From NCBI GenBank assembly GCA_017533485.1, contig JAFXIC010000059.1, forward strand, positions 1 through 57,399: 57,399 bases of DNA, read 5' to 3'. The notes beneath the pieces were generated by a model, which saw only the letters and a program-made list of their open reading frames with translations, was not told the origin of the DNA and did no database searches. Of this stretch, positions 1-57,399 are shown one piece after another. The stretch is from Oscillospiraceae bacterium. Its GTDB lineage: Bacteria > Bacillota > Clostridia > Oscillospirales > Ruminococcaceae. Both the position numbers and the translations under genes were made by a program. Position 1 is the first letter of the stretch. Each line of letters starts with the position of its first letter.

Positions 1-61
1 CCCTCAAACGGCCTTAGGTGATCCATGGTTTTGCGAATAAAATTTTAGTGTCTATATACGC

Positions 62-89
62 AAAAAAGTCCGAATAATCGGACTTTTTT
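62..89 (-). terminator. Terminator downstream of initiator tRNA
   Basis: A perfect 12-bp inverted repeat (AAAAAAGTCCGA / TCGGACTTTTTT) with a 4-base loop ends in a T-run on both strands. It lies 30 bp past the 3' end of the minus-strand tRNA and could also stop transcription coming from the left edge. Confidence 0.85.
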
Positions 90-118
90 GGTATGTGATC
101 TTTTTCGTCACATATAGA

Positions 119-195
<77 letters not shown>

Positions 196-213
196 TTATC
201 TGATTGCTTATAT

Positions 214-242
214 ATTATATCACAAGGATCAGAAAAAGTCAA
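214..242 (-). promoter_or_regulatory. Promoter of the fMet tRNA
   Basis: On the minus strand TTGACT (237-242) and TATAAT (214-219) are separated by 17 bp, a near-consensus sigma-A promoter. It lies about 19 bp before the tRNA 5' end. Confidence 0.8.
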
Positions 243-325
243 GCCTAAATTTCAAAAATGACCAATTAGATAAAATAAGCATGAAGTGGAGTGTGATTTC
301 ATATACTATGCAAGGAGGTGTTCTG

Positions 326-808
326 ATGAAAACAAAAATTCGATGGAAACCGATCATATTCAGTATTCTGTTATGCTGGGGCGTGGGCGGACTTGCAAGC
401 CTGCTGACGCTGGACGGATTAAAAGCATTCCCGATGCTTGCCCAGCCGCCGCTGACACCGCCGCAGATTGTATTTCCGGTGGTATGGACGATTCTGCTGA
501 CATTGCTGGGGATAGGATTTGGTCTGGCTGTTTCAGCACCTAATACAGACCCGATTGACAAAGAACGTGTGATTACGTCATTTTCGGTACAGCTGACATT
601 TTTCTTCTGCTGGATGATCTGGTTTTTCGGGCTTGGCTGGTATCTGTTTGCGGCAGTATGGCTGGTGGGGCTGATTGTAACAATTCTGTGGATGATGGGG
701 GCGTTTCGAAAGATCAGCATTCTTGCATTCCGGCTTCAGATTCCATATCTGTTGTGGTGCTGTTTTGCGCTGTATCTGAATATTGGCGTATGGTGGCTGA
801 ACCGGTAG
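326..808 (+). CDS. tspO: TspO/MBR family membrane protein
   Basis: 160 residues with five hydrophobic segments and a high Trp content. The QPPLTPPQIVFPVVWTIL stretch near residue 42 and the C-terminal YLNIGVWWLNR are typical of the tryptophan-rich sensory protein / peripheral benzodiazepine receptor family, which binds porphyrins and lipids in the membrane. The ATG at 326 follows AAGGAGG (312-318) at good spacing; in-frame codons further upstream run through the tRNA and are not used. The stop codon overlaps the start of the next gene by 19 bases, suggesting coupled translation with a recombinase, an unusual partner. The physiological ligand cannot be inferred here. Confidence 0.88.
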   Translation: MKTKIRWKPIIFSILLCWGVGGLASLLTLDGLKAFPMLAQPPLTPPQIVFPVVWTILLTLLGIGFGLAVSAPNTDPIDKERVITSFSVQLTFFFCWMIWFFGLGWYLFAAVWLVGLIVTILWMMGAFRKISILAFRLQIPYLLWCCFALYLNIGVWWLNR

Positions 809-1950
809 GTCAGGCTGCGCTGTATCTGAGACTTTCACGTGAAGACGGGGATACGGAACAGTCGGGCAGTATTCAGAGTCAGCAGCTGTTATTGACAGAA
901 TATGCGAAACGAAACGGAATGACGGTCAGCGCGATTTATACCGATGATGGCATATCGGGAACAAAGTGGAATCGTCCGGGATTACAGGAACTGCTGCGTG
1001 CGGCAGAAAGCGGACAAATCCGTGTGATACTGGTAAAGGATCTGTCTCGTCTCAGCCGGGATTATGTCAAAACAGGGGAGCTGCTGGAGGAATGGTTTCC
1101 GAAGTACGGGATCCGATTGATCGCAGTCGAGGACGGGATAGATACGGCAAAGCAGCTTCCGGCGAATGATTTTTCTCCCATGCGTGCGGTATTGAACGAT
1201 TGGTACGCAAGGGATATTTCACGGAAAGTACGGGCGGCTGTGCACGCAAGGCAGGAGAGCGGACTTTGTACCGCGGCACGACTTCCGTATGGTTATCGGA
1301 AAACAGAGGGCAGAATTCTCGTGGATCCGGCGGAAGCGGCGGTTGTGATATGGATATTCAAAGCGTATATGGATGGAAAAAGCCGCTGTGCGATTGCACG
1401 AAAGCTGACGGAAGACGGGATTCGTCCGCCGGGAGAGAAATGGAATCGGAATATCAGGAACTGGAATGACGCAACGATCGGACGGATTCTGAAGAACAGT
1501 GCCTATTGCGGAAAGCTGATGCTTCATAAGACCGAAAAACTCAGCTATAAATCCAACCGCAAACAGCAGCTTCCGGCATGGATGTGGACGGTCTATCCGA
1601 TTCCGGCAGTGATCGGCGAGGATGTATTCGAAGCAGTTCGTACACGCATCGAACAGAAACCGCAGCGTGCCCGTAACCGGACGCATTGGCTTTCGGGTCG
1701 TGTGTACTGTGGGGAATGCGAAAGCAGAATGTATGTCACAAGTCGGAATCGTGTGATATGCAGCGGCAGAAAACACGGAACTGGCTGTCAAAATCCGTCG
1801 ATGTCACTCTCAGCACTGGAGGAGATGTTATCTGTCCAGCTGGAACGGGATGGGATATCTGTATACAGTCAGGCATTGCCGATACTTCTGGAAAAGATCG
1901 TGATTCGAAAGGAAACCGCAGAGCTGTATCTGCGGTACAAAGAACCATAA
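790..1950 (+). CDS. Serine recombinase (resolvase/invertase family, zinc ribbon)
   Basis: 386 residues. The N-terminal catalytic domain begins ALYLRLSREDGD, with the nucleophilic Ser near residue 16 and the VKDLSRLSRD motif that follows in this family. A recombinase DNA-binding domain comes next (about 160-270), then a zinc ribbon with CGEC and a later Cys pair (about 310-345). It is shorter than most large serine integrases and lacks a long C-terminal coiled coil. No clear Shine-Dalgarno precedes the ATG at 790, which lies inside the end of tspO, so translation probably depends on tspO. No attachment sites or interrupted gene could be found around it. It may be a domesticated recombinase or the remnant of an element. 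Confidence 0.85.
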   Translation: MVAEPVGQAALYLRLSREDGDTEQSGSIQSQQLLLTEYAKRNGMTVSAIYTDDGISGTKWNRPGLQELLRAAESGQIRVILVKDLSRLSRDYVKTGELLEEWFPKYGIRLIAVEDGIDTAKQLPANDFSPMRAVLNDWYARDISRKVRAAVHARQESGLCTAARLPYGYRKTEGRILVDPAEAAVVIWIFKAYMDGKSRCAIARKLTEDGIRPPGEKWNRNIRNWNDATIGRILKNSAYCGKLMLHKTEKLSYKSNRKQQLPAWMWTVYPIPAVIGEDVFEAVRTRIEQKPQRARNRTHWLSGRVYCGECESRMYVTSRNRVICSGRKHGTGCQNPSMSLSALEEMLSVQLERDGISVYSQALPILLEKIVIRKETAELYLRYKEP

Positions 1951-1960
1951 TGCAAACAAA

Positions 1961-1992
1961 GACCGCTGTACCGGAATTCCGATACAGCGGTC
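1961..1992 (-). terminator. Near-perfect 32-bp palindrome, likely terminator
   Basis: The arms GACCGCTGTA and TACAGCGGTC continue inwards through CCGGAATTCCGA, leaving a single mismatch and an AATT loop. It sits between the convergent recombinase and SPFH genes. On the minus strand it is followed by a weak T-run (TTTGTTTG), which suits termination of the SPFH gene. Confidence 0.6.
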
Positions 1993-2005
1993 GTATGATT
2001 TATGA

Positions 2006-3331
2006 TTATGATTGCATATCGTTGGAGTCAAAAACATCGCCGCATTCCGGACAGAATTTCGGTGCAGCAGCAGGGTCGGGCGGACACCAGCCGCATTTAT
2101 CGCAGCGATAAATCGGAGCGCCTGCCGGCTTGCGCTGACCGCATTCCTGACAGAACTTACCCTGGTTTACGGCACCGCAGACGCAGGTCCAGCCGTTTGC
2201 AGCAGGTGCCGCAGGCTTCGGGCTTGCACATTCGGTGCAGAATTTACCCTGATTGACGGTACCGCAGCTGCAGGTCCAGCTATTTGCGGCAGGTGCCGCG
2301 GGAGCAGCCGGTGCTGCTGCCTGATTCTGCTGAGCCATCTGGAAGAGGTTCATTGCATTGATGCCGCCTGCGTTCTGTACCATATTCATGCCCATAAATC
2401 CTGCCATTGCGCCGCTTGTATTCTTTGCGGCACTGGTCATTGCCTCCGCCTGTGCGGAAACGAGGGTTGCGGCAGCCATACTTGCGTCTCTGTTGGTAGC
2501 GTTCAGCTGAATTCTCTTGATATTCTTCTCGTCCTCTTCGGTTGCGTTCAGGACATTGAAGTAGACATCAATGATTTTGAGACCAAACTGCTGACCCCAC
2601 TTCGGGCTGAGATGATCGTTCAGCGCCTGACAAAGCTCCAGCGTGTGGTTGCCGATATCCGCATAGTGCTTACAAAGCGGAGAGACCTTCATCAGTGCGG
2701 GACGCAGTGCGGTGAGGAAGTCGGGGAGCAATGTCTTATCGAGTGTCATCTTCATATAATCGCCGGCAGCGTTTGCACAGACATTGGTATAGAAGAGGAT
2801 CGGGTCAACGATCTGGAGAAGATATGCGCCGTTGCACTGGAGACTGATATCCAGAGAGAGATTGATGGACTTATCTTCCATATGGAACGGGATCGGACGC
2901 TGTGTGCCGAAGCGGTTATCATGAATCGGCTTGGTATTGATATAATAGATACGCTGGTCCTTTGCGACGACGCCGCCATAGGAAATGCGCTTGCCGATTG
3001 CCTTGAAGGTTTCGAGGATATTCTTGCCGAGGCTGCCGTAGAAGAGGCTCGGCTCGGTGGACATATCATAAGTATATTCGCCGGCTTGTGCACAGATTTC
3101 GACAACACGGCCCTGATCGACGATCAGCGCGCACTGACCTTCTGCGACAACAATGCCGCTTCCGTTGGAAATGACGTTATCGTTGCCCTTATTAGAGCCT
3201 TTTCCATTGGTACGCTTTTGTGCTCTTACCGCCAGCGTATTGTCGTCGATTGCGTCACAGTAGAAAAATTCTTTCCACTGATCGGCGAATACACTGCCGA
3301 CCGAAGATAATGTTGCTGCTATTAAACCCAT
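2006..3331 (-). CDS. SPFH/band-7 domain protein with C-terminal zinc ribbons (YdjI-like)
   Basis: 441 residues. The SPFH domain covers about residues 30-300 and includes the GIVVAEGQCALIVDQGRVVE stretch typical of the 'virion core protein'-like YdjI subgroup. An Ala/Gln-rich segment follows and then three treble-clef or rubredoxin-like modules, each with paired CxxC-type motifs (WTCSCGTVNQGKFCTEC, WTCVCGAVNQGKFCQECG, YRCDKCGWCPPD). SPFH proteins assemble on membranes and organise partners; the zinc modules probably recruit proteins. The ATG at 3331 (MGLIAATLS) is preferred over 3358 because AAAGGA lies about 10 bases before it. It has its own promoter and no operon partner. Confidence 0.8.
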   Translation of the reverse strand: MGLIAATLSSVGSVFADQWKEFFYCDAIDDNTLAVRAQKRTNGKGSNKGNDNVISNGSGIVVAEGQCALIVDQGRVVEICAQAGEYTYDMSTEPSLFYGSLGKNILETFKAIGKRISYGGVVAKDQRIYYINTKPIHDNRFGTQRPIPFHMEDKSINLSLDISLQCNGAYLLQIVDPILFYTNVCANAAGDYMKMTLDKTLLPDFLTALRPALMKVSPLCKHYADIGNHTLELCQALNDHLSPKWGQQFGLKIIDVYFNVLNATEEDEKNIKRIQLNATNRDASMAAATLVSAQAEAMTSAAKNTSGAMAGFMGMNMVQNAGGINAMNLFQMAQQNQAAAPAAPAAPAANSWTCSCGTVNQGKFCTECASPKPAAPAANGWTCVCGAVNQGKFCQECGQRKPAGAPIYRCDKCGWCPPDPAAAPKFCPECGDVFDSNDMQS

Positions 3332-3399
3332 AGTCAATACATCCTTTCTGCATAGCATGGTGTTGTCGCCTAAAAACGACAGAGCGAATGCTCAAGCTT

Positions 3400-3428
3400 A
3401 TTATAGCATATCCAATTGATTTTTGCAA
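3400..3428 (-). promoter_or_regulatory. Promoter of the SPFH gene
   Basis: On the minus strand TTGCAA (3423-3428), a 17-bp spacer and TATAAT (3400-3405). It lies about 70 bp before the start codon at 3331. Confidence 0.65.
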
Positions 3429-3539
3429 GGGCTTTTGAGAAATAAGTTGGATATTTTGTAAAAACTGTGCAAAACGAACAAGATCTTGTCATAGCAAACA
3501 AAACGTCTGCCGGAGGAAACCGGCGCATCCGATTTTGTC

Positions 3540-6278
3540 TTAATTGAAGCTTTCTTCCTTGCGGAATCGGAAGGAGATATTTTCGGGACGGAGATCGCCG
3601 TAGATGTACATACGTGTGGTGGTGTAGCTTGAGAAGAGGCGGAGGATTTTGGAGTGCGTGATATGCCGGCTGCCGGCGTCCCAGCAAAATGTTGCGCAAT
3701 GACTGCCTGTGACATAGAGAGAAAGAGCGGAATCGGTATCCGCAGATGCGGTTACAGAAAATTCGTATTGTCCGAGCTTCGAAAACGAGAGAACAAAGCT
3801 GTTTCGTTTTCCGTCCTCGATACAAAGCGACGAGAGGGGAATGGAAACCTCCGTATCAACCGGATAGACCGGAATCGGGCGTCCTGAATCCTCTGTGTCA
3901 ATCGGCTTGCCGACGATTTCAGGTACCGTTTCTTCGCTAAGAAGCCGCCGCATGGCAGAGCAGTTCATCAGATACCGACAGAGATTCATTGCATTGCGCT
4001 GTAATTCCGCAAGTGTCACATAGCCGTCACGGAGCGACCGGGGGAGATTGCCTGGATTTTTCTGTGCGTCCGCACAGACCATATAGATATCGTTTTGTGC
4101 CCGTACCATTTCAGCGAGATTGTCATGGCTTGGCGTACCGCCGCGGCGATTGATATTCGCCCACCAGTCGGTCATGGTAAAGCCCTTGTACGCCCATTCC
4201 TCGCGGAGTAATATGGTATTGAGATCGAAGCTGCCCGCAGTCCAGAGTCCGTTGATGCTGCCGTAGGTTGTCATAATCGCGTCTGCGGGGCCTTCTGCGG
4301 CAGCGATTTCAAAGCCCTTTAAATAAATCTCGCGCAGTGCGCGTTCCGAGATGCAGTTATCACAGTAATGGCGGTTTGTTTCCTGATTATTGCCGCAGAA
4401 ATGCTTCATCGTACCGATGACGCCGCTTTTGCGCAGACCGCGCAGGACTGCCGCACCCATCTTTCCGGTCAGCAATGGATCTTCAGAAAAGTATTCGAAG
4501 TTTCTGCCGTTTCGTGGGTGACGATGGATGTTCATACCGGGGCCGAGGAGAATATCGACCTGATTGGTGCGCATTTCCAGACCTGTGAATGCAAAGAGGG
4601 TTTCGATAAGCTGCGGATTGAAGGTGGAGGCAAGCAGCGTGCCGATGGGGAGGCTGAATGCCTTGATGCCGCTGTCGAGGCGGAGTCCGGACGGCCCGTC
4701 GTCACAGCAGACGCAGGGGATTCCAAAATGCCGGAGCGCATCCGTAATTCCGCCGAATGCGGCAGCCGTACCGGGGGTAACCTTCGGAGAACCCATGCCC
4801 TCGCCGCGGATGAGCGCGGATAATTCTTCTTCAGAGAGCTGGGCGATAAATTCCTGCATCGTAGCTTTCTTGTCCCGGACATCTGATAATCGGATACCGC
4901 GGTCACCGGTAAAGGGAATTTCTTCCGGCAGCGCATCGGTTCTGCGCTGTTCTTCTTCATATTCCATCATCGGCACATCTTCGGTTTCGATCTGGAGCGT
5001 TCCCTGTTCATTGGATACAGGCTTGATTCTTTGGAACGGGAGTACAGGTGCCAGAATCTGACGACAGGTTTTCCGCAGCATATCCTCTTCGAGATGGAAT
5101 GTGCCGCAGACTTCTGCTGTGCGGACATCCGAACCGATATAGAATCTGTAATCGCCGGCTTCGAGGAGGTAGGAGAAGCGGTATGGCGTTTTTCCTGCGT
5201 CATCATAAGACGCGAGGAGATCGGTATGGAACCGGATTTCGACGGTTTGCGCTGCACCGGGAGCGAGCGCTTCGGTTTTTGCAAAGCCGCAGAGGATGCG
5301 GGAAGGTTTTCCGAGCTTTCCCTGCGGTGCCTGACAGTAGACCTGAACCGTTTCCTTACCGGTATAGTTTCCGGTATTGGTGACAGCGGCACGAATTGTG
5401 ACGCAGTCATCAGCATATACGAACGATTCGGTCCGGACAGAGAAATCAGTATAGCTCAATCCGAAGCCGAATGGATAACGAACCTTATCCGGAGAGAATG
5501 TTTCGAAATAGCGGTATCCGACATAAATATCTTCGGTATAGAAATTGCGTTCGGGATTTCCGAAATCAGCATCGGACGGATAATCGGATATGGTTTTTGC
5601 AATCGTATCGGGGAGTTTTCCGGAAGGACAGATTTCACCGTTTAATACCTTTGCCGTACCGATTCCGCCGACCATGCCGCCGTGCCATACATAGAGTATC
5701 GCATCAGGATCTGCGGCTTCGATTTCGGTCATATCTATGAGATTTCCGACATTCAGCAGGACAATCATCCGGGAGAAATGCTTTCGGACGGTCTGAAGCA
5801 TCGCCGCTTCTTCCGGATACAGGCGATAGGAGCCTTCGCCGTCAAAATTATCCTGTTCCTCACCGGCGGTGCGTGCGATGATACAGATGGCTGCGGCAGA
5901 AGTTTTTGCGGCGTTTTCTGCGGTCTGATCATCAAGCGGCATTTCGGGTTGTGACCAGGGTTCGCCGCCCCAGCCGTTTGCCTGAACAGGGGGATGTTCA
6001 AGATCCCAGTTCCGATATACGGAAAGCAAATCCTGATTCACAGGAATTCCCGCTTCCATCAGTCCGTCCAAGATGCCGACGACCTGATGAACATTCACCA
6101 TGCCGCCCGAACCGGTTCCGCTTTTGTAATAATGGAGCTGCATTCTTCCGAAGACTGCAATTTCTTCTTCTTGCTTGAGGGGGAGAACCTGATGTTCATT
6201 TTTCAGCATAACAATGCCTTCCGCAACGGCTTGTACAGCCGTATCCAGATAGGCGTTCCAGTCGAGTATCTGTTTCAT
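3540..6278 (-). CDS. GH3 beta-glucosidase with swapped domain order
   Basis: 912 residues, no signal peptide, so probably cytoplasmic, hydrolysing cello-oligosaccharides or aryl glucosides taken up by the cell. The usual order is inverted: the GH3 C-terminal (beta) domain comes first (about 1-250), then a fibronectin-III-like domain (about 290-380), then the (beta/alpha)8 domain (about 460-790). The latter carries LGPGMNIHRHPRNGRNFEYF, the MKHFCGNNQE motif and the nucleophile Asp in MTDWW at residue 704. This permuted form is known from Ruminococcus albus and Butyrivibrio beta-glucosidases. GAAAGGAG precedes the ATG at 6278. It diverges from the large secreted protein gene and has its own promoter. 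Confidence 0.9.
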   Translation of the reverse strand: MKQILDWNAYLDTAVQAVAEGIVMLKNEHQVLPLKQEEEIAVFGRMQLHYYKSGTGSGGMVNVHQVVGILDGLMEAGIPVNQDLLSVYRNWDLEHPPVQANGWGGEPWSQPEMPLDDQTAENAAKTSAAAICIIARTAGEEQDNFDGEGSYRLYPEEAAMLQTVRKHFSRMIVLLNVGNLIDMTEIEAADPDAILYVWHGGMVGGIGTAKVLNGEICPSGKLPDTIAKTISDYPSDADFGNPERNFYTEDIYVGYRYFETFSPDKVRYPFGFGLSYTDFSVRTESFVYADDCVTIRAAVTNTGNYTGKETVQVYCQAPQGKLGKPSRILCGFAKTEALAPGAAQTVEIRFHTDLLASYDDAGKTPYRFSYLLEAGDYRFYIGSDVRTAEVCGTFHLEEDMLRKTCRQILAPVLPFQRIKPVSNEQGTLQIETEDVPMMEYEEEQRRTDALPEEIPFTGDRGIRLSDVRDKKATMQEFIAQLSEEELSALIRGEGMGSPKVTPGTAAAFGGITDALRHFGIPCVCCDDGPSGLRLDSGIKAFSLPIGTLLASTFNPQLIETLFAFTGLEMRTNQVDILLGPGMNIHRHPRNGRNFEYFSEDPLLTGKMGAAVLRGLRKSGVIGTMKHFCGNNQETNRHYCDNCISERALREIYLKGFEIAAAEGPADAIMTTYGSINGLWTAGSFDLNTILLREEWAYKGFTMTDWWANINRRGGTPSHDNLAEMVRAQNDIYMVCADAQKNPGNLPRSLRDGYVTLAELQRNAMNLCRYLMNCSAMRRLLSEETVPEIVGKPIDTEDSGRPIPVYPVDTEVSIPLSSLCIEDGKRNSFVLSFSKLGQYEFSVTASADTDSALSLYVTGSHCATFCWDAGSRHITHSKILRLFSSYTTTRMYIYGDLRPENISFRFRKEESFN

Positions 6279-6350
6279 CGCATCCGACTCCTTTCATATC
6301 AGACAACACAGCAGAAATAATTGTTGCTTTGTGACGTTTGAGATGCTTTG

Positions 6351-6379
6351 ATTATATCATAATTACGATATCTTGTCAA
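6351..6379 (-). promoter_or_regulatory. Promoter of the GH3 gene
   Basis: On the minus strand TTGACA (6374-6379), a 17-bp spacer and TATAAT (6351-6356): a full-consensus sigma-A promoter about 70 bp before the start codon. Confidence 0.85.
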
Positions 6380-6467
6380 TTTAAAAACCAAGGAGATGAC
6401 TTTATCATACCAAAGAATCATTCACTGTCATAAACTGTTGAATCTCAACAAATCCAAAGGAGAATCA

Positions 6468-6497
6468 TTGACAGCAAATTCAGAAAAATGGTATAAT
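6468..6497 (+). promoter_or_regulatory. Promoter of the large secreted protein gene
   Basis: TTGACA (6468-6473), an 18-bp spacer and TATAAT (6492-6497). Together with the GH3 promoter it accounts for the 323-bp divergent intergenic region, where nothing else is evident. Confidence 0.8.
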
Positions 6498-6601
6498 ATC
6501 ATCATTGTTTTCAATTTCTATCTCATATGTTTTAACGATAGTCTATGCTTGCGGCCCGTAGGCATTTGCTATAAAATATTACGAATGGAAGGAAAAAAGG
6601 A

Positions 6602-9600
6602 ATGAATCATTTGAAGCCCAGAAAACTCTTTTCTGCATTGACAGCATTGGTTCTGCTTTCCGGCGTTACGGTGAACCGTGATACCGAAGCGCTGCTGCGG
6701 GTTTATGCAGAAGATGCTGTCGAGAGCGGCAGCGAAACCGAAGCTTCTGCAATGGTTACCGCGTCCACGACACGCTTTGTGCTGACAGGCGGCACGCTTG
6801 ACAACGCAAGCTATGCAGTGGAGAACGGGGTTGCGGTTCTGAAGGATGGTGTCGCATCCGCAGAAGCGCCGGTACCGCAGGCACCGGCATTGTCCAATCT
6901 GGTGTTTGACGGCTGGAGAACTGCCGACAACACAGCGGCGGAGGAATATTCCGAAGATCAGACCTATTATGCCGCATGGCAGTACAGCGACTACACCGCG
7001 AACAATACGTATTCGGATATTACATATTATCTGAATCATTCCAATTACTATAATTTTACGGGTGCGTCGGGTCTGAAGATTACGTTTGGACATAACGGTT
7101 ATGATATTCTCTATCGTATCGGAGACAGCCAGCAGACATTCCGGAAAAACAACCTGCAGGCAACAGGACAGATGTCCGAAGATCTTTACCTCACACCTGT
7201 TTTTTCGTTCTGCAATGTCAACGGCGAGATTTCTGAGAATGCAGAAGAAAACCTGTTCGTAAAGGTCAGCTACCTGATCCAGAACCGAGGCGCTGAAGAT
7301 ATCACCGCGTTCGACCTTGCCAGCACCGCTGATGTCCAGATCGGCAGCAATGACCGTGCGGCAATCTACGGATACACCGAGGAGAATGAGAAGCTGACAT
7401 CTGAAACCTGTCAGGATATTTCTCATGTTTCCTATATCGAGATGCGTGGAAATGATAACAATATCTTTTCGCTTTCTCTGCCAGAGGACGCATCCTGCTG
7501 GTGGGGACATTACAGTTACAGACATTCCTATGCGTTTTCCAATCATCTTTCTTCCAGATATGATACGGGATATGATTCGGGTATTGCCTATTCCTGGAAT
7601 GATCTGACGATTCCTGCCGGAGAAACCGTTGAAAAGAGCGTGATTTTTGCGGTTGGTGATATCCACCTCTTCCGGAACCATGCCTTTGATGCTTACGGTG
7701 TCTGCTACGGCAACAGCAATTGTCCGCTTCTGATGGACCATACCGCAGAGCATCCGTATATTTACCAGAAAGCTACGCTCGCAACCGAATCGCTCTATGA
7801 TGTGCGGAATGCCGGTCAGCTGATGTGGCTTGCGGAGCAGCTCAATTCGGGTGCGATTGCGGACGATATCACCATCGAACTGAAAAATGATATCGAGTTT
7901 GGTATGAATCTGGAGACAGAGGGTACGGTAGCAAATGTTTTGAACTGGACACCGATTTCCTCCTTCTCCGGTACCTTCAACGGAAACGGCTATACCATCA
8001 GCGGTCTGTCCTATGAGAGCGAATCCGCAGGCGGTCTGTTTACGGTACTGGATGGGGCGGCTGTGACCGCGCTCGGTATCACGGATTCTCATCTGAAATC
8101 TGAGGATATGGTCGCGTCGATTGCGGCACGCGCTGTCAACGGAACCGAGATTTCCAATGTATTCAGCAATGCTGTCGTAGAGGGCGAAAAGTCAGCAGGC
8201 CTTGTGTATGAGCTGGATGGTTCTACCATCACAAACGCTTTCTTTACCGGAACTGCTGCAAATGGTATCTGCGGTGTAACCGATGATGAAACGAATCTTG
8301 TGAATACCTATGCGATTTCCGAAACCGCAGACGGGAACGGAAATCTGACTGCTGAACAGTTTGCAAGCGGTGAGGCAGCATATCTCCTCGGTGAGAACTG
8401 GCAGCAGAATCTTTCTGAAGAAGACGCAATGCCTTCGATCGGTACGGAGTATCCGGTCTACAGATATACCGAAGATCTTTCGTGCAGCCCCTCCGATCCG
8501 AACACACAGGTTCGCTATACCAATGACAGAAGCCACAGCGGTAAGGCATATCATGTCGAGCACGTGATGGACTGGAACGAAGTGGTGAAGCAGGCGAACT
8601 GTACCAACAATGAGTACTGGAACAAGGGCTGTGAGAATTGTGAGTATGTCACAGAAGAACTGTATGAGCGTGATGAGGAAGGCCGTCGGGCTACCGGTCA
8701 CAGCCATGCAGATTCCGGCTACTGCACAAACATCGACCCGAATACCGGAAAACCCTGCGGTCACTACGATCCGGCATATACCACCACCACCACGACAACA
8801 ACCACCACGACCACTACAACGACTACAACCACTGCTGCGACGACAACAACGGCAAGCACAACCTCCAAGACAACAACTGCGTCTACTGCGTCCACTTCGA
8901 AAACGACTGCAACAACCACAGCGATTGTTGTCACAGAGCCGGCAATCCCGACACCGGAAGAAAATAAGCCGCGCCGGATTGATATTGATGGTGAAATGAC
9001 CGTCACGCCGATGACAAAGGATGAGATCATTGACGCCGGTATTGATCTTTCGGATGAGGAGAATTTCCATTTCTTCAAGTATGAAGTAGAACTTGAATTC
9101 GAGGCCGAAATCGTCAACTTTACAAAGATTGAGTCTTCGGATGATGAAGTTGTCTGGTATGATGTGACGGTAACGCCGAGAAATTCCACCGGCGGTACTT
9201 CTACTTCTCCTGGTTCGAAGCCTTATGTCAAGCCGACCGTATGGCATTATGAAACTGTCCACGAGGAAATGTATATGATCATTTCCGGCGAATGCAAGTG
9301 GCTGAAAGAATTCTATGATGTACGACTGATTGTCTTCAATAAGGATACCGAAGCACTGACCGATTGCAGCGCAGAGCTGAATGTACCGGAAGGACTGACA
9401 CTCTGCAACTCGGATCTCCGTCAGGAGCTTGGCACCCTCGAACCGAATCAGGCATTTGATATCCACTGGTATCTCCGCGGCGACGAAGCCGGTACTTACC
9501 AGCTTTCTTCGATCTTCAGCGGCATGAACAACGGTGAGGAATTTGATTATACCTTCCGTTCGAAGAATGATCTTCATGTGTATGCCGGCAATGCCTTGAA

Positions 9601-12100
9601 TATGACGGTCGAAGTACCGCGTTATTCCTTCTACGGCGAGACCTATCCGATTACGATTAAGATCAAGAACGTATCTGATAAGCCTGTATACGACCTCGAA
9701 CACCGCATTACCCGTTTCGAGCAGGGCGTATATACGACCTATCGTGAAAAGAATGGTTCCACATACACCGACCATAAAACCTTACAGTTAGACGGCGGCA
9801 ATACATACCCGATCGGTACGCTTGAACCGGGCGAGACTGTGACCATCCGGCTGGAAGTCACCGACCTCTGGAAGTCGATGCTTCAGCAGAATGTCGAACT
9901 CGCAAAGATGATGGCAGATTACGGCGCACTCCTCACCAGCTTCGGTGCAAATCCGTACCTGAAGGCAGCAAACCTGTTCTGTTCGGTCATTTCGTCTGTA
10001 CTGAGCGAAGTCAATGTTGCAAATGTCCTGAAAAATGTGACGTGCACAACGCTGGAAGGCTCAACCACAGAAGTTCCGTTCGAGGTCATTATTACCGACA
10101 TCCCGGATTCGCTCAAGGAAAAGTATTCGAGTGATTTCTTCCGCGCGATCACCAAGTCAACTGCACTCGGACTGCTGGGCGAGGATATTCCCGCACTGTA
10201 TATCGGCGATATCATCGAAACCTATCGTTCGGATGATGATCCCGACCAGAAGGCTTCGAGTATGATGTCAACCACAGCAGCAATGCTGCAGATTCCGATG
10301 ATGGGCGACTGCTTCACGCTGGCATCTGACGCATATTATATTGTCAAGACGCCGGAGGCAAATACTACGACCACTGTTTATATCGAGCCGGCGAATATTT
10401 CCCGTTCGCTGTTCCGCAGCCAGCAGCCTCCGTTTACTCTCACCGTGGAATCGGGCGAATATGTCGAAGAAGACGGAAAGCTGATTATTACCGGAAACGC
10501 TGTTTTGAAGCTTCATGTGAATTCCGAAAATGCACAGGCAATCATTCATGCTGAGCGTTCGGATGGAGAAACCATGGAATATCCTGTGGCATCGGTTCCC
10601 GAGCATACCTGCAGCAGCAAGCATATGCTGATGAGCCCGCCCACAGACGAGCTGCGTGCAGTTCAGGTTGAGATTTGTGAGATTTGCGGAAAAACACTCC
10701 GCTCCTCCTATCTGAATGCACAGGCAACCGCAATGCTCAGCAACGGCCATTCCTATCAGGATATCCGCGGTGCTGTTGCAGATGCGGCAGAAAGCGAAGA
10801 AGAAATGGTGCTGACGATCTGGGGTAATATCAACATTACCGAGGATCTCAACATTCCGGAAAATCTGAATCTGGTCATTGCACCGGGTACTGTAATTTCC
10901 GTGAACGACGGATGCAGCTTTACCGCGGACGGTATCGTAAAGGATTACAGCGACAGTGAAGAAAAGCCCTGTGTCAATCTGGTACTGAACTACTGGAACG
11001 GAAAGACCGAGATTCTCCGTGTGGCAGCAGGTACGGAAGTGACTGCGCTTCCCGCACTCGGAAACGAAGTCTGCGGCGAAGGCGGCTGGTATGTCGATGC
11101 AGCACGTACCGAACCGTTCGAAGCATTTGTTGCAGGTGAAACACGCGGCCCGCATAACTATTATGCACAGTCCCAGCATCAGTTCGCGGAAAACGGACGA
11201 TGCAGCGACTGCGGCGAGCTGAAAAACGGCAAGGATTCCTTCTCGAAGCTGTATGTATCGCTGGGTAAGACGATGAAGCTGAATGTCACAATCATTCTGA
11301 CCGAAGCGGCGATGGCGGACGACGAGGCATATGTCCTCTTCAAGCTTGGAAACGGCGGTCTGATGAAACAGCTTCTTTCGGATGCAAAGGATAACGGCGA
11401 CGGTACCTATACGTTCAACTGTCCGCTTAATCCGCTGTATTTCGAGGATGCGATCCGTGTGCAGATTCATTATTCCGATGGTACCGTCGGTACAAAGCTG
11501 ACATATTCTGTGAAAGAATATTTCGATACGCTGCTTGCGAATGCAGAGCAGTATGATGCAGAAACCCTGAATCTGGTGAAGACCGTGATGAACTATGTCG
11601 GTGCGGTTCAGAAATACGAGGGCATGGCTGCCGATGTACTGTTCAACCGTGATCTGCCGGTCGGAAGCGTTGAAAATGTCACGCTCTCGAATGCGTTCAA
11701 GACCGCAGTCATCAGCTCCGGTTCGAATGTATCGGCAGGAAACCCGTTCCTCACAATCGGCGCACAGATGACCATGAAGGTTCCGTTTACGCTTGCAGAG
11801 GGTGCAGACTTGAGCGGATATCGTCTGACAATGGACGGCAAAACGGTTCAGGCATCCCAGGAGGGTCAGTGCTATACGATTTCGATTACCGGTATCGACC
11901 CGACTGCGTTTGGTACGATGCACGTATTTAAGATCCGTTCGAAAACCGATGCGGAGGATTATGCCGAAATCAGCTTCTGTCCGTATTCCTATGCAAATGA
12001 CCTGTTTGCACAAGCAGAAGATGACGCAAGCGTAGAACTCGCACAGGCAATCGCAAACTATGGCGAGGCGGTTCTCAGCTTCCGTAACCGCAATCATTAA
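6602..12100 (+). CDS. Very large secreted Thr-linker protein, function unknown
   Basis: 1832 residues with an N-terminal export signal (MNHLKPRKLFSALTALVLLS). An InlB-type repeat module (LVFDGWRTADN...YYAAW) lies at about 98-130 and GLUG-like segments at about 460-560. A Cys/His-rich patch sits at about 670-720, then an almost pure Thr linker begins at residue 727 and runs about 60 residues. The second half holds beta-rich regions (a CARDB-like segment near 950-1100) and a C-terminal region seen in other large clostridial surface proteins. No dockerin, sortase motif or SLH domain is visible, and no glycosidase catalytic motif was recognised. AAGGAAAAAAGG precedes the ATG. A 34-residue gene follows 13 bp downstream. 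An adhesin or scaffold role is only a guess. Confidence 0.75.
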   Translation: MNHLKPRKLFSALTALVLLSGVTVNRDTEALLRVYAEDAVESGSETEASAMVTASTTRFVLTGGTLDNASYAVENGVAVLKDGVASAEAPVPQAPALSNLVFDGWRTADNTAAEEYSEDQTYYAAWQYSDYTANNTYSDITYYLNHSNYYNFTGASGLKITFGHNGYDILYRIGDSQQTFRKNNLQATGQMSEDLYLTPVFSFCNVNGEISENAEENLFVKVSYLIQNRGAEDITAFDLASTADVQIGSNDRAAIYGYTEENEKLTSETCQDISHVSYIEMRGNDNNIFSLSLPEDASCWWGHYSYRHSYAFSNHLSSRYDTGYDSGIAYSWNDLTIPAGETVEKSVIFAVGDIHLFRNHAFDAYGVCYGNSNCPLLMDHTAEHPYIYQKATLATESLYDVRNAGQLMWLAEQLNSGAIADDITIELKNDIEFGMNLETEGTVANVLNWTPISSFSGTFNGNGYTISGLSYESESAGGLFTVLDGAAVTALGITDSHLKSEDMVASIAARAVNGTEISNVFSNAVVEGEKSAGLVYELDGSTITNAFFTGTAANGICGVTDDETNLVNTYAISETADGNGNLTAEQFASGEAAYLLGENWQQNLSEEDAMPSIGTEYPVYRYTEDLSCSPSDPNTQVRYTNDRSHSGKAYHVEHVMDWNEVVKQANCTNNEYWNKGCENCEYVTEELYERDEEGRRATGHSHADSGYCTNIDPNTGKPCGHYDPAYTTTTTTTTTTTTTTTTTTAATTTTASTTSKTTTASTASTSKTTATTTAIVVTEPAIPTPEENKPRRIDIDGEMTVTPMTKDEIIDAGIDLSDEENFHFFKYEVELEFEAEIVNFTKIESSDDEVVWYDVTVTPRNSTGGTSTSPGSKPYVKPTVWHYETVHEEMYMIISGECKWLKEFYDVRLIVFNKDTEALTDCSAELNVPEGLTLCNSDLRQELGTLEPNQAFDIHWYLRGDEAGTYQLSSIFSGMNNGEEFDYTFRSKNDLHVYAGNALNMTVEVPRYSFYGETYPITIKIKNVSDKPVYDLEHRITRFEQGVYTTYREKNGSTYTDHKTLQLDGGNTYPIGTLEPGETVTIRLEVTDLWKSMLQQNVELAKMMADYGALLTSFGANPYLKAANLFCSVISSVLSEVNVANVLKNVTCTTLEGSTTEVPFEVIITDIPDSLKEKYSSDFFRAITKSTALGLLGEDIPALYIGDIIETYRSDDDPDQKASSMMSTTAAMLQIPMMGDCFTLASDAYYIVKTPEANTTTTVYIEPANISRSLFRSQQPPFTLTVESGEYVEEDGKLIITGNAVLKLHVNSENAQAIIHAERSDGETMEYPVASVPEHTCSSKHMLMSPPTDELRAVQVEICEICGKTLRSSYLNAQATAMLSNGHSYQDIRGAVADAAESEEEMVLTIWGNINITEDLNIPENLNLVIAPGTVISVNDGCSFTADGIVKDYSDSEEKPCVNLVLNYWNGKTEILRVAAGTEVTALPALGNEVCGEGGWYVDAARTEPFEAFVAGETRGPHNYYAQSQHQFAENGRCSDCGELKNGKDSFSKLYVSLGKTMKLNVTIILTEAAMADDEAYVLFKLGNGGLMKQLLSDAKDNGDGTYTFNCPLNPLYFEDAIRVQIHYSDGTVGTKLTYSVKEYFDTLLANAEQYDAETLNLVKTVMNYVGAVQKYEGMAADVLFNRDLPVGSVENVTLSNAFKTAVISSGSNVSAGNPFLTIGAQMTMKVPFTLAEGADLSGYRLTMDGKTVQASQEGQCYTISITGIDPTAFGTMHVFKIRSKTDAEDYAEISFCPYSYANDLFAQAEDDASVELAQAIANYGEAVLSFRNRNH
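8780..8932 (+). repeat. Thr-codon tract encoding an extracellular linker
   Basis: A run of mixed ACC/ACG/ACA/ACT codons encodes about 18 consecutive Thr followed by a Thr/Ser/Lys/Ala linker. Codon mixing argues against a simple slippage repeat. Such linkers are typical of secreted ruminococcal proteins and are often glycosylated. Confidence 0.8.
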
Positions 12101-12113
12101 GGAGGATAAATAT

Positions 12114-12218
12114 ATGGAACAGTATATTGCACCCGAAATCACGATTGTTGCATTTGACGCAGAAGATGTGATTACCACATCGACGCCCGATGTGACACTT
12201 CCGGCCATTGACCTTTGA
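12114..12218 (+). CDS. Small 34-residue peptide, unknown
   Basis: A short ORF begins MEQYIAPEITIVAFDAEDV and ends PAIDL. It has a textbook AAGGAGG five bases before the ATG and lies 13 bp after the large secreted protein gene, before their shared terminator, so it is almost certainly translated in that operon. It has no Cys, no signal peptide and no membrane segment. Acidic peptides of the general form 'Y-x-x-P-E-I-x-I-V-x-F-x-x-E-D-V-I-x-T-S' are, from memory, recurrent in clostridial genomes, but I know of no function. A RiPP-like precursor or a small chaperone for the large partner are possible and unproven. Confidence 0.7.
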   Translation: MEQYIAPEITIVAFDAEDVITTSTPDVTLPAIDL

Positions 12219-12254
12219 TGGAGAAGGCATATCGCGCCAAATCTGACTGACAGA

Positions 12255-12295
12255 ACTGCGGCATCCGAGGAAAAATCGGATGCCGTAGTTTTTTG
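12255..12295 (+). terminator. Terminator after the large protein/peptide operon
   Basis: A 15-bp stem with one G-T pair (AACTGCGGCATCCGA with TCGGATGCCGTAGTT), a 7-base loop and T6. Confidence 0.85.
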
Positions 12296-12314
12296 TATGG
12301 GAATCTTTGACGGG

Positions 12315-12344
12315 TTGACAAAGGAATGTGCAGAATGTTATAAT
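12315..12344 (+). promoter_or_regulatory. Promoter of the GH18 gene
   Basis: TTGACA (12315-12320), 18 bp, TATAAT (12339-12344). It excludes any start codon before about 12350 for the downstream gene. Confidence 0.8.
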
Positions 12345-12369
12345 GGAAAAAAGCCGTAAAAAGGAGCGG

Positions 12370-13560
12370 ATGAAAATGAAAAAACGGAGAATCGGTGCGG
12401 CATTGCTCGCAGGTGCGATGCTGTTTTGTCTTCCGACGCCTGTGAATGCGCAAACTGAAGCACAAACTGAAGCACAAACACAGATGCGGATTGTCGGCTA
12501 TTTACCCGACTGGAGCTATCGTGCCTATGAGGAACTGACGTTTTCAAACCTCACACATATCAATATCGCGTTCTGCAATCCCGATGCAAACGGAGAATTG
12601 TTCTGTTATATTCCGGACGAGAAACTGCATGAAATCGTGACTCTTGCACATGAACAGGATGTGAAGGTTATGATCGCACTGGGCGGTGCCGGCGGCTGTG
12701 ACAACTACCAGCAGTATCTTGAAAATCCGGAGAAGATGGCGGCGTTCAACGAGAATATTATGGAATACTGCGACCGCTATGATCTGGACGGGCTGGATCT
12801 GGATATCGAGCTTGGATCTTCTCATACGATCTGGAACTACTATGCAGATTGGTGTCAGTCGCTGAGAGGGTTATGTGATGAACGGGGGATGGAGATGTCA
12901 ACAGCGACCGCACAATGGGTTGCTGTGAAGGTCAGTCCCGAAACATTTGCGCTGTTTGACTTTGTAAATGTTATGGCATACGATAATGATTCCGATCCTG
13001 TGAGCCATGCGGGGATGAATTTCTCGCTGAGCAGTCTGGATTATTTCCGGAATCAAAAACAGATTCCCGCACAAAAGCTTGTGCTCGGTGTTCCGTTTTA
13101 CGGGAGAGGGTATACTGCGGACGGAAGACTCGACTGGAATTCCTATGTTCCGTTTTCCGAAATCATCGCGAACAATCCCGAAAACTATCATCAGGACTTT
13201 ATGGACGGGATTGCATACAACGGCGCGGATACGATGTCAGAGAAATGTGCGCTCGGAAAACAGTACGGCGGAATTATGATCTGGGAGCTTTCCCAGGACG
13301 CAAAAGGTGAATATTCGCTCCTTCAGCTGATTCATGACGCACTGGCTGAGCCGAAAGAGACTTGTATCGGTGATGTGAATGCGGATGGGGTGCTGAGTAT
13401 CGCCGATGTTATATTGCTCCGGCAGTGGCTGACGGGTGACAGTACGGCTGTACTTCCTGCATGGGAAGCCGGTGATCTGCAATCCGATGGGGTGCTGAAT
13501 GCGGCAGACCTGACACGGATGAAGCGCGCGCTGCTGAAACATACGGCAGAATCGGAATAG
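12370..13560 (+). CDS. Secreted GH18 glycosidase with C-terminal dockerin
   Basis: 396 residues: signal peptide (MKKRRIGAALLAGAMLFCLP, cleaved after VNA), a QTEAQTEAQTQ repeat, a GH18 TIM barrel (about 38-320) and a type I dockerin (about 335-396). The signature LDGLDLDIE places the proton-donor Glu at residue 147, as in chitinases and endo-beta-N-acetylglucosaminidases. The dockerin has two calcium-binding segments, GDVNADGVLSIADVILL and GDLQSDGVLNAADLTRM, so the enzyme should dock on a cellulosomal scaffoldin. Substrate could be chitin, peptidoglycan or N-glycans. AAGGAG at 12361 serves ATG 12370 or, with better spacing, ATG 12376. The barrel is compact and closer to the endoglycosidase-like branch. 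Confidence 0.88.
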   Translation: MKMKKRRIGAALLAGAMLFCLPTPVNAQTEAQTEAQTQMRIVGYLPDWSYRAYEELTFSNLTHINIAFCNPDANGELFCYIPDEKLHEIVTLAHEQDVKVMIALGGAGGCDNYQQYLENPEKMAAFNENIMEYCDRYDLDGLDLDIELGSSHTIWNYYADWCQSLRGLCDERGMEMSTATAQWVAVKVSPETFALFDFVNVMAYDNDSDPVSHAGMNFSLSSLDYFRNQKQIPAQKLVLGVPFYGRGYTADGRLDWNSYVPFSEIIANNPENYHQDFMDGIAYNGADTMSEKCALGKQYGGIMIWELSQDAKGEYSLLQLIHDALAEPKETCIGDVNADGVLSIADVILLRQWLTGDSTAVLPAWEAGDLQSDGVLNAADLTRMKRALLKHTAESE

Positions 13561-13564
13561 AGAC

Positions 13565-13593
13565 TTGATTTTTCAAGGCGGATATGGTATAAT
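13565..13593 (+). promoter_or_regulatory. Promoter of the symporter gene
   Basis: TTGATT (13565-13570), 17 bp, TATAAT (13588-13593). Transcription should begin near 13600, just before a folded leader. Confidence 0.75.
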
Positions 13594-13603
13594 ATGGAAC
13601 AGT

Positions 13604-13714
13604 GAGGACGCCAATCGTAAATGAAATGAGAATGGCTGTTAGGGAATCTCCTTAACAGCCTTTTCTACGGCAGGACAGCTGGAATATGGTTGGAAAAATG
13701 ATCTTTGCGTCCTC
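13604..13714 (+). promoter_or_regulatory. Structured 5' leader of the alanine/glycine symporter gene
   Basis: GAGGACGC (13604-13611) and GCGTCCTC (13707-13714) form a perfect 8-bp closing helix, starting only a few bases after the predicted transcription start. Inside it lies a hairpin (13634-13660, GGCTGTTAGGGA with TCCTTAACAGCC) followed by TTTTC. The closing helix ends shortly before the ribosome binding site at 13728-13734. This has the outline of a cis-regulatory RNA. I could not match it to the glycine riboswitch that often precedes such symporters, nor to any other known class. Confidence 0.5.
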
Positions 13715-13736
13715 AAATGATGAAAGAAGGTCAAGT

Positions 13737-15134
13737 ATGTCTGAAATCATAGCGAAAATAGATGCTATCGTCTGGGGCATTCCGTTAATTGTCCTGATTC
13801 TCGGATGCGGCATTTTCCTGACGATACGGCTGCGGGGGATTCAGATCCGAAAGCTGATTCCCGCACTCCGGTATATGGTGCAGAACGAAGATGACGGGGA
13901 CGGTGATATTTCCAGCTTTGCCGCGCTCTGTACAGCACTTTCCGCAACGATCGGAACCGGAAATATTGTCGGTGTTGCGACTGCAATCGCAGTCGGCGGC
14001 CCGGGCGCATTGTTCTGGATGGAGGTTGCGGCATTCTTCGGAATGGCAACCAAATACGCAGAAGGACTGCTTGCGATCCGGTATCGTGTGACCGACAGCA
14101 GCGGCGAAAAGCTGGGGGGTCCGTTTTATTATATTGAAAACGGAATGGGAAAGAAATATCGTCCGCTGGCAAAGCTCTTTGCGGTATTCGGTGTATTGGT
14201 CGGACTCCTCGGCATCGGTACGTTTACACAGATCAACGGTATTACTGCGGCGGCGAATCAGTTCTTTCAGGGCGACAGCACGTATATGATTTCGATTTTC
14301 GACCAGCAGTATTCCATTGTGACCGTGATCGCAGGTCTTGTGGTCACCATATTCGCCGCACTCTCCATTATCGGCGGTATCAAAAAAATATCGAATGTTT
14401 CCCAGGTTCTCGTACCCTTTATGGCAATTATCTATATCGTCTGTGCACTGATGATTGTCTTCTCCCATCTTGATGAAGTACCGCGTGCGGTATCGGAAAT
14501 CGTCCGCGGTGCATTCGGCTTGCAGTCCATCGGCGGTGCTGTGGCAGGCGAAGCGATTCTGCTTTCGATGCAGAAGGGAATTGCCAGAGGTATTTTCTCG
14601 AATGAAGCGGGGCTTGGTTCCGCACCGATTGCGTCAGCCGCAGCTAAGACAAAGGATTCTGTGCGGCAGGGGCTTGTGACGATGACGGGAACCTTTATCG
14701 ACACAATCTGCGTCTGTACGATGACAGGTCTTGCGATTGTGATATCGGGTGTATGGAAAGATCCGACGCTGGAGGGCGTTGAGATTACGACTGCGGCATT
14801 CCGGTATGGACTTCCGTTTCCGGCACGTGTCTCTGAATTTCTGCTGATGATCTGTCTGGTATTCTTCGCGTTTACAACAATCCTCGGCTGGAGCTATTAT
14901 TCAGAGCGCTGCTTGTCCTATCTGCTGGGAAGATATGCCTCGCGCGGTGCCGCACTGGCATTCCGGATTGTCTATATTCTTGCGGTATTGATCGGCCCGT
15001 ATCTGACAGTCGCGGCGGTCTGGAATCTTGCGGATATCTTTAACGCACTGATGGCGCTTCCGAATGTGATTGCGCTGATTGCGCTGTCGGGGGTAATCCG
15101 GAAGGAAACCTTCCGTTCCAATCAAAAATCATGA
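13737..15134 (+). CDS. alsT: Sodium:alanine/glycine symporter (AGCS family)
   Basis: 465 residues, about eleven membrane segments. Family signatures include SFAALCTALSATIGTGNIVGVATA near residue 60 and the FSNEAGLGSAPIASAAAKT stretch near residue 290. It should import alanine or glycine with sodium. The ATG at 13737 (MSEIIAKIDAIVWG) is chosen because GAAAGAAGG lies 7 bases upstream; an earlier in-frame ATG at 13686 lies inside the structured leader. The gene is monocistronic, bounded by its promoter and a strong bidirectional terminator. Confidence 0.93.
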   Translation: MSEIIAKIDAIVWGIPLIVLILGCGIFLTIRLRGIQIRKLIPALRYMVQNEDDGDGDISSFAALCTALSATIGTGNIVGVATAIAVGGPGALFWMEVAAFFGMATKYAEGLLAIRYRVTDSSGEKLGGPFYYIENGMGKKYRPLAKLFAVFGVLVGLLGIGTFTQINGITAAANQFFQGDSTYMISIFDQQYSIVTVIAGLVVTIFAALSIIGGIKKISNVSQVLVPFMAIIYIVCALMIVFSHLDEVPRAVSEIVRGAFGLQSIGGAVAGEAILLSMQKGIARGIFSNEAGLGSAPIASAAAKTKDSVRQGLVTMTGTFIDTICVCTMTGLAIVISGVWKDPTLEGVEITTAAFRYGLPFPARVSEFLLMICLVFFAFTTILGWSYYSERCLSYLLGRYASRGAALAFRIVYILAVLIGPYLTVAAVWNLADIFNALMALPNVIALIALSGVIRKETFRSNQKS

Positions 15135-15136
15135 CA

Positions 15137-15175
15137 AAAAAACCTTTCCTGTCAAAGCGGCAGGAAAGGTTTTTT
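15137..15175. terminator. Bidirectional terminator between alsT and nadE
   Basis: A 15-bp stem (AAAAAACCTTTCCTG / CAGGAAAGGTTTTTT) with a 9-base loop, usable on both strands by the converging genes. Confidence 0.9.
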
Positions 15176-15200
15176 CTTGTGTCGGAAGCGTATGCTGATA

Positions 15201-15938
15201 TCAGGGCTCGTAGGGGAAAGCCGGCATCATTTCAAGCTTAAAGAGATTCATCTGATGCTTGCGGTCAATCAGTGCCTTATGTTCAGGCGAGGGGAGAATG
15301 CCTTGGCGAATATAGGCGTCGAGTTCGTCATAGGTAAAGCCGAGATTATCTTCGTCTGTTTTTCCGCAGAGCCCGTCAGACGGCGGTTTTTCCACCAGCG
15401 ATTCCGGCAGTCCGAGTGCTTTTCCGATGGCTTTGACTTCCGTCACGGTGAATTTGGCGAGCGGTGCAAAATCACCGACGCTGTCTCCCCATCGCGTGGA
15501 ATAGCCCACCCAGTCCTCGGAGAGATTACAGGTATTTGCGACTCTGCCGTTCAGACTTTGCGAAACGGCATATACGGCTGTCATACGGATACGCGGCGGG
15601 AGATTGGTTTTCGCCTGTACAGAAAGCGGGAGTGCTTCACTGACTGCGGCTTCGAGGGCGTCTGCTGCCGCACCGATATTCACAGTCACAGAACGGATCC
15701 CGAGGTGTTTACAGAGCAGCAGGGAATCGTCGATATCGGGCTGTATGCCGCGCGGCATCATAACGCCGACAACGCGATGAGCGCCGAGTGCTTTACAGAG
15801 GAGTGCGGCACAAACAGAGCTGTCTTTTCCGCCGGAGATGCCGAGAACCGCCGGACATCCGTCACCATTTGCGGCGAACCAGTCCTGAACCCACCGGCAG
15901 CATTCGTCAATCGCGGTTTGGACATTGAATAGATACAT
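15201..15938 (-). CDS. nadE: Ammonia-dependent NAD+ synthetase
   Basis: 245 residues, the usual size for the NH3-dependent enzyme without a glutaminase domain. It amidates deamido-NAD to NAD in the cytoplasm. The PP-loop LGISGGKDSS near residue 32 binds ATP, and NLSEDWVGYSTRWGDSVGDF and EKPPSDGLCGKTDEDNLGF are conserved substrate-binding segments. It lies 6 bp after the CPBP protease gene on the same strand and is probably the last gene of a mutS2-CPBP-nadE unit. Confidence 0.95.
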   Translation of the reverse strand: MYLFNVQTAIDECCRWVQDWFAANGDGCPAVLGISGGKDSSVCAALLCKALGAHRVVGVMMPRGIQPDIDDSLLLCKHLGIRSVTVNIGAAADALEAAVSEALPLSVQAKTNLPPRIRMTAVYAVSQSLNGRVANTCNLSEDWVGYSTRWGDSVGDFAPLAKFTVTEVKAIGKALGLPESLVEKPPSDGLCGKTDEDNLGFTYDELDAYIRQGILPSPEHKALIDRKHQMNLFKLEMMPAFPYEP

Positions 15939-15944
15939 AGGATT

Positions 15945-17120
15945 TCACCCTTTCATGAATAGATGCTCGATGGCATCAGAGAAGTGAGGCAGAAGTATAA
16001 AGAAGATATGTGCGAGAACCAGCAGCCAGATTCCCGGTGCAGTGAGTGCAATACGGATACCGCGGAAGCTCTGATGGGGTGTTTCGACCGGCAGCCGTTC
16101 GCTGAGGAACGTATAGAAGAAGGCAGCTGAGCCGAAGAGGAGAACGGCGAGCATATAGATGCTGGAAACCGAGACTGCGGATGCAGGAAACATCTGCTGG
16201 AGGGTACCAGACAGCATTGTCACCATATTGACCGAGAAATGTACGATCAATGCCGGTACCAGAGAGTTATGGGAAATGGTGATATAGGCAAGGAAGATGC
16301 CGAGGAAGAAGGATAGGATACCCTGGGGAAGATTTTCGTGTGCAATCGCAAAGAAGAATGCGCTACAAAAAATACCGAAACGCTGGCTGACGCGGCTGAG
16401 GTTTTTGAGGATGACGCCGCGGAATACGAGTTCTTCGGTCAGCGGTGCGATGAATGCGGTATAGAGAACGGTCAGCAGCAGCTTAGTGATGGAATTTCCG
16501 GAGGAGAAATCAGGCGTATAGATGGAAAGTCCGTTGTTCTCAAGGATTCGGATCAGCAGATGGGTGAGAAAGCCCGCGACGAGCTGGATCCATAATCCCA
16601 TCGCAATATACCGCATCATGGTACCGGTACGCAGCGACTGATCCTGAAAATAATCCTTGATGCGGATATGGGTGATCCGGCTTCCGACAAAAAATGTGAT
16701 AAGATTTGCGGCTAAGAATGACAGCAGTGAGATGCCGATGGCGATACAGCTGTCATCCAGATATGCCGCACGGATATTCTTATAATTCTGGGGGAGTTCG
16801 CTGCTCAGCAGTGCGCTGTCAACACTGCGGAGTGCGAAACCTGCCGCACACATCAAAAGTGCGGAGAGAAGCGCTGCGAGGAGAAAATCGAACAATGCCA
16901 GACATCCGGAAACCGTGTAGAAATATCTGATTTTATCTTTTTCGCCTGATGAGGGAATGAGTGGAATCCGACAGCCGGGAATTGTAATCTGGGGAACGAT
17001 TTCGGAATAATCGGGTGTATATTCCGATTCTTCGGTGGGATTGGAAAACGGGTTATGCGGATCAATCGGATCGGATGCCCGATTGACATAAGCGCGGTCT
17101 GACAAGTGACTTGGATGCAT
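15945..17120 (-). CDS. CPBP family intramembrane metalloprotease
   Basis: 391 residues with about eight membrane segments after a polar N-terminal tail of some 70 residues. The glutamate motif EELVFRGVILKNL, the FFAIAHE motif and a later conserved His segment mark the CAAX protease/bacteriocin-processing (Abi) family. The active site would act on membrane-embedded substrates, which are unknown here. AAAGGAG precedes the ATG at 17120 with 6-base spacing. It lies 16 bp after mutS2, likely in one operon with it and nadE. Confidence 0.88.
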   Translation of the reverse strand: MHPSHLSDRAYVNRASDPIDPHNPFSNPTEESEYTPDYSEIVPQITIPGCRIPLIPSSGEKDKIRYFYTVSGCLALFDFLLAALLSALLMCAAGFALRSVDSALLSSELPQNYKNIRAAYLDDSCIAIGISLLSFLAANLITFFVGSRITHIRIKDYFQDQSLRTGTMMRYIAMGLWIQLVAGFLTHLLIRILENNGLSIYTPDFSSGNSITKLLLTVLYTAFIAPLTEELVFRGVILKNLSRVSQRFGIFCSAFFFAIAHENLPQGILSFFLGIFLAYITISHNSLVPALIVHFSVNMVTMLSGTLQQMFPASAVSVSSIYMLAVLLFGSAAFFYTFLSERLPVETPHQSFRGIRIALTAPGIWLLVLAHIFFILLPHFSDAIEHLFMKG

Positions 17121-17136
17121 AGCGACTCCTTTCGGT

Positions 17137-19530
17137 TTAGCGGAGGTTGACGATTGTCACACCGTCTTCGCCCTCACCATATCGTCCGATCCGATAATCC
17201 TTCACCTGTTTGGAGCGGCGGAGATGTTCGTGAACCGCTTTTCGGAGTACACCGGTTCCTTTTCCATGGATGACCGTTACCGTTGCGATGCCCGAAAGCA
17301 TTGCCTGATCGAGGAATTGTTCCATGCGAGTAATACCCTCATCCACAGTACAGCCGCGGATATCGACTTCTGTTGCCGCACTTCTTGTGCGCTGGCCGCC
17401 GGAGGAAAGTACGGTTGGGGTATGACGGAGTTTCTTTTTGTCGGCAGGCTTTTGTGCTTTTGCGGCTTCGAGGCGAACGCCGTCAATCGGAACACGCGTT
17501 TTCATGGCACCGATTTGTACGAGTACCGTCTTTGCGTCAGGTTCTGCGAGGACGGTACCGGACTGACCCATAGAAACGACCAGCACGCTGTCACCGACCT
17601 TGAGTGCACGCGGAAGGCGGTATTCCCCGTTCGTATGTTCCGTGTCGGAATTTTCATAGAGTTTGTCAATGGTCTGACGGGACTTGGATTTTGCCGCAGC
17701 AATTTTCTCGGCAAAATCAGCCTGTTCCTTTTCTTTTTTGAGTGCGCGGAGTTCTTCGAGGAGCTCATTGGATTCCGCGACAGTCTGTTCGACAATTCTT
17801 CTTGCCTGTGCACGGATTTTATCGAGTTCCTCGGTGCGTCGGCGTTCCATTTCCTCTGCTTCTTCGCGGAGTGCTTTTTCGTGTGCCGCGGCATCCCTGC
17901 GGAGCCGTTCCAGCTCTGCATTCTGATTTTCGAGGAGGATGCGCTGGCGTTCGAGCTGTTCGACGGCTGTTTCGAAGCGCATATTTTCAGTGCTGACCAG
18001 TTTTTTTGCGTGTTCGATCACATCCTCCGGCATACCGAGGGAACGGGAGATCGCGAATGCATTGGATTTACCGGGAGAACCGATGAGGAGGCGATAGGTT
18101 GGCTGTAAGGTTTCGAGATCGAATTCACAGGATGCGTTTTCGACATCCGCTGTTTCAATGGCATAGCGTTTCAGTTCCTGATAGTGGGTGGTAACCATGA
18201 GCTTTGCGCCCTGACATTTGAGTCGTTCGATCATGGCGACAGCGAGTGCGGCACCCTCCACGGGATCAGTGCCTGAACCCAGCTCGTCGATGAGGACAAG
18301 GGATTTGCTGTCGGCCTGTTGTAAAATCGAGATATCCTGCACTGTGTGCGCACTAAAGGTCGAGAGACTCTGTTCGATGCTCTGGCGGTCACCGATGTCT
18401 GCGAGGATGCGGTCGAATACAGAAATCTTACTTCCGTCCGCCGCAGGAATCATCAGTCCGCACATTGCCATTGCCGTCAGGAGACCGACTGTTTTGAGCG
18501 CAACTGTTTTACCGCCGGTATTAGGTCCTGTGATGATGAGCGCGGCATATTCTTCGCCAAGGGTCAGTGAAATCGGAACAACCCGTTTGCGGTCAATGAG
18601 GGGATGGCGTGCTTTTTTGAGGAGAATGGTGCCGTCATCCGTAATCTGTGGGATAGAGCCGCTCATCATGGTGCCGAGGGAAGCTTTGGCAAAATAGAGG
18701 TTGAGCTCTGCCGCGATTTCATAGCCGGAAAGGAGAGAATCCGCTGCTTCTCCACAGGCAGCGGAAAGCTTGCGGATAATACGTTCCACTTCCTCCTGTT
18801 CCTGACTTTCGAGGAGACGGATATCGTTATTGGCGTCTACGATAGCCATCGGTTCAATAAAATAGGTCTGACCGGTGGCGGAGGTATCGTGAATCAGTCC
18901 CGCGACATTTCCGCGATGTTCGGCTTTAATCGGAAGGACATACCGTCCGTCACGAATGGTGATGATACTTTCCTGTAAATAGGTCTGCATCGTCGGGGAC
19001 TTAATCATTTTTTCGAGCTTTTCGCGCAGCCGCAGTCCGGACTGAATAATTTTCTTGCGGATGGAAGCGAGTTCGGGGCTTGCGGCATCTGCGAGCTGTT
19101 CCTCGTTCTCAATCGAACGCTCAAGGAGGTCTGCGAGATAGTGGTTGGGCTGTAAGCGGTCAAAGAGATCGGAAAGTGAGGTAGAGAGGTTGCCGCAGTG
19201 TGCATACCAGTCGGAAAGGGAAGAAATCTGGCGGAGAAGCCTTGCGATTTCGAGCAGTTCTTTCAGGGAGACTCTTGCGCCGGAGGCGGTACGCCGCACA
19301 GCCCCGCAGACATCATGGAAGCTGTCGAAGGCAGGGGAGCCAAAGCGCACGGAAAGCTGGAAGGCATCTTCGGTTTGTGTCAGAAGCCTTCGTACACGAT
19401 CAGGATCGGTTTCGGGTGTCAGCGAGAGAATCAGCTGCTTCGTTCGTTCATTCGCAGCTTCTTTCGCGAGCATTTCCAGTATTTTATGTAATTCAAGGGT
19501 GATATAATCAGAAGATAAATGATTGTTCAT
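17137..19530 (-). CDS. mutS2: MutS2 family ATPase with Smr domain
   Basis: 797 residues, full length. The core and clamp cover about 1-300, the ATPase carries the Walker A GPNTGGKTVALKT (about 333-345) and a LIDELGSGTDP Walker B, then comes a charged coiled coil (about 515-620) and a C-terminal Smr endonuclease domain ending in VIHGKGTGVLRKAV. It lacks the mismatch-recognition domain of MutS1; MutS2 proteins act on recombination intermediates and in rescue of collided ribosomes. The coiled-coil sequence is rich in Glu and Arg. It follows recO by 12 bp, so it belongs to the era-yqzL-recO group. Confidence 0.95.
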   Translation of the reverse strand: MNNHLSSDYITLELHKILEMLAKEAANERTKQLILSLTPETDPDRVRRLLTQTEDAFQLSVRFGSPAFDSFHDVCGAVRRTASGARVSLKELLEIARLLRQISSLSDWYAHCGNLSTSLSDLFDRLQPNHYLADLLERSIENEEQLADAASPELASIRKKIIQSGLRLREKLEKMIKSPTMQTYLQESIITIRDGRYVLPIKAEHRGNVAGLIHDTSATGQTYFIEPMAIVDANNDIRLLESQEQEEVERIIRKLSAACGEAADSLLSGYEIAAELNLYFAKASLGTMMSGSIPQITDDGTILLKKARHPLIDRKRVVPISLTLGEEYAALIITGPNTGGKTVALKTVGLLTAMAMCGLMIPAADGSKISVFDRILADIGDRQSIEQSLSTFSAHTVQDISILQQADSKSLVLIDELGSGTDPVEGAALAVAMIERLKCQGAKLMVTTHYQELKRYAIETADVENASCEFDLETLQPTYRLLIGSPGKSNAFAISRSLGMPEDVIEHAKKLVSTENMRFETAVEQLERQRILLENQNAELERLRRDAAAHEKALREEAEEMERRRTEELDKIRAQARRIVEQTVAESNELLEELRALKKEKEQADFAEKIAAAKSKSRQTIDKLYENSDTEHTNGEYRLPRALKVGDSVLVVSMGQSGTVLAEPDAKTVLVQIGAMKTRVPIDGVRLEAAKAQKPADKKKLRHTPTVLSSGGQRTRSAATEVDIRGCTVDEGITRMEQFLDQAMLSGIATVTVIHGKGTGVLRKAVHEHLRRSKQVKDYRIGRYGEGEDGVTIVNLR

Positions 19531-19542
19531 AGTAATTACCGT

Positions 19543-20304
19543 TCAAAGGGATAGATTCGGATCGGCGGTCAGCGAATGGTAGAAGCGGAGTGCCTGACAG
19601 CTGACATCGAGCGTCTGTTTGACATAGCATTCGGAGTATGCACAAAGCTCGGAGAGATTTTTCTCATCCAGTTTAAAGAGAAAGAGCTTTTCGAAATCCG
19701 AAAAGACGATATGTCTTGCGGCAAGCAGCACCGGAGATTTCACATGGAAATCGGAAACATCGCTGTGAAGCGTACAATCCTTACAGAGAAAATCGCCGTA
19801 TGTGACGCGCAGGGTGAGGTGAGACGGGAGATATTCTCCGCAGAGCGTACAGCAGAGCAGATTCGGCATATGGCCGAGTTCTGTGACCAGCCGGAGTTCA
19901 AAAATAGCTTGAATCTGGGGAAGGGGTCGTGTCTGCTCGGAAAGATAGTGCAGACAATGCAAGAACAGCCGCAATAACTGCGGCTGCGGCTGATTGGTAG
20001 CGATTTTTCGCATCAGCTCAGAAAAATAGGTGCATAACGCGAGTGCATCGAGGTGATTGCGGATGCCGTAGAAGAGGGAGATGGGTGCCGCGCTGTCGAG
20101 GTAGAAAAAATCCTTATTCCGGCGCAGACAGAATTCTCCGTAGGCAAAGCATTGTGTGACGGCGGCATATTTGCTGCCGGGTTTCCGAACGCCTCGTGCG
20201 CGGACGGTATAGACACCGTTTTCGGTCAATAAATCAAAGAGCTTGTCTGCTTCTCCGATTGGTGTTTCGCGCAGAACAAGCCCTTTTACGGTGGTAAGGA
20301 GCAT
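19543..20304 (-). CDS. recO: DNA repair protein RecO
   Basis: 253 residues: an N-terminal OB fold (TVKGLVLRETPIGEADKLF), a helical domain and a zinc site with CCTLCGEYLPSHL followed by LCKDC at about 150-185. RecO loads RecA with RecR at single-strand gaps. GAATTCCTATG-type spacing with GGAGAA upstream is adequate for the ATG at 20304. Located directly between yqzL and mutS2, the standard Firmicutes neighbourhood. Confidence 0.93.
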   Translation of the reverse strand: MLLTTVKGLVLRETPIGEADKLFDLLTENGVYTVRARGVRKPGSKYAAVTQCFAYGEFCLRRNKDFFYLDSAAPISLFYGIRNHLDALALCTYFSELMRKIATNQPQPQLLRLFLHCLHYLSEQTRPLPQIQAIFELRLVTELGHMPNLLCCTLCGEYLPSHLTLRVTYGDFLCKDCTLHSDVSDFHVKSPVLLAARHIVFSDFEKLFLFKLDEKNLSELCAYSECYVKQTLDVSCQALRFYHSLTADPNLSL

Positions 20305-20329
20305 AGGAATTCTCCTTTATATCGTAAAC

Positions 20330-20437
20330 TCAGCGTAACAGCTGACGGTATCGCAGATAGTCTTCCACATGCCCCGTTGCATAAAATTTCGCCCAGGCCT
20401 GTATCGGATCTGTTTCCTGAACCTGACACTGTTCCAT
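20330..20437 (-). CDS. yqzL: YqzL-like small protein
   Basis: 35 residues, beginning MEQCQVQETDPIQAWAKFYA and ending with TGHVEDYLRYRQLLR. The Trp-x-x-F/Y-x-x-TG-x-x-x-x-Y core and the position exactly between era and recO match the short YqzL family of Bacillus and clostridia. AAAGGA lies about 10 bases before the ATG at 20437. The function of YqzL is unknown. It is too short for most ORF filters but the synteny makes it convincing. Confidence 0.8.
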   Translation of the reverse strand: MEQCQVQETDPIQAWAKFYATGHVEDYLRYRQLLR

Positions 20438-20499
20438 CTGCTCACATCCTTTCTGCAAGAGATAGGATGCGGAGAATTGGTCTTTTTATTTCATGGGAA

Positions 20500-21429
20500 T
20501 TATTGTTTTTCAAAAAGCCCGAAGCTCTGGATAAGGCCTTCGCGGTTGCGCCAGTCCTCTTTGACCTTGACCCATGTCTGGAGGTTGACCTGAATACGGA
20601 AGAAGTCCTCGAGTTCATGACGGGCGGCGGTAGCGGCTTTTTTAATCATCGAACCATTTTTGCCGATGATAATGCGCTTATGCGATTCGCGCTCACAATA
20701 GATTGTGACAGAAATATTGAGGAGATCTTTATCCTGACGTTCGGAGAACTGTTCGGTTACAACGGCAACGCCATGCGGCACTTCATCGCTGAGGAGCTTG
20801 AGGAGCTGTTCTCTGACGAGCTCGGCGGCGAGTACCCGTTCGGGCTGATCGGTCAGCATATCTTCGGGGAAGTAATGCGGGCCGGGCTGTGCGAGCCGGA
20901 GCAGCTCATCCATGACAACGGAAACGCCGTCATTTCTGAGGACACTGATGGGGATGAGCGCATGAGGATGCCAGCGTTCCTGTGCGGAAGCCAGGAGGGG
21001 CGCGAGCTTTGATTTATCGGAAAGCAGGTCGATTTTATTGTAGATAAAAAGGACCGGTGTATTCTGGAGTGCGAGTCGGTCGAGCATCGCGCATTCCTGT
21101 TCGCCCAGAGGTTTGGTGCAGTCCGCCATGAAAATCACGCAGTCGATATCGGAAACGGCATCTTTCGCAGCCTGCAGCATATGGTCGCCGAGTTTGGTCT
21201 GTGCACGATGAAGACCGGGGGTATCGGTAAAGACCAGCTGGGTATTGCCGACATTACGGATACCGGTAATACGGGTGCGTGTAGTCTGGGGCTTCGGGCT
21301 GACGGAGGCAATTTTTTCGCCAATAACTGCATTCAGAAGGGAAGACTTGCCGGCATTGGTATGACCTGCGATGGCAGCAAAGAGGATTTTCGTGTCATCG
21401 GCCTGATTGAAGATGAGATTACTAGCCAT
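20500..21429 (-). CDS. era: GTPase Era
   Basis: 309 residues. The GTPase domain has G1 GHTNAGKSS (His-Thr and Ala replace the more usual Arg-Pro and Val), G3 DTPGLH and G4 NKID; the C-terminal KH domain carries RIIIGKNGSMIKKAATAAR. Era binds the 3' end of 16S rRNA and checks 30S assembly. It starts at ATG 21429, 3 bp after ybeY, and yqzL-recO follow: phoH-ybeY-era-yqzL-recO is a conserved run. Confidence 0.95.
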   Translation of the reverse strand: MASNLIFNQADDTKILFAAIAGHTNAGKSSLLNAVIGEKIASVSPKPQTTRTRITGIRNVGNTQLVFTDTPGLHRAQTKLGDHMLQAAKDAVSDIDCVIFMADCTKPLGEQECAMLDRLALQNTPVLFIYNKIDLLSDKSKLAPLLASAQERWHPHALIPISVLRNDGVSVVMDELLRLAQPGPHYFPEDMLTDQPERVLAAELVREQLLKLLSDEVPHGVAVVTEQFSERQDKDLLNISVTIYCERESHKRIIIGKNGSMIKKAATAARHELEDFFRIQVNLQTWVKVKEDWRNREGLIQSFGLFEKQ

Positions 21430-21432
21430 GAA

Positions 21433-21942
21433 TCAAGCCTGCTCCTCTGGGGTGACATAGCTTGTATCTCTTGCGAAGCCGAGCTTTTCGAGGACGGATT
21501 CTTCCTTCTCGCGCATTTTGCGCTGGTCAAGAGAAGAGGTTTCGTGGTCGTAGCCCAGCAGGTGGAGCATAGAGTGTACGGTGAGGAACGCGATTTCACG
21601 CTCCAGGACATGACCATACATTTTGGACTGTTTGACAGCCATCTCCATGGAGATCACGATATCGCCGAGGACAACAAAACCGGTTTCAGGGTTGGTTTCG
21701 AGCTTGTCCCCTTCGGAAAGCGGGAAGGAGAGGACATCTGTTTCGGAATCTTTATTGCGGTAGATATTATTGAGTTTACGGATTTCCTTATTGTCAACAA
21801 AAGAAACGCTGACTTCGGTATCATGGCCGAAGCCTTCGGTGGTGAGGACTGCCTGGCAGCAGCGGCGAATCAGAAGACGTACGCCGACCGGAATTTTGAC
21901 CTGATGCTGGTCGTCCTTGATATAAACCTTTAATTTAGCCAT
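21433..21942 (-). CDS. ybeY: Endoribonuclease YbeY
   Basis: 169 residues. The zinc motif HSMLHLLGYDHE has the three His of HxxxHxxxxxH. YbeY matures 16S rRNA 3' ends and takes part in ribosome quality control. The start overlaps the end of phoH by 8 bases, so the two are translationally coupled. Confidence 0.95.
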   Translation of the reverse strand: MAKLKVYIKDDQHQVKIPVGVRLLIRRCCQAVLTTEGFGHDTEVSVSFVDNKEIRKLNNIYRNKDSETDVLSFPLSEGDKLETNPETGFVVLGDIVISMEMAVKQSKMYGHVLEREIAFLTVHSMLHLLGYDHETSSLDQRKMREKEESVLEKLGFARDTSYVTPEEQA

Positions 21943-22927
21943 TTCGATTCTTTTTCCTTTCGTGATTATGATTTATTTTATGTTCATAAGAAGCATAAGC
22001 GGTAATAATGTCCTGTACGAGGCGATGACGGACAACGTCCTTTTCGGAAAAATAGTGGATATGGATATCATCGACTGTCGAGAGGACTTTCATTGCCTCA
22101 ATCAGACCGGAGCGCTTGGGATCGGGGAGGTCGATCTGGGTAATATCACCGGTAATGACCATTTTACTGCCCTCGCCGAGACGGGTGAGGAACATTTTGA
22201 TTTGTTCGGAGGTGGTATTCTGTGCTTCATCGAGGATGATGAACGCGTGGTCGAGGGTACGTCCGCGCATATATGCAAGCGGTGCGATTTCGATGATATT
22301 CTTTTCGAGATTGCGTTCGACCGCCTCTGCGCCGAGCATTTCAAACAGTGCGTCATAGAGGGGTCTGAGATAGGGGTCCACCTTATCCTGCAAATCGCCG
22401 GGGAGGAATCCGAGTTTTTCACCGGCTTCGACAGCGGGGCGTGTCAGGATAATCCGTTCGATATCATGTGCTTTGAGCGCCTTGACCGCCATCGCGACAG
22501 CAAGATAGGTTTTTCCGGTGCCTGCCGGTCCGATGCCGAGTACAATGGTATTGTTTCTGATGGCATCGAGATAGTGTTTCTGACCGACGGTACGGGGACG
22601 GACAGGCTTTCCGGTGATGGTAAAGCTGACCGCGTCGGCAGCAATTTCCTTGAGCTGTTCTGCGGCATTTTCCTTTACCATATTGACGACATATCGGACG
22701 GTCTGATCGGTGAGGGTATCACCGCGCTGAACCGTCCGGAGGAGAGCCTGGATTGCCTGTTCAGCCTTTTCGATATTGGCTTGCTCGCCGGTAATTTTAA
22801 TTCCGGTTCCGCGATTGACGATGACAACCTGAAACTGCTGTTCAATTTGTTTTAAATTGCTATCGTAGCTGCCGAAAACGGTCGCAATTGCGTCGGAGTC
22901 GGCAAGAGTACAATTTTTTTCTGCCAT
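21935..22927 (-). CDS. phoH: PhoH family ATPase
   Basis: 330 residues: an N-terminal KH-like region with TGEQANIEKAEQAIQALL, then the ATPase with Walker A GIGPAGTGKTYLA (about 137-149) and the Walker B-like FIILDEAQN. Members bind RNA and are linked to RNA metabolism; here the partner is ybeY, as in many bacteria. The protein lacks the PIN domain of PhoH2. The upstream region has a TATAAT at 23014-23019 on this strand with a poor -35. Confidence 0.92.
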   Translation of the reverse strand: MAEKNCTLADSDAIATVFGSYDSNLKQIEQQFQVVIVNRGTGIKITGEQANIEKAEQAIQALLRTVQRGDTLTDQTVRYVVNMVKENAAEQLKEIAADAVSFTITGKPVRPRTVGQKHYLDAIRNNTIVLGIGPAGTGKTYLAVAMAVKALKAHDIERIILTRPAVEAGEKLGFLPGDLQDKVDPYLRPLYDALFEMLGAEAVERNLEKNIIEIAPLAYMRGRTLDHAFIILDEAQNTTSEQIKMFLTRLGEGSKMVITGDITQIDLPDPKRSGLIEAMKVLSTVDDIHIHYFSEKDVVRHRLVQDIITAYASYEHKINHNHERKKNRNG

Positions 22928-23047
22928 GCGAAATACAATGGTTCCGTTAGAGGAAACGCTGCTCCTTTCCGAACATCCCTATTGATGATGAGGGAATGAA
23001 AAATTCTGTTTCTATTATATCATACAGAAATGAAAAATGGAATAGTT

Positions 23048-24205
23048 TTAGGATACTTTTACAAAAATTTCACTTGTTTTTCCGACAACGCCCTCAAAAA
23101 CATAGTGGATTTTCAGCAATTTGCCCAAATCGTTTTCTGACATGACGATTTCCTTTGAGATTATCTTGTCATCATTATGAAAATTTTGCTCAAATCGGCT
23201 GACGCGTTCGAGGAGGAGTGCATCGGTTTCTTCGGGAGAATACGCTGTAATCATCGGCAGCTGTTCGGTATAGTGACAGCGGATGATGGAAAAAGGCGCG
23301 GGTGTACCAAAAAGCATCAGAGGCTTTGATTCTTCGGTATAGATAAAGGGTTCAGGCGGTGGAGAAAAGCCGACGGAGAGCGGAATGCGTTTTCCGAATA
23401 TATCCAGAAAGGCTTGGGAGGATTGGACGCCGTTGACTGTAATTTCCTCGCAAAAGGGCTGGTAGCATTCGAAATCGTACTCGTAAATTCCTTCTACGCG
23501 TCCGTCTGCATGATAAAACCGTGTCACACCGTTTGGATCCTGTACCACGCCGGAAATGATGACATCGCCGGGCTTGACGGCATCTCCGCGAGCTGCAAGC
23601 GCGTGACCGCCGAGCACTTCGAGCTTGGTAATCTGTGCGGATACTGTCGCGATATAGTTGGTCGGGATACGGTCATGCCGGATCGAGGGCGGGGGTGTTT
23701 CCTCGCGCAGATCTACAACAAGCCTTCCGCCGCTGTGACGCATCGCAATCCATTCGATGTCACTGACAGCAAGTCTTAGCTGCTGTTCGGCGGCGGTGAA
23801 TGCAATTTCCCGATAGGGGGTTCCGGGGCGGATGCCGAGGCTGTCGAGCGCGGCCAGTATTTCCGTATCTGAAACTGTGGAGTTGCCGTAGATTTCGATG
23901 CTGTGGATACGGGACGCGTTCCAGTAAAAGAATGCACCGGCACAGAGCACTCCGATACAGATTCCGATCAGACGGAGCCGATAGGGATAGAGTCGGAAAT
24001 AAAGCCCCTGTTTTTGGATCATCGAAAGCCGGATATCGAATTCTGCGGCGGCGGCAGAGATCCCGTACCAATACCGGAGCTTTGTATGCGCATAAAAGAT
24101 TCCGTTTCGGATCTGCTGTCGGGTACAGGAAAGATGGCGGATCCGGAGTGCGTCACGAAACGCATTCAGTGCCGTGCCTTCTGCTGAAAAACTGATGGTT
24201 GCCAT
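23048..24205 (-). CDS. yqfD: Sporulation protein YqfD
   Basis: 385 residues with one membrane segment near residue 75-95 and a long beta-rich external part with motifs such as RHSGGRLVVDLREETPPP and LAARGDAVKPGDVIISGVV. YqfD is needed for efficient sporulation in Bacillus; its biochemical role is unknown. The ATG at 24205 follows GTGAGG at 8 bases and is preferred to the GTG at 24220. It follows yqfC by 15 bp, the usual yqfC-yqfD pair, immediately upstream of phoH as in other Firmicutes. Confidence 0.9.
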   Translation of the reverse strand: MATISFSAEGTALNAFRDALRIRHLSCTRQQIRNGIFYAHTKLRYWYGISAAAAEFDIRLSMIQKQGLYFRLYPYRLRLIGICIGVLCAGAFFYWNASRIHSIEIYGNSTVSDTEILAALDSLGIRPGTPYREIAFTAAEQQLRLAVSDIEWIAMRHSGGRLVVDLREETPPPSIRHDRIPTNYIATVSAQITKLEVLGGHALAARGDAVKPGDVIISGVVQDPNGVTRFYHADGRVEGIYEYDFECYQPFCEEITVNGVQSSQAFLDIFGKRIPLSVGFSPPPEPFIYTEESKPLMLFGTPAPFSIIRCHYTEQLPMITAYSPEETDALLLERVSRFEQNFHNDDKIISKEIVMSENDLGKLLKIHYVFEGVVGKTSEIFVKVS

Positions 24206-24220
24206 ATGATTTCGCCTCAC

Positions 24221-24460
24221 TTACCGCAGTCCGCCGTCAAATTCAATCATCGCGATTTCGCCTTTGACATGAAGTCCGTGAAGGCTGTAATCGGATGCCG
24301 TAAGTCCACTGCCCCAGACGGATATGGTGTGACCATGGGTCTGGAGCTGGACAAGTAAATCGCTGCATTCAAGCAATCGTCTGCAACGGTCAAAATAGAT
24401 ATCGGAATTTCCGGAGATCTCAATCGTATCTTCAAGCAGCAGGGGATTCTTATGCCGCAT
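24221..24460 (-). CDS. yqfC: YabP/YqfC family sporulation protein
   Basis: 79 residues: RHKNPLLLEDTIEISGNSDI at the start and GLTASDYSLHGLHVKGEIAM near the end are the family pattern. GAGGTG lies 6 bases before the ATG at 24460, so the GTG at 24469 is less likely. Partner of yqfD. YqfC-type proteins are sporulation proteins of unknown biochemical role. Confidence 0.88.
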   Translation of the reverse strand: MRHKNPLLLEDTIEISGNSDIYFDRCRRLLECSDLLVQLQTHGHTISVWGSGLTASDYSLHGLHVKGEIAMIEFDGGLR

Positions 24461-24510
24461 ATCGTTCACCTCATCACTGGTTTTCTTATGAATAACATAT
24501 GGGAAATGTT

Positions 24511-24541
24511 CTGATTCTATGCAGGTTTTGCATAGAATCAG
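24511..24541. repeat. 13-bp perfect inverted repeat between yqfC and ylbJ
   Basis: CTGATTCTATGCA and TGCATAGAATCAG flank a 5-base GGTTT spacer. There is no T-run, so it is not an intrinsic terminator. It ends 18 bases before the ylbJ start, directly against the AGGAAAGG ribosome binding site, and could be an operator or an mRNA element controlling ylbJ. Confidence 0.6.
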
Positions 24542-24559
24542 AGGAAAGGTCGTGATGGA

Positions 24560-25579
24560 ATGGAAAAAATAGTCCGTGGGAGGGAATGGATGATGACAGG
24601 CGTTGCGGTACTGCTGCTGGGGGTACTGGGCGTTCTCGGAAACAGCGGCAGAGAGATTGCAGAGGTGCTGCGCGGACGGATTCGCTTATGTCTGGAGGTG
24701 TTGATACCGTCGTTATTTGCCTGTATGGCGGCAGCCAATCTTCTTCAGCAAAGCGGTGGTGCTCAGATTCTCGGCCGGCAATGTGCAAGGTTCTTCCGGA
24801 AGTCGGGCTGGTCGGCATCCTTTCTGGGCGTATTTGTCATCTCACAGCTTGCCGGCTATCCAGTCGGCATCATTCTGCTCCGACGGCTTGTGCGGGCGGG
24901 AGAGATATCTATCGCGGATGCACAGCGCCTGAGCGCGGTCTGTTTTGGCGGCGGCCCATCGTTTTCGGTGGGGCTGGCGGGTGCACAGCTATTCGGGGAC
25001 GTAAGAATCGGATGGTATCTCTGGGGATGCGGTGTGCTGGCAAACCTTTGTTTTGCACGCCGGATCCGCCCGAAATATCGGGATGCGCCGCAGGAGTCCG
25101 AGGTGACCGACTGCCGCGTGGATGCTCTGATTCTGACAGAAAGTGTTGCGGGGGCGGTCAGGAGTCTGGTCGGGATCTGCGGTGTGGTACTGCTGTTCGG
25201 TGTGCTGACATGGATGCTGGAGTGGGTGGGTATCATCCCGATGCTTTGCGGAATCGGAACGATTTTTCGTGTTCCGAAGCATCAGACGGCTGCATTTTTC
25301 GCGGTATTGCTTGATATTACACAGCTTTCGGGATTCTGTCGGAGCGGAATTCCGGCACAGGCTGCGATTCCGTTGACCACATTCTTTTTATCTTTTGGCG
25401 GAATCTGTGTCTGTATGCAGTGCAAAGCACTCGGAGGGGAGATTGTATCCTGGAAACGGCTGATCGGCATTCGGATTTTGGTGGGAATTCTTGCGGCAGG
25501 ATTTTCCGTGGTGCCGATGCTCTGGGATTCGGAAATCTATGTACATTCAGTATTTTTCTCGTTTGAGCATTCGGTTTAG
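24560..25579 (+). CDS. ylbJ: YlbJ-like sporulation integral membrane protein
   Basis: 339 residues, about eight membrane segments. Signatures include LIPSLFACMAAANLL, QLAGYPVGIILLRRLVRAG and CFGGGPSFSVGLAGAQLF, typical of the Gate-domain YlbJ group. The Bacillus relative (also named SpoVV) moves dipicolinate across the outer forespore membrane. AGGAAAGG lies about 12 bases before the ATG. It diverges from the yqfC-yqfD pair, placing three spore genes together. Confidence 0.8.
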   Translation: MEKIVRGREWMMTGVAVLLLGVLGVLGNSGREIAEVLRGRIRLCLEVLIPSLFACMAAANLLQQSGGAQILGRQCARFFRKSGWSASFLGVFVISQLAGYPVGIILLRRLVRAGEISIADAQRLSAVCFGGGPSFSVGLAGAQLFGDVRIGWYLWGCGVLANLCFARRIRPKYRDAPQESEVTDCRVDALILTESVAGAVRSLVGICGVVLLFGVLTWMLEWVGIIPMLCGIGTIFRVPKHQTAAFFAVLLDITQLSGFCRSGIPAQAAIPLTTFFLSFGGICVCMQCKALGGEIVSWKRLIGIRILVGILAAGFSVVPMLWDSEIYVHSVFFSFEHSV

Positions 25580-25645
25580 GCTGTTTCTCCGCTGGCATCG
25601 CTCCTGATTTTTTTGACGGGATTTCCGCTGATTATAAAAAAAGAC

Positions 25646-25674
25646 TAGACAAATTGAAAAAATTGTGGTATAAT
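25646..25674 (+). promoter_or_regulatory. Promoter of the Cys-motif protein gene
   Basis: TAGACA (25646-25651), 17 bp, TATAAT (25669-25674). Confidence 0.7.
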
Positions 25675-25703
25675 AAAAAAAACTCTACAATGAGGTGATA
25701 TTT

Positions 25704-26201
25704 ATGGGACTTTTTGATGTATTTTCCAAAGGCGGCAAGTATTTTGGCAAAGCGATTGCGCCCAGATGTGAATATTGTGAGTTCGGAAAACGTGCAAGCA
25801 ACGGCGAAAAGGTTCTTTGTACCAAGAAAGGACTCGTTGATGCAGGATACCATTGCCCGAAATTTACATATTCACCGTTAAAGCGAATTCCTGTGAAACA
25901 GATGAATATCGTTGGTTTCCTGGAAGGTGACTATGACGAAAAGAATTTTGATGAAGAGCCGGTAAAGGCAAAAAAGCCTGCAAAACCTACAGCGGAAGCG
26001 CCGAAGGAAGAACCGAAGAAAACTGAGGAGAAGCCGGCCGCAGCGACAGAATCCGAAGTGAAGCCCGCAATTGACGCGAAGGCTGCTGCCGATGATCTGG
26101 CATCGCTCGCTGCTGCTGCGGAAGCTGCCGGAGAATATGTTGCGGATGCTGCGGATGAAGAAGACGCTGCTGCACCTGCCGCAACACTGGATGCACTGTA
26201 A
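25704..26201 (+). CDS. Hypothetical protein with N-terminal Cys cluster and acidic Ala-rich tail
   Basis: 165 residues. Residues 20-55 hold CEYCEFGKRAS, a Cys in VLCTKKG and HCPKF, a four-Cys pattern suited to zinc or an iron-sulfur centre. The rest is low-complexity: a Lys/Pro/Glu segment followed by an Ala/Asp-rich tail, probably disordered. No membrane segment. GAGGTG is 8 bases before the ATG at 25704, and an own promoter and terminator bound the gene. I do not recognise the family. Confidence 0.8.
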   Translation: MGLFDVFSKGGKYFGKAIAPRCEYCEFGKRASNGEKVLCTKKGLVDAGYHCPKFTYSPLKRIPVKQMNIVGFLEGDYDEKNFDEEPVKAKKPAKPTAEAPKEEPKKTEEKPAAATESEVKPAIDAKAAADDLASLAAAAEAAGEYVADAADEEDAAAPAATLDAL

Positions 26202-26229
26202 TCCGATATACAATCTGCTGCATACCTGT

Positions 26230-26269
26230 CAGCCTGTGAAGCGAAATGCTTTGCAGGCTGATTCTTTTT
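26230..26269 (+). terminator. Terminator after the Cys-motif protein gene
   Basis: CAGCCTG and CAGGCTG pair with further pairing inside (GAAGC / GCTTT), followed by ATTCTTTTTG. Confidence 0.75.
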
Positions 26270-26291
26270 GCATCAAAATCGAGAGAAAAGT

Positions 26292-26343
26292 ATCCCCTTA
26301 GTCTGCCGTCGGCATATATTTGCGCCGCAGCAGCTAAGGGGAT
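26292..26343 (-). terminator. Branched hairpin downstream of the flavin reductase gene
   Basis: ATCCCCTTAG (26292-26301) and CTAAGGGGAT (26334-26343) form a perfect 10-bp stem enclosing two smaller hairpins (TGCCG-TCGGCA and TGCG-CGCA). It lies 26 bp past the flavin reductase stop and is followed on that strand by ACTTTTCTC. It is more complex than a usual terminator. Confidence 0.5.
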
Positions 26344-26369
26344 TTTGCGGGATGAAGATGATGGGATGA

Positions 26370-26876
26370 TTAAACCTGTGCGTAAGCGGAAATAATTTCA
26401 CCGATGTAGAGCTTATGTGCCGCGTCATTTGCATAGAAGCTGTCAGCAATTGTCTTCGGGAGATCTTCCGTTTTCATGTCGGCAGAAAACTGTTTTTTAC
26501 AGACAAGAACGAGGGTTGCTTCCTCGAAGCTGACGCCGCCATCGAGTGTGATGGGATGAAGACCGGTTTCCTTGACCTTATCACAGGCACGTCCGGAATT
26601 TGCGCCGCAGAACTTGAGGGCATCTCTTTGGGATTCGGGAAGGAAGGTCAGGGTAAAGGTATCCTGTTCCTCCATAAAACCATAGGTATAGCGGGAATGA
26701 CGGACATAACAGGTGACAGAAGGGCGGTTCCAGAGAATTCCCATCTGACCCCACGAAGCGGTCATGAAATTAAATCCCTGCTCCTGCGTACCGGCGGTAA
26801 GCAGAAACCAGTCCTTGCCGATTGCTTCGAAGGGTTTTCCTTCCCATGTCTGGATGTCGATTTTTTGAAGTGCCAT
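26370..26876 (-). CDS. Flavin reductase family protein (FMN split barrel)
   Basis: 168 residues. The FNFMTASWGQMGILWNRPSV region and the CGANSGRACDKVKETGL segment are those of the flavin reductase-like/FMN-binding split-barrel family, which binds FMN and often reduces it with NAD(P)H. The role in this organism is unknown. AAGGAGG lies 9 bases before the ATG at 26876; an ATG two codons earlier is only 3 bases from the site. It stands alone between spo0A and a convergent gene. Confidence 0.85.
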   Translation of the reverse strand: MALQKIDIQTWEGKPFEAIGKDWFLLTAGTQEQGFNFMTASWGQMGILWNRPSVTCYVRHSRYTYGFMEEQDTFTLTFLPESQRDALKFCGANSGRACDKVKETGLHPITLDGGVSFEEATLVLVCKKQFSADMKTEDLPKTIADSFYANDAAHKLYIGEIISAYAQV

Positions 26877-26914
26877 AATCATATTCCTCCTTAAATTTTC
26901 ATGCTGAACGGTGT

Positions 26915-27676
26915 TCAGCTTGTTTCACGATTCTGGAGCCGAAGCTTATCCGTAATGAGGGCAATAAATTCGGAATTGGTCGGCTTTCCTTTGCAGGTAT
27001 TGACGGTATATCCGAAGAACGAATTGAGGGTATCGAGATTGCCGCGGTCCCATGCGATTTCGATGGCGTGACGGATCGCACGTTCCACACGTGACGGTGT
27101 GGTTTCGAACTGCTGGGAAACACGCGGATAGAGTTGTTTTGTGACGCTTTCGAGCAGCTCCGGTTCATGATAAGCACTGAGGATTGCGGCACGCAGATAG
27201 TGGTAGCCTTTGATATGTGCCGGAACACCGAGCTGATGGATGATATCGGTAATGGTGACGGCAAGATCCTGACCGGCACGCGTGGTGAAGCTTCCAAGCG
27301 GCTGTTTATTTGTGAGGAGCGCGATGCGTTCTCCGAGAACCTGTAAGTCGAAGGGCTTCAGCATGAAGTACGAAGCGCCGTTTTCCATGACCTGCTGTTC
27401 AACGAAGCTGTTGTCATAAGCGGATGTTACGATAAAAGCAGGGTGTTTTCCGCTGCCTGATTTTGCCTTTTTCATCAGTTCGATGGCATCCATATGGGGA
27501 AGGACGGCATCGACGACCACGACATCCGGCGTATCCTTTCGAATGGATTCCAGAACGGTATTTCCGTTCTTGGGTCTGGTGTAGGCATACATTCCCTGAG
27601 AGCGCAGAATGCTGGCACAAGAAACGCCATATTCTGCGGTGTCATCTCCAATCAAAACTTTGACTTGTTTTTGCAT
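26915..27676 (-). CDS. spo0A: Sporulation master regulator Spo0A
   Basis: 253 residues. The receiver domain (about 5-125) has the acidic pair in VLIGDD, the phospho-acceptor Asp in VVVVDAVLP and the Lys in LKPF. The C-terminal domain contains [20 protein letters not shown], the strongly conserved recognition-helix segment that binds 0A boxes. Phosphorylated Spo0A starts sporulation and other stationary-phase programmes. AAAGGAGG precedes the ATG. A perfect 0A box lies about 90 bp upstream. spoIVB is divergent to it here, whereas in Bacillus spoIVB precedes spo0A on the same strand. Confidence 0.95.
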
Positions 27677-28137
27677 GGTTTTACCTCCTTTTGCATTGTA
27701 TCTCTATTTTAGCATGGAGGGAAATGAAAAGCAAGAGCGAAGAATGGGGAAAGAACAATTCTTTTGTCGAATAATTAACAAATATCACGAATGGGATAAA
27801 ATCGAGCATCTGCACATAAAATATCCGATTCATGCGCTAAAATATATTGAAAATTTAATAATCCGGTCGAACAGCTGCGAGAATGCACGAAGAAAGCATG
27901 GCAAGACGATATCCGGTCAGAATCCGGATTCTTCCGGTTCTGATTGCCGGAGATGCCGCATGGAAAATGGCGGAGTACGGGGTTGGATTTCGGGAGAATT
28001 CGTGTGAATTCATCGTATCTGCGCGGATTGGCGGAATCATCCGTAAAAATATGCAGGTGTTGGCTGATTATCGGCACAGAGATCGGTCAATCCTATGCGT
28101 ATGCGGCAGAGGACGCGCCGCATAAGGAGAGATGACA
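27677..28137. other. Intergenic region between spo0A and spoIVB
   Basis: 461 bp between divergent genes. It holds the 0A box at 27765-27771 and a TAAAAT -10-like site close to spo0A. An open frame at 27883-28125 on the plus strand could encode 80 residues, but has no ribosome binding site or recognisable features, so I do not call it a gene. No clear promoter for spoIVB was found; sporulation sigma factors may act here. Confidence 0.5.
27765..27771 (+). promoter_or_regulatory. 0A box upstream of spo0A
   Basis: TGTCGAA in the wider context TTTTGTCGAATAATTAAC is an exact match to the Spo0A binding consensus. It lies 89 bp before the spo0A start and suggests autoregulation. Confidence 0.65.
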
Positions 28138-29358
28138 ATGCAGACAATGCAAATTTTCAAAAAAACGCTGCTTCGGTTGGGTGCAGGTCTGATCGGACTT
28201 GGGATTATGATCGGCGGCGCAGCGGGATATTATGCACAGCGGCTGCCCGATCATTATTACTGGGAATCCGATCAGCCGTTTTCGATTGCGGCAGCATTTC
28301 CTGTGACGATAACGGGCGAAGCGGAAACGGTTCCTGCGATGCAGCAGGCAGAAGTCAGGCTGTTCGGGATTATTCCGGTAAAAACGGTTTCGCTGACAGT
28401 AGTTGAGCCGAGAGAAGTTTTTGTGGGCGGCGAGCCGTTCGGGATCCGGATGCTGATGGCAGGTGTGATGGTGGTATCGCTGGATGATGTTGTGACCTTG
28501 AGCGGAGAAAGCTGTCCGGCACGCGACGCAGGCATTCAGGTGGGTGATGTCATACAGGCGGTAGACGGCAAGCAGATTTCGGGGAATTCCGATTTGCAGT
28601 CGGCAGTCTTTGGCTCAGAGGGAAAAGCGGTACCGGTCACGTATCTGCGCAACGGGATTCGGGAGACTGTGATGATCACGCCGGTGTTTTCGAGTATTCA
28701 CGGCTGTTATCAGACCGGAATGTGGGTGCGTGACAGCACAGCAGGCATCGGAACTGTCACATATTATGTTCCGGCAGAGAACGGCACAGTACGCTTCGGA
28801 GGGCTTGGCCATGCGGTATGTGATCCGGATACGGGCGAACAGATTCCGCTTGCATCAGGAGATGTGCTGAAAGCAGATGTGACCGATGTACTGGCAGGCT
28901 GTGCCGGACGTCCCGGCGAGCTGCGCGGCCATTTTGATACAGATTCAGCGATGGGAACGCTGTTATCGAATACAGCAAGCGGTGTATTCGGGATTCTGAA
29001 AGCACTGCCGCATCCGGAGCGCGATCCGATTCCGCTTGGCTATCAGCAGGATATTCATCTGGGTGACGCGATCATGTTCACGACAATTCTGGGCGATCTG
29101 CCTGCGGCATATTCGATCGAGATTGAGGAGATTCATGGCGGCGTATCCGGTTCACGAAATCTCGTAGTACACGTTACAGATGAAACGCTGCTGGAGCGGA
29201 GCGGCGGAATTGTGCAGGGTATGAGCGGCAGTCCGATTGTACAGGACGGAAAGCTCGTAGGTGCCGTGACGCATGTATTCGTAAAGGATCCGACGCGCGG
29301 ATATGGCATTCTTGCAGAAAATATGTATGCCCAGACCGCAGCAGGAATGACGGCGTGA
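28138..29358 (+). CDS. spoIVB: SpoIVB peptidase (S55, PDZ)
   Basis: 406 residues: one N-terminal membrane anchor (about 8-32), a PDZ domain (about 110-190, SCPARDAGIQVGDVIQAVDG) and the S55 peptidase domain. The catalytic His lies in GGLGHAVCD (residue 225) and Ser in GMSGSPIVQ (residue 365). SpoIVB is secreted from the forespore and triggers sigma-K activation in the mother cell. The ATG at 28138 is 8 bases after AAGGAG; the ATG at 28132 is too near. It ends before a strong terminator. Confidence 0.94.
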   Translation: MQTMQIFKKTLLRLGAGLIGLGIMIGGAAGYYAQRLPDHYYWESDQPFSIAAAFPVTITGEAETVPAMQQAEVRLFGIIPVKTVSLTVVEPREVFVGGEPFGIRMLMAGVMVVSLDDVVTLSGESCPARDAGIQVGDVIQAVDGKQISGNSDLQSAVFGSEGKAVPVTYLRNGIRETVMITPVFSSIHGCYQTGMWVRDSTAGIGTVTYYVPAENGTVRFGGLGHAVCDPDTGEQIPLASGDVLKADVTDVLAGCAGRPGELRGHFDTDSAMGTLLSNTASGVFGILKALPHPERDPIPLGYQQDIHLGDAIMFTTILGDLPAAYSIEIEEIHGGVSGSRNLVVHVTDETLLERSGGIVQGMSGSPIVQDGKLVGAVTHVFVKDPTRGYGILAENMYAQTAAGMTA

Positions 29359-29366
29359 GAATATTG

Positions 29367-29398
29367 AAAAGGGGACGTTTCAGCAGAAACGTCCCTTT
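29367..29398 (+). terminator. Terminator after spoIVB
   Basis: AAAGGGGACGTTTC pairs with GAAACGTCCCTTT around an AGCA loop. With A and T runs on both sides it may also serve the converging HPr gene. Confidence 0.85.
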
Positions 29399-29431
29399 CC
29401 GGATTACATCATATTCAAATGAAAAAATGGA

Positions 29432-29704
29432 TTAGCGGCTCTCGTCGCTGAAACCGCTATCGACCAGCTCAACCAGAGAAGCAACAGCCTGTTCCTCGTC
29501 TGTGCCGTCAGCAATAATGCGGATTGCGGTACCACCGACAATACCGAGCGAAAGGATGCCCAGCAGGCTCTTTGCATTGACACGGCGCTCTTCTTTTTCA
29601 ATCCAGATTGCAGAACGGAACTCGTTTGCTTTCTGGATAAAGAATGTTGCAGGACGTGCGTGGAGACCTACCTGATTCTGAACCATGACATCTTTGATAC
29701 ACAT
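29432..29704 (-). CDS. ptsH: HPr phosphocarrier protein
   Basis: 90 residues. GLHARPATFF contains the histidine phosphorylated by PTS enzyme I, and VNAKSLLGILSLG contains the regulatory serine targeted by HPr kinase; hprK lies at 48403-49371 in this same window. Both residues are present, so this is HPr rather than Crh. It links sugar transport or catabolite control. GGAGAG precedes the ATG at 29704; upstream in-frame codons fall in a structured leader. Monocistronic. Confidence 0.93.
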   Translation of the reverse strand: MCIKDVMVQNQVGLHARPATFFIQKANEFRSAIWIEKEERRVNAKSLLGILSLGIVGGTAIRIIADGTDEEQAVASLVELVDSGFSDESR

Positions 29705-29891
29705 ATATTTTCTCTCCTTTATGATTTCGCCCCGATGAAGGGGATGGAAGGACTTCGCCGCCTGCAAAAAATTTCCCGTGCAGTCTGGTAATCATGATAT
29801 GGAGGCGTGGGAGAAAAAACGCGGAAACGGGAAGCCCGGAACACGCAAATGATGTACATCCCAAGCCAGACCATATACTAGGCGAAGCTTA
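29705..29891 (-). promoter_or_regulatory. Folded 5' leader of the HPr gene
   Basis: The predicted 187-nt leader has nested helices: CTTCGCC with GGCGAAG (29881-29887 / 29753-29759), GTCTGG with CCAGAC (29866-29871 / 29783-29788) and GCGTG with CACGC (29842-29846 / 29805-29809). A small inner hairpin follows and a possible pseudoknot pairs 29827-29831 with 29775-29779. A further hairpin (CCCCTTCATCGGGG) precedes the ribosome binding site. I know no RNA class of this form before ptsH. Confidence 0.45.
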
Positions 29892-29898
29892 TGATATC

Positions 29899-29927
29899 AT
29901 TATACAGGCTATTTTCGTTCTCGTCAA
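29899..29927 (-). promoter_or_regulatory. Promoter of the HPr gene
   Basis: On the minus strand TTGACG (29922-29927), 17 bp, TATAAT (29899-29904). The remaining stretch 29928-30114 downstream of trmD contains only a weak inverted repeat (GTTGAAA / TTTTCAAC, 30055-30078). Confidence 0.8.
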
Positions 29928-30114
29928 TGTCTTTTATCTACAAAACCTGATGTTTTCTTGAAAATTCTGCGGAATGCTACATTCGGGGGAATGGAAATCG
30001 GTTCTGTTTGGACATATTCACGAAAGAAAAAAGGGGTAGAGTGTTGAAATTCGTTGTTGAAAGCAGATAGTTTTCAACATAATTTTTTGTTCAAACCAAC
30101 AAGTACGCGACCAT

Positions 30115-30810
30115 TTAATCACCATTTGACCACTTTGCCCAAAGGTCAGGCCGCCGTTCTTTTGTAATACGCTGACTTTCCTTCGCGCGCCATGCGGCAA
30201 TATTTTTGTGATGTCCCGAAAGGAGGACAGGCGGAACTGCTTCTCCCTCCCAGATTTCGGGACGGGTATACTGGGGATATTCGAGGAGTCCGGAGAAATG
30301 GCTTTCGTCCATATAAGCGTCGGGGGATGGGAGGACGTTCTCGCACATTCTGGCGACAGCGTCTGTGAGTACGAGTGCCGGCAGCTCGCCGCCCGTCACA
30401 ACATAATCCCCGATTGAAATTTCCTCGTCCACGATCTTATCCAGTACGCGCTGGTCGATGCCCTCGTAGTGTCCGCAGAGTAAGAACAGCCGCGGAAGTT
30501 CTGCGAGTTCACGTACCTTTTGCTGGGTAAGTGTTTTTCCTTTCGGTGACAGATATATCGTATGCATCGGGACTTCGGACTGTGCACGCACCGCGTTCCA
30601 GCAGTCGTAAACGGGCTGTGCCTGCATGACCATCCCCATACCGCCGCCGAACGGAGAATCATCGACGCGATTATGGCGGTCAGTCGTATAGCCGCGGATC
30701 TGATGACAGTTCACCGTCAGTGCACCTTTTGTACGGGCACGACCGATGATGCTGGTCGAGAGGACAGCCTCACACATTTCCGGAAAGAGGGTAGCGATTT
30801 CAATCTGCAT
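30115..30810 (-). CDS. trmD: tRNA (guanine37-N1)-methyltransferase
   Basis: 231 residues with the knotted SPOUT fold. DDSPFGGGMGMVMQ, LCGHYEGIDQRV and the SIGDYVVTGGELPAL segment of the S-adenosylmethionine pocket are all present. It makes m1G37 next to the anticodon and prevents frameshifting. The ATG at 30810 overlaps the end of rimM by 11 bases; the pair is translationally coupled, as is common. Confidence 0.96.
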   Translation of the reverse strand: MQIEIATLFPEMCEAVLSTSIIGRARTKGALTVNCHQIRGYTTDRHNRVDDSPFGGGMGMVMQAQPVYDCWNAVRAQSEVPMHTIYLSPKGKTLTQQKVRELAELPRLFLLCGHYEGIDQRVLDKIVDEEISIGDYVVTGGELPALVLTDAVARMCENVLPSPDAYMDESHFSGLLEYPQYTRPEIWEGEAVPPVLLSGHHKNIAAWRAKESQRITKERRPDLWAKWSNGD

Positions 30811-31315
30811 CGTCAAACAGTCCTTTCAGCGGTCGGATGACAATCCGTTCTTCGTCGGGATTGATTTCGAGTACGACATCCGGAATGACGGGTACAAGAA
30901 GTTCTTTTCCCTGCGGCGTTTTTACGGTATAGACATCGTTTGCGCCGGTCTGGAGGATATCCGTCAGCCTGCCGTATTCGCGGCCGTCATCCGCGTCTAT
31001 TACAGCTGCGCCGAGGAGATCCTGGATAAAGTAGGTATCCTCGTCGAGTGCAACCTCGTCACGATTCATATAAAGGACGGTTCCGCGAAGGGCTTCTGCC
31101 TGTTCGGGGGTTTCCACGCCTTTAAAATTTACGAGCACCATGTTTTTCTGAACGCGTGCATTGGTGATTGTCATCGGCGTATGATGCTTACCGGCATACA
31201 GCACTTCAAATTCATAGAGAAATGCCGGTTCATCACACCACGGCTGTACCTTACAGGTACCGTTCAGACCATGGAGGCTGACGATCTTACCGATTTCGAG
31301 GTATTGCTTTTTCAT
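30800..31315 (-). CDS. rimM: 16S rRNA processing protein RimM
   Basis: 171 residues: an N-terminal RimM domain (LEIGKIVSLHGLNGTCKVQPW) and a PRC-barrel (LLVPVIPDVVLEINPDEERI). It assists 30S head assembly. AAAGGAG lies before the ATG at 31315, 13 bp after the DtxR-type gene. The usual rpsP and KH-protein genes are not next to it here. Confidence 0.93.
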   Translation of the reverse strand: MKKQYLEIGKIVSLHGLNGTCKVQPWCDEPAFLYEFEVLYAGKHHTPMTITNARVQKNMVLVNFKGVETPEQAEALRGTVLYMNRDEVALDEDTYFIQDLLGAAVIDADDGREYGRLTDILQTGANDVYTVKTPQGKELLVPVIPDVVLEINPDEERIVIRPLKGLFDDAD

Positions 31316-31328
31316 ATGCTATGCTCCT

Positions 31329-31730
31329 TTATGCAGATTCCGGTGAAGTAAGAATACCGGGATGGGCTTTTCGGATATGCGTTTTCAGTGCTTCAAAAGA
31401 GACGGTGCTGATATCGTGTTCGAGCTTGCAGGCGTCTTCTGACGCGACATCTGCCGGTACACCGATATCGACAAGCCATTGTGTCAGAACCTGATGGCGT
31501 TCATATATCCGCTCGGCGATTTCTCTGCCGGTATCGGTCAGCGTAATATAGCCGTCTTTATCGACTGCTATGAACTGATTGTCGCGGAGGATACCGACCG
31601 CACGGCTGACACTGGGTTTTGAAACCTCCATTTCATGTGCGATGTCGATGGAACGGACGTCAGCCCCATTCTGACTGAGGATGAGGATTGTTTCGAGATA
31701 GTTTTCGCCGGATTCATAAAGCTTTCCCAT
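31329..31730 (-). CDS. DtxR/MntR family metal-dependent regulator
   Basis: 133 residues: a winged helix with IAHEMEVSKPSVSRAVGILR (recognition helix), then a dimerisation and metal-binding domain with ERHQVLTQWLVDIG and KLEHDIS, whose His and Glu are metal ligands. The C-terminal SH3-like domain of DtxR is absent, so it resembles MntR. It should respond to Fe or Mn and is a candidate regulator of the feoAB/CDF locus about 7 kb away, though no matching operator was identified. AAAGGAG precedes the ATG at 31730. It heads an unusual operon with rimM and trmD. Confidence 0.88.
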   Translation of the reverse strand: MGKLYESGENYLETILILSQNGADVRSIDIAHEMEVSKPSVSRAVGILRDNQFIAVDKDGYITLTDTGREIAERIYERHQVLTQWLVDIGVPADVASEDACKLEHDISTVSFEALKTHIRKAHPGILTSPESA

Positions 31731-31763
31731 GACATAACACTCCTTTCGCGATGATATTCTATA

Positions 31764-31792
31764 AGTATAGCAAATTCCGCCTGAAAAGTCAA
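31764..31792 (-). promoter_or_regulatory. Promoter of the DtxR-rimM-trmD operon
   Basis: On the minus strand TTGACT (31787-31792), 17 bp, TATACT (31764-31769). A 7-bp inverted repeat, CAAGCAT and ATGCTTG (31790-31809), overlaps the -35 box and may be an operator. Confidence 0.75.
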
Positions 31793-31824
31793 GCATTGCC
31801 GGATGCTTGACCGGCATAAATAAA

Positions 31825-31855
31825 TCGACGGTCTGCCTTTCTCGCAGACCGTCGA
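31825..31855 (-). terminator. Perfect 12-bp hairpin between the xylanase and regulator genes
   Basis: TCGACGGTCTGC and GCAGACCGTCGA with a 7-base loop, followed on the minus strand by TTTATTTA. It probably ends the xylanase transcript ahead of the regulator promoter. Confidence 0.65.
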
Positions 31856-31884
31856 ATGTGAAGGGGATTTTTATAAATTTGTGC

Positions 31885-31921
31885 GTGAAATCATCATATT
31901 GTGGCACTATGATGATTTCAC
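31885..31921. repeat. Perfect 14-bp inverted repeat
   Basis: GTGAAATCATCATA and TATGATGATTTCAC surround a 9-base spacer 115 bp after the xylanase stop. No T-run follows. It may protect the mRNA 3' end or be a protein site. Confidence 0.6.
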
Positions 31922-32035
31922 TTGGATGCACATACATTCATCTTCTGAAAGGGATTTGAGAGTGATGAAAGCTATGACGGGAAGCGGGGGGCTTTCAGCG
32001 GATGAATCAGGTTCGGGAATAAGGGGAAAAGGGGA

Positions 32036-35000
32036 TTACTGGAATACCCAGCTATCAATCGTAGCAGCGTCGCTGAATACGAAGTAGAGGGTTTCTGTGC
32101 CGGAGAGACCGACAACAGGAACAGTGATTTCGGACATCTGTCCGCCTGCCGGAATTTCGACATAGCTGACAGCCGTACCGGAAGTAGAACCGGTGCAGAT
32201 CTTAATGACCGCGCCGTTCTGAGAAGAAGCCTTCATTGTGACGCTCTTGACGCCGGAACCGCAGGCAACGCCGCTGACCTTTGTCCAGCTGCCCTTCTTA
32301 CCGTTGACGACAGTATCGTACAGACCGGTAACGGAAACGCCCTTGGACTGGTTCGACATGGTTTCAGCCTGAACCTTGGTAAACGGATCGAGGGTTTCGA
32401 TCTGGGAAACGCCGCTCATAGAGCCGTTGCAGGAGAGCTTTCCGTTCGAGAAGGTGCACTTGTCGATGGAAGGCGAACGATAGTTGAGGTTGGTGCCCAT
32501 GCGGAGTTCGATTGCACGGGTATGATAGAGAACATAGTAGCTGCCCTTGAATTCGATGACAGAGTGGTGGTTGTTACCGCCCTTATCGAGCTGCTGGTCG
32601 CCGGTGTTCTTGAAGACAACGCCCTGATAGGTGTACGGTCCGAGCGGATTATTGGAGGTCATGTAGCCGATATCCGCGTTGCGGAATGCCTGACCGCCGG
32701 GTACGTTCCAGTTGTGGCAGAAGGAATAGTACCAGGTATTGCCGATCTTAATGAGGCTGGAGTCCTCGAAGAGGTACGGGGGATTGAGGGTTGTCGGAGT
32801 GCCGACGATCGAGGTCATATCATCGCCGAGCTGAACGATACGGCCTGTGCCGGGATCCGCAGCCTTGCCATCGGGCACACCGCCGCCGAATGCGAGGTAA
32901 CCGATACCGGTTGTTTCATCCACATAAACGCCCGGGTCAAACAGCCATGTAACATTGCCGCAGTTCGGGGTATTTCTGGAGATCAGCTCGCGTCCGATCG
33001 GGTCGGTCCAGGGGCCTACCGGGCTGTCAGCCGTCAGAACGCCGACACCGGAACCATTGTTTGCGAAGTAGAGGAAGAACTTATCCTTGCCGTTGATGGT
33101 CTTCCAGCAAGCGTCGGGAGCCCAGGAACGGGAAGCCCACTTGGAAGCCCACTGTGCACCGTTGGGAGCAGCACCTGCGCCGTTTCCGGCAACAGGGATT
33201 GCGCCGTGGTCGGTCCAGTTTACGAGGTCTGCGGTCGATACGCAGTTGAGGGTACGGACATCATAGGTATTTTCCTGAATCTGACCGTTGTTATACTCAT
33301 ATGCGTCGTTGGTGGTATAGACGTAGAGTCTGTCCTTATAGACCATCCAGCCGGGGTCAGCACCGAAACGCTGGGTATAGAGGGCATTATTTTCGTTGTC
33401 CTTCTTCCAGCTTTCTTCGAGCGACAGTCCGGAGAATTTCTGAGCCATTGCGGTGAAGTCAACCACACGCTCAGCAACCGGGAATTCATCAATCTTGCCG
33501 ACGAGGAAATCACGGAGGAGCTCTGCGTCATCGTTATTGATTTCGTAGCTCTGGTCAACGTCAGCATTTACTTTTGCAACGGAGTTATCGTATTGATCAG
33601 TCATAAGTCCACGTTTCAGGAGAGAGAGGTCAGATGCGGTGAGGACGCCGTCGCAGTCCACGTCACCCAGCAGAATCTTCTTGGGCTTCGGGCCGTCGAT
33701 GACGGTACCTTCCACAGCACCGATGATCTCGTCTGCATAGAAGTTGACGGTTGATTCAGCGGTTTCGAGGTAGAGCTGAATATTGGTGGCATCAGAGGGG
33801 ATGGTGTAAGCAGTATTTGCGAGCTGAACCCATTCGCCCTTGACAGCGGTGACTTCCGCGATACCGTCATACATGGTTTCGCCGGAAGCATCTTCATACT
33901 GAAGCTTCATATAGAAGGTATCGGTAGCGCCGCCGTTGTCGTACATGACATTGGAGCTGAAGCTGTATGTTTCGCCGGGTTTGAATGCCGGGGAGAGGGA
34001 GAGTGCGATACCGTTCCAGGCATCGGTTCTGCCTGAAACATACATAGACTTGCTGCCGACGAGGGCTGCGCTTCCGGAAACCTCAGCAGTACAGCCGCCG
34101 CGGTTTGTCCAGGATTCCGCACCATTTTCATAGGTGGTGTGGAAGAAGTAGCCGTTTTCGTCGGGATCATAGGAAGGCGGGGTGTAGGAGCCGTCTCTGA
34201 CGCTCGCCCACATCTCGTCATCGGAGAGCCAGTCGCTCTGCGGAACGACCTTTGTCAGCGTTGTATAAGCTTCCTTGGGCTGGTTATTGCTGTTATAAAG
34301 GAGTGCATCGGAGCCGGAGGAGAGCCAGGAGTTTGCGTCGTTGGGGCCCCAGATACAGACTGCTGTGACATTGGGGATTTCCATACCGAGCTTAAAGATG
34401 CCTTCATATTTTTTCGCCTGATCGGTATCGGAGAACTTACCGTTTTCCTTGGAGATATCGAGCTCAGTGACCTGAACCTCACAGCCGATGGAGGCATATT
34501 TGCGCATTGCGGTTTCGATTGCGGACATACCGGAGAAGCCGTTCCAGTCAGCATTGACATGGGACTGCATACCGACGCCGTCGAGGATACCCTTGTTATA
34601 GAAATTCTTGCACATATTGTAGATACAATCGCGCTTGTGATCCCAGTATTCGTTGTAATCGTTGTAGAAAAGCTTGCAGTTCTTCGGTGCATACTTACGG
34701 GCATAGGTGAATGCCTTTTCTACGAAGCTGTTGTTGCCGTAGACGGAAACCCATGCGGAGGTACCGCCGGTGACATTGTTATCGCCGGCAACTCTTGCGC
34801 CGTCCTTACCATTGGAGGTGCGGCTGGAGTCATCGGAGATACATTCGTTTGCGACGTCATATGCATAGAGGTCGAGATTGGGGTACTGTGTCTGGATTGC
34901 GCTGAACATATTCTTGATATAGCTTTCGAGACGCGCATCCATGGTGCTGGAGCTGACCCAGTTGCCGTTATCGGAGAAATTCTCCTTAAAGAACCAGGAA

Positions 35001-35839
35001 GGTGTCTGGCTGTGCCAGACGAGTGCGTGACCGCGCATACCGATACCGTTCTTGGAGCAGAAGTCCATGATTGCGGCACAGCTGTTGAGGGAAACGCCGA
35101 TGTTGTTGCCGCTGCACTGGGAACGGTTCAGCGTTGCATCGGGTTTCGTTTCGTTTTCGCATTCGACCGAGCTGCAGTCCTTTAAGATATTTGCGGTAAT
35201 GCCGCTGTTGCGGATGGTATTTCCGTTTAGGATGTTGCCGACGCGGAAGTACTTTCCGTACATATTCTTCAGACCTGTTTCGGTTGCAGCGGAAGCGGAG
35301 TACGCGGGCTTGTCACCGATGACAACCACATCGTCGAAATAGAAATCATCCGTGGTGTCGGTGGTGATAGAGATTTTGAAGTCGAAGCTGTTTGCGGGAG
35401 CCTCGTAGTCAGCAGAAAGCTGCGTCCACTTACCGCCCTTGACAGCCTTGGAAGCGATTTCGGTCACGGTAGTCTCACCGGTTTCCTCATCGCTGACTTC
35501 GATTGACATATGGAATACCTGGTCGGTTTCGGAATAGACCATTACATTATAAGTATTGGTCTGGCCGCCTGTAAGGTAAAAGCCCTTATAGGAGCAGGCG
35601 CCGTCGGCGGGCGTGGTACGTCCTGATACCAGCATACCGCGCGATCCCCGGTAACCCATGTCGGTTTCGGCGGACAGTACAACTGTATCGGCATTGCCGA
35701 TCCAGCCTTCGTACTCATCCTCGAAGCTGTTGTTCACCAGTTCAGCCGCTTGTACGGACAAGTTCATAGGAACTACCGTCAGCATCGCAGCCGAACAGGC
35801 GATGGCGGTCAAGCCCGCCGTGAGTCTTCTTTTTCTCAT
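32036..35839 (-). CDS. Cellulosomal xylanase/arabinosidase: CBM22-GH10-CBM22-dockerin-GH43-CBM6-like
   Basis: 1267 residues. After a signal peptide (MRKRRLTAGLTAIACSAAML) come a CBM22-like module (about 33-178) and a GH10 xylanase (about 190-550, acid/base Glu332 in DVANECISD, nucleophile Glu459 in QVTELDIS). A second CBM22-like module (about 580-720) and a dockerin (about 745-800, GDVDCDGVLTASDLSLLKRG) follow. Last are a GH43 five-bladed domain (about 815-1125, with WAPDACWK and LFDPGVYVDE) and a CBM6-like C-terminal module. The dockerin is internal, which leaves a catalytic domain on each side of the scaffoldin anchor. It should cut xylan and remove arabinose or xylose side units. AGGGGG is 7 bases before the ATG at 35839. 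Divergent from a regulator gene. Confidence 0.92.
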   Translation of the reverse strand: MRKRRLTAGLTAIACSAAMLTVVPMNLSVQAAELVNNSFEDEYEGWIGNADTVVLSAETDMGYRGSRGMLVSGRTTPADGACSYKGFYLTGGQTNTYNVMVYSETDQVFHMSIEVSDEETGETTVTEIASKAVKGGKWTQLSADYEAPANSFDFKISITTDTTDDFYFDDVVVIGDKPAYSASAATETGLKNMYGKYFRVGNILNGNTIRNSGITANILKDCSSVECENETKPDATLNRSQCSGNNIGVSLNSCAAIMDFCSKNGIGMRGHALVWHSQTPSWFFKENFSDNGNWVSSSTMDARLESYIKNMFSAIQTQYPNLDLYAYDVANECISDDSSRTSNGKDGARVAGDNNVTGGTSAWVSVYGNNSFVEKAFTYARKYAPKNCKLFYNDYNEYWDHKRDCIYNMCKNFYNKGILDGVGMQSHVNADWNGFSGMSAIETAMRKYASIGCEVQVTELDISKENGKFSDTDQAKKYEGIFKLGMEIPNVTAVCIWGPNDANSWLSSGSDALLYNSNNQPKEAYTTLTKVVPQSDWLSDDEMWASVRDGSYTPPSYDPDENGYFFHTTYENGAESWTNRGGCTAEVSGSAALVGSKSMYVSGRTDAWNGIALSLSPAFKPGETYSFSSNVMYDNGGATDTFYMKLQYEDASGETMYDGIAEVTAVKGEWVQLANTAYTIPSDATNIQLYLETAESTVNFYADEIIGAVEGTVIDGPKPKKILLGDVDCDGVLTASDLSLLKRGLMTDQYDNSVAKVNADVDQSYEINNDDAELLRDFLVGKIDEFPVAERVVDFTAMAQKFSGLSLEESWKKDNENNALYTQRFGADPGWMVYKDRLYVYTTNDAYEYNNGQIQENTYDVRTLNCVSTADLVNWTDHGAIPVAGNGAGAAPNGAQWASKWASRSWAPDACWKTINGKDKFFLYFANNGSGVGVLTADSPVGPWTDPIGRELISRNTPNCGNVTWLFDPGVYVDETTGIGYLAFGGGVPDGKAADPGTGRIVQLGDDMTSIVGTPTTLNPPYLFEDSSLIKIGNTWYYSFCHNWNVPGGQAFRNADIGYMTSNNPLGPYTYQGVVFKNTGDQQLDKGGNNHHSVIEFKGSYYVLYHTRAIELRMGTNLNYRSPSIDKCTFSNGKLSCNGSMSGVSQIETLDPFTKVQAETMSNQSKGVSVTGLYDTVVNGKKGSWTKVSGVACGSGVKSVTMKASSQNGAVIKICTGSTSGTAVSYVEIPAGGQMSEITVPVVGLSGTETLYFVFSDAATIDSWVFQ

Positions 35840-35968
35840 GTGTTTTCCCCCTAATGTGGTTTTAGGCGTATCCACACCGGATTTTTGGTGCTGTGAATGT
35901 GGATACCGGCTTGAAAATCAATGCACATTTCCATTAGATATTTGGCGGAAATGCTACACATCACTTAT

Positions 35969-35997
35969 ATACTAACAGGTTTGGATTTGTATTTCAA
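35969..35997 (-). promoter_or_regulatory. Probable promoter of the xylanase gene
   Basis: On the minus strand TTGAAA (35992-35997), 17 bp, TAGTAT (35969-35974), a weak promoter as expected for an activated gene. The leader is about 125 nt. Confidence 0.5.
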
Positions 35998-36041
35998 TGC
36001 ACAATTTTCAGATTAAGTGGACAAAATGAAGCTTTTTGCTC

Positions 36042-36070
36042 TTGACAATTTCCCTTAAAATGATTATAAT
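36042..36070 (+). promoter_or_regulatory. Promoter of the hybrid regulator gene
   Basis: TTGACA (36042-36047), 17 bp, TATAAT (36065-36070), full consensus. Confidence 0.85.
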
Positions 36071-36124
36071 AGTTGTATAGAAATAGAAAAAAATCAGAGT
36101 TCAAAATCAAGAGGGGGCGTCTGA

Positions 36125-38314
36125 ATGTTTCAGAAAATGCGAAAAATCATTGGCGTAGTCTCTGCCGAGGTGAACAGCATTGAGCAGCGCCAGATCATGA
36201 AAGGGATCATTACCCGTGCACAGGCTTTTGATTTTCATACAGTTGTACTGTCAAATATTTATAATCCTTACGAATTTGACGAACAATTGGATTTGGAAAA
36301 TGAGATTTATGAACTTGCGTTATCGCCGGAGCTTTGCGGAATCATCCTGATTGCCGAATCCTTTGTCGGAAAACACGTCCGGAAAAAGGTGATGGGATTT
36401 TTACAGCAAAGACAGGATATTCCGATTATTGTAATCGGAATGTGCATAAAAGAGTTTGCATTTCCGAATGTCCGTTTTATCAATGCGTCGGATGATTCGG
36501 ACATCGAAGAAGTGACCGGACATCTCATCCGGGTTCATAAGCTGAAAAAAATAGATATTTTAACGGGTCCGAAAGAGAATGAAGTCGCACAGCGGCGGCT
36601 TGACGGATACCGCCGGGCCTTGTCTGCAAACGGGATTCCGCTTGACAGTACAAGAGAGTTTTACGGTGATTACTGGACGACATCCGGAGAAGCGCACGCC
36701 AGACGGTATCTGAGCGGCGAGCTTCCGCTGCCCGAAGCGCTGGTATGCGCCAACGACTATATGGCATACGGCGTACTGGATACATTGCTGGAAGGCGGAA
36801 TCCGCGTGCCCGATGATATTATGGTGACGGGGTACGAGTATATCCACGAACGGATTTATCATACGCCGCTCCTTTCTACCTATCAGCGCGGCCGCATTGC
36901 GCTCGGAGAAGCTGCGGTACGGATGATTTTTTCGCTCTGCAACGGAGAAGAACCCGATCCGATTCCTGCGCCGAAGGGCCAGTGGATCGCAGGCGGAAGC
37001 TGTACCTGCGGCCCGAATATGAAACAGATGAATGCGGAACTGAAATCCATCCGCGTGAAACAGCAGTTTGATAAATGGAATGTCCTCGGTACGACCGAAC
37101 AGCAGCTGACCCGATGCAGTACGCTGGAAGAATTTATTCATGTTCTCGGTGCGCATCAGTTTCTTGTCCGCTGGGTACAGGATATGTTTCTCTGCCTGTA
37201 CGATAACTGGTATGACAATCATTCAACCGCAGTCGGTGATATGATGACCTGTCGGAGCATCATGCCGTGGAATCAGGAGCGCCAGCCGATTCCGACACGT
37301 AAATTCTCGTTTTCGGCATTGCTTTCGTCCGCGGATTTTGCGGTGGTGCATTACTATCTTCCGATCTTTTTTGAAAAGAAGCTGTTCGGGTATTATGTGC
37401 TGCAATACAATACGCCGGATACATATGATGATATTTTCCGGAACTGGATGAAGGCGCTATCCAACGGACTCGAATTTTTATGTATGAAAAATGATATCCG
37501 GTACCTGCTTTCCTGTCAGAATTTATCCGAACAGAAGGATTCGCTGACCGGACTTTACAGCAAGCATGGCTTTGAACGGGTATTGAGCGGACGGCTTGTT
37601 GCAGAAACCAAACCGCTGTATGCCGTATTTCTCCGTGTCGGCGCATTCCGTTCGCTGAACAATGCTGAAATACAGGAACAGAATATCTGCTTTTACCAGC
37701 AGGTTGCCGAGCTCTTGCAGATGATATCGCCGGAGGATGGAATTTGTGCAAGAATTGATCCGAAGACCTTTGTATGTGTCGGCGTCAAAGCCGCAACACC
37801 CGAAGAATGTGAGAAAAAGCATGAAAAGCTCCGGTATCTGCTGCTGCATCAGTCCAAGCTTCTGGAATTCTTCGGTATGGATTCGATGGTGAGCGGATGG
37901 GTAGAACTTCCGGTCAATACCTCGGTATCGGCAGCGAGTGCACTGATCCAGAAAGCTCTGAGTACGGAGATGGAGATTCTTTCTGCAAAGCGCCAGATGC
38001 CGCATTCGGAAACGCTGTTTGCGATTCGTGCCGGACTGTATCAGAATTATCATATTCACACGGATGATATCTGTAAGGCGCATTCGTTCAGCGCCGGCTA
38101 TTTCCGTCAGATTTATAAGGATTTATTCGGCGTGAGCTTCCATCAGGATGTCATTAACGCAAGAATCTCGAAAGCTGTCTGTCTGCTGACAACCTCAGCG
38201 ATGAGTATTGCGAGTGTTGCAGAAGTCTGCGGCTACGAGGACTATAACTATTTTCTCCGCCAGTTTCAGAAGGTAATCGGCATGACGCCGGGTCAGTATC
38301 GGAAAAATATCTGA
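36125..38314 (+). CDS. Hybrid regulator: LacI-type sugar sensor, degenerate GGDEF-like region, AraC DNA-binding domain
   Basis: 729 residues. The N-terminal 300 residues resemble the periplasmic-binding-protein fold of LacI regulators (ALVCANDYMAYGVLDTLLEGG, VPDDIMVTGYEY) but without a LacI helix-turn-helix. The middle has a segment starting DSLTGLYSKHGFERVL (about 465) like a GGDEF domain, with ARIDPKTF where GGDEF should be, so it is probably not a cyclase. The C-terminal 100 residues are an AraC-type pair of helix-turn-helices (MSIASVAEVCGYEDYNYFLRQF). Divergence from the xylanase gene suggests that it senses xylan-derived sugar and activates that enzyme; this is inference. Confidence 0.85.
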   Translation: MFQKMRKIIGVVSAEVNSIEQRQIMKGIITRAQAFDFHTVVLSNIYNPYEFDEQLDLENEIYELALSPELCGIILIAESFVGKHVRKKVMGFLQQRQDIPIIVIGMCIKEFAFPNVRFINASDDSDIEEVTGHLIRVHKLKKIDILTGPKENEVAQRRLDGYRRALSANGIPLDSTREFYGDYWTTSGEAHARRYLSGELPLPEALVCANDYMAYGVLDTLLEGGIRVPDDIMVTGYEYIHERIYHTPLLSTYQRGRIALGEAAVRMIFSLCNGEEPDPIPAPKGQWIAGGSCTCGPNMKQMNAELKSIRVKQQFDKWNVLGTTEQQLTRCSTLEEFIHVLGAHQFLVRWVQDMFLCLYDNWYDNHSTAVGDMMTCRSIMPWNQERQPIPTRKFSFSALLSSADFAVVHYYLPIFFEKKLFGYYVLQYNTPDTYDDIFRNWMKALSNGLEFLCMKNDIRYLLSCQNLSEQKDSLTGLYSKHGFERVLSGRLVAETKPLYAVFLRVGAFRSLNNAEIQEQNICFYQQVAELLQMISPEDGICARIDPKTFVCVGVKAATPEECEKKHEKLRYLLLHQSKLLEFFGMDSMVSGWVELPVNTSVSAASALIQKALSTEMEILSAKRQMPHSETLFAIRAGLYQNYHIHTDDICKAHSFSAGYFRQIYKDLFGVSFHQDVINARISKAVCLLTTSAMSIASVAEVCGYEDYNYFLRQFQKVIGMTPGQYRKNI

Positions 38315-38362
38315 AAATGTCGAATGCACCATTTTTTCCGCACCCGCATATCCTAAGAACAG

Positions 38363-38383
38363 CAGCGCATATCCACTGCGCTG
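38363..38383. repeat. Short inverted repeat upstream of feoAB
   Basis: CAGCGCA and TGCGCTG with a 7-base spacer lie 22 bp before the feoAB start, next to its ribosome binding site. There is no T-run. It could be an operator or a weak terminator for the preceding gene. No consensus promoter was seen between 38315 and 38404. Confidence 0.4.
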
Positions 38384-38404
38384 GAGCAAGGAAAGGGTGA
38401 GAAA

Positions 38405-40045
38405 ATGGAGATTTCGAAAACCTTGGCGGAATGCGAGATCGGCGCGCGGTACCGCGTCAGACAGATTTCCGCAGAATCGTTTACGGCGAAACGGCTCTCA
38501 GAATTCGGGCTGATTCCCGATACCGAGGTGCAGTGTGTCATGCGCGGAAGAAAGGGCGGAATGTCCGCATTTCAGGTGCGCGGTGTGGTGATTGCGCTGC
38601 GGGAGGCTGACCAGCAGCAGATATCGGTGGAGCTGATTGCGGATGCGCCGACGCATATGACGGACGAGGACGAACGGACAATACTTCTGGTCGGGAATCC
38701 GAATGTCGGAAAGAGTACAGTTTTTAATGCGCTGACCGGCTTGAAACAGCATACGGGAAACTGGTGCGGAAAAACGGTCGTCAGTGCAAAGGGAATATTT
38801 CGGTTTCAGGAGCGGATGATTACACTTCTGGATACACCGGGTACTTATTCGCTGGAATCACAAACCGCGGAAGAAACGGCAGCCGCAGAAGCTGTCTGTA
38901 TGACGCCGCATGATTGTGTGATCTGTGTCTGTGATGCGACAACATTGGAGCGCGGATTGATTCTGGTACTGGAGCTGCTTGCGATGCATCGGCGCGTGGT
39001 CTTGTGCGTGAATTTAATGGACGAGGCAAAATCGCGCGGCATATCGGTGGATTCGGATCACCTTTCGAAGCGGCTTGGAATTCCCGTGGTCTGTACTGCC
39101 GCACGCCGCAAACATACCCTGCAAGCACTTTTGGTTCAGGCATTGGCGGTATGTGACGCGACACCGCCGACTGACGATCCGCCGCCGCTTGTCACATATC
39201 CGATTGCGGCAGAACGTGCAATTTTGCCGCTGACAAATGCGATTGCGGAAGAAATGCCGAAGCATTCTATGATTTCTCCGAGATGGCTGGCATTACGGCT
39301 GCTTTCAGGGAATATGCCGGAAGAAACGGTGGATATCGCTTCGTATCTCGCGGCGGCATCGGTAAAAAAAGCCCGGAATCAAGCGGATGCGCTGCTTTCG
39401 GAAGCAAAGCTGACGCCGTCACAGCTGCATACGGTCTGTCACGCAGCAACTGTGCTGGAAGCGGAAAAGATTGCGGCAGAATCGGTCACGATCCCTGCGG
39501 ATGCCGCACGGAAAGACCGTTTGATCGACAGGATTGTTACGAGCAGAAAATTCGGGATCCCATTGATGCTTCTGATGCTGATGCTTGTATTCTGGCTGAC
39601 GATTGTGGGGGCGAATTATCCATCCCAATGGCTTTCAGAAATTCTGATGGGATTTTGCGGATGGGTTCGGGAAATTGCTTTGGGATATGATATTCCGTGG
39701 TGGCTGACCGGTGCACTGATTGACGGTGCGATGCGAAGTACGGCATGGGTCGTTTCGGTGATGCTGCCGCCGATGGCAATCTTCTTTCCGCTTTTTACAC
39801 TGCTGGAGGATGCAGGACTGCTGCCGCGGCTTGCGATGAATGCAGACCGATGTTTTGCGAAATGCCGCGCCTGCGGCAAACAGTCTCTTACGATGGCAAT
39901 GGGATTTGGCTGCAATGCGGTGGGCGTGACGGAATGCCGGATTATCGACAGCAGACGAGAACGCCTGATTGCTGTGCTGACCAATGCACTTGTTCCCTGT
40001 AACGGCAGATTTCCGCCGCGTCCGGGAACATCAGATTCTATATAA
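38405..40045 (+). CDS. feoB: FeoA-FeoB fusion ferrous iron transporter, N-terminal part (interrupted)
   Basis: FeoB imports Fe2+ across the membrane. Residues 1-75 are a FeoA domain (RLSEFGLIPDTEVQCVM), followed by the FeoB G domain with G1 GNPNVGKST (about 98-106), G3 LLDTPGTYSL and G4 NLMDEAK, a helical spacer, and the first half of the transport domain with LPPMAIFFPLFTLLEDAG and ending VPCNGRFP at 40015. After residue 537 the frame enters an inserted element and stops after nine foreign codons. The missing second half lies at 43507-44220 in the matching frame. GAAAGGGTGAG precedes the ATG. Without recombination the product should be inactive in transport. Confidence 0.95.
   Translation: MEISKTLAECEIGARYRVRQISAESFTAKRLSEFGLIPDTEVQCVMRGRKGGMSAFQVRGVVIALREADQQQISVELIADAPTHMTDEDERTILLVGNPNVGKSTVFNALTGLKQHTGNWCGKTVVSAKGIFRFQERMITLLDTPGTYSLESQTAEETAAAEAVCMTPHDCVICVCDATTLERGLILVLELLAMHRRVVLCVNLMDEAKSRGISVDSDHLSKRLGIPVVCTAARRKHTLQALLVQALAVCDATPPTDDPPPLVTYPIAAERAILPLTNAIAEEMPKHSMISPRWLALRLLSGNMPEETVDIASYLAAASVKKARNQADALLSEAKLTPSQLHTVCHAATVLEAEKIAAESVTIPADAARKDRLIDRIVTSRKFGIPLMLLMLMLVFWLTIVGANYPSQWLSEILMGFCGWVREIALGYDIPWWLTGALIDGAMRSTAWVVSVMLPPMAIFFPLFTLLEDAGLLPRLAMNADRCFAKCRACGKQSLTMAMGFGCNAVGVTECRIIDSRRERLIAVLTNALVPCNGRFPPRPGTSDSI
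39989..40032 (+). other. Left attachment junction (attL-like)
   Basis: The right half (40012-40032: TCCGCCGC, six bases, GAACATC) is the left end of the element, and the left half is feoB coding sequence. The centre is TT at 40010-40011, inside the direct repeat GATTTCCG (40008-40015). Confidence 0.8.
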
Positions 40046-40059
40046 AGGATGATGATGAT

Positions 40060-41241
40060 ATGATAGAATTGCTGGCAAAACGATGGATTCGGAATTATAA
40101 GTCGTATCAGGATCCGGATGTCCGAAAAGGATATGGAATGCTGTGTTCGATTGTCGGGATTGTGCTGAATGTTCTGCTTTGTGCGGTCAAATTTTTTGCC
40201 GGTACGATCAGCGGTTCGATCGCGATTACAGCAGACGCGCTGAATAATCTTTCGGATGCGGCGTCCTCGCTGATTACATTGATCGGGTTCTGGTTTGCGG
40301 GAAAAGCGCCGGATCCGGAGCATCCGTTCGGACATGGCAGAATTGAATATCTCGCTGGTCTTGCAGTTTCGATGCTGATTCTCTGGATGGGCGCAGATCT
40401 TGCGCTGACATCGGTCAAGAAGCTGTTTCATCCCGAACCGGTAACAGGCGGCTGGCTGGTATCGGTGATTCTGGTCATTTCGATTCTGGGAAAGCTCTAT
40501 ATGTACTATTATAATCATACAACCGCAAAGAAGATTGATTCTGCCGCAATGGAAGCGACAGCCGCCGACAGCAGAAGTGATGCACTTTCGACGCTGGTTG
40601 TGCTGGTCTGTACCCTGATTACTGTGCTGACGGGCTTAAAGATTGATGGAATCTGCGGTATATTCGTGTCGCTTCTGATTCTGAAGACAGGCTTTGATGC
40701 CGCAAAGGATACGATATCTCCGCTTCTGGGCCAGCCGCCGACGAAAGAGCTTGTACAGGAAATCCATCAGCTTGTGCTGGCGCATGAAGAAATTGTCGGA
40801 ATGCATGACCTTGTGGTGCACGATTATGGTCCGGGACGTATGATGATATCGCTCCATGCGGAGGTTTCTGGGAATGAGGATATCTATCTGCTCCATGATG
40901 TGATCGACAATGTGGAGCGTGAATTATCGGAGCATTTCCGTTGTGAAGCAGTGATTCATATGGATCCGATCGCGGTGGATGACGAGGCGGTTTTGGCAAT
41001 GCGCCTTGCGGTTGCGAAAGCGATGCGGGAGATTGATCCGGTGATTACGATTCATGATTTCCGTATGGTACAGGGACCGACGCATACCAATCTGATCTTT
41101 GATGCAGTCGTACCATATGGATTCCGGTTATCTGATGCCGCGCTGACTGCAGAAATCCATCAGTATATTGCAGAGAAATTTCCGCATTGCTTTGCGGTTG
41201 TGAAGATTGATAAGGATTATACGGGCAATGAAGACGAGTAA
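40060..41241 (+). CDS. Cation diffusion facilitator, Mn-type motif
   Basis: 393 residues: six membrane segments in the first 215 residues and a C-terminal cytoplasmic dimerisation domain. Metal-site residues are Asn62/Asp66 in NNLSD of segment 2 and Asp170/Asp174 in DSRSD of segment 5. This NxxxD/DxxxD pattern is that of Mn-exporting CDFs rather than Zn types, which have His in segment 5. DPEHPFGHGRIEYLAG is a family signature. AAAGGA precedes the ATG by about 10 bases. It begins 14 bp after the stop of the truncated feoB frame with no promoter between them, so it is likely transcribed from feoAB. First cargo gene of the element. Confidence 0.92.
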   Translation: MIELLAKRWIRNYKSYQDPDVRKGYGMLCSIVGIVLNVLLCAVKFFAGTISGSIAITADALNNLSDAASSLITLIGFWFAGKAPDPEHPFGHGRIEYLAGLAVSMLILWMGADLALTSVKKLFHPEPVTGGWLVSVILVISILGKLYMYYYNHTTAKKIDSAAMEATAADSRSDALSTLVVLVCTLITVLTGLKIDGICGIFVSLLILKTGFDAAKDTISPLLGQPPTKELVQEIHQLVLAHEEIVGMHDLVVHDYGPGRMMISLHAEVSGNEDIYLLHDVIDNVERELSEHFRCEAVIHMDPIAVDDEAVLAMRLAVAKAMREIDPVITIHDFRMVQGPTHTNLIFDAVVPYGFRLSDAALTAEIHQYIAEKFPHCFAVVKIDKDYTGNEDE

Positions 41242-41277
41242 AGATGGAAATTCCGGACTTTGGTATGGAGGTGGCGT

Positions 41278-42102
41278 ATGAGATTACGATGTCCGATCTG
41301 CGGTATGCCGCTGACGCGTGAGCCGAAACGATATCTGTGTGAAAATGGTCATAGCTTTGACCGTGCGAAATCGGACTATGTAAATTTGCTGCGCCGCCAG
41401 AGCAGTCGGGTGCGCGGCGATGATCCGGCTATGGTTGCGGCAAGACGCGAGTTTCTGGATGCCGGATATTATATGCCGCTGCTGGAAGGGCTCAAAGAGA
41501 TTCTGCTGCGCTATCGTCCGGAAGTGCTGGCAGACATCGGCTGCGGAGAGGGCTGGTATTCCTGTCAGCTTGTCTCGGCACTGCATCAGAACGGCGTAGA
41601 TACTGTATTTGCAGGTTTTGATATTTCGGCGGACGCGCTTCGTTATGCCGCAAACCGTATGAAGCGTATGGGAGTTTCGGATATGGACTGGGCGGTGGCG
41701 TCGATTAACCGTCTTCCGCTTGCAGATGGAAGCTGTGACGCGCTGCTGAGTATTTTCGCACCGGTTGAGGCGGATGAATTCGCAAGGATTTTAAAACCGG
41801 ACGGTATTCTGGTACGGGCGATTCCGCTGGAGCGGCATCTCTGGCAGCTCAAAGAAGCGGTCTATCCGAAGCCGTATGAAAATCGTCCTGTTCTCGAAGC
41901 ACCCGATGGCTTTGCCATAGAATCGGTGCGGCGGATTGAAACAACAGTTACTGTCACAGGGGATGCGCTCAAAAATCTGTTTGCGATGACGCCGTATGTA
42001 AGAAAGACTTCTCCTGCGGATGCGGCAAAACTGGCGGAGATGGTGTCTCTGACAACAGAGCTGGGCTTTGGTCTGATGGTATGCCGCAAAGACTGCGGAT
42101 GA
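41278..42102 (+). CDS. RlmA-like 23S rRNA (guanine-N1)-methyltransferase
   Basis: 274 residues. An N-terminal zinc finger (RCPICGMPL ... LCENGHSF) is followed by an S-adenosylmethionine domain with LADIGCGEGWYS and a C-terminal LFAMTPYVRKT stretch, all typical of RlmA/TlrB enzymes. These methylate G745 or G748 in helix 35 of 23S rRNA; TlrB gives tylosin tolerance. Which base is modified here cannot be told. TGGAGGTG lies 5 bases before the ATG at 41278. It follows the CDF gene by 36 bp, in the same orientation, inside the element. Confidence 0.88.
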   Translation: MRLRCPICGMPLTREPKRYLCENGHSFDRAKSDYVNLLRRQSSRVRGDDPAMVAARREFLDAGYYMPLLEGLKEILLRYRPEVLADIGCGEGWYSCQLVSALHQNGVDTVFAGFDISADALRYAANRMKRMGVSDMDWAVASINRLPLADGSCDALLSIFAPVEADEFARILKPDGILVRAIPLERHLWQLKEAVYPKPYENRPVLEAPDGFAIESVRRIETTVTVTGDALKNLFAMTPYVRKTSPADAAKLAEMVSLTTELGFGLMVCRKDCG

Positions 42103-42181
42103 GTGTATCATAGGCACGCATACTGACCGGACTGCCGGAATCCCATGTGATTTCGACAGAAAACGAACGCTTTTTTGGCAT
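41969..42181 (-). CDS. Possible small divergent ORF in the element
   Basis: 70 codons starting MPKKRSFSVEITWDSGSPV. A strong AAAGGAGG lies 8 bases before the ATG, and the first 26 codons occupy otherwise noncoding sequence. The rest runs antisense to the end of the methyltransferase gene and looks like a shadow (Pro/Ser-rich). It may be a genuine small protein, for instance a recombination directionality factor, a truncated gene, or chance. No homologue is recognised. Confidence 0.35.
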   Translation of the reverse strand: MPKKRSFSVEITWDSGSPVSMRAYDTLIRSLCGIPSDQSPALLSETPSPPVLPHPQEKSFLHTASSQTDF

Positions 42182-42188
42182 AATAAAA

Positions 42189-42230
42189 CCCTCCTTTCCA
42201 TAGAATGCTATGCGGAAAGGGGGGCTTTTT
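42189..42230 (+). promoter_or_regulatory. Hairpin with T-run covering the recombinase ribosome binding site
   Basis: CCCTCCTTTCC (42189-42199) pairs with GGAAAGGGGGG (42214-42224), extended by ATAG/CTAT round a 4-base loop, then C and T5 reaching the ATG at 42231. It is at once a plausible terminator for the methyltransferase transcript and a block on the recombinase Shine-Dalgarno. The complementary strand places AAAGGAGG before the divergent small ORF. Confidence 0.65.
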
Positions 42231-43475
42231 ATGTATGCGGCAATTTATTGCAGAAAATCTGTTGATACACAGCGAGGTGCGTCGATGGAGAGTCAGCTTG
42301 CACACTGTCGGAGTTATCTTGCCGCACATCGGAGTGCGGAAACGGCAAAGACGGCATGGGTCTACCAGGACGAGGGCTTTTCGGGTGCGGCAATGGCACG
42401 TCCTGCGATGCAGCGGCTTCTGGGGGATGTGCGTTCTCATCTGATTTCATGTGTGGTCTGCTATCGTCTGGATCGCATCAGTCGGAGTGTTGCGGATTTT
42501 ACCGCCCTGATGGAGGAGTTTTCACGCTGTCATGTAGATTTTCTGTGCGCAAGCGAAGAATTTGATACGGCAAAGCCGATGGGGAGAGCGATGCTTTATA
42601 TCGCCTCGGTCTTCTCACAGCTGGAACGGGAAACGCTGGCAGAACGTGTACGGGATAATATGTATACACTGGCGGAAAGCGGAAGATGGCTCGGCGGGCC
42701 GCCGCCGTATGGCTATCGGATTGTACGGAAACCGCCGCCGCATCCGTATTCCGTGCTGGCACCGGTGGATGAGGAGCTTCGGATTGTGTGGGAGATGTTT
42801 GCGTGCTACCGGAAGTATGGTGCGATTGCGGAAGTAGCGGATGCGTTGGCAGGCGTCCGGAATCGTCAGGGTAATGCATTTACTCCGCGCTATATCCGAA
42901 GTATCCTGCGCAATCCGGTCTATACGAATGCGTCGGCGGATACCGCAGCATATTTATCGGAATTGGGGTATGCAATCGGCTTTTCGGAAGAAAGTCTCTC
43001 CGGTCCAAAGAGAGGAATGCTGATATTCGGAAAACACCCGAATCATGGGGAAGCGATGCCGCTTGTGATTAGGGGCAGCCATCCGGCTTTGATTGCAGAT
43101 GACGAATGGCTCGAAATCCAGCAGTCGATTCGGATTCAGAAACGATGTCATCCGCCGACAGCAGGGATATTGCGGCAGTTTTTCTTCTGTGGGAAATGCG
43201 GAAGCATGATGGTATCGAAGCCGCGAAGCGGAAGAAACGGAGCGCACGATTATATCTGTAAAGGAAAAATGCGGTATGGCTCTTGTGACTGTGAGAACCT
43301 GAATGGAGCGGAAGCAGACGCGCGTGCATGGGAAGCGGTTTGTGATGCATTGGACTGTGCGGAGAAGATCCGGACGATTGACAGATCCGGAAGACAGGCG
43401 GTGCTGCAGCTTTGTGTTGCGCGTGCGGAATGGGACGGACAGATTCTGCGGCTCACGCTCCATCGTCTTTCCTAA
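42231..43475 (+). CDS. Serine recombinase of the feoAB element
   Basis: 414 residues. The catalytic domain starts MYAAIYCRKSVDTQ with nucleophile Ser10 and has CYRLDRISRSVADF and SQLERETLAERVRDNM. The recombinase domain covers about 160-270 (GGPPPYGYRI, AFTPRYIRSILRNPVY), followed by a zinc ribbon (CGKCGSMM ... YICKGK ... GSCDC) at about 315-350 and a short C-terminal region. The start at 42231 has GGAAAGGGGGG upstream, held in a hairpin; an earlier ATG at 42210 lacks a site. Being the last gene next to the right junction is the standard place for an integrase. It is of a different subgroup from the recombinase at 790-1950. Confidence 0.93.
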   Translation: MYAAIYCRKSVDTQRGASMESQLAHCRSYLAAHRSAETAKTAWVYQDEGFSGAAMARPAMQRLLGDVRSHLISCVVCYRLDRISRSVADFTALMEEFSRCHVDFLCASEEFDTAKPMGRAMLYIASVFSQLERETLAERVRDNMYTLAESGRWLGGPPPYGYRIVRKPPPHPYSVLAPVDEELRIVWEMFACYRKYGAIAEVADALAGVRNRQGNAFTPRYIRSILRNPVYTNASADTAAYLSELGYAIGFSEESLSGPKRGMLIFGKHPNHGEAMPLVIRGSHPALIADDEWLEIQQSIRIQKRCHPPTAGILRQFFFCGKCGSMMVSKPRSGRNGAHDYICKGKMRYGSCDCENLNGAEADARAWEAVCDALDCAEKIRTIDRSGRQAVLQLCVARAEWDGQILRLTLHRLS

Positions 43476-43479
43476 CGCG

Positions 43480-43523
43480 GATGTTCTGAAACGCGGCGGA
43501 TTTCCGTCGCTTCTGGCAATCTC
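43480..43523 (+). other. Right attachment junction (attR-like)
   Basis: The left half (43480-43500: GATGTTC, six bases, GCGGCGGA) is the right end of the element and is the inverted counterpart of the attL right half, with 17 of 21 positions matching. The right half is feoB. The centre is TT at 43501-43502. Confidence 0.8.
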
Positions 43524-44220
43524 TATGATCTTTTTTGCACGCGGACGGTTTGCGTCGGTTCAGGCGGCTTTCATTCTGACAATCCTGATCTGCGGAAGTA
43601 TCGGAATGACCTTTGCGGCATCCTGGATTCTGGGACGAACGGTGCTTCGGGGAGAACCATCCTCCTTCGTGCTGGAGCTTCCGCCCTATCGAAAGCCGGA
43701 GATCGGAAAAGTGATTGTCCGATCGCTGCTTGACCGTACAGCTTTCGTGCTGGGGCGTGCAGTGCTGACCGCGGCACCCGCCGGTATTCTGATCTGGCTT
43801 TGCGCGAATATTTCAATCAGCGGAGAGAGTCTGCTGACGGCTGCCGCATCGGTGCTTTCGGGGATTGGAGGGATGCTTGGGCTGGACGGAACAATCCTGC
43901 TGTCCTTTCTGCTTGGAATTCCGGCAAATGAAATCGTACTGCCGGTTGCGGTAACCGCATATCTCGGTGCGGGCGTGCTGACAGATTACAGTTCGACAGA
44001 AATGCTGTCGGAGCTTTTGACTGCAAATGGCTGGACGGCTTGCACAGCGGTCTGTTATCTGGTCTTCACATTGTTTCATTGGCCGTGTGCCACAACGCTT
44101 CTGACCATACGGAAGGAAACGAAAAGTACGCGCCTGATGCTTGCGGCATGGATTCTGCCGACACTGATCGGAGTGACGCTTTGTATGCTGATTCATGCGG
44201 TATTCGGATGGATAGAATAA
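43507..44220 (+). CDS. feoB: FeoB, C-terminal part (separated from its start by the element)
   Basis: 237 residues beginning SLLAISMIFFARGRF, the direct continuation of VPCNGRFP at 40015. It contains the second Gate segment (ELPPYRKPEIGKVIVRSLLDRT), GIGGMLGLDGTILLSFLLGIPANEIVLPV and the final membrane helices (FTLFHWPCATTLLTIRKET). The open frame extends back into the recombinase gene in another register, and no ribosome binding site was found, so this half is probably silent unless the element leaves. No stop codon or frameshift has accumulated, which suggests that it is still selected. Confidence 0.93.
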   Translation, partial: SLLAISMIFFARGRFASVQAAFILTILICGSIGMTFAASWILGRTVLRGEPSSFVLELPPYRKPEIGKVIVRSLLDRTAFVLGRAVLTAAPAGILIWLCANISISGESLLTAAASVLSGIGGMLGLDGTILLSFLLGIPANEIVLPVAVTAYLGAGVLTDYSSTEMLSELLTANGWTACTAVCYLVFTLFHWPCATTLLTIRKETKSTRLMLAAWILPTLIGVTLCMLIHAVFGWIE

Positions 44221-44221
44221 A

Positions 44222-44276
44222 AATACGGCGCATAGGTCGGGGGCTTGATACCCTCGATTATGCGCCGTATTCTTTT
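44222..44276. terminator. Bidirectional terminator between feoB and whiA
   Basis: A 13-bp stem (AATACGGCGCATA / TATGCGCCGTATT) enclosing a small GGGG/CCCT helix and followed by CTTTT; shared by converging genes. Confidence 0.85.
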
Positions 44277-45183
44277 ACGGATGATTCCGGAGTTCCTCCG
44301 CCATTTCCGCAAGTTTCCGGAGTCGGTGGTGGACGCCGGAACGGGAAATCGGGGGATTGAGCATCTCTCCTAAATCACGGAGTGTTGCTTCGGGTGCTTC
44401 GAGTCTTGCGACCGCGACCGCACGTAAATTTTCGGGGAGCTCGTCCAGTCCGATATGCTCGATGAGAAAACGGATATCGGCAATCTGCTGTTCACCGGCA
44501 GCCAGGGATTTTTCGATATTTGCGAGATCACAGTTTGTTCTGCGGTTAGTCTGGCTGCGGAAGCTTTTGTAGACCTGTGCCTGAATGAGTTCGAGGGCGG
44601 CGTTCTGCGCACCGAAATAGGTGAGTGCGTCGCTGATTTTTTCGTTCTGCTTGAGATAGAGCACATGGTCATGCTTTCGGGTAATTGTTTTCGCTTCGAT
44701 GCCGATGTTCGCGAGGAGCAGCCCGATTAAATCACAAAGCGATGCATCGGGGAATACGATTTCGAGATGGTAATCCTTATCGGGGCTGGCAACGCTGCCG
44801 TTGGTGACGAAGATTCCTGCGGCAAATGCAGAAAATGCGGTGGATTTCATAAGAGAGAGATTGGCTGTCCGGTTCGGGAGCACAATCTGAAATGTGTCGA
44901 GCAGTGCGGCGATGGCTGTTTGATCGGTACAGCTGAAAATCCAGAGCGGCAGCTTCTTTTCACGGCTTCGGAATTCCGTATCAAAGACCGCCTTGCTGCA
45001 AATAGTACGGACAGCGGATTGAAAGAGATTGGCGAACGCTTCACATTCCGTCTGAAGGATAATGCTGTTGGAATGGAGCTGTCTTGCGGAAAGGAGCGCA
45101 CCATATAAAAAGGCGAATTTCTGTTCTTTGGTATGGATTTCGCCGCAGATTTCCGTTTTGGTCTGGTTAGAAAAGGATGCCAC
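44275..45183 (-). CDS. whiA: DNA-binding protein WhiA
   Basis: 302 residues: an N-terminal LAGLIDADG-like fold (about 20-210, with AGIFVTNGSVASPDKDYHLE) and a C-terminal helix-turn-helix (LRDLGEMLNPPISRSGVHHRLRKL in two parts). WhiA affects cell division and chromosome segregation in Gram-positives. The start is GTG at 45183, with GGAGG 8 bases before it; longer in-frame extensions run into the spacer. Last gene of hprK-PHP-murB-unknown-rapZ-whiA, a common clostridial order. Confidence 0.93.
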   Translation of the reverse strand: MASFSNQTKTEICGEIHTKEQKFAFLYGALLSARQLHSNSIILQTECEAFANLFQSAVRTICSKAVFDTEFRSREKKLPLWIFSCTDQTAIAALLDTFQIVLPNRTANLSLMKSTAFSAFAAGIFVTNGSVASPDKDYHLEIVFPDASLCDLIGLLLANIGIEAKTITRKHDHVLYLKQNEKISDALTYFGAQNAALELIQAQVYKSFRSQTNRRTNCDLANIEKSLAAGEQQIADIRFLIEHIGLDELPENLRAVAVARLEAPEATLRDLGEMLNPPISRSGVHHRLRKLAEMAEELRNHP

Positions 45184-45226
45184 GGAAACGCCCTCCTTTC
45201 TGTGGATTCGGGGCGGCATAGGAGGA

Positions 45227-46102
45227 TTATTTTTCTTTTTTATAGTCGCGGTGGAGTGTGAGAATATGCCAGTCGTTTTTTCTGAGGTGTTCCGAAACCA
45301 GCTCGGCAAAGGTTACAGAGCGGTGATGGCCGCCGGTACAGCCAAATCCGATGGCAAGCTGGGTTCTTCCCTCGCGGATATAAAGCGGAATCAGGAAATC
45401 AAGCATATTCGTAATTTTCTCGAAATACGCCTGAGACTCCGGCGCGTGCATAACATAATCCTGTACACAGCGTTCGATGCCGGTATGGTGTTTGAGTTCC
45501 GGGATATAGTAAGGATTCGGGAGACAGCGCATATCGAACATCAGATCTGCTTCGAGGGGTGCACCGTACTTGAATCCGAAGCTCATCACCTGAATCAGCA
45601 TCGTATCGGTCAGATGTGTTGTAAACTGCATCTTGATTTGTTCTTTGAGCTGAGAATTGGAGAGGAGGGATGTGTCGAGCATCACATCTGCGGCAGCACG
45701 GATTGACTGGAGATGTTCGCTTTCGTAAGCGATGGCGCGCGACAGATCTCCGCCGAAGCGGCCGGCAAGCGGATGGGAACGGCGGGCTGTGCGGAAGCGC
45801 GTCAGCAAAATCTGTTCGGAAGCTTCGAGACAAACCATGCGGCAGTGGATATCATCGCGGAGTTCGATTTTGAGTGTACGATAGGCTTCCGCGAGCTCCG
45901 GAAAGCATTCACAGGAGCGGATGTCGATGACCATTGCGACGCGGGAGAGTTTCCCGCTTTTTTCGAGACAATGGCTGACGAACTGTCGGAGGAATGTCAG
46001 CGGAAGATTATCGACGACATAGTATCCGATATCCTCCATGGCGTTTAAAACACAGGATTTTCCTGCGCCTGCCATGCCGGTGACTAAAACTAACTCCATC
46101 AT
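45227..46102 (-). CDS. rapZ: RapZ-type nucleotide-binding protein (YvcJ)
   Basis: 291 residues. Walker A is GMAGAGKSCVL near residue 9; the C-terminal domain has FGFKYGAPLEADLMFDMRCL, and IGFGCTGGHHRSVTFAE, family hallmarks. E. coli RapZ controls GlmS through small RNAs; the Gram-positive relative YvcJ/YvcK pathway touches cell-wall metabolism. ATG at 46102 or the next codon can serve with AAAGGA upstream. It stands between the unknown membrane protein gene and whiA. Confidence 0.94.
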   Translation of the reverse strand: MMELVLVTGMAGAGKSCVLNAMEDIGYYVVDNLPLTFLRQFVSHCLEKSGKLSRVAMVIDIRSCECFPELAEAYRTLKIELRDDIHCRMVCLEASEQILLTRFRTARRSHPLAGRFGGDLSRAIAYESEHLQSIRAAADVMLDTSLLSNSQLKEQIKMQFTTHLTDTMLIQVMSFGFKYGAPLEADLMFDMRCLPNPYYIPELKHHTGIERCVQDYVMHAPESQAYFEKITNMLDFLIPLYIREGRTQLAIGFGCTGGHHRSVTFAELVSEHLRKNDWHILTLHRDYKKEK

Positions 46103-46126
46103 AAATTTGTTGTTCCTTTTCTGTTT

Positions 46127-46708
46127 TTATTCAAGTGCAGGCGGTACGGAATGTCGGAGGATCACATACACCATCACACTCAGGAGTCCGAGAGAAATGG
46201 GGAGTGTTGCAAAAAAGAGGATTCGTGCACGCCTTGCAAGTGCATTCGAGGTATAGGTATATGGATTTTCGCGGCTGACGCGGATGGTTGTTTCCGAGCC
46301 GCCGTTTTCCAGCATGGAAACCCGGTAATCGGGGATGGCGATGATATGGTGATTAATGGAATAGCGGAGGGTACAGCGTCCTTTTTTCTGTGGATTGAGA
46401 AGGATACGAGGGGCGCTTGCCCGAACAGCAATTCCGTTTTTGAGGATGGTATGGCTGCGATAGAGAAGATAGAGGAGCGGCAGCGAAAGTGCCGCCGCTG
46501 TGATGCCGCAGGCAGCGCCACAGGCTGACAGCGGATCGTAATATGTGGAATTGCGGTAATTATTAAACCCTTGTGCGATGAGGAGGAGTATAATCAGTCG
46601 GATGCGGTACTGCTTGCTGTAAGGGCGGAGCAGCTCAGAAAACGAAAAGAATGTTGCCGCCGCCATCAGCACGCAGAGGCATATATAGACAATCCAAAGC
46701 GGGTTCAT
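46127..46708 (-). CDS. Unknown two-to-four-segment membrane protein
   Basis: 193 residues: hydrophobic segments at about 3-20, 33-48, 62-85 and 155-180, with a beta-rich region (LRYSINHHIIAIPDYRVSML, TIRVSRENPYTY) between the third and the last. The pattern recalls DUF3592-like proteins, but I cannot assign it. Its ATG overlaps the murB stop by four bases (ATGA) and GGAGGT lies upstream, so translation is coupled to murB. It is an addition to the otherwise conserved murB-rapZ-whiA cluster. Confidence 0.8.
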   Translation of the reverse strand: MNPLWIVYICLCVLMAAATFFSFSELLRPYSKQYRIRLIILLLIAQGFNNYRNSTYYDPLSACGAACGITAAALSLPLLYLLYRSHTILKNGIAVRASAPRILLNPQKKGRCTLRYSINHHIIAIPDYRVSMLENGGSETTIRVSRENPYTYTSNALARRARILFFATLPISLGLLSVMVYVILRHSVPPALE

Positions 46709-47619
46709 TTCAGGACCTCCGGTTCCAGCTCCAGTACAAATCCGGTTTGCGCCTGTACAATTTCGCGCACCTTTGTACAGAGTGCCGTGACATCGGCAAA
46801 GGTAGCGTTTCCGCGGTTGATGACAAAACCTGCGTGTTTTTCGCTGACCTGTGCGCCGCCGACTGTCAGCCCTTTGAGTCCGCACTGGTCAATCAGCATC
46901 GAAGCATAGCTGCCCTCAGGACGTTTGAAGGTGCTTCCGGCACTTGGAAATTCGAGCGGCTGTTTTGATTTTCTTCTTCCCATCAGGTCATCCATTGTCG
47001 ATTGAATTTCAGCAGGGTCACCGTGTCCGAGGGAGAATTTCGCGCGGAGAATCACCCATTCGGGATGGTCCATAAAGATGCTGCGGCGGTAGGAGAGCTG
47101 AGCGTCTTTCGCAGAAATCGTGCGGATTTCGGCGTTTTCATCCAGATAATCGACAGAAACGAGAACCTGTGAAATTTCGCCGCCGTATGCGCCGGCATTC
47201 ATGAATACTGCGCCGCCGACCGAACCGGGGATGCCGTAAGCAAATTCCAAGCCTGTGAGGGAAGCGCGGAGTGCGGCGCGGCAGGCATTTTTGAGGGTTG
47301 TGCCGGCACCGCAGCAAAGGATTCCCTGTTCCGGATCGGCGGTCATATCTTCTGCCGCTGTACCGCTGAATGTAACGACAATCCCACGATATCCGTCATC
47401 CGGTACGAGGAGATTGCTGCCTTTTCCGATGACACGGAACGGATGCTGTGACGCGCGGAGATATGCGATGAGTGCACAAAGCTGTGCATCGGTTTCGACC
47501 GTGATGAATGCGTCGCACGGCCCGCCGATATGGAAGCTGGTGTGTGCGGACATCGGTTCGTGAATCAGACAGGTACATCCGTTTTCAGCACAGAAATTCT
47601 GTAAGGCATCAAGATTCAT
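46705..47619 (-). CDS. murB: UDP-N-acetylenolpyruvoylglucosamine reductase
   Basis: 304 residues, type II size. The FAD-binding part shows VIGKGSNLLVPDDGYRG and EFAYGIPGSVGGAVFMNAGA; the C-terminal domain has FPSAGSTFKRPEG with the catalytic Ser and AGFVINRGNATFADV. It reduces the enolpyruvyl group to make UDP-MurNAc for peptidoglycan. It lies in the hprK-murB-rapZ-whiA cluster. Confidence 0.95.
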   Translation of the reverse strand: MNLDALQNFCAENGCTCLIHEPMSAHTSFHIGGPCDAFITVETDAQLCALIAYLRASQHPFRVIGKGSNLLVPDDGYRGIVVTFSGTAAEDMTADPEQGILCCGAGTTLKNACRAALRASLTGLEFAYGIPGSVGGAVFMNAGAYGGEISQVLVSVDYLDENAEIRTISAKDAQLSYRRSIFMDHPEWVILRAKFSLGHGDPAEIQSTMDDLMGRRKSKQPLEFPSAGSTFKRPEGSYASMLIDQCGLKGLTVGGAQVSEKHAGFVINRGNATFADVTALCTKVREIVQAQTGFVLELEPEVLK

Positions 47620-47646
47620 GTTGGGAAAATCCTTTCGTAGCGAAAT

Positions 47647-48396
47647 TCAGTTTGATTCCTCGAAGCAGACGCCGCGTTTTTGTGCAGCGAGCTCCATAAT
47701 ACGGTCTGCGTCAAGACTATATATCAGCTCGTTCGGGAAATCCAGTTCTTCGAGGAGCTTTTCGGAAAGCGGATATTTTCCGACGAGGGTATGGTAATGC
47801 GCGTCACTGTTGACGACAATCGGAACACCGAGTTTTTTACAGAGCCCATAGCACTGTACGGCATTTTCCATCGCACCGGGCTTCCATTGCAGAGAGCCTT
47901 CGTTGAGCTCAATCAGTTTTCCGTATTCCTTTGCTGTTTTCAGCACCGCTTCGAAATCACAGGGGAACATGGCAGTTGTGGGGTGTCCGATGACATCAAT
48001 CAGCGGATTCTCACAAAGCTTCTGGTAGCCCTGTGTCACAAGTTCAGGGGTACGGCGGAATGTGACACAGCTTGTGTGGTAGGAAGCGATGACCCATTCA
48101 CAGAAGGAAAGTTCCTTTTCATTCATGTCGATGGAGCCGAATTCATCCATAATATTTGCCTCAACGCCCTTCAGCAGCCATACGCCGCAGATTTTCCGCG
48201 GTAAGATTTTATAGTTGTGGAAGTGCCAGAGGTGTGGGGAATCGGGAGAGCCCGGCCCATGGTCTGTTGTCGCAAAGAGTTTCATACCGGCATCCGCCGC
48301 ACCCTGTGCCATTTCCGTGAGGGAAGAATAGCCGTGCGTGGAAGCGATGGTATGGGTATGCAGATCGGTTTGAAAATGCAGGTGCAAAAAAATCAC
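47647..48396 (-). CDS. PHP-domain phosphatase (YcdX-like)
   Basis: 249 residues. Metal-binding motifs are TDLHTHTIASTHGYSS at the N terminus, FATTDHGPGS, KGVEANIMDEFG, the Asp-His in DVIGHPT and the terminal NSDAHYH. Members are trinuclear zinc phosphatases; the substrate is uncertain and histidinol phosphate is only one option. The GTG at 48396 is close to the upstream GGAG, and a TTG at 48387 has better spacing (8 bases), so the true start may be three codons later. It follows hprK by 6 bp. Confidence 0.88.
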   Translation of the reverse strand: MIFLHLHFQTDLHTHTIASTHGYSSLTEMAQGAADAGMKLFATTDHGPGSPDSPHLWHFHNYKILPRKICGVWLLKGVEANIMDEFGSIDMNEKELSFCEWVIASYHTSCVTFRRTPELVTQGYQKLCENPLIDVIGHPTTAMFPCDFEAVLKTAKEYGKLIELNEGSLQWKPGAMENAVQCYGLCKKLGVPIVVNSDAHYHTLVGKYPLSEKLLEELDFPNELIYSLDADRIMELAAQKRGVCFEESN

Positions 48397-48402
48397 TCCA
48401 TC

Positions 48403-49371
48403 TTAGAAAGAATCGAAATCATGAACAGTTTCCTTGGGCGCTTCCCCGGTGTCCATGCCCAGACGCTTCATCAGTTCCTGTGCACCGTTATAGCCCATTT
48501 TCTTCTGGCGGTTATTCATCGCGGCAACTTCCATGATGACAGCGAGATTTCTGCCGGGCTTTACGGGGATGACCATAGACGGTACGAGCACATCGAGGAT
48601 ATTGGCGTAATCGGTGTCAACGCCCATCCGGTCGTAGATTTTGGTGCTGTCCCAGGGTTCCAGCTCGATAATCATATTGATTTCCTGCGACATCTTGACC
48701 GCACCCATACCAAAGAGGCGGCGGACATTGATAATACCGATGCCGCGGAGTTCGAGGAAGTGGCGGATATTATCGGGCGCGGATCCGACAAGACTGGTAT
48801 TGGAAACCTTACGGATTTCGACTGCGTCATCAGCGACGAGACGGTGACCGCGCTTGACAAGCTCGATTGCGCATTCGCTCTTACCGACGCCGCTCTCACC
48901 GGTAATGAGGATGCCTTCGCCGTAAATATCAATGAGTACACCATGGCGTGTAACACGCGGTGCGAGGTGGAGATTGAGGTAGGAGAGGAGGCTGGAGGTG
49001 AAGTGGGAGGTAGATTCGGTGGTACGGAGAATCGGCACACCGTATTCCTTGCCGAGCGCAAGCATTTCCTGGAAATAGGGCTGTTCTCTGGTGATGCAGA
49101 GTGCCTTGATTCTTTCTTTAAAGAGCCGTTCGATGCGGTCGATCCGTTCATTTTCGGAGAGGGAAATGAGGTAGGAGAATTCCATCTTACCGATAATCTG
49201 GATACGGTCGGGGTTGAAGTACTCATAGAATCCCATCAGCTGTAAGCCGGGACGGGTAATATCGTTTTCGGAGATGGTGATTTCGGAAATATTGTCGGGT
49301 GCATAGAGGATTTCGAGTTTGAATTCGTCAATAATCTGCTGTAAGGTTACGGAAAATTTCTGATCTGCCAT
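48403..49371 (-). CDS. hprK: HPr kinase/phosphorylase
   Basis: 322 residues. Walker A is LITGESGVGKSECAIEL (about 153-169), followed by HRLVADDAVEIRK and the signature LRGIGIINVRRLFGMGAV. It phosphorylates or dephosphorylates the serine of HPr (gene at 29432) and so couples glycolytic state to catabolite repression. GGAGGC precedes the ATG at 49371. It heads the operon of five further genes ending in whiA. Confidence 0.96.
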   Translation of the reverse strand: MADQKFSVTLQQIIDEFKLEILYAPDNISEITISENDITRPGLQLMGFYEYFNPDRIQIIGKMEFSYLISLSENERIDRIERLFKERIKALCITREQPYFQEMLALGKEYGVPILRTTESTSHFTSSLLSYLNLHLAPRVTRHGVLIDIYGEGILITGESGVGKSECAIELVKRGHRLVADDAVEIRKVSNTSLVGSAPDNIRHFLELRGIGIINVRRLFGMGAVKMSQEINMIIELEPWDSTKIYDRMGVDTDYANILDVLVPSMVIPVKPGRNLAVIMEVAAMNNRQKKMGYNGAQELMKRLGMDTGEAPKETVHDFDSF

Positions 49372-49490
49372 TTTGAATGCCTCCTATATATTATAATATG
49401 ACAAGGATACTATAATTATCATACCATAAATTTGCTGTTCATGCAAGTGTTTTTCAGAATCTTGTGCAATATCGCAAGAATTGGGCGGCG

Positions 49491-49519
49491 TTGACAAGGC
49501 TTTGAATATTTGATATAAT
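49491..49519 (+). promoter_or_regulatory. Promoter of the HAD hydrolase-trmO operon
   Basis: TTGACA (49491-49496), 17 bp, TATAAT (49514-49519), full consensus. Confidence 0.85.
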
Positions 49520-49554
49520 AGGGGAAACGAAATGGAAAGGTCAGTGGTAACAGA

Positions 49555-50208
49555 ATGAAGAAGGGAATCTTATTTGATCTGGACGGAACGCTGTGGGATT
49601 CCTCGGCGGAGTGCGTTGCGGCATGGAACGAGGCAATCCGGCTGGAGTCGGATCGTACCGAACAGTTTACACTGGATGATATGCATGGATTTATGGGAAA
49701 AACGATAGAGGCGATTGCAGCAATGATGTTTCCGACGCTGCCGGACGCGGAGCGGCTGCGTCTGCTGAAGCTTTGCACGGATCGGGAGCACCACTACCTG
49801 AAAAGTCATCGTCCGAAGCTGTATGCGGAGGAAGGGGCGGTGCTGCACGAACTGGCGAAAGAATATGTGCTGGGCGTCGTCAGCAATTGTCAGGAGGGGT
49901 ATATTGAGATCTATCTTGACCAGTGCGGATTTCCGGAGTTATTTTGTGATTTTGAATCCGCGGGGCATACGGGAAAATCAAAGGGTGAGAATATCCGGCT
50001 TGTGATGGCGCGTCAGGGGATTACCGATTGTGTGTATGTCGGTGATACACAGGGTGACTGTGACGCGGCGAAAATGGCGGGAATCCCCTTTATTCATGCG
50101 GCATATGGATTCGGAACCGCAGACTGCTGTGCGGCAACGCTCCGGGCGATCAGTGAGCTGCCGGAAGTGATGAAGCGGCTGTATTCGGATACAGGTGATG
50201 TCGCATGA
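49555..50208 (+). CDS. HAD family hydrolase (phosphoglycolate phosphatase-like)
   Basis: 217 residues. Motif I is LFDLDGTLWDSS, motif II VVSNCQ, and motif III/IV Lys plus CVYVGDTQGDCDAA. The helical cap between motifs I and II (about 17-85) marks subfamily I. Substrate is unknown. It overlaps trmO by four bases (ATGA), implying coupled translation; AAAGGTCAG upstream is a modest ribosome binding site. Confidence 0.88.
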   Translation: MKKGILFDLDGTLWDSSAECVAAWNEAIRLESDRTEQFTLDDMHGFMGKTIEAIAAMMFPTLPDAERLRLLKLCTDREHHYLKSHRPKLYAEEGAVLHELAKEYVLGVVSNCQEGYIEIYLDQCGFPELFCDFESAGHTGKSKGENIRLVMARQGITDCVYVGDTQGDCDAAKMAGIPFIHAAYGFGTADCCAATLRAISELPEVMKRLYSDTGDVA

Positions 50209-50876
50209 CGCCGATTGCATATGTACGGAACGATTTCACATCAAAATTCGGGATTCCGCGTCAGAGCGGCATGATACCGGAGCTGAAATCGGAGATTGTC
50301 TTCCACGGAGATTACAGCCGTCCTGAAGCTGTGCGCGGGCTGGAGGAATTTACACATATCTGGGTGCTCTGGGAATTTTCGGAAGCAAAGAAGCCGGAGG
50401 GAAAGGGCTGGTCGGCAACCGTCAGACCACCGCGGCTGGGCGGAAACCGGAGAGTCGGGGTATTTGCGACAAGATCTCCGTTTCGGCCGAATCCGATCGG
50501 GTTGTCCTGCGTGAAGCTGGAGCATATTCGGATTGAAGACGGAAAAGTTGTACTGGAGGTCAGCGGCGCGGATATGCTGGACGGAACACCGGTTTATGAT
50601 ATCAAGCCCTATATTCCGTTTGCGGATTGCCGTCCGGAAGCGTCCGAGGGATATACCGCACAGACCAGACAGCATTTGCTGACGGTATCCGATCCCGGAC
50701 ATCTGCTGGAACGGCTGCCGGAAGCAAAGCGTGCCGCCGCCGGCGCGCTGCTCGAACAGGATCCGCGGCCGGGGTATTCGGATGATGCGGCACGGATTTA
50801 CGGTGTGATGTATGCCGGCTATGACATTCGTTTTCGCGTGAATGGAACCGAGCTGATTGTGTGCGAAGTCATATAA
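50205..50876 (+). CDS. trmO: tRNA N6-threonylcarbamoyladenosine methyltransferase (TsaA/TrmO)
   Basis: 223 residues. The UPF0066 beta-barrel shows IAYVRNDFTSKFGIPRQSG, LEEFTHIWVLWEF and the ATRSPFRPNPIGLSCVKLE signature; DMLDGTPVYDIKPYIPFAD is also conserved. The E. coli enzyme adds a methyl group to t6A37 of threonine tRNAs using S-adenosylmethionine. The C-terminal region (about 155-223) is the usual extension. Second gene of its operon, ending before a strong terminator. Confidence 0.92.
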   Translation: MTPIAYVRNDFTSKFGIPRQSGMIPELKSEIVFHGDYSRPEAVRGLEEFTHIWVLWEFSEAKKPEGKGWSATVRPPRLGGNRRVGVFATRSPFRPNPIGLSCVKLEHIRIEDGKVVLEVSGADMLDGTPVYDIKPYIPFADCRPEASEGYTAQTRQHLLTVSDPGHLLERLPEAKRAAAGALLEQDPRPGYSDDAARIYGVMYAGYDIRFRVNGTELIVCEVI

Positions 50877-50894
50877 TATAGTATATACATAGAG

Positions 50895-50933
50895 AAAGCC
50901 TCACACAGACGATAGCAATCTGTGTGAGGCTTT
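50895..50933. terminator. Bidirectional terminator between trmO and the symporter gene
   Basis: A 15-bp perfect stem, AAAGCCTCACACAGA / TCTGTGTGAGGCTTT, with a 9-base loop. Confidence 0.85.
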
Positions 50934-50941
50934 GATATATC

Positions 50942-52534
50942 TTATGCCTTGAAAGGGGAGAATGCGTTTTCTGCAACATCCTTGTCCGTGGATTTGGTGA
51001 ACGCAGAAACGATGGGTGTGAGGATCATCGAGAAGATCATCAGCAGTGCGCCGGCGTTAATGGGGGATGCAAGGTTGAGGGGGAGTGATTTTGCGGCATT
51101 GACGATACCTTCGCACTGTGCGGGGAAGAAAGAGAAGATGAACATATGTGTCATCGTGAGAACGATACCGCATACAAAACTTGTCCAGACAGCAGCGCGG
51201 GTGATCTTCTTGCTGTACAGACCCCAGAGGAATGGTCCTAAGAAGGAACCGGAGAGTGCGCCCCAGGAATAGCTCATCAATGCAGAAATCGAAGCGTTTT
51301 TGTTGCAGGCAACAATTACGGAGATGATCAGGAATACTGCAATCAGCGCACGCATCACAAGGATTTCCTTCTTTTCGTCCATCTTGGTCTTGCAGGCAGG
51401 ACGGATGAGGTCGTGCGTCATGGTCGTAGAGGATGTCATAACAAGTGAGGAGAGGGTCGAAAGGGATGCGCTGAGGACGAGTACGACAACCAGACCGATG
51501 AGAAGACTCGGAAGTGCGGTTTCGAGCATAGCCGGAACAATCGCGTCAAATTCAGGCTTACCGTTGGAGAGAATGTTGATGACAGTCTTTCCGCTGGTAT
51601 CGGAAGCGTCGAGTGTGCAGAACAGTCTGCCGAAGCCGCCGAGGAGGTAGCAGCCGCCGGAAACGATGAGACAGAAGAAGGTGGAAATAATCATGCCGCG
51701 TGTGATATCCTTTTCATCACGGATTGCATAGAACTTATGGATCATCTGCGGCAGTCCCCATGTACCGAGGGAAGTGAGGATGACAACACCAAAGAGATTG
51801 ATGGGATCGGGGCCAAAGAGGGCATTGAGAGAGTTTTCGGGGGTAGCGGCATCGGAGATGACACCAAGTTTTTCAACAGCTTCTGAGAATCCGCCCTGAT
51901 AATTGAGGATACAGCCGACGACGCAGGAGATACCGACAAGCATAATCAAGCCCTGAATGAAGTCGTTGACAGCGGTAGCGGAGTAGCCGCCGAGACATAC
52001 ATAAATTGCACTGAGCGCCGCCATCGCGATAATAATTATCGTATATGCCTGATCGGACTTAAAGTTGAATGCCATCGCGAAGAGACGGGAAAGTCCATTA
52101 TAAACGGAAGCGGTATACGGGATCATAAAGAGGAAAACGATAAGGGAAGCCGCAGTTTTGAGCTTTTTGCTGGCATATCGTTTTCCGAAGAAATCGGGCA
52201 TTGTTTTTGCGCCGAGGTGTTTTGTCATCAGACGGGTGCGCTTACCGAGTACGAGCCATGCAAGCGTTGCACCGATAATGGCATTGCCGATACCGATCCA
52301 GGCGGCGGAAACACCGTAAGCCCAGCCGAACTGACCGGCATAGCCGATAAAGACAACCGCAGAGAAATAAGTAGTACCGAAGCCGAACGCGGTCATCCAC
52401 GGACCGACCTTGCCGCCTCCGAACAGGAAGTCATTGAGACTGCTGCTTTTTCGGGAGGTGATGATACCGATTGTAACCATGAGTGCGGCATAGACGATTA
52501 CAACCAGAAGGGTGATGCCTTGGGATTGTGTCAT
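50942..52534 (-). CDS. Sodium:solute symporter (SSS family)
   Basis: 530 residues with about thirteen membrane segments. Family features are FLFGGGKVGPWMTAFGFG, YFSAVVFIGYAGQFGWAYG and GGYSATAVNDFIQGLIMLVG, close to the sodium/proline PutP branch, but the solute (proline, pantothenate or a sugar acid) cannot be fixed from these motifs. AAGGAG is 8 bases before the ATG at 52534, so the 14-codon upstream extension is not used. It has a full-consensus promoter. Confidence 0.9.
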   Translation of the reverse strand: MTQSQGITLLVVIVYAALMVTIGIITSRKSSSLNDFLFGGGKVGPWMTAFGFGTTYFSAVVFIGYAGQFGWAYGVSAAWIGIGNAIIGATLAWLVLGKRTRLMTKHLGAKTMPDFFGKRYASKKLKTAASLIVFLFMIPYTASVYNGLSRLFAMAFNFKSDQAYTIIIIAMAALSAIYVCLGGYSATAVNDFIQGLIMLVGISCVVGCILNYQGGFSEAVEKLGVISDAATPENSLNALFGPDPINLFGVVILTSLGTWGLPQMIHKFYAIRDEKDITRGMIISTFFCLIVSGGCYLLGGFGRLFCTLDASDTSGKTVINILSNGKPEFDAIVPAMLETALPSLLIGLVVVLVLSASLSTLSSLVMTSSTTMTHDLIRPACKTKMDEKKEILVMRALIAVFLIISVIVACNKNASISALMSYSWGALSGSFLGPFLWGLYSKKITRAAVWTSFVCGIVLTMTHMFIFSFFPAQCEGIVNAAKSLPLNLASPINAGALLMIFSMILTPIVSAFTKSTDKDVAENAFSPFKA

Positions 52535-52606
52535 GAGAAAACACTCCTTATATGATAGAGATTGCGGACGCGGCATTTATATAGTATGCAGGCGAACCGC
52601 TTCGCT

Positions 52607-52632
52607 GCTTTACAGCTTTTTGACTGTAAAGC
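52607..52632. repeat. 9-bp inverted repeat in the symporter leader
   Basis: GCTTTACAG and CTGTAAAGC flank an 8-base spacer. It falls about 20 bp downstream of the minus-strand -10 box, where an operator or leader hairpin could control the symporter. Confidence 0.5.
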
Positions 52633-52649
52633 TTTAACGCAACAAAGTG

Positions 52650-52678
52650 ATTATAGCACAAAAAGAAGCTTTTGTCAA
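52650..52678 (-). promoter_or_regulatory. Promoter of the symporter gene
   Basis: On the minus strand TTGACA (52673-52678), 17 bp, TATAAT (52650-52655). The 623-bp divergent region 52535-53157 otherwise holds the GH9 promoter and leader and AT-rich sequence without an apparent gene. Confidence 0.85.
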
Positions 52679-52894
52679 GCCTTTTTTCCGAAATGTTGAA
52701 AAACGAGAAAAAACATCGAAAAATCGTACAGATACAACTAATAGTATTATAATTCTATTCTAAGGGATGAAAAAGTGGGAAAAAACAGTTCGGGAGATAT
52801 TTCGGAGCAAAAAAAGAAGATAAAATTTCTATGTGCAATATGCACATAAATAGCGAACGTGTTTTTCCATATCCTACAAAGTTTTGAAAATCCC

Positions 52895-52923
52895 TTTACA
52901 AGTGCACAAAGTTGTATTATAAT
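52895..52923 (+). promoter_or_regulatory. Promoter of the GH9 cellulase gene
   Basis: TTTACA (52895-52900), 17 bp, TATAAT (52918-52923). The mRNA leader would be about 230 nt and contains a hairpin of GCTCTG/CAGAGC plus ATTCC/GGAAT (52978-53026). Confidence 0.7.
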
Positions 52924-53157
52924 GTAGCTAGTGAATTATGTGATTATTCATATAGGAAAAATTTTGAATAGATATACGCTCTGTATAATTCCAGGGAAAT
53001 TCACGGGATTTGCCGGAATCCAGAGCATTCCCTTCATTTTTTTCCGGATACAGATAATTCACATGAAGCCAGATGCCAGCGTGCATCGAAAAGATATAGC
53101 TCGAATCTCGTACTGGGTTCGGTTATATAAAACAAAAAAACGGGAGGGTTTTTTAAC

Positions 53158-56052
53158 ATGCTGAAAAAAACATTCGGCAAGCGTATGGCAAGCGGCGTTG
53201 TGACAGCTGCAATGCTCGCATCCGCTACCTGCGCAGTTCTGCCTAGCCTGAGCATGACCGCATCCGCAGGTCAGATGCTCGGTATGACAGATTTCAAAGA
53301 CGGCAAGGGTTTGCCGTGGCACACCTGTGAAACTCCGCCTGCTAAACTTGAATTTAGCATCTCCGGCGGCACCTACAACATCACCATTAAGAATAACGGT
53401 GGTGAGGACGTAGGCGGCGAGTCCCGTTGGGACTGCCAGTTCCGTCACAGAAAACTGAAGTTCCGCTCCGGTGACCAGTATTCCGTTCAGGCTGAAGTTA
53501 CAGCCAGCGAATCCGGTGAAATCTACACCAAGATCGGTGACCTCAGCGGTGAAATCGAAATCTGGCACAACGGTTATGGTAAGGACGATAACAACAACTT
53601 CAACCAGAACTGGAACTGTATGCCGATTTCTGCCGGTGAGACTCTGTCCATCGACTCTTCCTTCTCCGCATCTCAGGATCTTGATGTTGCTGAGTGGGCA
53701 TGGCACTTCGGCGGCGCTGGTGCGCACCAGAACAACGACTGCTTCCCTGAGGGAACCACTCTGAAGTTCGATAACATGAGCCTGATCAATGAGTCTCGTG
53801 AGGAAGATAACTGGCCGGAGGACAGAAAAGTTCCGGAATACAGCATCCACGGCAACCAGGTCGGTTATTACACCAAGCTTCAGAAGAAGGCTACCTACCA
53901 CTCTAATTCTGCGGTCAGCGGCCAGAAGGTTTACGTTGTTGACGCAAGCAGCGGAAAGGCTGTCTGGGAAGGTACAACATCTGCATCCAACGGTATTGAT
54001 GAAGACTCCGGTATGTACTGCGGCGTCTTCGATTTCTCCGATCTCCAGACTCCGGGTACCTACTACTTCTCTACCGATGGTAAGACCCAGGATTCTTATG
54101 AGTTCGAAATCGGTGATGATGTATACGGCGGTATCGTTGCTGACGCTCTGAACTACTTCTATCAGAACCGTTCCGGTATCGCAATCGAAGAAAAGTACAT
54201 CACCTCTGCCGGTCCGAACAAAAGCAAGTCTGATCTTGCACACAAGGCTGGTCATAACCCGGATACTGCTGCAATCCAGGGCGCTTGGATTAAGGCATAT
54301 AAGGCTGACGGCTCCGATATCGACACGTCTTCCGGCAACCTGACCGCTACCGGCGGCTGGTACGATGCCGGTGACCACGGTAAGTACGTTGTTAACGGCG
54401 GTATCTCCGTCTGGACACTCCAGAACCTCTATGAGTGGACGCTGAACGATGCGAACAACTCTGATGCCGATAAGTTTGATGACGGCTCTATGCTCATTCC
54501 GGAGCAGAGCAACAGCAATCCTGACCTCCTCGACGAAGCTCGTGTCGAGCTTGAGTGGTTCTTCGAGATGATGGTTCCCAGCAGCTACAAGATGACCAAG
54601 TACGAAGGTCCCGATAAGGGCTCCGATACCAAGAAGTACGAGAACATGGTCTTCCACAAGCTGCACGACCACAAGTGGACCGGTCTTGCTACCAAGTGCT
54701 GGGACTACGAAGAAGAGTGGGGCACAAAGCGTATTGTTAAGCCGCCTTCTGTCTGTGCAACTCTGAACGTTGCTGCTTGTGCAGCACAGGCTGCTCGTCT
54801 CTGGAAGGATTATGATTCCTCCTTCGCAGATGAGTGTCTCGAAAATGCTAAGCTGACTTATGAAGCTGCAAAGGCTAACCCGAAGCTCTATGCTCCTCTC
54901 GATCAGGCGATCGGCGGCGGCGCATACGGTGACGACGAGGCTGCTGACGACTTCTACTGGGCAGCTTGCGAGCTCTACATCACAACCGGCGATTCTTCCT
55001 ATCTGTCCGATCTGGAAGGCGCATCCGATTATGCATACAAGGTATCTACCACTCTGAACGGTGGTGAGAACAGCGGTACCTTCACCTCCTTCAACTGGGG
55101 TAATACTGCTGCTCTGGGTACTCTGTCCCTGTATCTGAATAAGGAAGCTGCTGGCTCGAACCACGATGCTATCGTTTCCTCTCTGACAAAGGCTGCTGAT
55201 GCATTCGTTGCTAAGGAAGAAGAGCAGGGCTTCGGTATTCCGTACGCTCCCGCAACCTTCCAGGATGCGATCAACATCGGCGCTGGCATTGATATCTTCG
55301 GCTACGAGTGGGGCTCCAACTCCATGGTTGCCAACAATGCGATCGTTATGGCTTATGCATACTCCGCTACCGGCAATGCTAAGTACCTGAACGGCGTATC
55401 TCAGGGTCTTGACTATCTGTTCGGCCGCAACGCTAGAGACTTCTCTTATGTCACCGGTTATGGTGAAGAGTGCTGCGTGAACCCGCACCACAGATGGTGG
55501 TCTCATGAGCTCGACGAGACATTCCCGTATGCTCCTGCTGGCGTACTCTCCGGCGGCCCGAATGCTGGTCTCCAGGATCCGTACGTAGGCGGTGCTGGTC
55601 TGACTCGTGGCGATAAGAACCCGTCTCAGCTCTGCTACGTTGACTCCATCGAAGCATGGTCTGTAAACGAAGTTACCATTAACTGGAACTCTCCGTTCGC
55701 ATGGATCATGAGCTTCATCGAGGACGAGGCGAATGAGGCTCCGGCTACTCCCGGCCCCGGCACCTCTTCTACCACCACTACTCAGACTACTCCGTCCGAT
55801 GTTCCGGACGAAGCTGACTGGGGTAATGCTGACTGCTCCTCCGGTGCAACTCCGCAGGATCGTGTTGACATCTCCGACGTTATTCTGATGGCTCGTATTG
55901 CTGCAGAAGATACAACTGCCAGCATCACTGCTCAGGGTAAGGTAAATGCTAACGTTTCTAAGCCGTCCGTCAATAAGATTGACAGCGAAGACGTTGTTAT
56001 GGTTATCAAGTTCATCGCTCGTCTGATCGACTACGATGCACTCGGTAAATAA
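53158..56052 (+). CDS. Cellulosomal GH9 cellulase: CBM4-like, Ig-like, GH9, dockerin
   Basis: 964 residues. Signal peptide (about 1-37, ending TASA), a CBM4/9-like module (about 45-210), the N-terminal Ig-like domain of theme-D GH9 enzymes (about 222-325), the GH9 (alpha/alpha)6 barrel (about 330-860), a Thr/Pro linker and a C-terminal dockerin with DRVDISDVILMARI and NKIDSEDVVMVIKF. Catalytic Asp403 and Asp406 lie in GGWYDAGDHGKY and the acid Glu838 in WSVNEVTINW. Codon choice differs from neighbouring genes, with many GCT, TCT, GTT, AAC and TAC codons, as in very highly expressed genes. GGGAGG precedes the ATG. Confidence 0.94.
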   Translation: MLKKTFGKRMASGVVTAAMLASATCAVLPSLSMTASAGQMLGMTDFKDGKGLPWHTCETPPAKLEFSISGGTYNITIKNNGGEDVGGESRWDCQFRHRKLKFRSGDQYSVQAEVTASESGEIYTKIGDLSGEIEIWHNGYGKDDNNNFNQNWNCMPISAGETLSIDSSFSASQDLDVAEWAWHFGGAGAHQNNDCFPEGTTLKFDNMSLINESREEDNWPEDRKVPEYSIHGNQVGYYTKLQKKATYHSNSAVSGQKVYVVDASSGKAVWEGTTSASNGIDEDSGMYCGVFDFSDLQTPGTYYFSTDGKTQDSYEFEIGDDVYGGIVADALNYFYQNRSGIAIEEKYITSAGPNKSKSDLAHKAGHNPDTAAIQGAWIKAYKADGSDIDTSSGNLTATGGWYDAGDHGKYVVNGGISVWTLQNLYEWTLNDANNSDADKFDDGSMLIPEQSNSNPDLLDEARVELEWFFEMMVPSSYKMTKYEGPDKGSDTKKYENMVFHKLHDHKWTGLATKCWDYEEEWGTKRIVKPPSVCATLNVAACAAQAARLWKDYDSSFADECLENAKLTYEAAKANPKLYAPLDQAIGGGAYGDDEAADDFYWAACELYITTGDSSYLSDLEGASDYAYKVSTTLNGGENSGTFTSFNWGNTAALGTLSLYLNKEAAGSNHDAIVSSLTKAADAFVAKEEEQGFGIPYAPATFQDAINIGAGIDIFGYEWGSNSMVANNAIVMAYAYSATGNAKYLNGVSQGLDYLFGRNARDFSYVTGYGEECCVNPHHRWWSHELDETFPYAPAGVLSGGPNAGLQDPYVGGAGLTRGDKNPSQLCYVDSIEAWSVNEVTINWNSPFAWIMSFIEDEANEAPATPGPGTSSTTTTQTTPSDVPDEADWGNADCSSGATPQDRVDISDVILMARIAAEDTTASITAQGKVNANVSKPSVNKIDSEDVVMVIKFIARLIDYDALGK

Positions 56053-56084
56053 GATCTGATTCTTTCAGGTTCATAACCAAACAA

Positions 56085-56116
56085 AAAGGGCGTACCTACT
56101 TGTAGGTACGCCCTTT
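56085..56116. terminator. Terminator after the GH9 gene
   Basis: A 15-bp perfect stem (AAAGGGCGTACCTAC / GTAGGTACGCCCTTT) with a two-base TT centre. It also serves the convergent lipoprotein gene. Confidence 0.88.
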
Positions 56117-56123
56117 CTCTATT

Positions 56124-56756
56124 TTATTGTGCGGCAGAAGTGGTTGTTTCTATTGTGTGATATGTAGTATCCGAAGAAAGCGTTGTCGTTTCCGGTGGGA
56201 CAGTCGTTTCGGGCGCGGAATAAACCGTATAATCTGTGAATTCGAGTGTAAGCGGCTGGCTTGGAATGTTGAAACCTGTGAGTATGCCGTTTTCGGAGAA
56301 TGTCAGAGTATAGCTCCCGCATTCGCTTTCGCCATCCAGCTTCCATGTTCCATCGCTTGCCTGTTCATACGGCAGTGTTTCGATGCTGTCCATCGAATCG
56401 AGTACATCCGTTATGCAAAGAATCATCATTTTCGCGGGAAGTGCAGATTTCGGTACGGTGAAAGAAAGTCCCTTGTAGTTTGCGCTGACGGCATTGTTTT
56501 CGAAGCTGAGGGTGACGCCGGCGAGTGACGCAGGTTCTTGGAATGTTGCGTCCCAGATTCCGTTTTCATAGCGTGTGAGCTGGAACGCAGCCTCCGAGTT
56601 GATATCGCCGTATGTCATCGAAACACCGACAGAAAACGCAGGGTCGAGCTGTGCCGAAAAGCTGGAATCAGCTGGCTTTCCGTCGCATCCTGTGCAGACA
56701 ATGGCGGCAGGAAGAGAAAAAACAAGGATATTCTTCAAAAAGGCAAATGATTTCAT
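56124..56756 (-). CDS. Lipoprotein of unknown function
   Basis: 210 residues with a lipoprotein signal ending in the lipobox IVCTGC near residue 23. The rest is beta-rich, has paired segments such as YENGIWDATFQEP and SDGTWKLDGESECGSYTL, and ends in a Thr/Pro-rich tail (PETTVPPETTTLSSDTTYH). GGAGG lies 9 bases before the ATG at 56756. No family recognised; placed beside a cellulase gene but on the other strand with its own terminator side. Confidence 0.8.
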   Translation of the reverse strand: MKSFAFLKNILVFSLPAAIVCTGCDGKPADSSFSAQLDPAFSVGVSMTYGDINSEAAFQLTRYENGIWDATFQEPASLAGVTLSFENNAVSANYKGLSFTVPKSALPAKMMILCITDVLDSMDSIETLPYEQASDGTWKLDGESECGSYTLTFSENGILTGFNIPSQPLTLEFTDYTVYSAPETTVPPETTTLSSDTTYHTIETTTSAAQ

Positions 56757-56830
56757 CAAAAGCATCCTCCATAATGTGATTTTGCTTTATACATCTTTGC
56801 TTTTTGAGGAATATCCTCGTGCTTTTATTT

Positions 56831-57399
56831 TCATGTATCCTGTTCGAGTCTCTGGAAAACGCGCGGGAGCATGGCGATCAGGTCAGTCGGGAGCATTGCG
56901 GCTGCTGAAAATTCGGATGCTGCGAGATCGCCGGCATATCCATGCAAGAACGCGCCGATTCGTGCCGCATCTTCGGGTGTCAGCCCTTGTGCGGCAAGGG
57001 AAGCGATCATACCTGCGAGAACATCACCGCTGCCGCCCTTGCTCATACCGCTGTTCCCGGTCGGATTATAGGTCAGCCGCTTGTCTGTCGCAGTCAGCGT
57101 GCCGCAGCCTTTTAAGGTGACGAGAACATTGGAAAATCGTTTTGGGATCTGAGAAACGGCGTCTATCCGATGCTTCTGGACATCGGCAGTCGGAATTCCA
57201 AGAAGCCTGCCCATCTCAGCGGGATGCGGTGTCAGGACAATCGGTGCGCTTGCCTTATGTAACAAGTCTATGTGCGGTGCGAGTGCATTTAGACCATCTG
57301 CATCCAAAATAATCGGACAATCCAAGCCGCAAAGTAGTTTTTCCACGAGATTTTGTGTATGAACTGTATTTCCGAGACCACACCCGATGAGAACGGCGG
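56831..57399 (-). CDS. nnrD: ADP-dependent NAD(P)H-hydrate dehydratase, partial
   Basis: The frame is open to the window edge; 189 residues are visible. LDADGLNAL, LTPHPAEMGRLLG and NSGMSKGGSGDVLAGMI (whose Asp is catalytic) are the ribokinase-like YjeF C-terminal domain. It repairs hydrated NAD(P)H. Whether an N-terminal epimerase domain (NnrE) is fused cannot be seen. It ends 75 bp before the lipoprotein gene on the same strand. Confidence 0.93.
   Translation of the reverse strand, partial: AVLIGCGLGNTVHTQNLVEKLLCGLDCPIILDADGLNALAPHIDLLHKASAPIVLTPHPAEMGRLLGIPTADVQKHRIDAVSQIPKRFSNVLVTLKGCGTLTATDKRLTYNPTGNSGMSKGGSGDVLAGMIASLAAQGLTPEDAARIGAFLHGYAGDLAASEFSAAAMLPTDLIAMLPRVFQRLEQDT

Follow-up and report, generated by a model that had tools for sequence, protein, structure and literature searches.

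A serine-recombinase element interrupting feoAB in Oscillospiraceae and its probable excision during sporulation

In the window analysed here (57,399 nucleotides of contig JAFXIC010000059.1 from an Oscillospiraceae bacterium), feoAB is interrupted within CNGRFP by an element of 3,491 bp, and the same element occupies the same codon in three other species of the genus (four of 30 genomes: the window's, G000, with G012, G013 and G010). Exact restoration of the reading frame in silico and an encoded site-specific recombinase are both properties of gene-intervening elements, and it is probably a sporulation element of the skin, SPbeta-spsM and gin kind that is excised from feoAB in the mother cell.

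Structure of the interrupted locus

The sequence GATTTCCG at 40008-40015 recurs at 43499-43506 in identical codon phase, and joining of the flanks in silico yields a single frame of 774 residues plus stop, confirming the proposal of a first-pass annotation that one FeoA-FeoB protein is encoded in two parts, both cut at the same codon of CNGRFP. Removal of the DNA between the core repeats restored the frame exactly, in silico, in the window and in six further loci. Past the cut at 40015, the frame of the N-terminal half continues for nine further, unrelated codons and closes with a stop whose last base is 40045. In the window, G012 and G010, no in-frame start accompanied by a Shine-Dalgarno-like sequence turned up ahead of the C-terminal half or shortly after its beginning, in agreement with the earlier view that this half has no start signal of its own; in G013, one such match lies 66 nt upstream of the half, within the recombinase gene. 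The window's genome also encodes a second FeoB, a distant one whose frame is open, so that feoAB need not be essential.

Table 1. Positions of the features discussed, numbered along the window.
Feature	Position	Strand	Remarks
spo0A	26915..27676	-	context: spore former
spoIVB	28132..29358	+	context
sigma-K-type promoter of feoAB	38328..38354	+	-35 AC 38328-38329, 17 nt, -10 CATATCCT 38347-38354
feoA and N-terminal part of feoB	38405..40015	+	537 codons up to the cut
attL	39985..40036	+	feoB-side arm, core TT 40010-40011, element-side arm
removable element	40012..43502	.	3,491 bp, from after left core TT to end of right core TT
CDF-family cation transporter	40060..41241	+	top match among solved structures FieF, E 2.5e-28; metal not settled
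RlmA-like 23S rRNA (guanine) methyltransferase	41260..42102	+	221 of 303 bits, under curated cut-off
small ORF	41969..42181	-	70 codons, divergent from recombinase, overlaps end of methyltransferase gene; tentative candidate directionality factor
sigma-E-type promoter-like sequence before recombinase	42180..42206	+	ATA 42180-42182, 16 nt, CATAGAAT 42199-42206; pattern chosen after looking
RNA hairpin over recombinase ribosome-binding site	42189..42224	+	z -2.9; 4/200 shuffles fold as well
sigma-E-type promoter-like sequence facing small ORF	42205..42232	-	ATA-N17-CATAGCAT; pattern chosen after looking
short large-serine recombinase	42231..43475	+	414 aa from best start; 421 aa from 42210
attR	43476..43527	+	element-side arm, core TT 43501-43502, feoB-side arm
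C-terminal part of feoB	43507..44220	+	237 codons plus stop; FeoB_C and second Gate domain

The attP sites, assembled by script, are palindromic at 17, 18 and 20 of 25 positions around the central TT in three of the four split loci, the arms of G013 being asymmetric in register (8 of 25, p 0.25). Symmetry above that of shuffled sequences is also found in attB, attL and attR of several loci, and is thus not special to attP. Matches to the excised junction and to the attP junction in the assembly numbered 0 and 0 with one mismatch allowed.

The genes of the element and the short recombinase

The genes of the element are ordered CDF cation transporter, RlmA-like methyltransferase and serine recombinase, the first beginning 44 nt past the cut in the direction of feo. 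Only these and one small ORF were recognised; the phage structural or transfer genes expected of a prophage or integrative conjugative element were not. In all four split genomes, the 500 nt preceding the CDF gene contain neither a sigma-K nor a sigma-E pattern. The idea that CDF homologues are sigma-K genes was abandoned, with the pattern in one of 20 upstream regions versus 0.56 by shuffle. CDF matches of at least 40% were obtained in 19 relatives outside the split clade, none of them (0/19) within 30 kb of a FeoB match among the matches listed. The CDF gene of G159 adjoins feoAB. Constraint on the small ORF is weak, with pN/pS of 0.50-0.89 for its first 33 codons and 0.77-1.16 overall, and its identification as a certain directionality factor was not upheld.

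The recombinase has the Resolvase, Recombinase and zinc-ribbon domains of a large serine recombinase. The four short enzymes (411-416 aa) are without a stretch between the zinc ribbon and the final strand that is retained in the recombinases of G267, G124 and G159 (504-536 aa). By its position, after PMC3783163, the missing segment should be the direction-setting coiled coil, and the coiled-coil motif in the zinc-ribbon domain that is typical of large serine recombinases was not detected in the four short enzymes. According to the same paper, the deltaCC form of LI (A118) integrase, a laboratory deletion rather than a natural enzyme but likewise a serine integrase without the coiled coil, loses intermolecular integration and excises attL x attR intramolecularly without a directionality factor. 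PMC10754689 reports that low-level action on both site pairs is possible without the coiled coil, and that in phiC31 integrase its deletion abolishes activity outright.

The recombinase tree groups G000 with G012 (98/95) and G013 with G010 (89/69). Phages gave 1,019 records, all below 60% identity, the best being from a Terrisporobacter phage (34.5% over 98% of the query); viral contigs gave 33 pattern matches and no relative by tblastn, and plasmids two records covering just 5% of the query. Upstream of the gene, stable hairpins are predicted in the three relatives too (four genomes, energies only), and the sigma-E-type sites, spotted by eye, are strict in two of the four genomes for the recombinase and in two of the four for the small ORF.

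Conservation and sporulation context

All genes are open in the four species, with identical cut and gene order. G000 and G012 are the closest pair for all five genes, and G013 and G010 are mutually closest for three of five, the exceptions being the FeoB C-terminal half and the recombinase. Both feoB halves are open and constrained despite near-saturated synonymous change (pN/pS 0.34-0.55, dS 1.2 to saturated), and they retain 100-104 of 104 (N-terminal) and 45-48 of 49 (C-terminal) near-invariant FeoB residues, which lies inside the range spanned by 43 intact FeoBs. The first-pass proposal of an element whose exact removal would restore feoAB is supported, and this element has been kept over long evolution; the comparison with close genomes envisaged there covered 12 uncut loci of the genus.

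In three other families (G267, G124 and G159), a cut at this same feoB codon goes together with a longer relative of the recombinase. Across the order, 11 of 106 matches to the FeoB N-terminal half end early: three at the CNGRFP codon (the window, G124 and G159), six at a second site and two unresolved or elsewhere, with feoB of G267 being cut at both sites. G321, whose match stops close to the end of a contig, and G334, where it continues to about residue 554, were left out as same-codon cuts. Among the 29 named loci of the genome scan (flanks up to 7 kb), FeoB matches were confined to the three from the split clade. The shared cut, gene order and open halves, along with the cuts at the same codon in other families, are more than chance.

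By its upstream sequence, feoAB resembles an operon that is transcribed in the mother cell late in sporulation. Besides spo0A and spoIVB, whose product has a role in sigma-K activation, the window's genome encodes SpoIVA, YqfD and YlbJ, and two sigma factors, one with GISQSY and one with GISRSY, the differing residue being, we presume, the Gln/Arg named in the C. difficile sigma-factor paper. The sigma-K-like protein scores 279 of 299 bits, under the curated cut-off, which is passed in one of nine genomes; none was found in G012, a genome 84% complete. Upstream of feoA, AC-N17-CATANNNT occurs in 25 of 56 loci versus a shuffle mean of 0.52 and maximum of 2 (100 rounds), namely in 4/4 split and 12/12 uncut loci of the genus and in 9/40 loci from other genera; two of the three split loci of other families (G267 and G124) are without it. 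As a local yardstick for sigma-E, spoIVA upstream regions gave a start in three of six cases and no pattern in those three, so that the consensus was not validated locally and the one published for C. difficile was used. In PMC3789822, C. difficile feoA-feoB belongs to the sigma-K regulon, with a mapped sigma-K promoter and expression at 0.05 of wild type in a sigK mutant; the -35 element is AC for sigma-K and ATA for sigma-E, and the sigE column of its table is blank for feoAB.

Alternative readings, proposed mechanism and significance

The first-pass annotation had suggested a reversible genetic switch for iron uptake. Such a vegetative switch, with the element leaving and re-entering in growing cells and ferrous-iron uptake toggled by iron or oxygen, is quite unlikely. 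The placement and direction of the CDF gene and its best match to FieF speak for it, and since this gene follows the feo promoter when the element is integrated, iron import could possibly be exchanged for cation export; the low-level use of both site pairs in the absence of a coiled coil also favours it. However, the recombinase is without the segment required by one model integrase to re-integrate, the 90 nt ahead of feoA carry the sigma-K-type promoter and no Fur-type box that could be seen by eye, and in none of the 19 relatives outside the split clade with a CDF match of at least 40% is this match within 30 kb of a listed FeoB match, although a CDF gene adjoins feoAB in G159. The sigma-K-type promoter, the C. 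difficile sigma-K operon and the sporulation genes make one-way excision in the mother cell the better fit, and the iron-switch claim is not sustained.

An inert or slowly mobile insertion, for which feoB would be a favoured landing site, with the gene permanently off and excision without a role, is unlikely, although feoB has been hit repeatedly and a paralogous FeoB is at hand: both halves have stayed open and constrained in four deeply diverged species, the recombinase and att sites have also been kept, and transfer or phage genes were not recognised. The constraint on both halves would also suit a split protein, its parts translated separately and cooperating in the membrane, but this is highly improbable, as neither start positions nor a Shine-Dalgarno sequence of the C-terminal half are conserved across the four split loci (in G012 the earliest in-frame start is 66 nt beyond the cut), and the tails after the N-terminal half differ in all four.

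Excision is probably confined to a mother cell building a spore; we infer its occurrence, timing and cell, and the purpose of the iron, as follows. In vegetative cells feoB would be cut and inactive. During sporulation, sigma-E in the mother cell would activate the recombinase gene, possibly along with the divergent small ORF, and the enzyme would join attL to attR across the central TT, which belongs to the Phe codon in CNGRFP, releasing a 3.49-kb circle. The restored feoAB would then be transcribed by sigma-K, leading to ferrous iron import late in sporulation. The mother cell would die, so that the rearranged DNA is not inherited, while the spore would retain the element. More tentatively, the recombinase may be an integrase that was domesticated, lost its coiled coil in nature and now acts as a one-way, RDF-free resolvase for development; its inability to reinsert the element would be harmless because it would act only in the dying mother cell. 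On this view feoB would be a recurrent hub of developmental excision in the order, and late ferrous-iron import would become a rearrangement-controlled step of spore formation.

The SPbeta prophage reportedly interrupts spsM, and yin yabG; as proposed for the feoB element, a sporulation gene is interrupted, but these are prophages or prophage-like and have other targets. The gin element, which interrupts gerE in Bacillus cereus ATCC10987 (PMC5595907), shares a non-phage nature, a serine recombinase, a core repeat with an inverted-repeat att site and, as proposed for the feoB element, a late mother-cell gene as target that is restored in sporulation. However, gin has three recombinase genes plus GirX, a directionality factor, and seems to have been acquired by recent transfer, whereas the feoB element carries two metabolic genes as cargo beside its single short recombinase, has an iron transporter as target and is found in four diverged species. 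The skin element that interrupts sigK in Clostridioides difficile, with which that of B. subtilis is grouped for comparison (PMC5025042), combines a large serine recombinase with mother-cell excision, as proposed for the feoB element, but its target is the sigma factor itself rather than feoB, its recombinase CD1231 has the coiled coil missing here and is not mother-cell specific, and its small directionality factor CD1234 (72 aa) is to be compared with the candidate small ORF. No paper linking feoB with a serine integrase, or with a serine recombinase and an integration site, was found among open-licence papers, a scope that makes this absence weak.

If this reading is correct, a nutrient transporter would join the short list of genes rebuilt by developmental excision, suggesting that the mother cell of gut Oscillospiraceae-type bacteria needs late ferrous-iron import. 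The short recombinases would also provide a natural experiment on the role of the coiled coil in setting the direction of serine integrases, of relevance to genome-engineering tools.

Organization, age and constraint of the interrupted feoAB

The single FeoA-FeoB protein of the window, which is the entire contig C45 of a genome of 2.12 Mb in 76 contigs, is coded as two pieces with the break within CNGRFP. Both pieces bear GATTTCCG in identical reading phase and their joining yields a 774-residue frame, as had been described, correctly in every detail checked, in the first-pass annotation. The 3,491-bp insert has three genes in the orientation of feo, for a CDF cation transporter, an RlmA-like rRNA methyltransferase and a serine recombinase. 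A distant second FeoB (30% identity, open frame of 802 codons) is found elsewhere in the genome (G000).

Among the matches listed when 61 relatives were searched with the recombinase, three besides the window were close, in genomes G012 (66%), G013 (58%) and G010 (48%), with the next best at 40%; a search of 30 genomes of the genus gave the same 4/30 positives. The three relatives, whose named counterparts are Oscillospiraceae MAGs (horse faeces, sheep rectum) and a Ruminococcus sp. MAG, all present the gene order feoA-feoB(N)/CDF/RlmA/recombinase/feoB(C) and the same cut codon, with elements of 3,440 (G012), 3,512 (G013) and 3,470 bp (G010). For all five proteins compared, identity to the window protein ranks G012 > G013 > G010. 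G000 and G012, which have an AraC-type upstream neighbour in common, are the closest pair for 5/5 proteins, and G013 and G010 are mutually closest for 3/5 (the exceptions being the FeoB C-half and the recombinase), with support in the recombinase tree of 98/95 and 89/69, respectively. Judged from such sequence comparisons, the element in feoAB is old and inherited.

Nei-Gojobori counts for the feoB halves gave dS values of at least 1.2, often saturated, and pN/pS of 0.34-0.55. By taking as reference the near-invariant columns of 43 intact FeoBs, drawn from 55 loci examined, the split loci were found to retain 100-104/104 of them in the N-half and 45-48/49 in the C-half, within the leave-one-out range of intact FeoBs. 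The pN/pS values and the retained columns thus indicate that the halves have not decayed. Related strains with a decayed element and degenerating feoB halves had been named at first pass as one of the findings that would speak against its reading; in the four split genomes the halves are constrained, and the intact feoAB to be sought in close genomes is present (G007 and G009, both members of the genus, have it uncut; 12 uncut genus loci in the promoter survey).

Attachment sites and the short recombinase

The attP (circle joint) sequences were reconstructed by script, and palindromic positions were scored over 25 positions around the central TT. The values were 18/25 for the window (shuffles, 6.9), 17 for G012, 20 for G010 and just 8 for G013; attB (restored gene site), attL and attR (element ends) of the split loci are mostly above shuffles too, though less strongly than attP. 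The core TT corresponds to bases 1-2 of the Phe codon. In G013 the sequence from the core onward is TTA in attL and TTT in attR, and at a position ahead of the core the two have A and G, respectively, so that the differences on both sides place the crossover within GATT. CNGRFP is read by the joined frame in all seven loci examined. Neither an excised nor a circular junction was found in the G000 assembly.

The four short enzymes (411-416 aa) retain the catalytic motifs, the zinc ribbon and the final strand (WDGE-like), and are without a stretch between zinc ribbon and final strand that is present in relatives of 504-536 aa and that, judged by its position, is the coiled coil. LI integrase without its coiled coil is described as binding DNA normally and catalysing intramolecular attL x attR excision without a directionality factor, with intermolecular integration abolished (PMC3783163). 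In vitro the LI deletion is also reported to show weak activity (about 2% for each of the two site pairs), and the same deletion to yield a dead enzyme in phiC31 (PMC10754689). By analogy, the short recombinases may follow either outcome.

A small ORF of 70-81 codons, which begins beside the recombinase in 4/4 loci and overlaps the methyltransferase gene, is a possible directionality factor; its codon pattern indicates weak constraint. Sigma-E-like sequences face both recombinase and small ORF (strict, 2/4; loose, 4/4 on each side), counts reached by 0/500 shuffles with patterns that were picked after looking. The recombinase ribosome site lies inside a stable hairpin in 4/4 (window z, −2.9). 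Another large serine recombinase ORF of the window (430 aa, counted from a mechanical start), with resolvase, recombinase and zinc ribbon regions, lies close to the contig end, and a tRNA-Met gene is a few hundred bases away.

Coordinates of features in the window and in other contigs or loci
Feature	Sequence	Position	Strand	Remark
tRNA-Met	window	119-195
Second large serine recombinase ORF	window	658-1950	+
Small ORF, candidate directionality factor	window	41969-42181	-	divergent from recombinase; strong ribosome site in 4/4 species
Second FeoB	G000, C28	32853-34184
Second-site feoB element	G246, L163	1440-6640		5.2 kb
Second-site feoB element	G114, L162	3849-17368		13.5 kb
Relative of element's CDF gene	G159, L125	3700-4860		divergent, just upstream of feoAB

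feoB as a repeated target

An order-wide search found a recombinase at E 1e-58 or better in 31/394 genomes, the window's included. Among 19 loci taken from these genomes and 16 from the search of the 61 relatives, a FeoB C-half lies within short flanks in G267 and G124, genomes of other families; in longer stretches of G267, G124, G375 and G159, the last was the third with a FeoB C-half and G375 had none. The FeoB N-half of G124 and G159 stops at the same codon on a different contig. For G267, the piece that stops at that codon is a middle one of 42 residues, 12.7 kb off on the same contig, and the front part is at a third place, FeoB being cut twice (CNGRFP codon and TM-MGFG site) into three pieces on two contigs (L109 = C20, L127 = C4). 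P-arm inverted repeats are present in G267, G124 and G159. The seven feoB-codon recombinases cluster at 87/78 in the whole 32-row tree and at 99/99 when only the second-site group is set against them; for the four short ones the support is 100/100.

A survey of the order for the FeoB N-half gave matches in 106/394 genomes, with 11 rows stopping early: at the CNGRFP codon (window, G124, G159), at the second site (G267, G204, G271, G091, G246, G114) or at a place unresolved or different from both (G321, G334). A serine recombinase is nearby in 4/6 second-site cases. Cuts at two sites across the order thus make feoB a repeated target.

The G246 second-site element carries hemerythrin-like, sodium:solute symporter, CheC, CheD and 455-aa serine recombinase genes, with no phage genes recognised, and that of G114 a serine recombinase and, by eye from ORF starts, surface-polysaccharide-type genes. 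CDF-feo linkage also occurs in another family (G159). The large serine recombinases of L066 (G402) and L068 (G265), from different families, are nearly identical, a sign of recent transfer, in contrast to the deeply diverged feoB recombinases.

The feoAB promoter and probable excision in the mother cell

A sigma-K-type pattern, AC-N17-CATANNNT, was spotted by eye upstream of feoA in the four split loci, to which it is common, and tested afterwards on a wider set of 56 usable upstreams (52 of 62 other loci and the four split). It occurs in 25/56, the loci being related rather than independent trials; over 100 rounds of dinucleotide shuffling the count averaged 0.52 and never exceeded 2. A control sigma-E-type pattern gave 1 versus 0.98. 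By group, it is found in 4/4 split and 12/12 uncut loci of the genus and in 9/40 of other genera. Of the other-family split loci, G159 has it and G124 and G267 do not, which slightly lowers confidence in the sporulation-element reading.

Two sigma factors are encoded in each of G000, G013 and G010, one having GISQSY (sigma-E type) and the other GISRSY (sigma-K type), the variable residue being presumably the Gln/Arg position named for C. difficile sigma factors; in G012 the sigma-E type alone was found. The curated cut-off of the NCBI sigma-K model is passed by 1/9 genomes, the window's genome scoring 279 of 299 bits. SpoIVA is present in 6/6 genomes queried. The window encodes Spo0A and SpoIVB, both of which pass NCBI cut-offs, as well as YqfD, which passes that of Pfam, and a YlbJ-like protein scoring below its cut-off. 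In C. difficile the -35 element is given as AC for sigma-K and ATA for sigma-E, with similar -10 boxes, and feoA-feoB is a member of the sigma-K regulon whose promoter has been mapped and whose level in a sigK mutant is 0.05 of wild type, its entry in the sigE column being blank (PMC3789822). feoAB looks like a late mother-cell sporulation gene.

The element is probably excised in the sporulating mother cell, restoring feoAB. A sporulation element working in the proposed way reportedly interrupts spsM. With excision here proposed from sequence, the feoB element would likewise work as do those in sigK (PMC5025042) and gerE (PMC5595907).

It differs from the known sigK, gerE and spsM elements in its target, small size, non-phage cargo, long vertical conservation and shortened recombinase, and the open-licence literature searched yielded no description of an element of this kind in feoB. 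With a one-way enzyme, vegetative excision that is inherited would lead to loss of the element. Since the mother cell would die after excision, the recombinase would not need to re-integrate it. Mother-cell excision would thus account jointly for a target resembling a late mother-cell gene, for the preservation of both halves and for a recombinase from which re-integration is not required.
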